NCBI GenBank assembly: GCA_020831635.1
Contig: JAFIGC010000032.1
Coordinates: 1 to 43,891 of the forward strand
DNA: 43,891 bases
DNA from: Verrucomicrobiota bacterium
GTDB lineage: Bacteria > Verrucomicrobiota > Kiritimatiellia > SS1-B-03-39 > UBA6053
Direction: 5' to 3'
Of the stretch, positions 1 through 43,891 are shown one piece after another. The notes beneath the pieces are model-generated. The model was not told the origin of the DNA and did not search any database. It saw nothing but the letters and a program-made list of their open reading frames with translations. Made by a program: the position numbers and the translations under genes. Position 1 is the stretch's first letter. Each line of letters starts with the position of its first letter.

Positions 1-683
1 CGGAAGAGGTAAAAGTAGGCGTGGCCGGGCAGGAGGACTCCCGGATCCGCGGGGATGGCGAAACCGGTCCAGATGGCGTCGGGTCCGTCGAGTTGGAGCC
101 AGGCCTGGGCGGTGTTTTGAAAGGTGTAGAGAGTGTCCGCGTCGTCATCAGAGGCGGCGGCCTCGCCGAGTTCGTCCCAGTCCCAGGCGGTGAGCGGACG
201 GGCGCGAGGCTGGGGGGAGCCGACGAGGTTGAGCCCGGGGAGGATGGGCTGGGTCAGTTCGACGGCGGGCAGAAGTCCGGCCAGGGAGAGGCGGTGGGAA
301 TCGGCGGTCGGGGCCAAGGTGGCGGTGGCGAGGACGGGTTCGCCGGGATTGAGGGTGATGGCATCGCCGGACCAACCGGTCCCTGGGGTATACGTGGCGG
401 AGCGCCAGGTTTGGGTGATCGCGTCCCACTGGTGGAGGGTCAAACCGGAATCTTCAAGCTGACCCGCGAAAGCATCGGCGGGGTCGGATTCGGTGGGAAG
501 AAACGGAATGGCAAGTTCGGTTTGATCCGAATCTTGGAAATCAACGGAATGAAAGATGCCCGGAGGCGGCAATTGGGCGGTTGCGGAGAGCGAAAAGCAG
601 AGGAGAAAAAGACCGACGAAGGCGTTCGCCGAGTTTGATTTATGTAATCCCCCCCCCATCAAGGGTTTATGAATTGCGTTCAT
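1..683 (-). CDS. Secreted protein of unknown family, 5' part only
   Basis: The frame is open from an ATG at 683 to the window edge, so only the first ~227 residues are seen. AGGAG lies 9 nt before the ATG. After a basic start (MNAIHKPL) comes a hydrophobic stretch FVGLFLLCFSLSATAQ with an A-T-A-Q cleavage-like site near residue 36, so export is likely. The mature part is rich in Pro, Thr, Asp and Trp (for example LNPGEPVLATATL, LPGLNLVGSP, TAWDWDELG) and looks like a beta-rich envelope protein. I recognise no family. A run of nine G (C on the plus strand, 649-657) codes for Gly-Gly-Gly at residues 10-12, just after a second in-frame ATG at codon 9, so slippage there would disrupt translation from either start. 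Confidence 0.7.
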   Translation of the reverse strand, partial: MNAIHKPLMGGGLHKSNSANAFVGLFLLCFSLSATAQLPPPGIFHSVDFQDSDQTELAIPFLPTESDPADAFAGQLEDSGLTLHQWDAITQTWRSATYTPGTGWSGDAITLNPGEPVLATATLAPTADSHRLSLAGLLPAVELTQPILPGLNLVGSPQPRARPLTAWDWDELGEAAASDDDADTLYTFQNTAQAWLQLDGPDAIWTGFAIPADPGVLLPGHAYFYLF

Positions 684-749
684 GGTTACATTCTCCTGCA
701 TTGTCATTTTTAGTTTCATTGATTCGCCATAAGCGTGCGCATTATGAAT

Positions 750-778
750 ATTAAACACATGTTCGGTATTTTTGTAAA
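750..778 (-). promoter_or_regulatory. Putative promoter of the secreted-protein gene
   Basis: Read on the minus strand, TTTACA and TTTAAT are separated by 17 nt, leaving a leader of about 60 nt before the ATG at 683. The surrounding 684-939 segment is AT-rich and holds no ORF of note. A palindrome AAAGTTAAACTTT lies upstream at 801-813 and could be an operator. Confidence 0.4.
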
Positions 779-939
779 GGGGTAAAATGAATCCAACTTG
801 AAAGTTAAACTTTAACATTTTAAGTTTTATGCAATGTTTACATGGGTGAAAAACGATTAAATAGCGTTCGAAAAAATATTTCATTTTCCATTTTCGCCGC
901 CTCCATTCCTGAAATAGACAGGGGTGACGCCTTGAGTGC

Positions 940-3186
940 CTACATCAAACTCACTGCGTCCACGTCGATGATCACCTGAACCTTGCGGGGAAGTTTGAGG
1001 TGCTGAAGCACGTGCCGCAGGGGACGGGTGAAGGCTTTGGCGGTTTTGGCCCGTGCGATCATTTGGTACCGCCAGTGGCGTTGGATGCGGGCCACGGGGG
1101 CGGCGGCGGGCGGCGCGAGGGTGACCTGTTCGGGATCGATCAAGCGAACGACTTCGGCATAAATCTGCTCGGCGACAAATTCGACCTGTCGCTCCTCTTC
1201 GCCCCGGAAATGCACGCAAATCAATCGCGTGTACGGCGGATAGTCCAGTTCCCGGCGGAATTCGATTTCCTGGTCGATAAAGGTGTCGAAATCCCCCCGC
1301 CGCGCACATTGCACCGCCGGATGGGTGGGGGTGTAGGTTTGAATGATGACCTCCCCGGCCACGTCGCCGCGTCCCGCCCGTCCCGCCACTTGGGTGAACA
1401 ACTGAAACGCCCGCTCGCCCCCGCGAAAATCGGGCATGTGCAGGGTGCCGTCCGCATTGATCACGCCCACGAGGGTGACGTTGGGAAAATGCAGGCCCTT
1501 GGCAATCATCTGGGTGCCGATGAGGATATCGATCTCGCCCTTGCGGAATGCGCCGAGCACGTTGTGATAGGCGTGCTTTGAGGTCATGGTATCACTGTCC
1601 ATCCGCCGCGTGGCCGCATGGGGAAAAAGTTTGCAGATGGTGCTTTCGATTTTTTCGGTGCCGGTGCCGACGTATTTCCAGTCCTTGGCTCCGCAGGAGG
1701 GACAAATTTCCGGCAAACGTTCGGCGTGACCACAAAGATGACAACGCAGATACCCCAGGCGTTTGTGGAAGGTCAGGGAAATGCTGCAGTCCGTGCATTC
1801 GGGAATATGGCCGCATTCGGGACAGCAGATGTTGTGGGAATAGCCGCGGCGGTTGAGAAAGAGCATCACCTGTTCCGCGCGGGTCAGGCGCAGACGTATG
1901 CCCTCCACCAAATCGTTGGAAAACAGCACCGGACGGCCTTCGTGCTTTTCGTGGCGCATATCCACCACCTTGACCACGGGCAAATTGCGGTCGTCGGCGC
2001 GCAGATCCAGGCGGGCAAAGCGATATTTGCCGTTGCGGGCGTTCACCACGCTTTCCACCGAGGGCGTGGCCGAACCGAGCACCACCACCGCGTTCTCAAA
2101 ATGGCCGCGCATGACCGCCACGTCCCGGGCCTGATACCGGGGACTTTCCTCCTGCTTGTAGGTGGACTCGTGTTCTTCGTCCACCACGATCAGCCCGAGG
2201 TTTTTCACCGGGGCAAACAGGGCCGAACGCGCCCCCACCACGATACGGGCCTCGCCGTTGCGCACCCGGTGCCACTCGTCGTGACGCTCGCCATCGGACA
2301 AATGGCTGTGCAGCACCGCGAGGCCCTCGCCAAAGCGCCCGCGAAACCGCTCCACGGTTTGCGGCGTGAGCGCGATTTCCGGCACCAGCACGATGGCGTC
2401 CCGTCCGGCATCCAGAGTATGCTGCAGGGCCTGGAGATAGACTTCGGTCTTGCCGCTGCCGGTCACCCCGTGTAGCAAAACCGTGTCCGCGCGAACCGCG
2501 TCGATCCCCTCCCTGATCATTTCCAAGGCCTTTTTCTGCTCCTCGTTCAGCTTTAACGAACGGGTGCGCAGAAACTCCTGCCCTTCCAAGGGATCGCGGG
2601 TTTGGGTATCTTCCTGAATGCGAACAAACCCGCTGCTCTCCAAGGCGCGAATGGTGCCGTGGGTCACTTTCGCGGCCCGCACCAGATCCGACATCAGCAT
2701 CCGGTCCCCGCTCAAAAGAATATCCAGGGCGGCGGCCTGACGGGGGGCGCGGCGTCGCAACACCGCCAGTTCCGATTCCTGCCCGGATTTTTCCGCGGGG
2801 GTGACAAACAATTGCTTTTTGAAACTGGCTCCCTGACGCCGCACCGCCCCCGGCAACACCGTGCGCACCGCGGTTTCGATGGGGGCCGCATAATAGTCCG
2901 CCATCCATTTGGCCAGCCGCATGACCTTGGGATCAATGAGCGGACGTTCGTGGGCCAGGCGCAAAATGGCTTTGAGGTCGGGGAAATCGGACTGCGCCTC
3001 CAGGGAAATCACAAAGCCCTCGGCGGTGCGCCGTCCGAAGGGCACCACCACTTGAGACCCCAGTTCGATGACCTCCCGCAAAGCCGGAGGCACCGCGTAA
3101 TCAAAGGCCTTGTCGAGGGCCACGTCCACCACCACCCGGGCAACCGGGGGCGAGGAAACGGACGGGTTGGCATCGGCTCCGCTCAT
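940..3186 (-). CDS. priA: Primosomal replication-restart helicase PriA
   Basis: PriA is a 3'-5' superfamily 2 helicase that recognises stalled forks and reloads the replicative helicase. The 748-residue product has the family's layout: an N-terminal DNA-binding domain, Walker A GVTGSGKT near residues 240-247, Walker B DEEH near 336-339, motif III GSATPS near 371, a cysteine cluster (CCPECGH, CTDC, CHLCG, CPSCG; about residues 450-495) for the two zinc ions, and a motif with AGRAGRG toward the C-terminus. The start at 3186 is chosen because its ATG overlaps the stop of the upstream gene as ATGA. The longer reading from 3252 only adds an Arg-rich tail lying inside that gene. Translational coupling to the unknown upstream gene is therefore likely. 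Confidence 0.95.
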   Translation of the reverse strand: MSGADANPSVSSPPVARVVVDVALDKAFDYAVPPALREVIELGSQVVVPFGRRTAEGFVISLEAQSDFPDLKAILRLAHERPLIDPKVMRLAKWMADYYAAPIETAVRTVLPGAVRRQGASFKKQLFVTPAEKSGQESELAVLRRRAPRQAAALDILLSGDRMLMSDLVRAAKVTHGTIRALESSGFVRIQEDTQTRDPLEGQEFLRTRSLKLNEEQKKALEMIREGIDAVRADTVLLHGVTGSGKTEVYLQALQHTLDAGRDAIVLVPEIALTPQTVERFRGRFGEGLAVLHSHLSDGERHDEWHRVRNGEARIVVGARSALFAPVKNLGLIVVDEEHESTYKQEESPRYQARDVAVMRGHFENAVVVLGSATPSVESVVNARNGKYRFARLDLRADDRNLPVVKVVDMRHEKHEGRPVLFSNDLVEGIRLRLTRAEQVMLFLNRRGYSHNICCPECGHIPECTDCSISLTFHKRLGYLRCHLCGHAERLPEICPSCGAKDWKYVGTGTEKIESTICKLFPHAATRRMDSDTMTSKHAYHNVLGAFRKGEIDILIGTQMIAKGLHFPNVTLVGVINADGTLHMPDFRGGERAFQLFTQVAGRAGRGDVAGEVIIQTYTPTHPAVQCARRGDFDTFIDQEIEFRRELDYPPYTRLICVHFRGEEERQVEFVAEQIYAEVVRLIDPEQVTLAPPAAAPVARIQRHWRYQMIARAKTAKAFTRPLRHVLQHLKLPRKVQVIIDVDAVSLM

Positions 3187-4508
3187 GGTTTCGAGGCCGC
3201 GGCCCGCACGGCGGCAAGTACCGGAGCGTCCGACTCGTCGTATGCGCGCCAACGCTCCGCAAGAATTCGCTTTTCAATGAGATCGGGGGTCACCTTGAAA
3301 GAGGTGATGTGGTTGCCGTTTTTGCCAAACACATGGGCCTGACCCCGTCCGCCCAACAACACCCAGGAATCGCGTTCGACATCCTTGAAAAATATTTCCG
3401 GTTCCGCCTCCAGGGCATCGGCTTTCCATCGGTCGTCCGGCGGACGCCCCTTCTCCATGCCGCCGCGATTCTCCCCTCGCCCCTCCAAAACCTCCTGCAT
3501 TTGACCCAGCAAACGGGGTATGCGGCGCATGGCTTTTTGAAAGCCCTCGGTGTCATGGGCCGCATGGGCTTTTCCGGCCTGCGCCTCCAGACGTTCAAGC
3601 TCCTTGACCATTCCTTCCCGGGCCCGGGCCACATCCCGAAACGCGGGTTCCTGAAACAGATCGTTGATTTCCAGGTCTAAAAGCCCGCCTGCGAGCGTAT
3701 TCAGCCGCAGGGCAAAGGTGTTTTTCCCGGTGCGGGTTTCCACGATCTGAAAGGTCAACGCCAAACGGTCATCCCCGGCCACCCGCACAAACGCCGACGG
3801 CAGCCGGTAATATCCGGTGGTCAACTGACCCAGCAGACTGTACGCCCTGGAGGCGCGGCCATAGGACCCCAATTGGGCCGCCTTCAAATCCTTGCCCCGC
3901 TGAATGCGCACCACCGGCCGGGCGTTTTTCGCGTGTAGTCGGTCCACATCCGGGTCTCGCGCATCGAGTAACAACTGGAAATACGCCTGCCATTGCGGAC
4001 GGCCCATGCTGTCGTATCCGGCGAAAACCTGGGTCGCGTCGGGCGGACGACAATCCGGACTTTCGTTGCTGCCCGCTTGGAAATCAAAAACCGCGCCATC
4101 GCGAAATTCGGCCTCCGGCGCCGCCGCTTCCGCCAACTGATCGGAAAGCTGACGGCGCAAATCGGGACTGAAACACAATTCCCCCGGCTCCCCCGGGGTC
4201 AACGACACCTGCAAGAGAATCTGAATCTCTTCGCCCTTTTCCATCAACGACGGATATTTCTCCATCAGATAATCGCGAATCAGCCCCCGCAGTGCATCCG
4301 CCGAGGCCTGTTCCTTGCGTTCGTATCGTGAGCGCGGTTTGGCCACTACCTCCGGGGATGCCTCCGCCTCAACGGGCTTCACATTTTCATCTGGAAGCGG
4401 AGCCTCGGAAGGGGCCGAGGAAGGCGTTTCCTCCGCGGGAGATTCGGCTTCCCCGGTGGGCGGGACGGCGGTTTCGGTATCTTCAATGGGATCGGGTGAT
4501 TCAGTCAT
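3183..4508 (-). CDS. Unknown protein with acidic Pro/Glu-rich N-terminus, coupled to priA
   Basis: The 441-residue product has no family I recognise. Residues 1-60 are low-complexity and rich in Glu, Pro, Ser and Ala, probably disordered. A folded part follows, with a mixed alpha/beta region (about 75-290; motifs GYDSMGRPQWQAYFQLLLDA and LTFQIVETRTGKNTFALRL). A charged helical stretch about 295-345 (EGMVKELERLEAQAGKAHAA) could form a coiled coil. A C-terminal part follows. No signal peptide or membrane segment is seen, so it should be cytoplasmic. The stop overlaps the priA start by ATGA, so the two proteins are probably made together; whether it acts in replication restart is unknown. Confidence 0.75.
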   Translation of the reverse strand: MTESPDPIEDTETAVPPTGEAESPAEETPSSAPSEAPLPDENVKPVEAEASPEVVAKPRSRYERKEQASADALRGLIRDYLMEKYPSLMEKGEEIQILLQVSLTPGEPGELCFSPDLRRQLSDQLAEAAAPEAEFRDGAVFDFQAGSNESPDCRPPDATQVFAGYDSMGRPQWQAYFQLLLDARDPDVDRLHAKNARPVVRIQRGKDLKAAQLGSYGRASRAYSLLGQLTTGYYRLPSAFVRVAGDDRLALTFQIVETRTGKNTFALRLNTLAGGLLDLEINDLFQEPAFRDVARAREGMVKELERLEAQAGKAHAAHDTEGFQKAMRRIPRLLGQMQEVLEGRGENRGGMEKGRPPDDRWKADALEAEPEIFFKDVERDSWVLLGGRGQAHVFGKNGNHITSFKVTPDLIEKRILAERWRAYDESDAPVLAAVRAAASKP

Positions 4509-4612
4509 GCCCCCACGTTAAGGGTCTTCGCGAAAGAGACAAGACGAAATCCTTGCGGATCAAGAATAACCACTGCCCTTCAGAAAAAGAGAATGGGTCA
4601 GAAAAATGGAGA

Positions 4613-4657
4613 TTGACACGAATCCGACACGTGTTATTTTAAGAAAGATACACGTGT
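4613..4657 (+). promoter_or_regulatory. Promoter and twin-palindrome operator of the VapBC-like pair
   Basis: TTGACA (4613-4618) and TATTTT (4635-4640) are 16 nt apart. Two copies of the perfect palindrome ACACGTGT lie at 4627-4634 (in the spacer, touching the -10) and 4650-4657 (just after the start region). They are 23 bp apart start to start, about two helical turns. This is the arrangement expected for autorepression by an antitoxin dimer or toxin-antitoxin octamer. Confidence 0.65.
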
Positions 4658-4676
4658 AAAAAAGAATTTAGAACAG

Positions 4677-4946
4677 ATGAATACCAAACTAACCCTCGTG
4701 ATGGAATCGGATGTAATCCAATCCGCGAAAGCTTATGCGGATCGGCACGGGACATCCGTGTCCAAATTGGTGGAACAGTATATTACTTTGGTTTCAGGCA
4801 GCGATGCTGACACGGGTCCAAGCCCTCCCAAACGCGGACCCTTGACATCAGCTTTAGTGGGTTCGATTCAATCCTTGAAGCGGGATGAAATGAACGCAAG
4901 CTCAAAAGAACTGGTTGGCAAAGCCAAAGCAGAGCGTTTCGGTTGA
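4677..4946 (+). CDS. Antitoxin of a VapBC-like pair (ribbon-helix-helix type)
   Basis: The 89-residue protein starts MNTKLTLVMESDVIQSAKAY and continues with a helix-turn-helix-like segment RHGTSVSKLVEQYI. This fits the beta-strand/helix/helix pattern of small ribbon-helix-helix antitoxins (DUF6364-like proteins begin in the same way). The C-terminal ~40 residues are polar and presumably wrap the toxin. The last codons overlap the start of the PIN gene (TGATG). Paired with the toxin it should neutralise the RNase and, by family precedent, repress the operon through the two upstream ACACGTGT sites. The assignment rests on size, pattern and context; no assignment beyond that is claimed. Confidence 0.7.
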   Translation: MNTKLTLVMESDVIQSAKAYADRHGTSVSKLVEQYITLVSGSDADTGPSPPKRGPLTSALVGSIQSLKRDEMNASSKELVGKAKAERFG

Positions 4947-5362
4947 TGAAGTTATTTCTCGATACAGATGTCATCCTTGACTGTGTTCTGGCCCGCCCCG
5001 GTTTCGTTGAAGATGCCACTGAGATTCTGAACCTCTGCGAAGTCAGCGGGTTGGAAGGCATCACATCCACCTTGGTGCTGGCAAACTGCCACTACGTGTT
5101 CTCCAGACAGGAAACCGCCAGGAAATCCCGTGAAGTCATCGCCCGTTTGCGAGCGCTTTTGGGCGTTTGTCCGGTGGGAGACCGCGAACTGGGCGAAGCG
5201 CTCGTTTCAAAATTCAAAGATCTTGAAGACGGCATTCAATACTTCACCGCTTTAAACAACGGCGCGGATGTGATTGTGACTCGAAACATCCGCGACTACA
5301 AGTCCTCCACCCTGCCGGTCATGCGCCCCCGGGAATTTCTGCTTTCACAAACCAAGAAGTGA
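4946..5362 (+). CDS. PIN-domain ribonuclease toxin (VapC-like)
   Basis: PIN-domain toxins are metal-dependent RNases. The 138-residue product begins MKLFLDTDVILDCVLARPGF, with the first catalytic Asp in LDTDVILD. A middle acidic motif follows (STLVLANCHYVFSR), then KFKDLEDGIQYFTALNNGADVIVTRNIRDY with the C-terminal acidic residues and the T-R-N motif of the PIN fold. ATG at 4946 (1-nt overlap with the antitoxin stop) is preferred to the TTG three bases earlier. It is close to the PIN_3/DUF-type VapC group that pairs with DUF6364-like antitoxins. Confidence 0.85.
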   Translation: MKLFLDTDVILDCVLARPGFVEDATEILNLCEVSGLEGITSTLVLANCHYVFSRQETARKSREVIARLRALLGVCPVGDRELGEALVSKFKDLEDGIQYFTALNNGADVIVTRNIRDYKSSTLPVMRPREFLLSQTKK

Positions 5363-5387
5363 ACACCGCACCCCCAAAGCCCCGTGG

Positions 5388-5483
5388 CCGACAAGCGACG
5401 CTACGCGGCGCACGGGCCGGGGTTGTCCCGAACCGTGGATTGAAATCCACGGCTATGCGTGGGGACGTCGCTACGCGACGAAG
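5388..5483 (+). repeat. 96-bp palindromic element, copy 1
   Basis: This element is the reverse complement of two 96-bp copies at 31933-32028 and 32803-32898. All three contain, in the same order, the hairpin CGTCGC-GTA-GCGACG, a hairpin CCGTGGATT...AATCCACGG, and a third GC-rich hairpin around GCGACGCTACGCGGCG. The middle link between the second and third hairpins varies. This copy lies between the convergent PIN toxin and acs genes, where it may serve both as a terminator; that role is inferred. Confidence 0.75.
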
Positions 5484-5521
5484 AGCCCATGGCCTCTTCG
5501 TCCGGATTGATCAATGTAGTC

Positions 5522-7525
5522 CTACTGCCGATCTTCGAGCAGGGCATCGACCACCGTGGGGTCCGCGAGGGTGCTGGTGTCCCCGATGTTGGCGAGGTCG
5601 CCTTCGGCGATCTTGCGGAGGATGCGGCGCATGATTTTCCCGGAACGGGTTTTGGGCAGGGCCGGGGTGAAATGGATTTTGTCGGGTTTGGCGATGGGGC
5701 CAATGTCTTCGCGCACGCGCTGAATGAGTTCCTTGCGCAGCGTTTCGTCCCCTTCCAAACCGGCCTTGAGGGTCACGAAGCAATAGACCCCCTGCCCTTT
5801 GGTTTCGTGCGGATAGCCCACCACGGCGGCTTCGGCCACCCGGTGATCGCCCACGAGACTGCTCTCGAATTCGGCGGTGGCAAAGCGGTGGGCAGATACG
5901 TTGATGACGTCGTCCATGCGCCCCAAGAGCCAGAAATAGCCGTCCTGATCCCGTCGGCAGCCGTCCCCGGAGAAATAAATGCCGGGAAATTTGTGGAAAT
6001 AGGTGTGCTCGATGCGTTCGTTCCACGGATCGCCATACACGCCACGCAACATGCCCGGCCAGGGATGGGTCACGCAGAGACTGCCGCCCTCGTTGTCATT
6101 GGCCGGCGAACCGTCGGTGCGCAGGATCGCGGGCTGAATTCCCAACATGGGAAAACCGGCGGAAGCGGGTTTGGCGGCGTGGGCGCCGGGCAGCGTGGTC
6201 AACATCACCCCCCCGGTTTCCGTTTGCCACCAGGTGTCCACCACCGGGCAGTTGCCGTTGCCGATCACCCGGTGATACCATTTCCAGGCTTCGGGGTTGA
6301 TGGGTTCGCCCACGGTCCCGAGCAGGCGCAGGGAGGAAAGATCGTGGGCATTGGGCCAGTCTTCGCCCAGGCGCATCAGGGCCCGAATGGCGGTGGGGGC
6401 GGTGTAGAAGATGGTCACCTTGTACTTCTCCACCAACTGCCAGAAGCGATTCGGCTCCGGCCAGGTGGGCACGCCCTCGAACATCACCTGCGTGGCCCCG
6501 TTGGCGGTGGGGCCATAGGTGAGGTAGCTGTGTCCCGTGATCCAGCCCACGTCGGCGGTACACCAGAAAATGTCGTCGTCATGCAAATCGAACACCAGAC
6601 GGGTGGTGAGCGCGGTCCAAAGCAAATACCCGGCCGTGGTGTGCAACACGCCCTTGGGTTTGCCGGTGCTGCCGCTGGTATAGAGAATAAAGAGCGGATC
6701 CTCGGCGTCCATTTCGGCGGGGGGACACTCGGCGGGTACGGCGGCGGCTTCTTCGTGCCACCACACGTCGCGATGGGCCTTCATGGCGCAGGTCCCCTCC
6801 CCACGCTGATACACAATCACCTTGTGTACCATTTTGCAGGCGTCGGCGGCATGATCCACCTTTTCCTTGAGCTGGGACACTTTGCCGGCGTGCATGCTCA
6901 CATCCGAGGTAATGATCACCTCGCTATTGCAATCCAACACCCGGTTTTTCAGGGCTTCCGCGCTGAAGGCCGAAAACACCACCGAATGAATGGCCCCAAT
7001 CCGGGCACAGGCCAAGAGCGCGATCGGCATTTCCGGTATCATGGGCATGTAAATGGTCACCACCGTCCCTTTTTTCACACCGTTCTTTTTCAACACATTG
7101 GCAAAACGACTCACTTCCGCCTGCAAATCCTTGTAGGTCACGGTGCGTTCCTCGCCTTCAGCCTCACCGTGCCAATGGAAGGCCACCTTGTCCCCCTTGC
7201 CCGCCTCCACGTGACGGTCCACGCAGTTGTAGCTCACGTTGAGCTTGGCCCCCTCGAAAAATTTCACATACGGTGCCTCCACTTTGCCGATGGAGGCGAA
7301 ATCCGACCACATCACCCGATCCCATTTTTTGAACCAACTCACATGCTGCTCGGCCATTTCCGCCCAAAATGCCTCCGGATCGTCCACGGACCGCTGATAC
7401 AATTCCCGGTAGGCCGCCTCGGACCCCACATGCGATTTGGCGCGAAAGGCTTCCGAGGGTTCGAATACTTGCTGGTTTTGATAGGTGGATTCGATGGCTT
7501 CGCTCGATTTGCTGGCTTCGCTCAT
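5522..7525 (-). CDS. acs: Acetyl-CoA synthetase (AMP-forming)
   Basis: The enzyme activates acetate through acetyl-AMP to acetyl-CoA. The 667-residue length is typical. Visible motifs are the phosphate loop YTSGSTGKPKG (282-292), GWITGHSYLTYGP (328-339), TWWQTETGG (431-439, with the Trp that limits the acyl pocket to acetate), SGDGCRRDQDG (519-529), hinge GRMDD (535-539) and PKTRSGKIMRRILRK (624-638), whose Lys630 is the lysine acetylated in regulated Acs enzymes. The A8 motif reads VINVSAHRFATAE (540-552), where most Acs proteins have a Gly in place of Ala545. AGGAG lies 6 nt before the ATG. The gene is divergent from ada across 161 bp. Confidence 0.95.
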   Translation of the reverse strand: MSEASKSSEAIESTYQNQQVFEPSEAFRAKSHVGSEAAYRELYQRSVDDPEAFWAEMAEQHVSWFKKWDRVMWSDFASIGKVEAPYVKFFEGAKLNVSYNCVDRHVEAGKGDKVAFHWHGEAEGEERTVTYKDLQAEVSRFANVLKKNGVKKGTVVTIYMPMIPEMPIALLACARIGAIHSVVFSAFSAEALKNRVLDCNSEVIITSDVSMHAGKVSQLKEKVDHAADACKMVHKVIVYQRGEGTCAMKAHRDVWWHEEAAAVPAECPPAEMDAEDPLFILYTSGSTGKPKGVLHTTAGYLLWTALTTRLVFDLHDDDIFWCTADVGWITGHSYLTYGPTANGATQVMFEGVPTWPEPNRFWQLVEKYKVTIFYTAPTAIRALMRLGEDWPNAHDLSSLRLLGTVGEPINPEAWKWYHRVIGNGNCPVVDTWWQTETGGVMLTTLPGAHAAKPASAGFPMLGIQPAILRTDGSPANDNEGGSLCVTHPWPGMLRGVYGDPWNERIEHTYFHKFPGIYFSGDGCRRDQDGYFWLLGRMDDVINVSAHRFATAEFESSLVGDHRVAEAAVVGYPHETKGQGVYCFVTLKAGLEGDETLRKELIQRVREDIGPIAKPDKIHFTPALPKTRSGKIMRRILRKIAEGDLANIGDTSTLADPTVVDALLEDRQ

Positions 7526-7582
7526 GGGGGGCTCCTGTAGGGTTCGGGTTGTTGCAGTGGAAATACCAATTGAATTTCGCAG

Positions 7583-7612
7583 ACTCTACCCCGAATGCCC
7601 TTGTCGTTCCAA
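7583..7612 (-). promoter_or_regulatory. Putative acs promoter
   Basis: On the minus strand TTGGAA and TAGAGT are separated by 18 nt, giving a leader of about 50 nt that carries the AGGAG ribosome site of acs. Confidence 0.35.
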
Positions 7613-7674
7613 GGTTTTTTTGCGGCTTCTCGGCTGAAAATCACTTTATGCGCGATTTTTTCCGCATTTGGGCA

Positions 7675-7689
7675 TAGAATGAACCCATG
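7675..7689 (+). promoter_or_regulatory. -10 box directly before the ada start codon
   Basis: TAGAAT (7675-7680) ends exactly 6 nt before the ATG at 7687, so transcription should begin at or next to the A of the start codon. No Shine-Dalgarno sequence is present and the -35 is weak. The same geometry recurs at 18591, 24176 and 26932. Confidence 0.5.
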
Positions 7690-8919
7690 CAAACACAAAT
7701 TCCCCCCGGATATCTTCAAGCCCTTCCCAAAACCGACCTCCACGTTCACTTGGACGGCTCCCTGCGATTGCCCACGCTGATGGACCTGGCGGAAGCCGGG
7801 AAGGTGGAACTGCCCGCGGATTCCGAAGCCGGACTCAAGGAAAAGATCTTCAAACCCGCCTATGCCGACCTTCGCGAATATCTGGCGGGCTTCCAGTACA
7901 CGGTGGCGGTGATGCAAACCCCCGAAGCCTTGGAACGCGTGGCCCGCGAACTCGCCGAGGACAACCTCGCCGAAAACGTCCGCTATCTGGAAGTGCGCTT
8001 CGCCCCGCAACTCCACCTCAACGAACAGCTCCACATGCGGGAAGTGCTCGAAGCGGTGACCCGGGGCCTGCGGACCGCGCAAACCGCGCACAACCGCCGA
8101 CCCGAAGTCGTGAACGGCGAAGACGTCCCCTTCCACTTTGGCATCATCGTCTGCGCCCTGCGCTGGTTCGGTCCCTTCATGTCCCCCTACTACGCCAAAC
8201 TGTTCGAAGTCATGGCCAACGCCCGCGAAAAAGACATCTTCGCGGCCGCCTCCCTCGAACTGGCCCGGGCGGCGGTTCGTCTGCGGGAAGAAGCGGGACT
8301 GCCCATCGTCGGCTTCGACCTCGCGGGCGCCGAGGACGGCAATCCCGCCGTGGACCACAAGGCCGCGTTCTTGCACGCCCACCGCAGCTTCCTGCGCAAA
8401 ACCGTGCACGCCGGCGAAGCCTACGGACCCGAGTCCATTTTCCAAGCCCTCACCGAATGCCACGCCGACCGCATCGGCCACGGCACTTTTCTCTTCAACC
8501 CCGACAAAGTGCGCGACCCCGCCATTCGCGATCCCGAACGCTACGTGCACCAACTCGTGGAAAGCGTCGCACACCGCCGCATCTGCATCGAGGTCAACCT
8601 CACCAGCAACCTGCAAACCCTGCCCGACATGGGGGGCATCGGCGAACATCCCCTGCGTCTCATGGTCGACCACAACCTCAGCGCCACCATCTGTACCGAC
8701 AACCGCCTCGTTTCCCACACCACCGTCACCCGCGAATTGGAGTTGGCCGTCCAGCATTTCGATCTCACCCCGCCCCAACTTCGCAATTTGGTGGTCGCCG
8801 GCTTCAAAGGCTGCTTTTTTCCGGGGGACTACCGTGAAAAACGCGCCTTTGTTCGCCAGATTCTCAATCGGATCGACCGCCTGGAAGCCGAGCACATCGG
8901 CCCCAGCCCTCATCTTTAA
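7687..8919 (+). CDS. Adenosine deaminase family protein
   Basis: Adenosine deaminases hydrolyse (deoxy)adenosine to (deoxy)inosine for purine salvage. The 410-residue product has the metal ligands and catalytic residues in order: TDLHVHLDGS (His19, His21), FDLAGAE (209-215), TVHAGE (His240, Glu243), ADRIGHG (His264) and ICTDN (Asp337). The last motif is T-D-N where the mammalian enzymes have T-D-D-P; a TDN variant is also common among bacterial deaminases, so activity is still expected. At 410 residues it is longer than the usual ~340 because of inserts near 135-165 and 270-290. No signal peptide is present. Adenine or aminofutalosine deaminase activity cannot be excluded. Confidence 0.88.
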   Translation: MQTQIPPGYLQALPKTDLHVHLDGSLRLPTLMDLAEAGKVELPADSEAGLKEKIFKPAYADLREYLAGFQYTVAVMQTPEALERVARELAEDNLAENVRYLEVRFAPQLHLNEQLHMREVLEAVTRGLRTAQTAHNRRPEVVNGEDVPFHFGIIVCALRWFGPFMSPYYAKLFEVMANAREKDIFAAASLELARAAVRLREEAGLPIVGFDLAGAEDGNPAVDHKAAFLHAHRSFLRKTVHAGEAYGPESIFQALTECHADRIGHGTFLFNPDKVRDPAIRDPERYVHQLVESVAHRRICIEVNLTSNLQTLPDMGGIGEHPLRLMVDHNLSATICTDNRLVSHTTVTRELELAVQHFDLTPPQLRNLVVAGFKGCFFPGDYREKRAFVRQILNRIDRLEAEHIGPSPHL

Positions 8920-9194
8920 GCCCTTGAAATCCATGACAAAGCCATGCACATTGAAGTAATTCGGGGTAGACAGGAGAGCCAACCTCCGCATTGGCGGGCG
9001 CAAAGGGGCCATCCGGCGGAAAAGCCCCCCCCGTTCCCCTGCCGGTGCGGAGACCGGCGCTCCCGTAAAATTTCGCATTGGAGTGTATGACCCTGTTATC
9101 AGCAAGAATACTACATTTTTTGCGTGAACTCCCGGGATTTCCGATTACGGTGCGCCTAGCAACCAACTGACAACAGCAAGAGGAATCACAACAC
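8920..9194 (+). other. Intergenic region ada-nhaA with a GC-rich hairpin
   Basis: No gene is seen. The first half is GC-rich and repeat-like; it contains the hairpin GCCGGT-GCGGAG-ACCGGC (9041-9058) preceded by runs of G and C. The last ~110 bp are AT-richer and presumably carry the nhaA promoter. AGAGG about 12 nt before the ATG is the likely ribosome site. Confidence 0.5.
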
Positions 9195-10502
9195 ATGATG
9201 AGAGATTTAATCCGGCGGGAGTCCCACGACACCGCCTTCGCGAGTTTTCTCCAAAGCCAAACCGCAGGCGGCGTCGTCCTGTTGGTGGTCTCCGTCATTG
9301 CCTTCATTCTTGCCAACGGCCCCTTGTGGGAAGTGTATGACAACTTTGCCCACATGCATGCCAGCGTACAAATTGGGCAGTGGGATCTTGATTTGGATCT
9401 GAGCCACTGGGTCAACGAAGGCGTGATGGTCTTTTTCTTTTTTCTGGTCGGACTGGAAATCAAACGCGAAATTCTCGTGGGCGAACTTTCCGAACCCCGC
9501 AAGGCCGCCCTCGCGGTCATCGCCGCCGCCGGCGGCATGATCGCCCCGGCCCTGATTTTCACCCTCTTCAACATCATCAGCCCCGACACCCTGCGCGGCT
9601 GGGGCATCCCCATGGCCACCGACATCGCCTTCGTCATCGGCGTGCTCAGCGTGCTGGGCAACCGCGTGCCCGTGGCCCTCAAGGTCTTCCTCACCGGACT
9701 GGCCATTGTCGATGACCTCGGCGCCATCGTCGTCATCGCCCTGTTCTACACCGAAAACTTCATGGTCATGAATTTGCTCATCTCGCTCACCTTTGTGTTT
9801 GCCAGTTGGATGTACGGCAAAAAAGGGGGCGCCAATGGCGTGGTGTTCTCCCTCTTCGCCCTGGGATGCTGGTATTTCATCCTCGAATCCGGCATCCATT
9901 CCACCATTGCGGGCGTACTGATGGCGTTCACGATTCCCATCCGTCAAAAATACGAACTCGACGAACTCAACCACCAATTCCGCATGAGCTTCCTCGACGG
10001 CGATTTCGAAATCAAAGAACACCACCTCGACCCCCTCGAACGCATCATCCGCAAAAGCGAAAGCCCCCTGGAACGCTTCGAACACAAATTGCAACCTTGG
10101 GTGGCCTTCCTGATCGTACCCCTGTTTGCCTTTTTCAACGCCGGGGTTCACCTCTCCACCCACTTCGGGTTTGGTCTGTTCATGAAACCACATGTCCTCG
10201 GGATTTTCTTCGGACTGCTGCTCGGCAAACCCCTCGGCATCCTCTTTGTCAGCACCATTGCCGTCAAACGCGGCTGGGCCACCCTCCCCGACGGGGTCAA
10301 CTGGCGGGCCATGATCGGGGTGGGCTTCCTCGCCGGCCTCGGGTTCACCATGTCCCTGTTCATTTCCGTGCTTGCTTTCCCCGAAGGAAGCCCCACGTTG
10401 CAGGAGGCCAAACTCGGCATCCTGCTCGCCTCCCTCACCGCCATGCTCATCGGCGCTCCGCTCACCTACAGAGCCCTGGCGCCGCAAGCCACGGACAACT
10501 GA
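9195..10502 (+). CDS. nhaA: Na+/H+ antiporter NhaA
   Basis: NhaA exchanges cytoplasmic Na+ or Li+ for external H+ in the inner membrane. The 435-residue product shows the family signatures: FFFFLVGLEIKREILVGEL (79-97), PMATDIAFVIGVLS (139-152), the paired ion-binding aspartates in AIVDDLGAIVV (Asp173, Asp174), and a C-terminal GFLAGLGFTMSLFIS. It is about 45 residues longer than the E. coli protein, mostly because of a hydrophilic insert around 232-290 (KYELDELNHQF to RFEHKLQPW), as in the long NhaA subgroup. dapF follows after 62 bp on the same strand. Confidence 0.95.
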   Translation: MMRDLIRRESHDTAFASFLQSQTAGGVVLLVVSVIAFILANGPLWEVYDNFAHMHASVQIGQWDLDLDLSHWVNEGVMVFFFFLVGLEIKREILVGELSEPRKAALAVIAAAGGMIAPALIFTLFNIISPDTLRGWGIPMATDIAFVIGVLSVLGNRVPVALKVFLTGLAIVDDLGAIVVIALFYTENFMVMNLLISLTFVFASWMYGKKGGANGVVFSLFALGCWYFILESGIHSTIAGVLMAFTIPIRQKYELDELNHQFRMSFLDGDFEIKEHHLDPLERIIRKSESPLERFEHKLQPWVAFLIVPLFAFFNAGVHLSTHFGFGLFMKPHVLGIFFGLLLGKPLGILFVSTIAVKRGWATLPDGVNWRAMIGVGFLAGLGFTMSLFISVLAFPEGSPTLQEAKLGILLASLTAMLIGAPLTYRALAPQATDN

Positions 10503-10556
10503 ACGCGGAACGCGTGACCAACAACCCTCAACCAGCAACCAGCAACCAGCAACCAG
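10501..10556 (+). repeat. Two heptamer tandem repeats before dapF
   Basis: GAACGCG is present twice in tandem (10501-10514, starting in the nhaA stop region) and CAACCAG four times (10529-10556). The second array fills the place where a ribosome site for dapF (ATG 10565) would be, and no Shine-Dalgarno is visible. Confidence 0.8.
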
Positions 10557-10564
10557 CAACGCAA

Positions 10565-11398
10565 ATGAAAACCCACTTTTGGAAAATGCACGGCGCCGGC
10601 AACGACTTCGTGCTCATCGACGACCGCGAATGCAAGTTCCCCGACGAGGACAACGCCCTCGTTCACCGGCTCGCGCGCCCCAAATACGGGGTCGGATGCG
10701 AAGGTGTCATCCTCATCCAACCCAGCGACACCGCCGATTTCCGCATGAGGTTCTACAACCCCGACGGCGGCGAAGTCGAAATGTGCGGCAATGGCGCCCG
10801 CTGCGTCGCCCGCCTGGCCCATGAAATCGGCGCCGCCCCCAAGGAAATGAAATTCGACACCGTCGCCGGCGTGATCGGCGCCGAATGCACCGCCAAAGAC
10901 CAAGTCTGCCTCACCATGACCCCGCCCAAAGATTGGCTCCTCAACGGCGAACTGGAGATGGAGGAACAGAAGATCCCCTTCCATTTCGTCAACAGCGGCG
11001 TGCCCCACGTGGTCATGGTGGTCGAAGACCTCAAAAACATCGACATCAAAACCATCGGCGCCGCCGTGCGGTATCATCCCCGCTTCCAGCCCGCCGGCAC
11101 CAACGTCAACTTCATCCAGGTCACCGGACCCGACGCCATCTCCGTGCGCACCTACGAACGCGGCGTCGAAGACGAAACCCTTGCCTGCGGCACCGGCATG
11201 GTGGCCAGCGGGCTCATCGCCGGCTCCCTCGGCCTCGTCTCCGTCCCCGTGCAAATCACCTGCGCCGCCGGGGACGTCCTTCAGGTCAACTACACCCCCA
11301 CCGAGAAAAGCGCCGAAAACGTCACCCTCACCGGCCGGGCCGTGCACGTGTTTGAAGGCGAGATCGATCTCGACGCCCTCGAAGACGACGCCGAATAA
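10565..11398 (+). CDS. dapF: Diaminopimelate epimerase
   Basis: DapF converts LL- to meso-diaminopimelate for lysine and peptidoglycan synthesis, using two cysteines as acid and base. Both are present: Cys in EVEMCGNGARC (residues ~71-81) and Cys in ETLACGTGMVASG (~205-217). The start MKTHFWKMHGAGNDFVLID matches the conserved N-terminus, and the 277-residue length is normal. No Shine-Dalgarno is seen; translation may depend on coupling to nhaA, or on an unrecognised signal in the heptamer array. A small unknown gene follows 10 bp downstream. Confidence 0.95.
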   Translation: MKTHFWKMHGAGNDFVLIDDRECKFPDEDNALVHRLARPKYGVGCEGVILIQPSDTADFRMRFYNPDGGEVEMCGNGARCVARLAHEIGAAPKEMKFDTVAGVIGAECTAKDQVCLTMTPPKDWLLNGELEMEEQKIPFHFVNSGVPHVVMVVEDLKNIDIKTIGAAVRYHPRFQPAGTNVNFIQVTGPDAISVRTYERGVEDETLACGTGMVASGLIAGSLGLVSVPVQITCAAGDVLQVNYTPTEKSAENVTLTGRAVHVFEGEIDLDALEDDAE

Positions 11399-11408
11399 CT
11401 GGAGCAAG

Positions 11409-11999
11409 ATGCCCGTCGCCACCGACCTCCCCACCGCCGAGACCCTCTACGCCGTGTATTTCGCGCGCTGGATCCCCGACGAGGATCCGCGCGCCCCCCG
11501 TCTGCGCAGCGACATCGAGGAAATCGAACTTCCGCCCGGCACCCACATCAAAACCCTCTGCCCGCTCACAGACGAAGGCCGCATTCACGTCACGAATCAA
11601 TTGACGGACATCCACAACGCCGCCCTGAAAGATTTATGTGCCCTGCTTGACAAAACCGGGGAACCTGCTGTAGATTGGGTGGAAGCGTTGGAGACCAAAG
11701 CCACGCCCGAACAACTGAAAATCTGGCTCAAAGGATCCGATCCCGGCAAGCCCGACAACAGTTATTTGTTGCTCTGCTGCGAGACAGGAGCCTTGATTGC
11801 CGCGATTTTGCGGCAAAAATGGCCCCGACTTCAGTGGATTCATGATTTTCCGTATTTCGAATCCAGCCTCTTCGACCTCAATGGAAAAATCATGATTCCC
11901 GTCTTTCACTGGGCCGTCAAGACCCTTTCCGGTGACGACAGACACCCATTAAAGGCCAAAATCGAGGGTGCATTGCAATTTTTGGGAAAAAATACGTAA
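11409..11999 (+). CDS. Unknown cytoplasmic protein downstream of dapF
   Basis: The 196-residue product starts MPVATDLPTAETLYAVYFAR; GGAG lies 5 nt before the ATG, which makes this start much better than any upstream one inside dapF. It contains a mostly helical first half and a segment SYLLLCCETGALIAAILRQKWPRL cut by charged residues, too short and polar to be a sure membrane span. I recognise no family. Its position, 10 bp after dapF, suggests co-transcription with nhaA-dapF. Confidence 0.7.
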   Translation: MPVATDLPTAETLYAVYFARWIPDEDPRAPRLRSDIEEIELPPGTHIKTLCPLTDEGRIHVTNQLTDIHNAALKDLCALLDKTGEPAVDWVEALETKATPEQLKIWLKGSDPGKPDNSYLLLCCETGALIAAILRQKWPRLQWIHDFPYFESSLFDLNGKIMIPVFHWAVKTLSGDDRHPLKAKIEGALQFLGKNT

Positions 12000-12077
12000 T
12001 TTTTTTTTGATTTTGCTTGAACGAAAAGCATTTTTAAGACGACATATAGACTGAACCCCAACAACGGAGTACATATC

Positions 12078-12350
12078 ATGAAGAAAACGATCATTACCAG
12101 TTTCGCAGCCGCCGCGCTTCTCGCGCTCGGCGTGGGCTGTACCCAGACCGATTCCACCGTGCAAACCAAGCAACGTGCCGTCCAAGGCGGTATCGGTGGG
12201 GCCATCATCGGTGGCGTCATCGGACACCAAAGTGGCCGCGGCCTCGAAGGGGCCGCCGTTGGCGCCGCCGCCGGGACCGCCGCCGGTGCCGTACACGGCA
12301 GTTCCGAGGACGAAATCCGTCAACAGGAACAACAAGGCATGCGTCGTTGA
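12078..12350 (+). CDS. Small glycine-zipper lipoprotein
   Basis: The 90-residue protein has a type II signal peptide with lipobox LGVGC (Cys at residue 21), so it should be lipidated and held in a membrane. Residues 37-75 are a glycine zipper (GGIGGAIIGGVIG, GAAVGAAAGTAAGAV), as in the YMGG/Omp-like glycine-zipper families that insert as helical hairpins. The tail SSEDEIRQQEQQGMRR is charged. GGAG lies 9 nt upstream of the ATG. Related lipoproteins are often linked to envelope stress; the exact role here is unknown. Confidence 0.85.
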   Translation: MKKTIITSFAAAALLALGVGCTQTDSTVQTKQRAVQGGIGGAIIGGVIGHQSGRGLEGAAVGAAAGTAAGAVHGSSEDEIRQQEQQGMRR

Positions 12351-12370
12351 CGCGTGCATTGCACAAACCT

Positions 12371-12418
12371 TTTCCGACGTTCGGAAGCTTGTACCACAAG
12401 TCTTCCGAACGTCGGAAA
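12371..12418 (+). repeat. Perfect 17-bp inverted repeat after the lipoprotein gene
   Basis: Arms 12371-12387 and 12402-12418 are exact complements. The loop itself pairs CTTG (12388-12391) with CAAG (12397-12400), so the stem reaches 21 bp with one bulged T. No T-run follows, which argues against an ordinary terminator; a real terminator lies 20 bp further on. Confidence 0.85.
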
Positions 12419-12438
12419 CCCCAATTTTCATACCATGG

Positions 12439-12463
12439 AGACCGGCACTGCCGGTCTTTTTTT
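12439..12463 (+). terminator. Rho-independent terminator of the lipoprotein gene
   Basis: The stem AGACCGGC-ACT-GCCGGTCT is followed directly by seven T. Confidence 0.9.
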
Positions 12464-12666
12464 GTCCTGAAACCGTGAGATCTTTGCTTTGAATCCGCAC
12501 AATCTCATGGGCTACAAGGAATTGTCGGGAACGCTCGACAGACCGCATGGGTATGCCTCGGTTCCCGACAATTCCTTTCGCTCCATGATCTTGCACGCCT
12601 TCTTTGCAAATATCCCACGGATTCAGGTTGTCCTCAAACCGTGAGATCTTTGCTTTGAATCCGGAC
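12464..12666 (+). repeat. 203-bp element: 37-bp direct repeats around a large palindrome
   Basis: Direct repeats at 12464-12500 and 12630-12666 differ at 2 of 37 positions. Between them is a palindrome with exact 17-bp arms (12516-12532 and 12561-12577) that extends outward imperfectly to about 12497 and 12597, for example CATGG five bases beyond each arm. No ORF is present. It could be a non-autonomous mobile element or a structured RNA; nothing in the sequence decides. Confidence 0.75.
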
Positions 12667-12710
12667 TCGGGTCATAGAACTTAACCCTCACGCCCTCCTA
12701 AAAAAACAAC

Positions 12711-14063
12711 ATGTCTCCCGCCAAATCAAAAACCAAATCCAAAAAACTCTTCGTCCTCGACACCAACGTGATTCTTCACGACAGTAGCTGTTTGGAGCAC
12801 TTCCAGGAACACAACGTGGCCCTGCCCATCACCGTCCTCGAAGAATTGGACAACTTTAAAAAAGGAAACGAGTCCATCAACTTCCACGCCCGGGAGTTCG
12901 TGCGGCGGCTGGACAGCATGAGCGGGGACACCTTGTTTGGCGAAGGCATTCCCCTCGGCAAAGGACGCGGCACCATCCGCATCGCCATCGAACCGGAAAT
13001 CCACCCCAAACTCCATGGCCTCTTCAGTCCCAACAAACCCGACCACCAAATTCTCAACGTGGCCCTGCGTTTGGCCGACCGACATCCCGGATACCGCACC
13101 ATCCTCGTGTCCAAGGACGTCAACCTGCGCATGAAGGCCAAATCCGTGGACCTCAATGCCCAGGACTACAAAACCGACCACGTGGCCGACATCAGTTCCC
13201 TCTACACCGGGCGGCGCATCGTCGAGGACGTGCCCTCCGAAGTGATCGAAGCCCTCTATCAGGTCCCCTTTGAAGTCCAAGCGGATGAAGTGCAAGTCGA
13301 CCCGCCGCTCATCGCCCACGAGAACCTGATCCTGAAAAACGGCAAAAAAAGCGCCTTGGCCACCTACGATCCCCTCACCCATACCCTGAAGCGGGTGGAC
13401 AAACGCAGCGTCTACGGCATCACCCCCCGCAATGCGGAACAGACCTTCGCCCTCGCGGCCCTGTTGAACGACGACATCCCCTTGGTCAGCCTTTCCGGCA
13501 AAGCCGGCACCGGCAAAACCCTCTTGGCCTTGGCCGCGAGTCTGGAAAACCGCCGCGCCTATCGTCAGATATATCTCGCCCGCCCCATCGTCCCTCTCAG
13601 CAACAAAGACATCGGCTATCTGCCCGGAGAAATCAAAGCCAAACTCGACCCCTACATGCAACCCATGTACGACAACCTTTCCGTGATCCAAAACCAACAC
13701 CACGGACACGAGAAAAACCACCAAGGAGAGCAAATCCGCAAAATGCTCGAAGACGAAAAGCTCATGATCTCCGCCCTCAGTTACATCCGCGGACGCAGCC
13801 TCAACCGCATTTATTTCATCGTCGACGAGGCCCAAAACCTCACCCCGCACGAAGTCAAAACCATCATCACCCGCGCCGGAGAAGGTACCAAAGTCGTTTT
13901 CACCGGGGACATTTTTCAGATCGACCATCCCTATCTCGACACCCAGTCCAACGGGCTCACCTACCTCATCGAGCGCATGAAAGGGCAAAAACTCTACGCC
14001 CACATCACCCTCGAACGCGGAGAACGATCCGAACTTTCCGAACTGGCGAGCAATTTGTTGTAA
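12711..14063 (+). CDS. PIN-PhoH fusion ATPase (PhoH2/YlaK family)
   Basis: The 450-residue product joins an N-terminal PIN RNase domain ([12 protein letters not shown] near residue 13, [10 protein letters not shown] near 44, later [14 protein letters not shown]) to a C-terminal PhoH ATPase domain. The ATPase carries Walker [16 protein letters not shown] (about 263-277), Walker [13 protein letters not shown] (about 364-375) and FTGDIFQID (about 396-404). PhoH2 proteins are reported as sequence-specific RNA helicases and RNases, so a role in RNA turnover is likely. No Shine-Dalgarno is seen before the ATG. Confidence 0.93.
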
Positions 14064-14082
14064 GATAACCTGCTCGCCTTTT
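14045..14082 (+). terminator. Terminator overlapping the phoH stop codon
   Basis: Arms GGCGAGCA (14045-14052, inside the coding end) and TGCTCGCC (14071-14078) form an 8-bp stem followed by TTTTCCTT. The stop codon lies in the loop. Confidence 0.55.
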
Positions 14083-14251
14083 CCTTGGCGGGATTTTCCT
14101 GCTGGAAAAGAGGATCCAGGGGAAGTCGGCGGCCTGCAAGGTCAAATTAGAGCCTGGACGCCATCATGAATCGAACGGCATTCCATCGGGTGCCGCACCG
14201 TTTATCTTGAAATTCGGGTTTGATCCCCTACATTGTGCCATAGGAGATCAA

Positions 14252-15154
14252 ATGATGATATTCAAAACGAACACATACCGACCGGCTCCCATGGTCATGG
14301 GGCTCATCTTGAGCTTCAGCATGGTTATGGGGCCCCAAATGGCAAACGCGGATCAAGACGACCGTCTGGATCATCGAAAAGATTATCGTATGGAGTCCAT
14401 TTCCGGCGGGGCATTCCGGAATTACGTCTCAACCCATGTCACCGAGGATGATCTTTGGGCCCGCTCCATGCGAACCTTTGGCAGCTTTCACAATCACATG
14501 CACGAACTGATGTCGCATATGGCCAAATACGGCGTGGAAGTGCGCGGTGACCGGGAACACGTCCCGGAGTTCACCCACCGCATCTCCGGCGGCGAATGGG
14601 CCAGGTACCGGGAGTCCCTTGAAGAGGCCGGGGACGATTCCGATTGGTACGAACTGGTTCGGATTACCGAAATTATGCACGACCGCGTCCATCACGCCAT
14701 GGCTCGATCCTTGGTGTATGACCGGGATTCTCGAAACCGGGATGTGGACCTTGGTGATTTTCTTCGCGGCGAAGCGCTGGAACACGGCGCGGGAATCCCC
14801 GATGCGGGGGAGAGACGAATTTCGGAAGTCTCGCTGGATGCGTTTCGCGAGTGGGCTTGGCGCTATGAAACCGAACCGCCCCATTTGCACGAATCCGTTC
14901 AGGGAATGGTCGTTTTCGCCCATTTGCTGGATGACCTCCTGACCCAGTGGCTGGCCCATGGCGATTCAATGGCCCCAGAGAACTGCCGCCCACAACCCGG
15001 ACTGCTGGCGCGACGCGGGGAAGGCTGGTCGGACTATTTGGCGCAGATAGAGGATTGTGAGGATGCGGAATGGCGGGAATTCGTCAAAGTGGCCGGTCTC
15101 ATGCGCGACCGCATCCACCATATGATGCACAAAATGAAAGCGTACCAAAAATAA
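14252..15154 (+). CDS. Exported His/Met-rich protein with internal duplication
   Basis: AGGAG precedes the ATG at 14252 by 6 nt; an earlier TTG at 14207 lacks a ribosome site. Residues 12-33 form a signal sequence (PMVMGLILSFSMVMGPQMANA), so the protein is exported. The mature part is helical and seems to be a twofold repeat: SGGAFRNYVSTHV then SGGEWARYRESL...IMHDRVHHAM in the first half align with SLDAFREWAWRY then GEGWSDYLAQI...LMRDRIHHMM in the second. Clustered His and Met (HNHMHELMSHM near 80-90, HDRVHHAM near 143-150, IHHMMHKM near 288-295) suggest metal binding. No known family is recognised. The LiaF-like membrane gene starts 14 bp downstream. Confidence 0.75.
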   Translation: MMIFKTNTYRPAPMVMGLILSFSMVMGPQMANADQDDRLDHRKDYRMESISGGAFRNYVSTHVTEDDLWARSMRTFGSFHNHMHELMSHMAKYGVEVRGDREHVPEFTHRISGGEWARYRESLEEAGDDSDWYELVRITEIMHDRVHHAMARSLVYDRDSRNRDVDLGDFLRGEALEHGAGIPDAGERRISEVSLDAFREWAWRYETEPPHLHESVQGMVVFAHLLDDLLTQWLAHGDSMAPENCRPQPGLLARRGEGWSDYLAQIEDCEDAEWREFVKVAGLMRDRIHHMMHKMKAYQK

Positions 15155-15168
15155 CCACAAGGAACCCG

Positions 15169-15531
15169 ATGAAAAAAAAGTTGATCGTCCCGGTATTGAC
15201 CATCACCGTGGGTGTGGCATGGTTTCTCAACGTCCTGGAAGTCATTCCCGGTGTGGACTGGGTGTGGACCCTCGGTCTCGCCACCGCGGGCATTCTCAGT
15301 ATTTCCATCGGCGGACTGAATAAATTCACGGTGGTTGTCGGCCCCCTCCTCGTTGTCGCCTCCATCTGCTCGCTGCTCCGCCAGACCGGACGACTGGTGG
15401 TCGATCACGAAATCCCGGTGTTGGTCATCACCCTCGGTATCCTCATGCTCATCTCGCAACTGTCTCCACTCGAAAAGCCCGAAGCCCTACGCATGGACGA
15501 TGGGGACGCGGACAATCCGCGGGGAAACTGA
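15169..15531 (+). CDS. Small membrane protein, LiaI/LiaF-like transmembrane region
   Basis: The 120-residue product has four predicted membrane helices (about 5-22, 31-48, 52-70 and 80-97) and a short acidic C-terminal tail (EALRMDDGDADNPRGN). The pattern FLNVLEVIPGVDWVWTLGLATAGIL resembles the LiaI-LiaF-like transmembrane domain found in envelope-stress sensors, but the C-terminal domain of LiaF is absent. AAGGAA lies 6 nt before the ATG. It is 14 bp behind the His/Met-rich exported protein and probably shares its transcript. Confidence 0.7.
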   Translation: MKKKLIVPVLTITVGVAWFLNVLEVIPGVDWVWTLGLATAGILSISIGGLNKFTVVVGPLLVVASICSLLRQTGRLVVDHEIPVLVITLGILMLISQLSPLEKPEALRMDDGDADNPRGN

Positions 15532-15593
15532 AGGCGCATTAAAATAAAAAGACTAATTTTCATTGGAAAATACGCCGTGATGCATGTATGTTC

Positions 15594-15609
15594 TTTGAAC
15601 ATGTTCAAA
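15594..15609 (+). promoter_or_regulatory. 16-bp perfect palindrome, possible operator
   Basis: TTTGAACATGTTCAAA is a perfect palindrome in the 255-bp gene-free stretch upstream of the outer-membrane protein gene. It resembles GAAC/GTTC operators but has a 2-nt centre, not the 4 nt of Gram-positive LexA boxes. A second weak hairpin (ATTCACG...CGTGAAT) lies just downstream. Confidence 0.4.
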
Positions 15610-15786
15610 AAACGGCTTGTCATTCACGACGCGGCACTCCGTGAATCCATGATCAAACGTAATTCTTTAGATCGAAGCAAAAGGGTTTGCCACACCAACG
15701 GCGGCCTTCACGTCTTTCCCACATGACTCCAATTCCGGAGCCGGGAAACAACAGAAACCGAAAACCCACCAAACATGGAGACACAT

Positions 15787-16326
15787 ATGACCATACGAAC
15801 AAAACTAGCCACCTTCGCCCTCCCCGCGCTTCTCTTGCTTGCCATCGCGCCGGCACAAGCCGCCAATCCCGGTGGCACGCATGCCCAAGTGGCCTTTGCC
15901 GATTGGAGCGACCTTGACAATGGCTTCAACCTCGCCGGGAGTTTCAAAGCCCAAGAAAACCTTCGCCTCTTTGCCAGTTACACCAATACCGATTTGGACC
16001 ACCTCCGCGTGGGCGCCGGCTGGCTCGTCCCCCTGGAGCCCGGTTTCGACCTCGAATTCGGCGGTTCCATCAATTATTTTGACATCGGCCCCGTCGATGA
16101 CACCGGCCTCGGCATCCATGCCATTGCCCGAATCACTCCCATTGCCGAACTCACCGTCTCCGGCAAATTGGAATACATCCTCTTGGATGACTTCGACAAC
16201 GAAACCGTCCTCGGCATCGATGTGGACTACCTTTTTCAAGACAACATCAGCGGGTTCTTGAACTACAGCATCTACAACGAAATCGACAACAACCTCATCC
16301 TGATTGGCGCCAGGCTCCGGTTCTGA
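15787..16326 (+). CDS. Small outer-membrane beta-barrel protein
   Basis: GGAG lies 5-8 nt before the ATG at 15787, so this start is preferred to the one four codons earlier. The 179-residue product has a signal peptide (LATFALPALLLLAIAPAQAA, cleavage after AQA) and about ten alternating strands such as NLRLFASYTNTDLDHLRVGAG and ELTVSGKLEYILLDD. It ends in Phe (ARLRF), the usual C-terminal signal for outer-membrane insertion. The pattern resembles small YfaZ/Ail-like barrels; the precise function is not evident. Confidence 0.8.
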   Translation: MTIRTKLATFALPALLLLAIAPAQAANPGGTHAQVAFADWSDLDNGFNLAGSFKAQENLRLFASYTNTDLDHLRVGAGWLVPLEPGFDLEFGGSINYFDIGPVDDTGLGIHAIARITPIAELTVSGKLEYILLDDFDNETVLGIDVDYLFQDNISGFLNYSIYNEIDNNLILIGARLRF

Positions 16327-16379
16327 CCTATAATTGAACCCGACTTTCCCTGATAAGGGGAAAGGAGGAAACCCACTTG

Positions 16380-16420
16380 AGAGCCCGTCGGATCTTCACG
16401 ATTCGACGGGCTCTTTTTTT
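16380..16420 (+). terminator. Rho-independent terminator of the barrel gene
   Basis: The arms AGAGCCCGTCG (16380-16390) and CGACGGGCTCT (16404-16414) form an 11-bp stem, extended by weaker pairs, and are followed by a run of seven T. Confidence 0.9.
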
Positions 16421-16442
16421 ATTCCCCGATCCTTTTGCCCTC

Positions 16443-18329
16443 TCAGGCAAAGGCATTCAACCAGTCCAAACCCCCAACACCGTCAAGGCCGCCGTAACAT
16501 GCGGTGCGCAATACGGACTGCCCGGCATGAAGCGTGGTCCGTAAAAATGGAACCCTGGCCCGGGGGAAAAGCAGGTGCGAGCAGGGCGACAGGAGATGCA
16601 CCCCCGCTTCCGTCACCTCCAAGGATCCTTCGCTTTGCAACGCCCGAACCCCACTGAAAAGCCCGCCGCCCTGAATCCATGCGCCGTCGGGAACCGTCTC
16701 CACGGTTTCGACATCCACCGGACAGGCAAACCCGCCCTCGCATAAGAAGAAAGAACGGGAAGCGCGAATTCGGTGCGCGCGCAGGTGACCGGCCCCCTCG
16801 GGAATGAGCTCGGTTTCGATTTCAATCTCATGTTCCACCCAAGGACGCCAGATGGAACGAACCGAATTCTCCGTCACCGTTTGTCCACGACAACGGGCCC
16901 GGGTCATCCAGTGTTCGCCATCCATGGAAACCGCGAGGGTGCTGTCGATCGCACAGGAATTGAACCCAAAAGGGGCCACGGACACGCCAAAGGCAAAACG
17001 GCTGGAATAGACCAATTTCGCGTATTTATCCTCTCCGTGTTTGGGAAACCACCGCGGGGAACCCTGCACCAACTGTCCTGCATTCAGAAAAAAGGCGTGT
17101 GCCCCCCCTTCGTTGCGCACCGCAATCGCGGGCATCCGCGGCAATGCGCGGATGCCGTCGCCGGGCGGCAGGGGATCCTCCATAAGCGGCGCGGACCAAA
17201 ACGGATGTTCGTCCGACAGCGAAAGAAACCAGAAGGTTTTGAAGCCCCATCCCGGACTTCCATGGGCGTTGTATTCCTCGGCCATCTGTGGATTGGGGTA
17301 GCCGTAGCCGACGCTGAGCCGACCGCTTTCGGTGAAAATGGGATACTTCATCCATTGGGACAAATGACGGAAAAGCATGGTTTTCATGTACGAAAGGTCC
17401 AACCATGCCGGCAATTCCGGCGAGACTTCCGCATAGAGGTCGAAGCAAATGCAGGCGGCGAAGAGACTGCCCTGGGCAAAGCGATAGGTCATGCTGCGTC
17501 CAAAAGGAATGGCCGCCCCCGAAGCATCGAAAAACGCCGCGTAATCCGGCAAGAACGTGGCCGTGCGCTCCCGGAAACGCCGTAGGATCGGATCATCGGG
17601 ACAAAGGGCGTGCAAGGTCAGGGCGTAGGTATGAAACCCGAAAGGGTTGTAATAGTCGCGCATCCCCCCTTCCCCGTCCTCGTACCAGCCGTCCCCCAGA
17701 TAAAAGCTGTCCAGCAAACGCAAATCCCGCTGAAAAATCTCCGCCCAGAAGACCCGTTTGCTCGCATAAGTCTCGGCTAAATCCTGCGTGAGTCGCAAAA
17801 GGCCGAGCGTAACGAAACAGCGAAAAAAATGCCAATTGTTGGGCGGGAATGCGTGATCATGGATTTGCGTGAGCCAGGCAATCACCTGATCACGAACCCG
17901 CTGCGAAAAGTCCGCCCCAAAGCGTTCCGGCAACACGCACATCGCCACCCCCAGCACCGCCATTTCCACATAACATTGGTCTTGGTCCCCCGTTTCGCCC
18001 CAATAATCGGGATGGTCGGGATCACAACCGTCGACAAACGCCCTGACATGGGACGAGATGGCCGCCTCCAGCCAGTCGGGCAGCGCTTCCCCGCGATTCT
18101 TGCACCCCAAGGCCGCCGGCAACAAAAGCCAAAGCGGACGACTCCAGGCCTCCATGGCAATGCCACGATCCATGCCATTCGAGCGGGGAAACACGAAAGG
18201 AACCGCCGGATTTTCCGCAGTCAGTCGCAACCGCTCCGGTTCCCAAAATTGACGCGCCCACGTCAGACACTTGCCAGGATTCGCGAAATCGTCGGGTTCG
18301 GGGCCGGAAAAAGTAAATTGGTGCGCCAT
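16443..18329 (-). CDS. DUF2264 family protein (probable glycan-active alpha/alpha-toroid)
   Basis: The 628-residue protein matches the pattern I know for DUF2264: an all-helical N-terminal two thirds with AFPPNNWHFFRCFVTLGLL (about 171-189), DSFYLGDGWYEDGEGGMRDYYNPFG (217-241), IPFGRSMTYRFAQG (279-292), GYGYPNPQMAEEYNAHGSPGW near 351, and a beta-rich C-terminal third. This fold is shared with polysaccharide lyases and heparinases, so a role in breaking down an acidic oligosaccharide is a reasonable inference. No signal peptide is present, suggesting a cytoplasmic substrate. It lies alone between a terminator and a toxin pair; the sulfatase at 22854 may belong to the same catabolic trait. Confidence 0.82.
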   Translation of the reverse strand: MAHQFTFSGPEPDDFANPGKCLTWARQFWEPERLRLTAENPAVPFVFPRSNGMDRGIAMEAWSRPLWLLLPAALGCKNRGEALPDWLEAAISSHVRAFVDGCDPDHPDYWGETGDQDQCYVEMAVLGVAMCVLPERFGADFSQRVRDQVIAWLTQIHDHAFPPNNWHFFRCFVTLGLLRLTQDLAETYASKRVFWAEIFQRDLRLLDSFYLGDGWYEDGEGGMRDYYNPFGFHTYALTLHALCPDDPILRRFRERTATFLPDYAAFFDASGAAIPFGRSMTYRFAQGSLFAACICFDLYAEVSPELPAWLDLSYMKTMLFRHLSQWMKYPIFTESGRLSVGYGYPNPQMAEEYNAHGSPGWGFKTFWFLSLSDEHPFWSAPLMEDPLPPGDGIRALPRMPAIAVRNEGGAHAFFLNAGQLVQGSPRWFPKHGEDKYAKLVYSSRFAFGVSVAPFGFNSCAIDSTLAVSMDGEHWMTRARCRGQTVTENSVRSIWRPWVEHEIEIETELIPEGAGHLRAHRIRASRSFFLCEGGFACPVDVETVETVPDGAWIQGGGLFSGVRALQSEGSLEVTEAGVHLLSPCSHLLFPRARVPFLRTTLHAGQSVLRTACYGGLDGVGGLDWLNAFA

Positions 18330-18337
18330 ACCACGGC

Positions 18338-18366
18338 TCTATGCCGCGACGACCCGCTCCTGTCAA
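18338..18366 (-). promoter_or_regulatory. Promoter of the DUF2264 gene, close to the ATG
   Basis: On the minus strand TTGACA (18361-18366) and CATAGA (18338-18343) are 17 nt apart. The -10 ends 8 nt before the ATG at 18329 and no Shine-Dalgarno is present, so the mRNA should be leaderless or nearly so. Confidence 0.5.
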
Positions 18367-18378
18367 GGAGAGGCCTTC

Positions 18379-18414
18379 CTAATCCTAATCTTAATCTTAA
18401 TCGTAATCGTAATC
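18379..18414 (+). repeat. Hexamer array, six NTAATC units
   Basis: Six tandem hexamers (CTAATC twice, TTAATC twice, GTAATC twice). The reverse complement, GATTAN, occurs as a second array in opposite orientation at 19941-19982. The rest of 18330-18590 holds no gene; a partial copy of a dispersed CTTCTGTTCAAA repeat lies just after this array. Confidence 0.9.
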
Positions 18415-18555
18415 TGCAATGCTTCGCTTTCTTCGCGACCTTCTGTTCAAACACACAGAGGATGGGTACAGAAGCACGCAAAGATACTCATTCGTTTCTT
18501 TTTCCCAAAAACCCAATTCCGGGATGCGCCCGAGGATCTCCACGCGAGATTTCCT

Positions 18556-18590
18556 TTGACATCATAAGCGACTTATCTTATCATGTCTAT
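18556..18590 (+). promoter_or_regulatory. Promoter/operator of the AbiEii-like pair, leaderless
   Basis: TTGACA (18556-18561), a 17-nt spacer and TATCAT (18579-18584) form a near-consensus promoter. The -10 ends 6 nt before the ATG at 18591. The spacer contains the palindrome ATAAG-CGA-CTTAT (18564-18576) and a further CTTAT (18577-18581), three copies of one pentamer across the RNA polymerase site, which suggests autoregulation. Confidence 0.65.
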
Positions 18591-18890
18591 ATGAGTGAGC
18601 CCGTCAGTGATGAAGTGAAAAGCTATTTGCGCGAGATCGGCGCCAAAGGCGGACGGAAAAGCCGTCGGCGGCTGGATCCCGACCAGGCGCGTCGCATGGT
18701 GGCCGTCCGCGAGGCGCGGCGGGCGTTTCGGGACCACAAAGCGATTTATTTTTGGAGTTTCAACCCGGAGTGGAAAGTGGAGTATGATCAAATCCCCGTC
18801 GTGATACGCACCTTGCGAAACGAGGGCGACGCCAAAGCCTTTGCACTTGCGAAACGGCTTCATCAACTCCACGCGGGCAGGGAGGGCTAA
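18591..18890 (+). CDS. Putative antitoxin partner of an AbiEii-like toxin
   Basis: The 99-residue product starts MSEPVSDEVKSYLREIGAKG and has a basic segment GGRKSRRRLDPDQARRMVAVREARRAF (residues 18-44) that could bind DNA, followed by KAIYFWSFNPEWKVEYDQIPVVIRTL and an Ala/Leu helix. It is not the ~200-residue winged-helix AbiEi. The role is inferred from its size, basic N-terminus, operator and position 2 bp ahead of the nucleotidyltransferase. The second part (about 45-99) may bind the toxin. Alternative: a small accessory protein with no antitoxin function. Confidence 0.65.
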   Translation: MSEPVSDEVKSYLREIGAKGGRKSRRRLDPDQARRMVAVREARRAFRDHKAIYFWSFNPEWKVEYDQIPVVIRTLRNEGDAKAFALAKRLHQLHAGREG

Positions 18891-18892
18891 AG

Positions 18893-19702
18893 ATGCCCAT
18901 TGGCGCTTTTGAAGCCGAAATCCTGCGGTTGTTGGCCGCCAACCGGAATCCAGAAAGTTTTATCGGGGGAGCGACGGTTCTCAATCAGCCCGCAGACTCC
19001 CCACGCGCCTCGGAAGATATCGATGTCTTTCATGATTCCGAAGCTTCCTTACAGAAAAGCGTGGAACAGGACCTGCGCACCTTGCACGCAGACGGATTCG
19101 AAGTATCGGTCCTTCTCAGTCGTCCGAGTTTCCACCGGGCGCAGGTGTCGAAGGAGTCTCAGACCTCCAAAATCGAATGGGTGCATGATTCCGCGTTTCG
19201 CTTTTTTCCAGTTGAAACAGATGACCTCATGGGCTACCGCCTCAATCTATGGGACGCTGCGACAAACAAGGTGCTCGCCGGCGTGGGACGTGGTGTCGTG
19301 AGGGATTATGTGGATTTGATTTATTTGCACGAGTCTCGCCTTTCCCTTGGGGCTCTGATCTGGGCTGCGGCCGGAAAGGATCCGGGCCTGAATCCTGATT
19401 TCATTCGGGAGGAAATGATGCGAACCCAACGTTATGATCCGCAGACCTATCAAAGTCTGAAATTATCACGTCCCGTGGACCCCTTCACCCTGAAGAAAAT
19501 CTGGCTGGAGGCCATTCGGGAAGCGCGGGATCTCTTTGATCTGTTGTTGGATATGGACGCCCCCTACGGATGTTTTTTTCTGAACGACAAGGACGTGCCG
19601 CAAACCCCAACGCGCGAAACCCTGGCCACCCTCCGCCCCCACTACGGATCGCTGCGCGGCTGCTGGCCCCGCATCGTCGAAGAAGAGGGTCAAACGTCCT
19701 AA
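18893..19702 (+). CDS. Nucleotidyltransferase toxin, AbiEii-like
   Basis: AbiEii-type toxins are nucleotidyltransferases that block growth or translation. In this 269-residue product the polymerase-beta-like signature is visible: FIGGATVLNQPADSPRASEDIDVFHD, with Gly-Gly at 24-25 and the two metal aspartates in SEDIDVF near residues 43-45. A later helix has RDYVDLIYLHE (about 139-149), like the RD-x-x-DL segment of the family. The partner gene is 2 bp upstream. The length is close to the family average. The substrate is not predictable from sequence. Confidence 0.72.
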   Translation: MPIGAFEAEILRLLAANRNPESFIGGATVLNQPADSPRASEDIDVFHDSEASLQKSVEQDLRTLHADGFEVSVLLSRPSFHRAQVSKESQTSKIEWVHDSAFRFFPVETDDLMGYRLNLWDAATNKVLAGVGRGVVRDYVDLIYLHESRLSLGALIWAAAGKDPGLNPDFIREEMMRTQRYDPQTYQSLKLSRPVDPFTLKKIWLEAIREARDLFDLLLDMDAPYGCFFLNDKDVPQTPTRETLATLRPHYGSLRGCWPRIVEEEGQTS

Positions 19703-19872
19703 AGCGGCTTTCATCCGCATCCGAAGAGCCGGAATCTTGTGACACCCCGTACCTTTGCGCCTGCCTCAAAATATTCGTTGGAGACTACTCGTTGTTGGGT
19801 ATTGGTTCTCAAAGCGGCTCCAAGGCACGGTGGGAATTGTAAAAGGGCTTGGGTAGTTTGCGATTACGTTTC

Positions 19873-19935
19873 CCCTTCTGCGCTCTCTGCGTCCTCCTGT
19901 TCAAAAAATTTCGGTGGATTGGAGCGGATTTTACG
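19873..19935 (+). repeat. Dispersed ~60-bp repeat, copy 1
   Basis: This resembles 28396-28458 on the same strand: both share TCCTCCTGTTCAAAAA, then TTCGG-GGATTGGA-CGG. A shorter relative, CTTCTGTTCAAACAC, lies near 18440. It carries no gene. Confidence 0.75.
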
Positions 19936-19940
19936 AGTAG

Positions 19941-19982
19941 GATTAGGATTGGGATTAAGATTACGATTAGGATTACGATTAG
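19941..19982 (+). repeat. Hexamer array, seven GATTNN units
   Basis: The units are GATTAG, GATTGG, GATTAA, GATTAC, GATTAG, GATTAC and GATTAG. It is inverted relative to the array at 18379-18414, and the two flank the AbiEii-like gene pair. Confidence 0.9.
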
Positions 19983-20108
19983 GATTTCCGGTACGAGAAA
20001 CCCCCACCCAAATCTCTCGAATTCGATCCGGCTCGAACCTTCCATTGACAAGTTGCCGGATCACGGTAACCTGAATCCGATTTTCAAAACCCTTTCCGGA
20101 GAAATTTG

Positions 20109-22772
20109 ATGTTTGGCGGATTCACACAACCCTGGATGCTTGGCGATACCCCCATGCGGCGCGACCTGCGCCTGCTCTGCCGTTTTCTGCGCCAGGAACT
20201 GATTTCCGATGGCTACGCCCCCCTCTGGCCCCAAATTCAAAACCTCCGCGCCCTCGCCTTGCGTCACGAGGCCGGTGACGCCGAAGCAGACCGCGAACTC
20301 AAAACTCTCTTCCGGGAATCCGCCCCCGAGGATCTTCATCTCCTCCTCCGCGTCATGGGGCTCTTTTTTGATTTTGCCAACGTTTCCGAAGAACTCCAAC
20401 GGGAACGCGTGGTCCGAAACCGCCGCTTGGAAAAAAGGTTGTCCGACAGCTTGGAAACCCGGCTGAAAGCGTTGCGCGCCTCGGAACCTTCCGCCACCCG
20501 CCGCCGGGAACTCCTCGACGGTCTCGAAGCGGAATTCGTGCTCACTGCCCACCCCACCGAAGCCAAACGTCAAACCGTGCGCCGCATCCTGGACCGCCTT
20601 CGCCGCACCTTGCGACGACTATCCGACCCTGACATGACCCGGGCCCGACGCGCCCCGCTTCTGAAGTCCCTGCACGAGGATGTACGCGCCCTGCTGCGCA
20701 CGGACCCGCTGCACCCGCATCGTCCCGAAGTCCTCGAAGAACTCGACCGCGCCCTCTATGTCAGCGATGCCCTCTGGAAAGCGGTGCCCGGACTGGTCGA
20801 ACCGCTGGAGCGGGCCCGCGGCGCATCATTGTCGCCCCTGCGCTTCGGGTGTTGGATCGGCGGCGACCGCGACGGGCATCCCCATGTCACCGTCGATATC
20901 ACCCGCGAGACCCTGCAACGCCTGCGCCAACGCGCCTTGAATTTCCATCTGGCCGAATGCGCCTATATGCTGGATCGACTTCCGATGCTGTGCCGCAAAA
21001 CGGCATCCATTCAACACCTCGAACTTATCGTGGACCGCGCCCCGGAAGCTTTTCGCGACGAGGTCCTCAAGCGCAGCCACAGCAATGAATATTTCCGCAG
21101 GGCCCTGCGCGTGATCCGCGCCCGCCTCCGCGACATCCACAGTTACCGCGGCGGCGCGGAACTGGATGAAGACCTCGCCGACCTCCAAGCCGCCCTTTCC
21201 ATTGAAGGCCTGAAAGGGCAAATTTTCAACCGACTGAAGGCCTGGCGCAGGCGCACCCATGTCTTTGGCCTTCAGTTCATGCGGCTGGATCTCCGGGAAA
21301 ACTCCAAGGGATACCGCACCCTCATCCGCGAACTGCTGCCGCTATTGGGGGAAGACCCCGCACGCGCCGAAACCGACTGCTTTGACGACCTCTGGGACAC
21401 TTCGTTTCCCGAACCGGATGAAGCGCAATTGCGAGAACATCTCTCGGAACGCAGCCTGGACCTTCTCAACGTCACCCGCCTGATGCAAAACTGGATGCGG
21501 GACGTGTCCCCGGAAGGTGTCGGTGCCAATGTCATCAGCATGACCCATTGCGTCGGCGACGTCCTCTGGGTCCTCTGGTTGCACCGGCTCGTGGCCGGTT
21601 GGCGCGGAGAAGCGCGGGTGGACATGCCCATCTCCCCCTTGTTCGAGACCATCGACGACCTGCATCAGGCCGGCCCCATGCTCACCGAACTTTTCCGGCA
21701 TCCGGTCTACCGCGCCGAACTCGACCGACAGGGTGGACGGCAGATCGTCATGGTGGGATATTCCGACAGCGCCAAGGATGGTGGATATCTCGCGGCCTGT
21801 TGGGCTCTGCACACCGGTCAGGAAGCCATGCAAAAAGTGGCCGACGCCGAAGGCGTGGGACTCACCGTGTTCCATGGCCGCGGGGGTGCCCTCGGGCGCG
21901 GTGGCGGACCCGCCGCGCGCGCCATCCAAGCCCTGCCCCCGGCGCGGGGCGAAGGCCATATCCGCATGACCGAACAGGGCGAGGTCATTGCCGATCGCTT
22001 TGCCGATCCCTATCTTGCCCACCGCCACATGGAGCAAATTCTCGGAGGACTGCTGTTGCATGCCGCCGGAGCGTCCCCCGCAAAACCCCATTGGCGAAGC
22101 TGCATGAGCGAATTTGCCAATTACGGACGAGAGGCCTATCTGGAACTCTTCCATCACCCCGGCTTTGCCGAATATTTCCGGGAATCCACCCCCATCAGTT
22201 GCATCGAGAGCCTGCCCATCGGCTCCCGCCCCAGTCGCCGTCACGGCGCCGCGTCCCTCGAAGACCTCCGGGCCATTCCCTACACCTTTTCCTGGACGCA
22301 AAGCCGACAGCTCATCAATGCCTTTTACGGACTCGGCACCGCCTGGACCCGCCTCAACCGCGCCCAGCGACTCTTGGCCATCCAGATGTACCGCGAATGG
22401 CCTTTTTTCCGTTCCATGATCGACAACGCCGAGCTGGCCCTCACCAAATGCGACCCCGTCATCGCCCGCCAATACGCCGGCCTCGTCAAAGACCCCGTCA
22501 TCCGCGAACACTTCGGCAACGCCGTCACGAAAGAAATGGCCCTGACCCAAAAAGCGATTCTCGCCATGACCGAGCGCCCCTCTCTCATGGCCGACACCGC
22601 TTGGCTCCGGCGCAGCGTTGAAATTCGCAAACCCTTCATCGACCTGCTCAACCACATCCAAATCGAACTTCTGCGCCGTCAGCGGGATGGTCGCGAAGAC
22701 GATGCGGCCCTGCAACGCAGCCTCCGCCTTTCCGTCCAAGGCATCGCCGCCGGACTGCGGACGACCGGATAG
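20109..22772 (+). CDS. ppc: Phosphoenolpyruvate carboxylase
   Basis: Ppc adds bicarbonate to PEP, giving oxaloacetate and refilling the TCA cycle. The 887-residue length is typical of the bacterial enzyme. The catalytic His is in VLTAHPTEAKRQT (His148), the PEP/Mg region in GCWIGGDRDGHPHVT (consensus DGNP, here DGHP) and MVGYSDSAKDGGYLAA, and the mobile loop in FHGRGGALGRGGGP. The C-terminus is GLRTTG where most enzymes end RNTG; this end binds the inhibitor aspartate, so feedback may differ slightly. GGAG lies 7 nt before the ATG at 20109. The gene stands alone and is convergent with the sulfatase. Confidence 0.95.
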   Translation: MFGGFTQPWMLGDTPMRRDLRLLCRFLRQELISDGYAPLWPQIQNLRALALRHEAGDAEADRELKTLFRESAPEDLHLLLRVMGLFFDFANVSEELQRERVVRNRRLEKRLSDSLETRLKALRASEPSATRRRELLDGLEAEFVLTAHPTEAKRQTVRRILDRLRRTLRRLSDPDMTRARRAPLLKSLHEDVRALLRTDPLHPHRPEVLEELDRALYVSDALWKAVPGLVEPLERARGASLSPLRFGCWIGGDRDGHPHVTVDITRETLQRLRQRALNFHLAECAYMLDRLPMLCRKTASIQHLELIVDRAPEAFRDEVLKRSHSNEYFRRALRVIRARLRDIHSYRGGAELDEDLADLQAALSIEGLKGQIFNRLKAWRRRTHVFGLQFMRLDLRENSKGYRTLIRELLPLLGEDPARAETDCFDDLWDTSFPEPDEAQLREHLSERSLDLLNVTRLMQNWMRDVSPEGVGANVISMTHCVGDVLWVLWLHRLVAGWRGEARVDMPISPLFETIDDLHQAGPMLTELFRHPVYRAELDRQGGRQIVMVGYSDSAKDGGYLAACWALHTGQEAMQKVADAEGVGLTVFHGRGGALGRGGGPAARAIQALPPARGEGHIRMTEQGEVIADRFADPYLAHRHMEQILGGLLLHAAGASPAKPHWRSCMSEFANYGREAYLELFHHPGFAEYFRESTPISCIESLPIGSRPSRRHGAASLEDLRAIPYTFSWTQSRQLINAFYGLGTAWTRLNRAQRLLAIQMYREWPFFRSMIDNAELALTKCDPVIARQYAGLVKDPVIREHFGNAVTKEMALTQKAILAMTERPSLMADTAWLRRSVEIRKPFIDLLNHIQIELLRRQRDGREDDAALQRSLRLSVQGIAAGLRTTG

Positions 22773-22853
22773 TCCGCGGACCCGAACCCGTTTTCGGCTG
22801 TTTTGCCGCTTCCTGGCGAAGAAATTGCAAGACCATCAGGTCTCCCGCGAAAC

Positions 22854-24176
22854 TCATGTGTTCAAAGAATCCCCATCGCCAACGCAAGGGCTTGATGAGG
22901 TTTGATCCGCCGCCGCATCGACTTGATGCCAATTTTTTCCCCATCCGGGCGCTTCGGGACGCGGCGGCGGAGGACCGGGGACAAAATCTCCGAGGGTTTT
23001 CGCCTCCGCCATCAATTGATCGCGGAAGGCACGCAAACCGGTGGCATCCGAAATGGGGCTCGTCTCCGCCGGGTCTTGCTCCAGGTCATACAATTCCTCG
23101 TCCGGGCGAACGAGGTCCGGCCAGGCATCGGGACGGAAGTGGCGGATATACAGCCGTTCCGGTGTGCGGATGGCGCGGATGGGATCGTACAAATCGGTCC
23201 AATCTTCATCATCGGGACGCAGTTTTTCGCCATGGTAATTGCGTTCCAAGTACAGATGATCCCGATGCGCCGCGTCCGGCTGATCGATAACGGACCAAAA
23301 GGATTTTCCATCCATGTTTTCAGGTGGCGCCAGGCCGAAGGCCTCGCACCAAGTGGGACGAAAATCGAGGTTGCTCAACAGGGTTTCGCGGGTCTCGCCC
23401 GCGTGCCGCCCGTCCGGCAAACGCAGCAGCATCGCGATCTCGGTGCCCAGCCCATACAACGTCCCCTTGGCGCGGGGACCGGAGATGCCATGGTCGGTGG
23501 TGAAAACGACCACGGTGCTTTCCCGCAAACCGAGCCGATCCAGACCCGTCAGAAAACGACCGATATGATGGTCCATGAACGCGATGGCGGCGGCAAATCG
23601 GCGGAAATCATCCGCTTTACCGGGATAATCCGGCATGCCCGGGGGGTCCCAAACCGGTGCGCCCGACGGAATCGCGGGGATTCGACCTCCCACGGCGGGC
23701 CAAGTGCAGGCGTGCGGCTCCTGAGTGGCGATGTTGAGGTAAAAGGGACGCGACTCGTCCCGCTGTGCCAAGGCCCGCAGGGCATTGTCCACGGCCCGAT
23801 CGCTCATCCAGTCCGACCACTCCCGGGTGAGGTCCACCTCATAACGGTCCGTGCGGGGATGGCGCTCATGGTTGATGCCGGACAGGATCGTCTGATACCC
23901 CGCCCCATTGAAATCGTCCACGGTGGTCGGCCGGTTCAGATCCAACGGCCACCCCATGTGGGCGAGACCGATGGCCCCGCTGCGGTGCGCGTGCAGACCG
24001 CTCATGGCGCAGGCGCGGGAGGGCGAACAGGCCGGTGAGGCGCAATGCGCCCGGGTGAAACGAATGGATTCGGACGCAAATCGATCAAGATGCGGAGTCG
24101 GCACGCCCGCTCCGTAACAACCCATGGCCCGGCCCAGATCGTGACAAACGATATAAACGAAATTCAACTTGGACAT
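22854..24176 (-). CDS. Sulfatase, Cys-type, without signal peptide
   Basis: Type I sulfatases hydrolyse sulfate esters with a formylglycine made from Cys in C-x-P-S-R. Here the motif is ASPACSPSRACAMSGLHAHR (about residues 47-66), with Cys51 the residue to be modified. Metal ligands are likely the His and Asp in VYIVCHDLGR (8-17) and TTDHG (about 226-230). The 440-residue product starts MSKLNFVYIVCHD directly with the fold's first strand and shows no signal peptide, unusual because most sulfatases of PVC-type bacteria are exported. With the DUF2264 gene it may act on an imported sulfated sugar. The start codon follows a -10 box by 6 nt. Confidence 0.88.
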   Translation of the reverse strand: MSKLNFVYIVCHDLGRAMGCYGAGVPTPHLDRFASESIRFTRAHCASPACSPSRACAMSGLHAHRSGAIGLAHMGWPLDLNRPTTVDDFNGAGYQTILSGINHERHPRTDRYEVDLTREWSDWMSDRAVDNALRALAQRDESRPFYLNIATQEPHACTWPAVGGRIPAIPSGAPVWDPPGMPDYPGKADDFRRFAAAIAFMDHHIGRFLTGLDRLGLRESTVVVFTTDHGISGPRAKGTLYGLGTEIAMLLRLPDGRHAGETRETLLSNLDFRPTWCEAFGLAPPENMDGKSFWSVIDQPDAAHRDHLYLERNYHGEKLRPDDEDWTDLYDPIRAIRTPERLYIRHFRPDAWPDLVRPDEELYDLEQDPAETSPISDATGLRAFRDQLMAEAKTLGDFVPGPPPPRPEAPGWGKNWHQVDAAADQTSSSPCVGDGDSLNT

Positions 24177-24182
24177 ACCCCT

Positions 24183-24211
24183 GTTCTAGCACATGACCGT
24201 CACGCACACAA
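24183..24211 (-). promoter_or_regulatory. Promoter of the sulfatase gene, leaderless geometry
   Basis: On the minus strand TTGTGT (24206-24211) and TAGAAC (24183-24188) are separated by 17 nt, and the -10 ends exactly 6 nt before the ATG at 24176. No Shine-Dalgarno is present. Confidence 0.5.
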
Positions 24212-24253
24212 CGCCCCAACGCTTCAAAGCGTTGAATGCCCACCCGGGCAAAG

Positions 24254-24280
24254 AAAAACCCAGTCCAAGCGGACTGGGTT
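24254..24280 (-). terminator. Rho-independent terminator of the YceI gene
   Basis: The stem AACCCAGTCC-GCTT-GGACTGGGTT, read on the minus strand, runs into five T, 22 bp after the YceI stop. Confidence 0.85.
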
Positions 24281-24302
24281 GAGGGGAAAGCAGAAAGCGA
24301 AT

Positions 24303-24866
24303 TTATTCGCCTTGAATGACTTCCACGCTGACGGTGATGTCGACTTTTTCACCGACCAACATCGCGCCGGCTTCCACCACCTGATTCCAGGTGAGGCCGA
24401 AATCCGTGCGGTCAATCGTGGTGTCCGCATTGAACCCATAGCGCACGTTGCCCCAGGGATCGGTCACCGGACCTTTGAAGGTGTACTTGAGTTCCACTTC
24501 CTTGGTCACGCCTTTGATGGTGAGATTGCCGACGATCTTGTCCGCGTGAACGGCGGTGCTTTCGAAGGTCATGGTGGGGTGGTTTTCCACGTCAAAGAAA
24601 TCATCGCTGCGCAAATGATCATCGCGGCGGCGGTTTTTGGTGTCAATGCTCTTGACTTGAATGACGGCGTTCACGGCGGTGAGCTTGTCGTCTTCCACGG
24701 TGAGGGTGCCGTCAAATTCCGTAAACCCGCCTTTGGTGCGGCTCACGACCATGTGCGGAATGCTAAACGTCACGGCGGCATGATCTTTGTCAATGGGCAG
24801 TTCGGCGGCAAAAGCGAGGCTGCCAACAGCGGCGGCGGTCATCATCAGTTTGTTTTTCTTCATCAT
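24303..24866 (-). CDS. YceI family periplasmic protein
   Basis: YceI proteins are lipocalin-like barrels that bind isoprenoid or amide lipids in the periplasm. This 187-residue product has a signal peptide (MMKKNKLMMTAAAVGSLAFA) and the family pattern: IDKDHAAVTFSIPHMVVSRTKGGF, FDGTLTVED, LRSDDFFDVENHPTMTFEST, GNLTIKGVTKEVEL, INRTDFGL-type segment (IDRTDFGLTW) and VGEKVDITVSVE at the end. The start at 24866 is chosen for GGAG 6 nt upstream and for giving a proper signal peptide. It is a single-gene unit with its own terminator. Confidence 0.93.
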   Translation of the reverse strand: MMKKNKLMMTAAAVGSLAFAAELPIDKDHAAVTFSIPHMVVSRTKGGFTEFDGTLTVEDDKLTAVNAVIQVKSIDTKNRRRDDHLRSDDFFDVENHPTMTFESTAVHADKIVGNLTIKGVTKEVELKYTFKGPVTDPWGNVRYGFNADTTIDRTDFGLTWNQVVEAGAMLVGEKVDITVSVEVIQGE

Positions 24867-25002
24867 TCGATTCTCCGTTTCAGGGGGTTGAGGTTCTTGG
24901 ACCATGGAAAGCAAGATAGGAAATCATGCAATGAATTCATGGCCGATTCATCACATCAGTCCCCCGGCGAAACAAACCCTTACAAAATATCTTGATATAA
25001 AG

Positions 25003-26802
25003 TTAAAAAGCCCAGATGAAGGGTGCGAGACCGACGGCGGTGACACCGATGAGGAGACTCAGGGGAATGCCCACGCGGAAATAATCGGTGAATTTATACC
25101 CACCCGCCCCGTAGACCATGAGGTTGGTTTGATAGCCGATGGGGGTGGCGAAACTGGCGGACCCCGCGATCATGAGGCAAAATATGAACGGCAAGGGGTT
25201 CACGTCCATGCTCTCGGCGGTGGAGGCGGCAATGGGGAAGACAAGGGCCACGGCGGCGTTGTTGGTAATCAACTCCGTGAACAACACCGTGACCAGATAC
25301 ACCAAGGCCAAAGCCAGCCATGGAGAACCCGAGGCCACGCCCAGCAACACCGTCGCCAAGGCGGTGGCCGCGCCCGACTGATCCAAGGCGGCGCCAATGC
25401 CCAAGGCCGCGCCAATGACCATGAGCACATTCCATTCGATGCGACGGCGAGCCCGGGCGGCTGTGCAACAACCGCAGGCCAACATCAATCCCGCCGCCAA
25501 CAACGAAGCCTTGAGCATGCTCAGCAAGCCGAAGGCGGCCACGAGCACCATGCCGATCAGCACACAAAAGGCCATGACGGCTTTCGCGGGGGCGGGTACG
25601 TTGACATCTTCTTCCAAAGCATGCAAAAGATAGAAATCCCCTGAATCCCGCTGACGCGGTACGAAGCCGGCATGGGATTCAATCAGCAACACGTCCCCGG
25701 CTTTCAGGGGAATATCGCGCAAACTTCCCCGCAAACGTTCTCCGTTGCGGGCCATGGCAATGATCACGGCATTGTACTGCTGCCGGAATTTTCCTTCACG
25801 CAGGGTTTTTCCCACCAAGGGACAGGTATGGGAAACCACGGCCTCAACCAGTCTGCGGTCCTGCGGTAGCGGGGCCAAATCGAAAACCTTTTCGGAGGCC
25901 AGTTGGATCCCCTTGAGCTGCAACAAGTTTCGGATGGTTTCCAAATTGCCCGCGTACAGCAAGTGGTCCCCTTCCCGCACGCATTCCCCCACCGGCACCG
26001 GGGCAATCACTTCGTCCTCCCGCACCAATTCCACCAAATATCCGCCGGGGACGTCCACCAATTCGGTTTCGTTAAAGGGTTTGCCGATCAACGGACTTTT
26101 CGGGTCCACCACCAATTCCAGGGTAAATTCCTTGGGGTTGTTAAACACCTGCCCCGTCCCCTCCCGTTCGGGAAGCAGGCGTCGTCCCACGAATTGCATG
26201 AACATCAAACCCACCAGTGCACAGGGAAGTCCCAGTAGAGTGATTTGAAACATCGTGAATCCGGAGCCCCCATATCTGGAAACATACAGTCCATTCACCA
26301 CCAGATTGGTACTGGTGCCGATCAAGGTACACATCCCTCCGAAGATTGAAGCGTAACTCAAGGGAATTAAAAATTTGGACGGGGAAACCTTGTGTTTGCG
26401 GCACCACTCAATCACCACGGGAATAAAGAGGGCCACCACCGGGGTATTGTTCAAAAAAGCGCTCAACCCCGCGATAGGGGCCATGAGCCGAAAGCGCGCA
26501 CGATTGGGGTCGGTGACGTTCCCCGGTATCCATCGCGCCACCCACTTCAATCCGCCGGACTCCTGTAACCCCGCCACCACCATGTACAGCGCCCCCACGG
26601 TGACCAAGCCCTGGGAGCCAAACCCCGAAAGTGCCGCATCCGGGTCCAAGACTCCGAAAATCAGCAAAACCCCCAACCCGCCCACAAAGACCATGTCGGC
26701 GGGCACCGAAGTCATGACCAGCATCAAAAACAAACCCAAGACCACCCCCAGCGTAAGCCAGGCGTCGGGTGTGAGTTCGAAAATTGGTGAAAAATCGGGC
26801 AT
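25003..26802 (-). CDS. SLC13/DASS-type transporter with two RCK_C domains
   Basis: The 599-residue product is a membrane transporter of the divalent anion:Na+ symporter type. Inverted-repeat halves carry the paired signatures SAFLNNTPVVALFIPV with GTSTNLVVNG, and ITNNAAVALVFPIA with GYQTNLMVYG. Between them (about 195-400) lie two soluble RCK_C/TrkA-C domains (for example FNETELVDVPGGYLVELVRE and LREGKFRQQYNAVIIAMAR) that usually bind a ligand and gate transport. The start at 26802 (MPDFSPIF) gives the family length; the longer reading to 27171 only crosses the divergent promoter and the next gene. The substrate could be sulfate, which would suit the nearby sulfatase, or a dicarboxylate; sequence alone does not decide. 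Confidence 0.88.
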   Translation of the reverse strand: MPDFSPIFELTPDAWLTLGVVLGLFLMLVMTSVPADMVFVGGLGVLLIFGVLDPDAALSGFGSQGLVTVGALYMVVAGLQESGGLKWVARWIPGNVTDPNRARFRLMAPIAGLSAFLNNTPVVALFIPVVIEWCRKHKVSPSKFLIPLSYASIFGGMCTLIGTSTNLVVNGLYVSRYGGSGFTMFQITLLGLPCALVGLMFMQFVGRRLLPEREGTGQVFNNPKEFTLELVVDPKSPLIGKPFNETELVDVPGGYLVELVREDEVIAPVPVGECVREGDHLLYAGNLETIRNLLQLKGIQLASEKVFDLAPLPQDRRLVEAVVSHTCPLVGKTLREGKFRQQYNAVIIAMARNGERLRGSLRDIPLKAGDVLLIESHAGFVPRQRDSGDFYLLHALEEDVNVPAPAKAVMAFCVLIGMVLVAAFGLLSMLKASLLAAGLMLACGCCTAARARRRIEWNVLMVIGAALGIGAALDQSGAATALATVLLGVASGSPWLALALVYLVTVLFTELITNNAAVALVFPIAASTAESMDVNPLPFIFCLMIAGSASFATPIGYQTNLMVYGAGGYKFTDYFRVGIPLSLLIGVTAVGLAPFIWAF

Positions 26803-26847
26803 GTTCTCAAAAAGCAAGGGAAAGAAAAGAGTGGCGAAAGCAGGGAA

Positions 26848-26876
26848 TTCATATCGAATTGCATTTGAAATGAAAA
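26848..26876 (-). promoter_or_regulatory. Putative promoter of the SLC13 transporter
   Basis: On the minus strand TTTTCA and TATGAA are 17 nt apart, giving a leader of about 40 nt before the ATG at 26802, which has GAG 5 nt upstream. Confidence 0.4.
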
Positions 26877-26896
26877 TGTATTTTCTCGAATACGCA

Positions 26897-26925
26897 TTGA
26901 TTTTCCCGCCGAATAGGAATAGAAT
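26897..26925 (+). promoter_or_regulatory. Promoter of the HEXXH protease gene, leaderless geometry
   Basis: TTGATT (26897-26902), a 17-nt spacer and TAGAAT (26920-26925); the -10 ends exactly 6 nt before the ATG at 26932, and no Shine-Dalgarno is seen. Confidence 0.6.
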
Positions 26926-26931
26926 AATCCA

Positions 26932-28374
26932 ATGTTCTTTGGCCGTGCCCATACAGCCCGCCGTCGCGGATACAAGCCATGGCGTATATTCTTCCGTATC
27001 CTGAAATGGGCACGGTGGGTGGTGATGATCCTGCTGCTTCTCGGAACATACCAATTGGTCATTTGGAATAGAGACTACGACCCTCGTTTTTACCATTTTC
27101 TCAGTACCACGCCCGGGAGAACCCTGGCCAGGGTCATGAAGTGGCCGACTTTTTATAATCAAGAGCCCCACGACAAGCCCGAGTCCGAATATACCGTCTC
27201 CGAGCTAGCCTGGAAGCATCGTTTGGAAGAGCGGCTACGAAAATCCTGGCCCACCCATCGCTTGGTGACCCAGGCGGGAGAAGAGCATTTGGTGCGCATC
27301 TTGCAACGCACGGACGAAAATGTAACCGTGGAGCAATCCTTCGGAGGCAAGGGCCGGGTGATCAAGAACTTCCATCCCGACATGATCCGCAGTCTCAGCA
27401 CCTACAACGTTCCGCTGCCCACCATCACTTGGCGAGACGTGCGGTTCCAGATGGAGTATCCCCATTTCCAACTCATCCATTTTGGCCATTACACCGTATT
27501 GACCGACGCACCGTATTATCAGGTGATCGAAAGCGTGCGGGAGTTGGAACGCATGCATGGCCAGTATATGGAGTTGTTCGGCGATCTGGTGCAGCACCAA
27601 AGTGCGGCCCACAGTTTGCAAGTGCTTTTTTTCAGCGACGAAACCCAATATCGAGAGCATCAGGACAGTTCCGCCCCCGCCTTGGAAACCAGCGCCGGGT
27701 TCTACTCCCCCTTGGAGGACCGCATGGTGGTGTTCAACCAGTATCATTCCGAACATGCCAGAACCATGCGCGGCGAGATTCAGGATGAGATTAACCGCAT
27801 GATGTCCCAGGCAAACTCGTACAATGAACGACGGGCCATCGAAACCATGCAAAACAGCGTCAGCGAACAACTGTTGCTTCGAGGCCAAAGGGAAACCGTC
27901 GCCACGTTGCGGCACGAGGGTGCCCACCATCTTAGCTACACCCATGGCGTGCATTCGTGGTTTCACGCTGAAAACGGATGGCTGATCGAAGGGCTGGCCG
28001 TCTATTTCGAATCCGATCCCCCCGGCGAACTCCCACCAAGCCATCAACAGACTTTGTTTCATTTATTAAACAGCAATCGCATTCCCCCATTGAAAGATCT
28101 GCTTGCGGTTCGTAAACCGGAGGACTTTGAGAAGGAACTCCCGGGATACAAAGGATACGAAGCCTATGTACTATCGTGGGGCCTTTTCCATCTGGCCATG
28201 CAACCCGAATATCGGGATGCCTTTTTTGAATATATGCGTTTCATCCGCAATCCCTCCAATATTCGCGAAATCGTCGATGTCCCCCGGGTACAAATTCTCG
28301 CCCGCCACCTTGGCCTCGATCCCGAGGTCTTGGAGCAAAAATGGGTGGCGCACATGCATGCGTTCCTTCGGTAA
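26932..28374 (+). CDS. Membrane-anchored metalloprotease, DUF1570-like
   Basis: The 480-residue product has one N-terminal membrane anchor (WARWVVMILLLLGTYQLVIW, about 26-45) after a basic cytoplasmic tail, placing the rest outside the membrane. The zinc site is seen as TLRHEGAHHLSY (HEGAH fits HEXXH, about 324-335) followed ~25 residues on by GWLIEGLAVYFE, whose Glu would be the third ligand. This spacing is that of gluzincins such as DUF1570 proteins. The middle region (150-250) resembles the DUF1570 N-terminal part (YTVLTDAPYYQVIESVRELE). The substrate is unknown. The gene is divergent from the SLC13 transporter. Confidence 0.8.
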   Translation: MFFGRAHTARRRGYKPWRIFFRILKWARWVVMILLLLGTYQLVIWNRDYDPRFYHFLSTTPGRTLARVMKWPTFYNQEPHDKPESEYTVSELAWKHRLEERLRKSWPTHRLVTQAGEEHLVRILQRTDENVTVEQSFGGKGRVIKNFHPDMIRSLSTYNVPLPTITWRDVRFQMEYPHFQLIHFGHYTVLTDAPYYQVIESVRELERMHGQYMELFGDLVQHQSAAHSLQVLFFSDETQYREHQDSSAPALETSAGFYSPLEDRMVVFNQYHSEHARTMRGEIQDEINRMMSQANSYNERRAIETMQNSVSEQLLLRGQRETVATLRHEGAHHLSYTHGVHSWFHAENGWLIEGLAVYFESDPPGELPPSHQQTLFHLLNSNRIPPLKDLLAVRKPEDFEKELPGYKGYEAYVLSWGLFHLAMQPEYRDAFFEYMRFIRNPSNIREIVDVPRVQILARHLGLDPEVLEQKWVAHMHAFLR

Positions 28375-28395
28375 GGAACATTCATTTCCCACCAT

Positions 28396-28458
28396 TCCCC
28401 TCTACGCCCTCTGTGTCCTCCTGTTCAAAAACCATTCGGCGGATTGGAACGGTCTACT
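28396..28458 (+). repeat. Dispersed ~60-bp repeat, copy 2
   Basis: This is a copy of the repeat at 19873-19935, with about ten differences by eye. It lies between the convergent protease gene and hsdR. Confidence 0.75.
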
Positions 28459-28569
28459 CGTCCTCAAAATAATCCGTATCCAACCGCTTCAGGGTGATGG
28501 TCCGAATGGCGGACACACCAATTTGATACTTGATCACATGAAGTTAAAGCATGAAATCAGTTCATTCTT

Positions 28570-31500
28570 TCAACTACTCCACGCGTCCGCAAGGGCTTCC
28601 GCCTGCGCAATGACGAGTTGAATGGCTTCTTCCTGACCATCTGGCGGGTATTTGTATTTGCGTAGCAGGCGTTTGATCAGCAGACGCATCTTGGCCCGAA
28701 CGCTGTCACGCACCTGCCAGTCGACACTGGTGCTGGCGCGGAGCTTCTCGGTCAGCTCTGTAGCGAGTTTCTTCAGGGTTTCGTCGCCCATGGCTTGGAG
28801 CACTTCGGGACGTTCTGCGAGCGCGTCGTAAAAAGCGACTTCGTCTGGATTCAGGCCGAGAGCTTCGTCGCGCTGCATGGCCGCTTGCAAGTCTTTCGCC
28901 ATGGCGATCAGCTCTTCAATCACTTGGGCGGTCTCAATGGCCCGGTTGTGATATTTCCGTAGCGTTTCCTGCAGGCGGTCGCTGTATTTCTTTTCCTGGA
29001 CCACGTTCGTCCGTGTATTGGAGCGGATCTTGTCGAGCAGGAGACGTTGCAGCAGTTCAACCGCCAGATTCTGCGTTTTGAGGTTCCTGACATCTTCGAG
29101 AAATTCATCGGACAGCAGGCTGATATTCGGATTGTCCAATCCTGCGAGTGCGAAAACATCAATCACCCCCTCGGAGAGCACCGCATTGTCGAGGATCTGC
29201 TTGAGAACGGAGTCCTTGGTTTGCTTGGACGGCTTCTTGGGTGTCGTCGTGTCTTTGACGATGATCGCTTTGACCGCCGAGAAGAAAGCGATCTCTTCCC
29301 GCAGGGCTTTGGCTTCATCCAACGTGCTGCAGAGCGAATAGGATTTCGTGACGCTCACCATGACATCGGCGTAGCGCTTCTTGCCTTCTTTCAGCCCGAG
29401 GATGTGGTTGGCGGCGGGAATGAGCACGTCCAAAGGTTTTGTCCGGAACGCCGAATAGTCAAAACCGTGATACATGCCACGTATCACATCCATTTTCTCC
29501 AGGAGAATCGCGAAGGCATCTTCGGCTTTGACCGTGGGTTGACCTTTGCCCTTGGCGTCGGTGTAGGTTTTGACGGCCCGTTTCAGGTCACCGGCGATGC
29601 CAATGTAGTCGACCACGAGTCCCCCGGGTTTGTCTTTGAACACGCGGTTCACGCGGGCGATGGACTGGGCGAGGTTATGGCCTTTCATCGGCTTGTCGAT
29701 ATACATGGTGTGGCAACACGGGGCATCGAACCCCGTCAGCCACATGTCGCGTACAATCACAAGTTTCAGAGGGTCTTCGGGATCTTTGAAACGCTTCTCC
29801 AACCGCTTCTTCTCCTGCTTGGTGTAGATGTGGTCCTGCAACGCTTTCCGATCGGCGGCCATGCCGGTCATGATGACACGAATGGAGCCGTCCTCGGGAT
29901 TGTAGCCGATCTCATTCCCATCCTTTACTCTGCGGGTTCCCTCCCAACCGGGACGAAGCGCGATGATGGCGTCAAAAAGCGAAACGCAAATGTCACGGCT
30001 CATGCAGACAATCATGCCCTTTCCGTCCATCGCCTCGTTGCGGATCTCAAAATGCTGGACCAGAGCCGCGGCCACTTCCCGGATGCGGGGATCGGCGCCG
30101 ACAAGTTTCGCGAGTTGCGTCCACTTGCCTTTGATCTTCTCCCGGGAAGCCGCGTCTTCGTCGTCTTCGATAACCTCCTCCACCTCCTGGTTCAGGGCAT
30201 CGATCTCCGCGCGGTTGATATCCAGTTTGGCCAGACGGCTTTCGTAGAAAATTTCCACGGTGGCCCCGTCATCCACGGCATCCTGAATATCGTAGATACT
30301 GACATAATCGCCAAAGGTGCCCCGGGTGTCTTTGTCCTCCAGCGCGATGGGGGTTCCGGTGAAACCGATGAACGAAGCGTTTGGCAGCGCGTCGCGCATG
30401 TGCTTGGCATAACCGAATTTGTAGGCTCCGGTGTTCTTGTCCAACCGGGCCGCCAGCCCATACTGACTCCGATGCGCCTCGTCCGATACAACTATGATGT
30501 TGTGACGATCATTGAGTACGGGCATTTTAGATGTGGCAACATCACCCTCACCCCCGGCCCCTCTCCCAGGGGGAGAGGGGACTGGAGGAGTTGGCGGAGC
30601 AAACTTCTGAACAGTAGTGAATATGATTCCTCCAGACTGACGGGAGGCGAGTTTCTCTCGCAGTTCCTCGCGGCTGTCGGCCTGTTCGGGATCCTGTTTG
30701 AGCAAATCCTTGGCCAGACAAAACTGCTGATACAGTTGCCCATCCAAATCGTTGCGGTCGGTGACCACGACCAGGGTCGGATTGTTCATCTCCGGTTGCT
30801 GGAGGAGCATCCCCGCATAGCAGGCCATGGAAATACTCTTGCCCGATCCCTGGGTGTGCCAGAAAACCCCGGCCTTTTTCGACCCGGGAATCACTTCCCT
30901 GCCGTAATGGGCCCGGGGTTCTTTCACCACACCGTCCTCCTCCTGCCTCTCGGCCGCGATCAGGGTCACCCGCACCGCTTCCCGGACCCCGTGAAACTGA
31001 TGGTATCCGGCGATCTTTTTGATGAGCCTGTCCCCGTCCTGTTCGAAGAGAACGAAGAACCGCAGGTATTCGAGCAGATACTCCGGCTGGAAAAAGCCGC
31101 GAATAAGCGTTTCAAGCTGATATTCCAGGAGAGGTTTATCGTCCTCGTTTGCGATGGTCCGCCAGGGCATGAACCACTCCGGCGCGGCGGTGAGCGATCC
31201 GATGCGGGCATTGGCGCCATCACTGATGATCAGGGCCTCGTTGAAAATAAACAGATCCCCGATTTCCTCTTTGTAAGTCTGAATCTGGTCGTAGGCCTTC
31301 CAGATGTCGGCGTTTTGATCGGCGGGATTTTTGAGTTCCACCACCGCGATGGGCAGGCCGTTGATGAACACAACCAAATCCGGCCGACGCGGCTGCTTGC
31401 TGCCGAGGATGGTGAACTGGTTGACGACAAGCAGGTCGTTATTGGCCGGATTCTGAAAATCAATCAAGCGGGCCTGATCGTGCACCGTTTCGCCATCGGC

Positions 31501-31842
31501 ATTCGAATAATCTATCGCCACCCCGTTCAAGAGAAGCCGGTGAAAAGCCCGGTTGTTCTGAACCAGCGTCGGCTCACCCGGTTTGGTGGCCAGTTGAACA
31601 ACCTCCTCCACGGCGGCGGATGGAAGCCCGGGATTGAGGCGGGCGATGGCGGACGCCAACCGCCCCTTGAGAACCACCTCGCGATAGTCTATGCGCTGTG
31701 GCACCCTCACCCCATCCCTCTCCCGGGGGGAGAGGGGGTCGGATTCAAGGTCGGGCGCGATGTCCTTGCCGTGCACATAACTCCAGCCGGTGTCCTGAAA
31801 CCACTGGATGGCGTGCTGTTCGAGTTGGTTTTCGTTGATCAT
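28570..31842 (-). CDS. hsdR: Type I restriction enzyme, R subunit
   Basis: HsdR is the translocase and nuclease subunit of the EcoKI-like complex that cuts unmethylated DNA far from the target. The 1090-residue product has the PD-ExK nuclease (RRPDLVVFINGLPIAVVELKN: Asp155, Glu169, Lys171), Walker A HTQGSGKS (329-336), DEAH (454-457), GFTGTP (about 484), DMWLTGFDAPC and SIARVNRVFKDKPGG motifs, and a helical C-terminal domain. Two unusual in-frame segments rich in Pro, Ser, Gly and Arg, DPLSPRERDGVRV (about 35-47) and PPVPSPPGRGAGGEG (about 419-433), are encoded by a GC-rich palindromic repeat. It is last in the island's gene order, ~5.9 kb downstream of hsdS. Confidence 0.95.
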   Translation of the reverse strand: MINENQLEQHAIQWFQDTGWSYVHGKDIAPDLESDPLSPRERDGVRVPQRIDYREVVLKGRLASAIARLNPGLPSAAVEEVVQLATKPGEPTLVQNNRAFHRLLLNGVAIDYSNADGETVHDQARLIDFQNPANNDLLVVNQFTILGSKQPRRPDLVVFINGLPIAVVELKNPADQNADIWKAYDQIQTYKEEIGDLFIFNEALIISDGANARIGSLTAAPEWFMPWRTIANEDDKPLLEYQLETLIRGFFQPEYLLEYLRFFVLFEQDGDRLIKKIAGYHQFHGVREAVRVTLIAAERQEEDGVVKEPRAHYGREVIPGSKKAGVFWHTQGSGKSISMACYAGMLLQQPEMNNPTLVVVTDRNDLDGQLYQQFCLAKDLLKQDPEQADSREELREKLASRQSGGIIFTTVQKFAPPTPPVPSPPGRGAGGEGDVATSKMPVLNDRHNIIVVSDEAHRSQYGLAARLDKNTGAYKFGYAKHMRDALPNASFIGFTGTPIALEDKDTRGTFGDYVSIYDIQDAVDDGATVEIFYESRLAKLDINRAEIDALNQEVEEVIEDDEDAASREKIKGKWTQLAKLVGADPRIREVAAALVQHFEIRNEAMDGKGMIVCMSRDICVSLFDAIIALRPGWEGTRRVKDGNEIGYNPEDGSIRVIMTGMAADRKALQDHIYTKQEKKRLEKRFKDPEDPLKLVIVRDMWLTGFDAPCCHTMYIDKPMKGHNLAQSIARVNRVFKDKPGGLVVDYIGIAGDLKRAVKTYTDAKGKGQPTVKAEDAFAILLEKMDVIRGMYHGFDYSAFRTKPLDVLIPAANHILGLKEGKKRYADVMVSVTKSYSLCSTLDEAKALREEIAFFSAVKAIIVKDTTTPKKPSKQTKDSVLKQILDNAVLSEGVIDVFALAGLDNPNISLLSDEFLEDVRNLKTQNLAVELLQRLLLDKIRSNTRTNVVQEKKYSDRLQETLRKYHNRAIETAQVIEELIAMAKDLQAAMQRDEALGLNPDEVAFYDALAERPEVLQAMGDETLKKLATELTEKLRASTSVDWQVRDSVRAKMRLLIKRLLRKYKYPPDGQEEAIQLVIAQAEALADAWSS
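30543..30583 (-). repeat. In-frame palindromic repeat inside hsdR, second copy
   Basis: CACCCTCACCCCC followed by CCCCTCTCCC-AG-GGGGAGAGGGG (core 30558-30580). It encodes PVPSPPGRGAGGEGD in the linker between the FTTVQKF strand and the DEAH strand, where homologues have a short loop. The reading frame is kept. Confidence 0.8.
31702..31740 (-). repeat. In-frame palindromic repeat inside hsdR, first copy
   Basis: CACCCTCACCCCAT followed by the arms CCCTCTCCC (31716-31724) and GGGAGAGGG (31728-31736). It encodes SDPLSPRERDGVRV between the N-terminal helix and the YREVVLKGRL segment. Confidence 0.8.
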
Positions 31843-31860
31843 AAGGTGCGTTTCCTGTTA

Positions 31861-31895
31861 ATCCTGTATGAAGATTTAAACCGGATTTACAGGAT
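31861..31895 (+). repeat. Inverted repeat ATCCTGTA / TACAGGAT before hsdR
   Basis: The arms 31861-31868 and 31888-31895 are perfect complements, with further relatives of the same motif (CCTGTTA) just upstream. It overlaps the end of the first RhuM fragment and the hsdR leader. Confidence 0.7.
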
Positions 31896-31932
31896 GTTTT
31901 TATTGAATGTGCGTATTTCTGTAAAAATGCCA

Positions 31933-32028
31933 GTTCGTCGCGTAGCGACGTCCGAGGCATAGCCGTGGATTTCAATCCACGGAATGCCGGACCCAAACAA
32001 GGCCACGCCGCGTAGCGTCGCATGACGG
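31933..32028 (+). repeat. 96-bp palindromic element, copy 2
   Basis: This has the same three-hairpin order as 5388-5483 (inverted) and 32803-32898 (direct, 870 bp away). It lies inside the open tail of RhuM fragment A. Confidence 0.85.
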
Positions 32029-32163
32029 ACCTGGGGGTTTGAACCCCATCCGATTTTTCGGAGGCGACAGTTGTCCGGAAATCCCGGACTCCGGGTCACG
32101 CTCAACCTCATCGAAAAGGTTCTTGAGCCGCCTGTTTTCCTGCAAGTAAACAGAGGGCGAACG

Positions 32164-32180
32164 ATTCGGAATTTCCGAAT
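32164..32180 (+). repeat. Palindrome at the RhuM truncation point, copy A
   Basis: ATTCGGAA-T-TTCCGAAT marks the point where RhuM homology ends. The equivalent at 33034-33050 is ATCCGGAA-T-TTCCGGAT: one pair changed from T:A to C:G with pairing kept. Confidence 0.8.
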
Positions 32181-32466
32181 AGTTGACTCCGGGTCAATTT
32201 CCCCGCTTTCATATAGGGTTTTCAGGTGCTCATTGACAGTAGGCACCTCCACTTCAAAGAGATCCGCCATCAGCTTCTGCGAAAGCCAGATCGTCTCATT
32301 CTCAAAACGGCATTCGACACGACTCTTTCCATCCTCCGTGGTGTAGAGGAGAAATTCGCCGGTGGATTGGGGATTGGATTCTGTGGTTGACATTTTTAGG
32401 GTAAAAGTCGTTTGGTTACTTATCAGAATATGGATTTAGCCGGTCTGAAGATGTCGATGTCACAAG

Positions 32467-32508
32467 TTTGTCGCAAACGTTGTCGCGAAGTTGTCGCAAA
32501 GTTGTCGC
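32467..32508 (+). repeat. Four TTGTCGC direct repeats, iteron-like
   Basis: TTGTCGC starts at 32468, 32480, 32491 and 32502 (spacing 12, 11, 11 bp), followed by related TTGTCA motifs up to about 32567. It lies upstream of RhuM fragment A in its direction of transcription and could be a binding-site array or decayed coding sequence. Confidence 0.75.
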
Positions 32509-32562
32509 ACTTTTCTGCATAGCATTTGTCATAGGGTTGTCACAGCTCCGCGTCACAGCTTG

Positions 32563-32625
32563 TCATAGCTCCGGGACCCCATAATGGATGTGGGGGGTGA
32601 TCGTGAACGGGGGTTGTTGGTTCAT
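32563..32625 (-). pseudogene. Possible Fic-type N-terminal remnant
   Basis: GGAG 8 nt upstream and an ATG overlapping the previous stop (ATGA) begin a 20-residue ORF, MNQQPPFTITPHIHYGVPEL. The PPFTITP stretch resembles the start of many Fic proteins and of the Fic protein in this island (YKPPYSLTS). The frame then stops, so only a stub remains. Too short for certainty. Confidence 0.3.
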
Positions 32626-33254
32626 CCGCAGAACTCCTTCACGCTGGCGGTGTTGCTATAGCGTATGCGATATCGGCCAAGCAGCATGTTAATTTTCACG
32701 GGTAACCCCTCTGCGGGTTGACTCCTCCGCCTCAATTCGTCGCACAGCGAAATCCGAGGCATCTGGAGGAGGCCAACGCCAGCGCCCGGGGCATCCACTC
32801 CACTTCGTCGCGTAGCGACGTCCGAGGCATAGCCGTGGATTTCAATCCACGGAAAGCCGGAACCAAACAAGGACGCGCCGCGTAGCGTCGCCTGACGGAC
32901 CTGGGGGTTTGAACCCCATCCGATTTTTCGGAGGCGGCAGTTGTCCGGAAATCCCGGACTCCTGGTCACGCTCACCCTCATCGAAAAGGTTCTTGAGCCG
33001 TCTGTTTTCCTGCAAGTAAACAGAGGGCGAACCATCCGGAATTTCCGGATAGTTGCTTCCGGGGCGAGTTCCGCTTCCTCATATGGATTCTGAAGGTGTT
33101 CGTTGATCGTACGGACATCGCGATCAAATAGCTCCGCCATCAGTGCCTGCGAAAGCCAGATCGTCTCATTCTCAAAACGGCATTCGACACGACTCTTTCC
33201 ATCCTCCGTGGTGTAGAGGAGAAATTCGCCGATTTTATTATTGTGGGTGGTCAT
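32622..33254 (-). pseudogene. Truncated RhuM-like gene, fragment B, running into repeat DNA
   Basis: This is a second RhuM N-terminus (MTTHNNKIGEFLLYTTEDGK, ETIWLSQALMAELFDRDVR, ATIRKFRMV) with a tail made of the same repeat DNA as fragment A, 870 bp apart with no gap between the copies. The first ~85 coding bases are identical to fragment A, the DNA-binding-like middle differs clearly, and the repeat tail is again almost identical. The start at 33254 lies 46 bp after the STAND ATPase stop. It is longer than fragment A because a degenerate extra element follows. Probably non-functional. Confidence 0.7.
32803..32898 (+). repeat. 96-bp palindromic element, copy 3
   Basis: This is nearly identical to copy 2 at an offset of exactly 870 bp. 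A degraded fourth relative (TTCGTCGCACAGCGA) lies just before it, around 32738-32766. Confidence 0.85.
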
Positions 33255-33300
33255 GTCAGTATGAATAAATTGTGGTACGTGTTGTAACCAACACCAAAGA

Positions 33301-35574
33301 TTATACAATTTTCAGAAACTCGGAAAAAGACCCGTGTGCAGCTGATATTGCTTCATTTACTGATTCCAAAGTAGATCCCATTTTAAATCGTCGTTGAGGA
33401 ACGCCACCTTTATTATCGATTTCACACAAAACGCCACGTTCTAGCAAAAGAGGAACCGTAGAGTCTAAGAAATAACGTGCTCGGGTACCTAACTTAATAA
33501 GAATGACGCTCTCACTTATATGAGTACTTCTAATAAAATATCTCAACAATTTTTCTAGGTCACGAAGATCGAGATCCATTTTTCCATCAAAATCTAAATC
33601 CAAGTGTTCAACTTTATCAGACAGAGGGTACAGGACTCCGATTTGTTGAAGAAGTGCACGAACTGACACTGGCTCCCAAAACTCAGAGTTTTGCTCCACT
33701 TGTTTAACAGAATCAACATTAGTATCATCGAATTGGACATTAATAAACTTGCTTGATTCGTAAATACGAATTTGACCAAAGTGGCACTCGGTAAATTTGC
33801 ATTGTGTAAATGTAGACATTTCAAGACTTGTGGGAGAGAAAAAACAATTCTTGAATGTGATGTTATTGAGCTTGCGATCACGTAATGAATCTGGAGGGAA
33901 AACAATATTTTTTATCTGAAGGCCTTTCGCATCAACCTCGCTTAACAGACGGACGACGAGGCTGCCACAATTTTCTTGTGTGTAGCTAGCTTGCCCATCT
34001 AAAGTACTAATGTGTAACAAGAATTCCGCGGCCTGAACACGCTCAAAAGTGGGATGCCGTTTAATCGCTCGAATAAATGATCGTTGCGCAGGCTTTGGCA
34101 GCACACCTCGTCTGAGTGTAGCTAACACTTCACCCTTCGCCTTATCATCTAGCGGAAGAATTTGCTCGGCAATTCCTTCTCCCAGAAAAAACAAACGGAA
34201 TTCTTCGTGATCGAACTCTACAGCATTTGAAGCGTTTGGAGAGTTAATCAAAAGCGCATGGCCACGGATTCGTTCATGAATTTGCTGTGCCTGAAAAGCA
34301 CTTTTTTTCTTTGTCTCACAATAATAATCTGTCACAAACTCTAGATTATCTCTTTTCAAAAAATCAACGCGAGTTTCCCAAGATGCCAGCGCAAGTAAAG
34401 AAAGTAATTCACAATGTTCATCCGCTGAAAGGAGAGGTGTGCCCAGATCTCGTTCGCCCGAGCGGTCAATCCACTTTTCATTGGCCTCACGTTCGATTAT
34501 ACCCCGAACAAAAACAGCAAAAAAATCAGGTCCTGATTTATGAATTTGATCTAAAAAATCATCGAGCGATGGGCATTTAGTAGCTATATCAACTAGACGT
34601 CGGACTAAAACTGGGCGGGTTAACAGCGAATGACTCTCTCCAAGTCTTTCTGTTACACGTTGATATATTTCCTCACCATTCGACACCTTCCTTTTCTCAC
34701 AATACTCTAAAAACTGTGGCTTTTGCCAACGATGTAATTCCAATTTGCCAAAACCCACAGAATGTGTGCTAATAGTATCAAATAGTTTTTCTTGCGTCTT
34801 AAGATTCTCAAATTCAAAATAAGCTTTGCGTGCTGCAATAACCAAGCAACCTCTAGAGTCCAATGCTGAAACAAGAATACCCATTGCCGAGAGCGCTTCT
34901 CCAGAACTTCCTTCTACGAGCATCTCTTCAAAACCATCGAACGCAGGCACTATAACACCCATTCTGACAAGAGCGAGAAAAGAATCGTAGTATAAAAACG
35001 GGAAACGATAACGATTTTGAAGTGCACCAACCGTAATATCATCAAATCTAAGAAAATGTTTTCCGCCCAAAGGAATTGGCACCAGCAACCAGTCGGCCTT
35101 CCCCTCAATAAATCGACTAGCTTGTTCTTTTGCCATTTTATTGATGAGAAAGGTTTTCCCTTCTCCAGCATCACTTGTAATGTAATAAATACTTGTTTCG
35201 AACGGACTTTTATCGCCAAGCGTCCTGAGCATTGAGTTTAAAGCGTCATTTGTTTTGTCCGGAATTTCCTCAGGATGGACTTCAAGTGACTCAAGAATTG
35301 TTGCAGATGGCGATACAAAAAGATTAGTGTCACTTACACCCTCTCGCAAGCGTGTAGCTAAGAGAGGTAGTTTTGCCAACCTTTTTAATATCCAACTACC
35401 AGCGGATACAGGTCCATTTCCATCATCTAAAATTACATCGCCATCTTTAGTTGAAATTGCAACATCAAGAAGCTCACCATTCACCGAAAATATTATTTTC
35501 GATTTGTCATGAAGAATCTCGCTTCCAGGGTCCGCAAATGCCGATACAATAGATTTGAATTCGTTGATATGCAT
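33301..35574 (-). CDS. NACHT-like STAND ATPase with pentapeptide-like tail
   Basis: The 757-residue protein has an N-terminal domain of unknown type (1-120), then a P-loop ATPase. Walker A is SDAGEGKT (134-141), and a NACHT-style Walker B is VIVPAFDGFEEML (207-219), hydrophobics followed by D-G-F-E-E. An arginine-containing strand VIAARKAYF (245-253) follows. The winged-helix motif EFDHEEFRLFFLGEGIAEQI (453-472) is typical of STAND ATPases. Residues ~555-620 (LNNITFKNCFF, CKFTECHF, SSKFINVQF) resemble pentapeptide repeats, and a further ~130-residue domain ends the protein. STAND ATPases sense a trigger, oligomerise and unleash an effector. Here the likely effector is the NYN nuclease encoded 2 bp upstream. 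The gene is much more AT-rich than hsdR, a sign of separate origin. Confidence 0.75.
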   Translation of the reverse strand: MHINEFKSIVSAFADPGSEILHDKSKIIFSVNGELLDVAISTKDGDVILDDGNGPVSAGSWILKRLAKLPLLATRLREGVSDTNLFVSPSATILESLEVHPEEIPDKTNDALNSMLRTLGDKSPFETSIYYITSDAGEGKTFLINKMAKEQASRFIEGKADWLLVPIPLGGKHFLRFDDITVGALQNRYRFPFLYYDSFLALVRMGVIVPAFDGFEEMLVEGSSGEALSAMGILVSALDSRGCLVIAARKAYFEFENLKTQEKLFDTISTHSVGFGKLELHRWQKPQFLEYCEKRKVSNGEEIYQRVTERLGESHSLLTRPVLVRRLVDIATKCPSLDDFLDQIHKSGPDFFAVFVRGIIEREANEKWIDRSGERDLGTPLLSADEHCELLSLLALASWETRVDFLKRDNLEFVTDYYCETKKKSAFQAQQIHERIRGHALLINSPNASNAVEFDHEEFRLFFLGEGIAEQILPLDDKAKGEVLATLRRGVLPKPAQRSFIRAIKRHPTFERVQAAEFLLHISTLDGQASYTQENCGSLVVRLLSEVDAKGLQIKNIVFPPDSLRDRKLNNITFKNCFFSPTSLEMSTFTQCKFTECHFGQIRIYESSKFINVQFDDTNVDSVKQVEQNSEFWEPVSVRALLQQIGVLYPLSDKVEHLDLDFDGKMDLDLRDLEKLLRYFIRSTHISESVILIKLGTRARYFLDSTVPLLLERGVLCEIDNKGGVPQRRFKMGSTLESVNEAISAAHGSFSEFLKIV

Positions 35575-35576
35575 GA

Positions 35577-36290
35577 TTAGAGGTCCTTTTCGGTTAGTTT
35601 AGCGCCACGGATGCCTTGTAAAGATCGTGTTCGATTTGGCTTAGGATGAAATCTAGCTACTGGCGTTCCTCGCAGTAAAGCAGTTCTAACTGGAGGTAAG
35701 AAATCATCGTCTCCACTTACAAGAATCAAATGTTGATAGTCTTGGGTTGGTGCGTAAATCATGTCGCATGTAAGCATCGTGTCTACAATTTTTTGCTCAT
35801 GTCGATAAACGAGGTCGTCGTCCATCACCAAGCATCCTGCAACTGGGCATTTCCCAGTTTTCAATAATTTCTTGGCTACTTTAAGCGAGCAAGCTGAGTC
35901 TGTACAACCCACAGCGGTGGGAGTTTGAACCCGAAGGTTCCCAGGCTTTCCTTTCTTACGATATGTACCGAAAAGAAGGTGGTCTGGCTCCTCCATCATT
36001 GCCACGGCAAGTTCTGCATTAGTTGCCAATGATAAGATTTTATTTCCTTCGCATGGTAAACGGATTATAGCTGGAAAATCCTTTGCTATTGCAACTGCTA
36101 AATCCTGTGCTCGCTGGGTCATTGTAGGCCCCTCATACCAGCCCCCATATATCCTAATGTGGCAGGTTCCCCGCAGAGACATCGGAGAAAGTGACGTTTG
36201 TAGCAAAGCTGTAGTCGCAACATCAAGAATTCCTGAGGACTTATGGCGCTCCAAAAGATTATCATAGTCAATAAAAATAACGAGCTTCAT
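35577..36290 (-). CDS. NYN-domain (PIN-like) ribonuclease with a cysteine-pair insert
   Basis: NYN domains are PIN-fold nucleases acting mostly on RNA. The 237-residue product shows the core: KLVIFIDYDNLLERH with Asp8 and Asp10, KIVDTMLTCDMIY with Asp170, and HLILVSGDDDFLPPVRTALLRGTPV with Asp194-196, all at the positions expected for the acidic site. An insert carries C-x4-C twice (Cys129/134 and Cys148/153), possibly a zinc knuckle. The ATG at 36290 directly follows the hsdS stop (TGAATG), and the STAND ATPase begins 2 bp after its own stop. Its expression is thus tied to the methylase-specificity genes. It is AT-rich like its partner. Confidence 0.8.
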   Translation of the reverse strand: MKLVIFIDYDNLLERHKSSGILDVATTALLQTSLSPMSLRGTCHIRIYGGWYEGPTMTQRAQDLAVAIAKDFPAIIRLPCEGNKILSLATNAELAVAMMEEPDHLLFGTYRKKGKPGNLRVQTPTAVGCTDSACSLKVAKKLLKTGKCPVAGCLVMDDDLVYRHEQKIVDTMLTCDMIYAPTQDYQHLILVSGDDDFLPPVRTALLRGTPVARFHPKPNRTRSLQGIRGAKLTEKDL

Positions 36291-37724
36291 TCAATTATTT
36301 CTCCGTTCGGATGAAGTTGAGGCAACTTCTCCACTCAAGAGTTTCGGCAATAGCGTATCTCGGAGTTGTGCCAGAGTGAAGGATTGCATTGAGTTAGATC
36401 GGATCTTATCCAACACCGCTCCGGAAGTCTTTCCGTATTCCTTGTAGAGGTATGTATTTTTTGGCTTCGGAATAAGAAGGTGATCAAATGCATCCTTTGC
36501 AACTCGCTGTCTTCCGCTTGTTCCAACCATGCTTTGAATCGCATGTGACCTTAGTTCGTCAGAACGAGCAAAAAAGTATCCGATTGATTTGGGTATATCT
36601 TTTTTGGGTCTAAGTACGATAAACTCCGTCGAGCCCCAACCTGTTTCACCGTCTGCTAAAAAATCAACGAAGGCTGTTTTTCCATTTTCAAGGCATGGCG
36701 TGATTCGTGCCAATAGCGTGTCGCCGTTTATAAACCTGCTGCCAGACTTAAATTCACGTTTATTCGTCCCGGTCGGGGAGGGTCCTTCTGTAGGAACAGA
36801 TTTCATATCGAGGTAGGTTGCTATCGATTTTTTTTTGAGATTTCTGCGAGGGTTGATTTCGCATATATCACTAAATGGAGAAACCTCCCACCCCACCGGA
36901 ATTTCGCCCAGCTCAGAGTCTTGCAGCGTGTCAGGGAAGAGTGCGGCAGTTTTTGCCAGATTCTCACGGGTCTCGTCGGGCAATTTATCGAGTTCCGCTT
37001 CCGTTTTTCCGGCGATAGCGGCCATGGCTGCGCGTTCCATAGCGGCTTCGCAGCTACACTCACCCCCGCCGGTGTTCTGCTGAAGCCACTTTTCTCTGGC
37101 TTCAACTTTCGCCCGTGTCGGTTCAAAATCCACAAACCATGACTTGAAGATCGCCTGCGCCATCGCCTCCAGGGTCTCGTTCATCTTGCGGTTGAGTTCG
37201 ATCTTGTCGTCCAGGGTGCCGAGGATGTGGGCTATGGCTTTCTGCTCGGGGAGTGGGGGGAGTGGTATTTCGATATGCTCAATTTGTGTTCCACTTATGT
37301 TTGCTTGGGCACTTCCGTCTGCGAGCCCAAACATTTGATCAACATAACCATCTTGGGACAAGACATAGTATATATAATCTAAATGAGCGTTCTCACTATC
37401 ATGGACAAAAACCTTTCCAACACGTTGATTTAGATAGTGATCTTCAGTAACCTCGGGCATTCGTCCGACTTTACCCACTGTAGCACCAGTCATAGCTATG
37501 AGTACGTCGCCCTTCATTAAGCGAAATTTCTCAATTCTAGGATTACCTGTAATAACACTCAACGGGACGCGCTGGACATCGGCTACATCAACATCAGGAG
37601 GTTTGATGTTTTTGATCTTAATAACGGGACATCCTCTGTCACCCATATCAGAGCTTTTGAAAGCAAAACCTGATCGCACTTTCGCGACATCACCCAATCG
37701 TCTAATCCCCAACTCACTTCCCAT
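36291..37724 (-). CDS. hsdS: Type I restriction-modification specificity subunit
   Basis: HsdS recognises the bipartite target sequence. The 477-residue product starts MGSELGIRRLGDVAKVRSG, with GGAGGT 6 nt upstream. Target-recognition domain 1 spans about 5-150. The central conserved region IPLPPLPEQKAIAHILGTLDDKIELNRKMNETLEAMAQAIFKSWFVDFEPTRAK (about 150-205) ends it. TRD2 spans about 260-425 (IPVGWEVSPFSDICEINP onward), and a closing helix DKIRSNSMQSFTLAQLRDTLLPKLLSGEV ends the protein. The DNA coding for the TRDs is visibly AT-richer than that for the central region, as expected for exchange of recognition domains. The first codons overlap the preceding small gene by 11 bp. Confidence 0.93.
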   Translation of the reverse strand: MGSELGIRRLGDVAKVRSGFAFKSSDMGDRGCPVIKIKNIKPPDVDVADVQRVPLSVITGNPRIEKFRLMKGDVLIAMTGATVGKVGRMPEVTEDHYLNQRVGKVFVHDSENAHLDYIYYVLSQDGYVDQMFGLADGSAQANISGTQIEHIEIPLPPLPEQKAIAHILGTLDDKIELNRKMNETLEAMAQAIFKSWFVDFEPTRAKVEAREKWLQQNTGGGECSCEAAMERAAMAAIAGKTEAELDKLPDETRENLAKTAALFPDTLQDSELGEIPVGWEVSPFSDICEINPRRNLKKKSIATYLDMKSVPTEGPSPTGTNKREFKSGSRFINGDTLLARITPCLENGKTAFVDFLADGETGWGSTEFIVLRPKKDIPKSIGYFFARSDELRSHAIQSMVGTSGRQRVAKDAFDHLLIPKPKNTYLYKEYGKTSGAVLDKIRSNSMQSFTLAQLRDTLLPKLLSGEVASTSSERRNN

Positions 37725-37941
37725 AACCCACCTCCCTTCCCGCCCGATCCGGTGACGTGAGGAAAGCGACATATTCGTTTTGCACATCGAGGGCGAGGGT
37801 TTTTCCGTTGCGGAGGGCGCTGAGGTGGGCATCGGTGAGGGCGAAGACATCCCCGCCGTAGCGTTTGCCGAAAGGGGTGTCCGCGCCGTCGGCGGCATCG
37901 AAGGGGGTATCGAGGATGATGAGCTTTGGTGCTGATTTCAT
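37714..37941 (-). CDS. Small protein of type I restriction loci
   Basis: The 75-residue product is MKSAPKLIILDTPFDAADGA, then DTPFGKRYGGDVFALTDAHL and RNGKTLALDVQNEYVAFL. I recall similar short proteins next to hsdS in other loci, but the function is unknown. It begins at the edge of a hairpin repeat array; no strong ribosome site is seen. Its 11-bp overlap with hsdS suggests coupling. The longer reading to 38082 consists of repeat DNA and is rejected. Confidence 0.65.
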   Translation of the reverse strand: MKSAPKLIILDTPFDAADGADTPFGKRYGGDVFALTDAHLSALRNGKTLALDVQNEYVAFLTSPDRAGREVGYGK

Positions 37942-38326
37942 CTTTGTTCTCGTCGTAAAGGCAAGCCCCAAGGGGGCGTTACATTCCAGCCCGGGGCAAC
38001 GCCCCGGGTGGGGAGGTTCTCCCCGTGTTGACGTGGTCTGAAGGACCACCGCATCCCGCGGTGCGCGCGCAAAATGCCCCATACCACCGTGATGCGGCGG
38101 TCCTTCAGACCGCTGATATTCCCTGCGATTCTATTTCCCGGGGCGATGCCCCGGGCTGGAATGCGGCCGCCCCTTTGGGGCTGGTGTGGACCCATCACCC
38201 CAAGCCGTCGATGCGACGGTCCTTCAGGCCGCGTGGACCTTATTGCGTCCGGAACTCCGGGGCGATGACCCGGGCTGAGTTGCGTCGCTCCTTTGGAGCT
38301 GAATACGCCCATTTTGTTCTTCGTCT
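37942..38326 (+). repeat. Hairpin repeat array between fic and the hsdS unit
   Basis: No gene. Two hairpin types alternate: CCCGGGGC-AAC-GCCCCGGG at 37990-38008, its relatives at 38137-38155 and about 38257-38275; and GGTC-TGAAG-GACC types at 38035-38047, 38098-38112 and 38218-38232. The repeats are similar but not identical, suggesting an old tandem or nested insertion of palindromic elements. Confidence 0.8.
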
Positions 38327-39286
38327 TCATCGCGTCACCTCCCAGGTTCCCTTGCGGGGACTACCGGTGCGAATCAGGGCGCCCTCTGCTTTCAGTGCGG
38401 CAATATGTTTTTCGACGGCACGGAGACTGAGTCCCAGCTCTTCGGCGAGGGGTTTGACGGTTCCGGTCGGGTTTTGTTTAAAATAGTCCAAAATCCGTTC
38501 GTCCGTTTTTACCGCACCTTTTACCGAACTTTTTACCGAACTTTGTACGGCAAGCAAGATGGCGTTGAGCATAAATTCGATAAATGGATTACAGGATCCC
38601 TGCACGCCGGAGCGCTCAAGTGCCTGATAATACGCTTCTTGTTGATCCCGGACAATGCTCTCGGTGGGGATGAGACTGAAGAGATTGCGCCATTGATAAA
38701 GAATGACCGTTTGCCACAGCCGCCCCATGCGGCCATTGCCGTCGACGAAAGGGTGAATAAATTCAAATTCATAGTGGAAAAGGCAACTGTTAATCAGCGG
38801 ATGCTCTTCGCTTGCCTGCAACCACTGGAAGAGGTCGCTCATCAGCCCGTGTACCCGGTCTGCGGGCGGGGCGACATGCTGCCCCACGCCCACCTGAATC
38901 GTTCGAAACTTCCCAGCCTGGGTTAACAGGTCATTCATCAAAAGCCGATGAGCTTGGAGCAGATCGTCCATTGACTCGGGGTTATAGGATTCCAGCTCGG
39001 CATACGCACGAATCGCCCCCTTCACCTCCGCCACCTCCGTTACGGTTCCCAGCACACGTTTGCCTTCCAAAATCGCCGTAATTTTCTCTTCACCGAGGTG
39101 ATTCCCCTCGATTTCCAGTGTGCCGCTCAGGGTCTTTACACGGTTTTTTTTTCGAAGACGCGGGGATGCAAAAGCCTTTTCGCTGTACTCAAGCCTGGTG
39201 ACGGCATCACTGATATCGGACACCAGATTCACCATGTTCGACGTAAGGCTGTAAGGCGGCTTATATATGGATTTGTTACTCCCCAT
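38327..39286 (-). CDS. Fic-family AMP-transferase
   Basis: Fic proteins transfer AMP or related groups to target proteins. The 319-residue product has the full catalytic motif FIHPFVDGNGRMGRLWQ (about 177-193; HPFxDGNGRxGR). An N-terminal segment, SGTLEIEGNHL (about 54-64), fits the inhibitory [S/T]xxxE[G/N] helix of self-inhibited class II Fic proteins. A Fic N-terminal domain YKPPYSLTSNMV precedes it, and a C-terminal winged helix (TVKPLAEELGLSLRAVEKHIAALKAEG) follows. The start overlaps the hsdM end by 11 bp, so it is expressed with the methylase. It may be a regulator or toxin of the island; the target is unknown. Confidence 0.92.
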   Translation of the reverse strand: MGSNKSIYKPPYSLTSNMVNLVSDISDAVTRLEYSEKAFASPRLRKKNRVKTLSGTLEIEGNHLGEEKITAILEGKRVLGTVTEVAEVKGAIRAYAELESYNPESMDDLLQAHRLLMNDLLTQAGKFRTIQVGVGQHVAPPADRVHGLMSDLFQWLQASEEHPLINSCLFHYEFEFIHPFVDGNGRMGRLWQTVILYQWRNLFSLIPTESIVRDQQEAYYQALERSGVQGSCNPFIEFMLNAILLAVQSSVKSSVKGAVKTDERILDYFKQNPTGTVKPLAEELGLSLRAVEKHIAALKAEGALIRTGSPRKGTWEVTR

Positions 39287-41030
39287 ACCCCAGTCCCTCC
39301 AGGTTTTTGCGGATTACCGCATCCAGCTTCCGCCCATCCGCCATCTGCGCGTACAGGGTCTGGCTGAGTTCCTTCATTTTCGTTTCAAAGGGGACACCAT
39401 CATCTTCCTCATCCGTTGCACCTACATAGCGGCCCGGAGTGAGGACATGGTCGTGTTTTATGATCTCTTCTAAAGTACATGACTTACAAAATCCCGGGAT
39501 ATCTTGATAGAAGAGATCACCCTCATCCCCGCTTCTCCCAGAGGGAGAAGGGCTGGAGTGTCGCCATTTTCGGAAGGTGCCCGCGATTTTTTCGGTGTCC
39601 TCGGGTGTGAAGTCGCGTAGAACGCGGTCCTTCATGTAGCCGAGCTGTCTGGCATCTATAAATAGGATTTCGCCCCTTCGGTCGCGAAATCCATTTACCC
39701 TCTCCCGACCTCTCCCAGAGGGAGATGAGCTGGGGGTGCCACAGGCCTGTTTGTTCTTGCTTAAAAACCAGATGCATGCCGGGATTTGGGTATTCGTAAA
39801 CAACTGCCCGGGGAGGGCGACCATCGCCTCAACAAGGTCGGCTTCGAGGAGGGCGCGGCGGATGTCCCCTTCCCCGCCGCTGTTGGAGGACATGGAGCCG
39901 TTGGCGAGGAGCAGGGCCATGGAGCCGTTGGGGGCGAGGTGGTGGAGCATGTGCTGCACCCAGGCGAAGTTGGCGTTTCCCGGGGGCGGGGTGCCGTATT
40001 TCCAGCGGGGATCGCCTTCGAGTTTGCCGTCCCACCATTCCTTGATGTTGAAGGGGGGATTGGCCATGACGTAGTCGGCGCGGAGGTCGGGATGCTGGTC
40101 GTTGGTGAAGCTGTTGGCGGGTTCTTTGCCGAAATTGAAGTCGATCCCCCGTATGGCCATGTTCATGGCCGCGAGCCGCCAGGTGGTGGGGTTGGATTCC
40201 TGACCGTACACGGAAAGGTTTCCGAGCTTGCCGCCGTGCTCTTTGATGAAGCGTTCGCTCTGCACAAAAAAACCGCCGGATCCCATGGCGGGATCGTACA
40301 CCCGGCCCTGATAGGGTTCGAGCATCTCGACAATCAGGGAAACAATGGACTTGGGAGTGAAGTATTGGCCGCCCTTTTTGCCCTCCGCAAGCGCGAACTG
40401 GCCCAGGAAGTATTCATAGACATGCCCGAGAATATCCTTGGCGTGAAGATCGGCGTGCTCGAAGGGTATGGTGGCGATGAGGTCGATGAGGCCGCCGAGG
40501 TTTTCCTGCGGAATCTCCAGACGGGCGTAGCGGTTTTTCTCAATAAAACCCTTGAGCCGGGGGTTCTCGCGTTCGACGGCTTCGAGGGCGTCGTCGATAA
40601 AACGCCCGAGGGATTTGATCTCGTATTCCTCTTTTTTGCCGTTAGCGACCTCGATTTTGGTTCCGGGCGGAAGCTTGGCGTTGTCCTGCAGTGTTTTCCA
40701 GCGGGCCAGCGCGGGCACCCAGAAGACGTTTTTTTCGAGGTAATAGTCGCGCTCCTCCAGTTCAAGGCGGAGCGCTTCGGCGTACGCTTCGGAATCCGGA
40801 CCGCCGTAGTCGGCGGGATCGAGGAAGTAGTCGCTCTCCGGATCTCTCAGAAGTCTGGTGACTTCGTCCTGCCGCATCCTGAACGCATCGGAGACATATT
40901 TCAGAAAGATCAGGCCGAGCACGGCGTGCTTATACACCGCGGCATCGAGAGAGGCACGGAGCCGGTCGGCGGCATTCCAGAGTTTCTTGTCCAGATCATT
41001 GAGAAATTGTTGGGCATCGGTGGGTATCAT
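39276..41030 (-). CDS. hsdM: Type I restriction-modification methyltransferase subunit
   Basis: HsdM methylates adenine in the site read by HsdS. The 584-residue protein has an N-terminal helical domain (LWNAADRLRASLDAAVYKHAVLGLIFLKYVSD), GGQYFTPKSIV (220-230), motif I DPAMGSGGF (246-254) and motif IV NPPF (324-327). Two unusual in-frame segments (about 429-450, GTPSSSPSGRGRERVNG; and 491-508, SSPSPSGRSGDEGD) are encoded by palindromic repeats like those in hsdR. The start MIPTDAQQFLND at 41030 matches homologues; the longer reading to 41081 adds nothing conserved. Fic follows with an 11-bp overlap. Confidence 0.94.
   Translation of the reverse strand: MIPTDAQQFLNDLDKKLWNAADRLRASLDAAVYKHAVLGLIFLKYVSDAFRMRQDEVTRLLRDPESDYFLDPADYGGPDSEAYAEALRLELEERDYYLEKNVFWVPALARWKTLQDNAKLPPGTKIEVANGKKEEYEIKSLGRFIDDALEAVERENPRLKGFIEKNRYARLEIPQENLGGLIDLIATIPFEHADLHAKDILGHVYEYFLGQFALAEGKKGGQYFTPKSIVSLIVEMLEPYQGRVYDPAMGSGGFFVQSERFIKEHGGKLGNLSVYGQESNPTTWRLAAMNMAIRGIDFNFGKEPANSFTNDQHPDLRADYVMANPPFNIKEWWDGKLEGDPRWKYGTPPPGNANFAWVQHMLHHLAPNGSMALLLANGSMSSNSGGEGDIRRALLEADLVEAMVALPGQLFTNTQIPACIWFLSKNKQACGTPSSSPSGRGRERVNGFRDRRGEILFIDARQLGYMKDRVLRDFTPEDTEKIAGTFRKWRHSSPSPSGRSGDEGDLFYQDIPGFCKSCTLEEIIKHDHVLTPGRYVGATDEEDDGVPFETKMKELSQTLYAQMADGRKLDAVIRKNLEGLGYGE
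39517..39556 (-). repeat. In-frame palindromic repeat inside hsdM, second copy
   Basis: CACCCTCATCCCCG, then CTTCTCCC-AGA-GGGAGAAGGG, codes for HSSPSPSGRSGDEGD between the FRKWR helix and the QDIPGFCKS segment. The frame is kept. Confidence 0.75.
39697..39736 (-). repeat. In-frame palindromic repeat inside hsdM, first copy
   Basis: ACCCTCTCCCGAC, then CTCTCCC-AGA-GGGAGA, codes for TPSSSPSGRGRERV between ACIWFLSKNKQ and RRGEILFIDARQLG, where homologues have a short loop. Confidence 0.75.
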
Positions 41031-41040
41031 ATTGCGTCTC

Positions 41041-41069
41041 AATGAATAGGAAATCTTACAAGCTGTCAA
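41041..41069 (-). promoter_or_regulatory. Weak promoter candidate for hsdM
   Basis: On the minus strand TTGACA (41064-41069) and TTCATT (41041-41046) lie 17 nt apart, upstream of the ATG at 41030. The -35 is perfect, the -10 poor. Confidence 0.3.
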
Positions 41070-41176
41070 TCCGCTTCTCATTTTCCTTGCCGATGCCTGC
41101 GGCTGTTTTGTTCTTGCATCTCACAGAGTCACTGAGGCACGGGGCGTTGCGGTTTTGGTGTCTTGTGGTGGCGATT

Positions 41177-42283
41177 TCATTCCGAGACCTCCCGCAACTG
41201 CGCGTCGATAAAGCGTTGCATCTCTTCTTTCTTCGGCAGTTCGAGTTGGTATTTCGACACGAACAACTGGTTGTCCATGCCCGCGAGGGCGTATTCGGCC
41301 AGGGCGTGGTTTTTATCCGTACAGAGTAGAAGACCCACGGGCGGGTTGTCCCCCTCGGTCATCATGTTTCGCCGGTACCAGTTGACGTAGGTATTGAGCT
41401 GGCCGAGGTTTTCGTGGGTGAAGGGCTCCAGTTTCAGGTCGACCAGCACATGGCATTTGAGAATTCGATGGTAGAAGACCAGATCGACGAAAAAATACTC
41501 TTCACCGATGAGAATTCGTTTTTGCCTGGCCTCGAAACAGAATCCGTGACCCATTTCGAGTAGAAACTCCCGGATCCGGTCAGTCAGTTGGGTCTCCAGA
41601 TGGGATTCGCTCATCACCTCGACAGGTTTGAGACCCAGAAACTCGAACACGTACGGGTCGCGGATGTTGAGAGCGAGTGCGGATTCCGCGGTTTCACGGG
41701 TCAATTCGGAGAGCTTCCGCTTGTCTTTCGACAACCCCGACCGCTCGTAGTACAGGCTGCCGATCTGGCGTTTGAGTTCGCGAACGGACCAGTTGCCCCG
41801 GATACATTCCATCTCGTAGAAAACTCGCTTGGTGGGGTCGTCGATATCCACCAGTTTCTCGAAATGACTGTAGCTTAACTTATCGAGACTAATTTCCGTA
41901 AGTTCTTTTCTTCCAACGTCTTTTAATTTTGCGGTCGGTATCCCCGAAATTGGGATTTCTTTTATAGCCGGCAAGGAACGGAATTGTGGGGACAGTGTAC
42001 CCACAATTCCCGGGTAAATTTGATAAAAACGATGATAACGATACAATTGTCTTTGGTTACAGTTGCTCAATCCATCGAGTTCTTGCGCCAAGGCAGTGAA
42101 AAGGTGTTGGCCATATTCCGCACGGTCTTTCCCCTTCAACTCGTATTCGGCGATGTAGTGGCCGATCAGCCAATTGCGGAGGGTGAGGCTGATGTTCACG
42201 GCCCGACCAGCGTGTGCCGACAGTTCGCGGTGCGCGGTCCGGATGCTTTCAACCAACTCGTTGAAGGTGGTTTCCTCCTTCAT
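41177..42283 (-). CDS. DUF1016/YhcG family PD-(D/E)XK nuclease-like protein
   Basis: The 368-residue product has the N-terminal DUF1016 helical domain (SLTLRNWLIGHYIAEYELKG, YGQHLFTALAQEL, NQRQLYRYHRFYQIYP) and a C-terminal nuclease-like domain: FCFEARQKRILIGEEYFFVDLVFYHRILKCHVLVDLKL, with Asp in FFVDLVFY and D-L-K as the PD-(D/E)XK core. These proteins are frequent neighbours of type I restriction genes; their function is not settled. The ATG overlaps the stop of a 51-residue ORF (ATGA), and GGAG lies just upstream inside that ORF. Confidence 0.9.
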   Translation of the reverse strand: MKEETTFNELVESIRTAHRELSAHAGRAVNISLTLRNWLIGHYIAEYELKGKDRAEYGQHLFTALAQELDGLSNCNQRQLYRYHRFYQIYPGIVGTLSPQFRSLPAIKEIPISGIPTAKLKDVGRKELTEISLDKLSYSHFEKLVDIDDPTKRVFYEMECIRGNWSVRELKRQIGSLYYERSGLSKDKRKLSELTRETAESALALNIRDPYVFEFLGLKPVEVMSESHLETQLTDRIREFLLEMGHGFCFEARQKRILIGEEYFFVDLVFYHRILKCHVLVDLKLEPFTHENLGQLNTYVNWYRRNMMTEGDNPPVGLLLCTDKNHALAEYALAGMDNQLFVSKYQLELPKKEEMQRFIDAQLREVSE

Positions 42284-42435
42284 GCCCTCCGCTCCAAACA
42301 GGCTTTCAGTTCATTCCGCAACTGGTTCAGCGTATCCGTGATCTGCTCCGGCGGTTTTTCGTATCCGGGCAGGAAGGTTTCGACGTTGCCGGAACCGGAG
42401 TCGGCGTTGTGGGGATTTTGGAGGTCGAGGTTCAT
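42280..42435 (-). CDS. 51-residue ORF coupled to the DUF1016 gene
   Basis: An ORF that starts MNLDLQNPHNADSGSGNVET and ends NELKACLERRA, with its TGA overlapping the DUF1016 ATG. A purine-rich GGGGGAAA lies ~8 nt before its ATG. The N-terminal half is polar, and the end (TDTLNQLRNELKACLE) is an amphipathic helix. The coupling and codon pattern suggest a real leader gene; no family is recognised. Confidence 0.5.
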   Translation of the reverse strand: MNLDLQNPHNADSGSGNVETFLPGYEKPPEQITDTLNQLRNELKACLERRA

Positions 42436-42578
42436 ATGGTCATTTCCCCCTATGCACCTTCAGATACGCTTGCAAGGGGTATCGAAGGGAGATACCGAAT
42501 GAGATCAGTTTGGGGTTTGAAGATCATGGAAATTTATAGGACGGAATTCATTCCACCATAGAGAGAAATTGCACCCTG

Positions 42579-43070
42579 TCAAAAGCTAAAAAACACTCTG
42601 TCCAAAAACAGCAGATTGATAAAAAGCAAACCACCCGCACAAATCAAACGCCAACCCATGGTTTCTTCCATCCAGACGGGTACCGCACTCCGTATGACTT
42701 GCAGCATGAGGATTGCCCAGAGTCCACAAACCAAATATAGGCTGACATCATTGACGATCAATTCCGGCGCGTACATCCAATAGAGAATCACCGGCAAAGA
42801 ATACCAAAATACGGCTTTCCCCGACTCCATTTGGCCCAAAAAAAGAGGAATTGCCACAGTGGGAAGCGTATAAAATGGCAGCGCATTCCTGAAACCCACC
42901 CAGGGCGTGATCACCAACCAGAATACATAATACAAAATGGAAAGTGCGATAAACACGGCCCGTAGGATCTTCCAGCGAATGTCCTCTTCTTTTGGAAAAG
43001 TTTTAGTCTTCAATTCCTTGCGGGCCGCGTCACTCAGATAAATCTTCGTTTTCATTGGCAGCGCATTCAT
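42579..43070 (-). CDS. Small membrane protein with five predicted helices
   Basis: The 163-residue product has a basic, charged N-terminus (KTKIYLSDAARKELKTKTFPKEED) and membrane helices at about 35-58, 62-80, 86-103, 109-127 and 141-163 (ending FINLLFLDRVFFSF). The ATG at 43070 directly follows the stop of the upstream gene (TGAATG), as at the hsdS/NYN junction; an alternative ATG lies five codons on. No family is recognised. It belongs to a three-gene unit upstream of the restriction genes. Confidence 0.7.
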   Translation of the reverse strand: MNALPMKTKIYLSDAARKELKTKTFPKEEDIRWKILRAVFIALSILYYVFWLVITPWVGFRNALPFYTLPTVAIPLFLGQMESGKAVFWYSLPVILYWMYAPELIVNDVSLYLVCGLWAILMLQVIRSAVPVWMEETMGWRLICAGGLLFINLLFLDRVFFSF

Positions 43071-43472
43071 TCAAATCGCATTCTCGGCGATCACCCGCTC
43101 CAACTCCTCAATCATCTTCACGAGATCGCTCAAATAAATGGCTTCGGCCATGGGCTTGCCGTCGCTTTGGTTCCGGAGCGGCACGAAAAATCCGTCGTGC
43201 CACTGTTTGCATTTCTCCACCAGGGCGTCGTGCGCGAGAGCCCGCTCGGCGGTCTCGTCGAGCAGGCGCATGAATTCGCGCAATATAAATTGAATCACGG
43301 CCCCTTTTTGCGCGAGCAGGGTACGGATCTCGGGATCAAGGCCGGCGGAACGGGCATCGAGTTCCCGGTTGAGTTCTCCGAGGATTTCCGTGGCCGTGTC
43401 CAAGGCATGGCTGCTGCTTTTGGGTTTACCCGCCTTTGATTGATTCTCTTTGGATTTATTCTCCTTGGACAT
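43071..43472 (-). CDS. Unknown protein with a Lys/Ser-rich start
   Basis: AAGGAGG 5 nt before the ATG is the best Shine-Dalgarno in the window. The 133-residue product begins MSKENKSKENQSKAGKPKSS and then is helical (ATEILGELNRELDARSAG, AVIQFILREFMRLLDETAE, LSDLVKMIEELERVIAENAI). The start overlaps the upstream gene by 17 bp. No membrane span is present and no family is recognised. It may bind the product of the preceding repeat-containing gene. Confidence 0.7.
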   Translation of the reverse strand: MSKENKSKENQSKAGKPKSSSHALDTATEILGELNRELDARSAGLDPEIRTLLAQKGAVIQFILREFMRLLDETAERALAHDALVEKCKQWHDGFFVPLRNQSDGKPMAEAIYLSDLVKMIEELERVIAENAI

Positions 43473-43891
43473 GACGGCCTCCTTGCCCGAGTTCGTCGAT
43501 CAAGACGCTGTACGCGCCCCGGGCTCTTCGCAGGCGTTCCTGCAGGTGCTCGGGATCGCTTTCCCCTTCGTGGTGCAAACTTTCCTGCAAACGCTCGAAC
43601 TGTTGCTCCAGCAGGAGGGAAAGCTTGGAGGAACCCGTCTGTTTTCCCGCATTCGCCGCCGGTTCCGCGGGTCGGGCCTTGGCGAGGATTTTTTCGATGC
43701 GGTCCAAGGTCTCATTTCCGAGTACGGTCTCCACCTGCTTCGGCGCTTCGGGGGGACGCGCCTTGGCCAGGATGGTTTCGATGCGATCGAGAGTCTCCGC
43801 ACCAAGCAAGGTTTCAACGGGACCCACTGGTTCTTTGGGCGCTTTGCCGCCCACGCCCTGTTTCAGCACGTCGCGAATTTCGTGCAGGCCC
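43456..43891 (-). CDS. Repeat-containing protein, 3' part only
   Basis: The frame is open at the window edge, so the true start is outside; GTG at 43869 is only one possible start. The visible ~144 residues hold two copies of a ~27-residue unit, VETLLGAETLDRIETILAKA and VETVLGNETLDRIEKILAKA, each followed by RPPEAPKQ- or RPAEPAAN-like linkers. A helical C-terminus (LSLLLEQQFERLQESLHHEG) ends it. More units may lie upstream. The repeats look like amphipathic helices for oligomer or partner binding. Function unknown. Confidence 0.65.
   Translation of the reverse strand, partial: GLHEIRDVLKQGVGGKAPKEPVGPVETLLGAETLDRIETILAKARPPEAPKQVETVLGNETLDRIEKILAKARPAEPAANAGKQTGSSKLSLLLEQQFERLQESLHHEGESDPEHLQERLRRARGAYSVLIDELGQGGRHVQGE

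Follow-up and report, generated by a model that had tools for sequence, protein, structure and literature searches.

A dispersed 162-bp palindromic MITE beside phoH with ends of the IS1380 type

The palindromic repeat beside phoH in the window, the stretch of 43,891 nucleotides of Verrucomicrobiota DNA analysed here, is very probably a non-autonomous MITE (12466-12627) whose ends are cut by an IS1380-family transposase, in an explanation that joins this mobility with adjoining insertions, template switching and decay by deletion. The transposase, present in the lineage now or formerly, would cut the ends and paste the element into AT-rich intergenic sites. Most likely the element is selfish and serves no dedicated function for phoH. 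A repeat that had been left unexplained is thereby settled as mobile DNA, and the likely family of its transposase can be named.

Results

The repeat unit and its locus

The real repeat unit is a 162-bp imperfect palindrome on the forward strand (12466-12627, CCTGAAACCGTGAG...CACGGATTCAGG), which opens with CCTGAA, closes with TTCAGG and is too short for a transposase. Its inverted-repeat arms (12466-12532 and 12561-12627) measure 67 nt each at 75% complementarity, and their exact 17-bp inner portions (12516-12532 and 12561-12577) form an inner hairpin on the forward strand (12516-12577), the loop of which holds a short sub-stem. The initial annotation had correctly described the exact 17-bp arms and their imperfect outward continuation; its palindrome length of ~100 bp falls short of the measured span of 162 bp. 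Folded as RNA, the palindrome reaches -75.1 kcal/mol (z = -9.35), and none of 200 shuffles was as good. The left terminal inverted repeat (12466-12481, forward strand) reads CCTGAAACCGTGAGAT and the right one (12612-12627, reverse strand) reads CCTGAATCCGTGGGAT from the outside in, each being one base off CCTGAATCCGTGAGAT, the end of an IS1380-family IS in the same-genus genome G003.

Direct repeats of 39 nt and 95% identity (12462-12500 and 12628-12666) accompany the palindrome. The 37-bp repeats reported earlier (12464-12500 and 12630-12666) are real and match at 35 of 37 positions, but they are not the boundaries of a 203-bp element as had been proposed. The second of them is a truncated copy: 12632-12666 (forward strand), with the sequence CCTCAAACCGTGAGATCTTTGCTTTGAATCCGGAC, corresponds to the left end of this same element and breaks off after 32-35 bp. 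The architecture is a 162-bp element followed by TTGT and by 35 bp of a second, truncated copy, not a 203-bp element. The target duplication of the full copy comprises a left TTGT (12462-12465), set against a norm of 5 bp in the MITE family, and a right TTGT (12628-12631), in which only four bases match, one T short of the expected TTTGT.

The region targeted by the insertion is a terminator-like hairpin with a T tract (12437-12465, forward strand; stem 12437-12459, then TTTTGTCCTG), located downstream of a small glycine-zipper lipoprotein gene that is called from a weak match (37.9 bits against a cut-off of 175 bits). Also downstream of this gene, 12371-12418 contains an exact inverted repeat of 17 bp (TTTCCGACGTTCGGAAG) that may be a first terminator-like hairpin ahead of the one at 12437; a similar but imperfect hairpin occupies the same place in G003. 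The name phoH is that of the initial annotation, and the gene matches PhoH2 models below cut-off (274.7 against 680 bits). The suggestion that the second repeat carries the phoH promoter gained no support, as a weak test directed at sigma-70-like promoters returned 0 sites at 12340-12740 against 0.2 in shuffles.

Presence/absence variation was found at the one site examined. G003 is syntenic with the window from the lipoprotein gene through to phoH and lacks the element there. In G007, from another genus, the corresponding interval is short and also without it, the absence being clear and the exact site not. G003 reads TTGTCCTGAATTAACCC at the insertion site, which may be a 6-7 bp remnant left by an earlier insertion; the site would then not be a clean empty one.

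Copies, target duplications and insertion sites

When a 251-bp region was used as query against the host genome, a draft assembly of 6.0 Mb in 308 contigs, 40 scored forward matches at 85-100% identity were obtained, aligning to roughly query 27-188, i.e. 12466-12627. These were the best 40 of 166 first-look candidates, so that the genome holds at least 40 matches, and the search for further copies proposed in the initial annotation thus recovered many dispersed ones. The loci fetched from the host genome contain 44 full-length copies in addition to many truncated ones, and same-genus genomes supplied 5 more full-length copies (49 in all). Patterns for the two element ends, with up to 3 mismatches, gave 91 and 171 matches in the host genome, and the reversed-pattern control gave 0. 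The palindrome and its repeats are not a chance arrangement, since the sequence recurs across the host genome and the end-pattern control was empty. Among the 173 element ends in the fetched host loci, 97 are paired in full or mini elements, 24 are solo at contig edges and 52 are solo in contig interiors; the ends are conserved over 39 aligned copies.

Beyond the host, the MITE was present in all three same-genus genomes and once in another genus (G009, 78% identity), and it was not found in 53 of the 58 genomes searched, a set that includes the host genome. Exact-pattern matches in named genomes comprised 14 stretches, in MAGs titled Verrucomicrobia or PVC group bacterium. A plasmid collection, from which records near the host genome may be missing, yielded no match.

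Exact 5-bp duplications flank 15 of the 48 copies with enough flank for these statistics (shuffled mean 0.57, maximum 4 in 2000), and the flanks agree at 4 or 5 of 5 bases in 33 of 48 (shuffled mean 3.2, maximum 10). None of the 48 has an exact 6-bp match, and exact 4-bp matches occur in 3 against 0.67 by shuffling. The window copy's own target duplication is weak, because TTGT amounts to 4 bp only and the family-wide excess at 4 bp is this small. The five bases to the left of the element are A or T at 199 of 241 positions, compared with 397 of 680 at a greater distance. Of 46 insertions (3 of the 49 full copies were dropped for short flanks), 35 fall outside any ORF of at least 100 aa; for 920 random positions taken in these loci the figures are 130 outside and 790 inside. 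The ORF calling was crude and counted the window copy inside a 192-aa ORF that is probably spurious. By these ORFs, 16 of the 46 insertions lie between convergent genes and 11 between divergent genes.

In sum, the repeat is short and multi-copy, with terminal inverted repeats, a target duplication of fixed length and presence/absence variation at one site, the features by which a MITE is recognised.

Other repeats were noted as well. In the window, 37966-38008 and 38137-38179 form a 43-nt inverted repeat, 84% complementary and 128 nt apart. Another dispersed repeat is represented by a 300-bp pair at 90% (31930-32229 and 32800-33099) and by 5375-5482; it has a ~117-bp core with CCGTGGATTTCAATCCACGG, which occurs at no fewer than 40 places in the host genome (at least 40, the best 40 of 78 being scored). 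Several of these places show an oppositely oriented second match ~110-155 bp away, and this repeat may be a large palindrome too.

A probable IS1380-family partner

In G003, L154:599-2274 is a 1676-bp IS with CCTGAATCCGTGAGAT at both ends, the ends being identical over 16 bp, and it is flanked by an exact 5-bp duplication (TCAAT/TCAAT). Its 443-aa transposase matches the IS1380 model NF033539 at 294.9 bits (cut-off 180). The 16-bp end of this IS is the consensus end of the MITE, from which the window copy differs by 1 base per side. Sharing between the MITE and the IS is confined to ~16-17 bp at the ends, which does not account for the MITE interior.

The agreement of ends and duplication length with the G003 IS suggests that the MITE is probably mobilised by an IS1380-family transposase. 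PF13701 has matches in 17 of the 58 genomes, G003 among them, and the G003 transposase as query found matches in only G003, G022 and G040. The G040 and G022 proteins show 54-60% identity over the larger matches, and one G040 element has the ends CCTGAATCCGTTAG and CCTGAATCCGTGAG. Neither the PF13701 search nor the G003 protein search returned an IS1380 transposase in the multi-contig draft of the host, and none was found in the multi-contig drafts G001 and G002, which for drafts does not prove absence. Because the searches found no transposase in the host draft, mobilisation is argued from the ends, and no resident pair is claimed.

The sequence at the contig edge of C68, next to one MITE end, was considered as a possible partner and rejected: it belongs to another multicopy end block and apparently breaks into a copy of the MITE. 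Six host contigs (C68, C87, C239, C292, C298 and C302) carry a common 52-54-bp block at their ends, which is apparently the end of another multicopy element.

The high copy number, the mostly intergenic placement and the palindromic form would also suit a REP/BIME-type repeat moved by a RAYT (Y1) transposase. This reading is given next to no probability, since 5-bp duplications flank the copies and the ends match those of a DDE-type IS1380 element. Such duplications are not known from Y1 transposition. The proposal in the initial annotation that the sequence is a miniature transposable element is supported by its copy number, terminal inverted repeats and 5-bp duplications, its absence in two relatives and the matching IS1380-family ends.

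Adjoining insertions and proposed decay products

At the window locus the full copy adjoins the 35-bp fragment, with TTGT in between. Another element's end that points away at an offset of 4-6 bp, with at most 2 mismatches, was found at 4 of the 49 full copies (C72, which is the window, C144, C25 and C183), and therefore the bases flanking an existing copy can serve as the target of a new one. A looser definition gave 7 of 98 sides, compared with 258 of 8183 random places. In an extension test the neighbouring fragments stopped at 32 bp (C72), 26 bp (C25) and 20 bp (C183). The order of events at the window locus may be reconstructed as follows: a first copy would have inserted after the terminator of the upstream gene and decayed to its 35-bp left end, and a second copy would later have inserted directly beside this end, re-using its flanking bases.

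A composite 203-bp unit has also been considered, in which the 37-bp direct repeats are functional ends or a product of recombination (a tandem dimer or a transposition intermediate). The 95% identity of the repeats, the mere 4 bp between full copy and fragment and the similar abutting geometry at C183, C144 and C25 speak for it. It is nevertheless highly unlikely, given that a neighbouring end at 4-6 bp accompanies only those 4 of 49 full copies, that most other copies have unrelated sequences on either side of ends reading CCTGAA...TTCAGG or nearly so, and that the neighbouring fragments end at differing points (32, 26 and 20 bp). Moreover, no second locus with the whole 203-bp unit occurs among the matches listed, the longest of which reaches query 212 (C183).

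Adjoining insertions of the 162-bp element are the preferred reading. Its copies would further decay when deletions occur between short direct repeats, leaving solo ends and mini elements of ~52 bp. A deletion between ATCTCATGG and ATCTCACGG would yield such minis. The corresponding junction pattern has 10 matches, some decayed at the left and three with exact 5-bp repeats (GTTCA, TGAAA and ATAAA). Solo ends might instead arise from IS1380 transposition that uses a single authentic end. At the 52 interior solo ends, which include the minis C251:14720, C222:67594 and C229, a 5-bp repeat after a CAGG-like site was seen in 3 cases against 0.76 shuffled, a weak signal that 25 of 500 shuffles equalled. 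In the relevant part of PMC9330008, ISPme1 and ISEcp1 are described as able to use an IR-like downstream site together with one authentic end.

Covariation between the palindrome arms

Paired changes between the arms were counted in an alignment of 39 of 50 copies, 11 with indels or shifted ends having been left out. Changes on both sides were found at 15 of 57 pairs against 3.8 by shuffling, with 0 of 500 shuffles as high, and sliding the partner by 1-3 columns reduced the count to 2-5 pairs. Further pair types were not raised (22 against 21.4 shuffled; 214 of 500 shuffles as high). Single changes over 61 copies, with 3 partial same-genus copies dropped, comprised 26 G-T, 78 A-C and 77 other cells. 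On a rough tree built on 162 columns, for which event counts are approximate, 127 single changes lead away from a Watson-Crick pair (25 to G-T, 36 to A-C and 66 to other mismatches), and 10 double changes lead from one Watson-Crick pair to another, 3 of them being transversions. The double changes at 59/104 and 62/101, three bases apart, are common to the same three copies, and copy L204 has two double changes of its own. Inverted loops, a further mark of template switching, occurred in 0 of 61 copies.

Selection on an RNA stem would favour G-U steps on one strand, whereas in template switching a change of any kind is copied into the opposite arm. Template switching has been proposed as a route to compensatory change in RNA stems in the part of PMC8794818 that deals with it. 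Covariation without a clear G-U preference, as observed here, is explained no worse by DNA template switching than by RNA selection, and the pairing of the long palindrome would be maintained mostly through template switching between its arms during replication.

Alternatively, the palindrome could be a functional RNA gene or an mRNA 3'-end stabiliser, kept by selection for the hairpin transcript and spread as a MITE. The very stable fold and the strong covariation (15 of 57 pairs against 3.8) are consistent with this, as is the location of 16 of 46 insertions between convergent genes; 11 of 46, however, lie between divergent genes. The excess of A-C over G-T single changes (78 against 26 cells; 36 against 25 tree events) leaves an RNA from the minus strand possible, because A-C would be the wobble-tolerant class on that strand, but 28 of the 78 A-C cells stem from one pair, and single changes of the wobble and non-wobble kinds occur at similar frequency, with no clear wobble preference. 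In addition, the 3 transversions among the 10 double changes cannot pass via a G-U step, the further pair types stay at shuffle level and the window contains no Rfam family at gathering score. Selection for a transcript is thus considered unlikely, and the RNA gene offered as a second option in the initial annotation went without support, both from the paired changes lacking a G-U preference and from Rfam. If the route at the DNA level were ignored, the covariation seen here could be mistaken for proof that a functional RNA exists, and the many-copy MITE family allows compensatory changes in hairpins to be compared with and without RNA selection.

A parallel MITE in another family

G022, which belongs to another family of the class, contains IS1380 ISs with the ends CCTGAATCCGTCAG, and an exact 5-bp repeat flanks 1 of the 3 that were inspected (L190 only). 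The same genome has a 163-bp palindromic hairpin MITE of its own with CCTGGATCCGTCAG ends. It is present in at least 40 copies at 98-100% identity, the best 40 of 204 candidates having been scored, and folds with z = -11.35. Exact 5-bp repeats (TCTAA, CTTAA and ATAGA) flank 3 of 4 inspected copies. Among the 29 listed IS1380 transposase matches in this two-contig genome (e.g. L187 and L188), 28 are interrupted by in-frame stop codons, of which many are TAG; decay or recoding is a possibility.

Mobility or retention that depends on IS1380 may involve the hairpin as well as the ends, because two MITEs (162 and 163 bp) that differ in their interiors, each an imperfect hairpin over nearly its full length with IS1380-type ends, have been amplified in two families of one class. 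Template-switch copying would then keep the arms in register, and covariation resembling that of an RNA would arise in its absence. This idea is tentative and considered improbable.

Discussion

Stem-loop MITEs of 100-200 bp are well known from bacteria, according to the pertinent parts of PMC2229807 and PMC10969869. New are the MITE family itself, its IS1380 link and the parallel in G022, bacterial MITEs as such being already known. No description of an IS1380-derived MITE, or of MITEs of this class, was recognised in the top-ranked part of the literature, a coverage that does not establish absence.

Among the elements treated in these sources, YPAL/RU-2 of Yersinia (~168 bp; PMC2229807, in the part concerned with it) resembles the present MITE in size, palindromic form, intergenic location and target duplications, and in that empty and filled sites have been compared. 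Its duplications are described there as varying between 3 and 26 bp, and the inverted repeats of YPAL as internal, whereas here the duplication is 5 bp and the repeats are terminal. Likewise, Correia/NEMIS, ERIC and RUP, as presented in parts of PMC2229807 and PMC10969869, are multi-copy and stem-loop-forming elements of ~100-200 bp like the window MITE; they have TA termini (Table 1 of PMC2229807), in contrast to the CCTGAA ends that the window MITE has in common with the G003 IS1380 element.

The IS1380 family includes IS1247 of Paracoccus, listed in PMC3281130, as far as its entry there goes, with 1672 bp, IR 16/13 and DR 5, as well as ISEcp1 and ISPme1. With its G003 partner in this family the MITE shares the 16-bp ends and the 5-bp duplication, but the window element encodes nothing and only the ends are common. 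A further likeness is to the 163-bp MITE of G022, which has a near-identical length, 75-77% self-complementarity, similar ends and 5-bp duplications, with IS1380 copies in the same genome. Its end is CCTGGATCCGTCAG instead of CCTGAATCCGTGAG, and the interiors are unlike: the G022 MITE is unmatched in G003, of the same genus as the host, and the window element is unmatched in G022.
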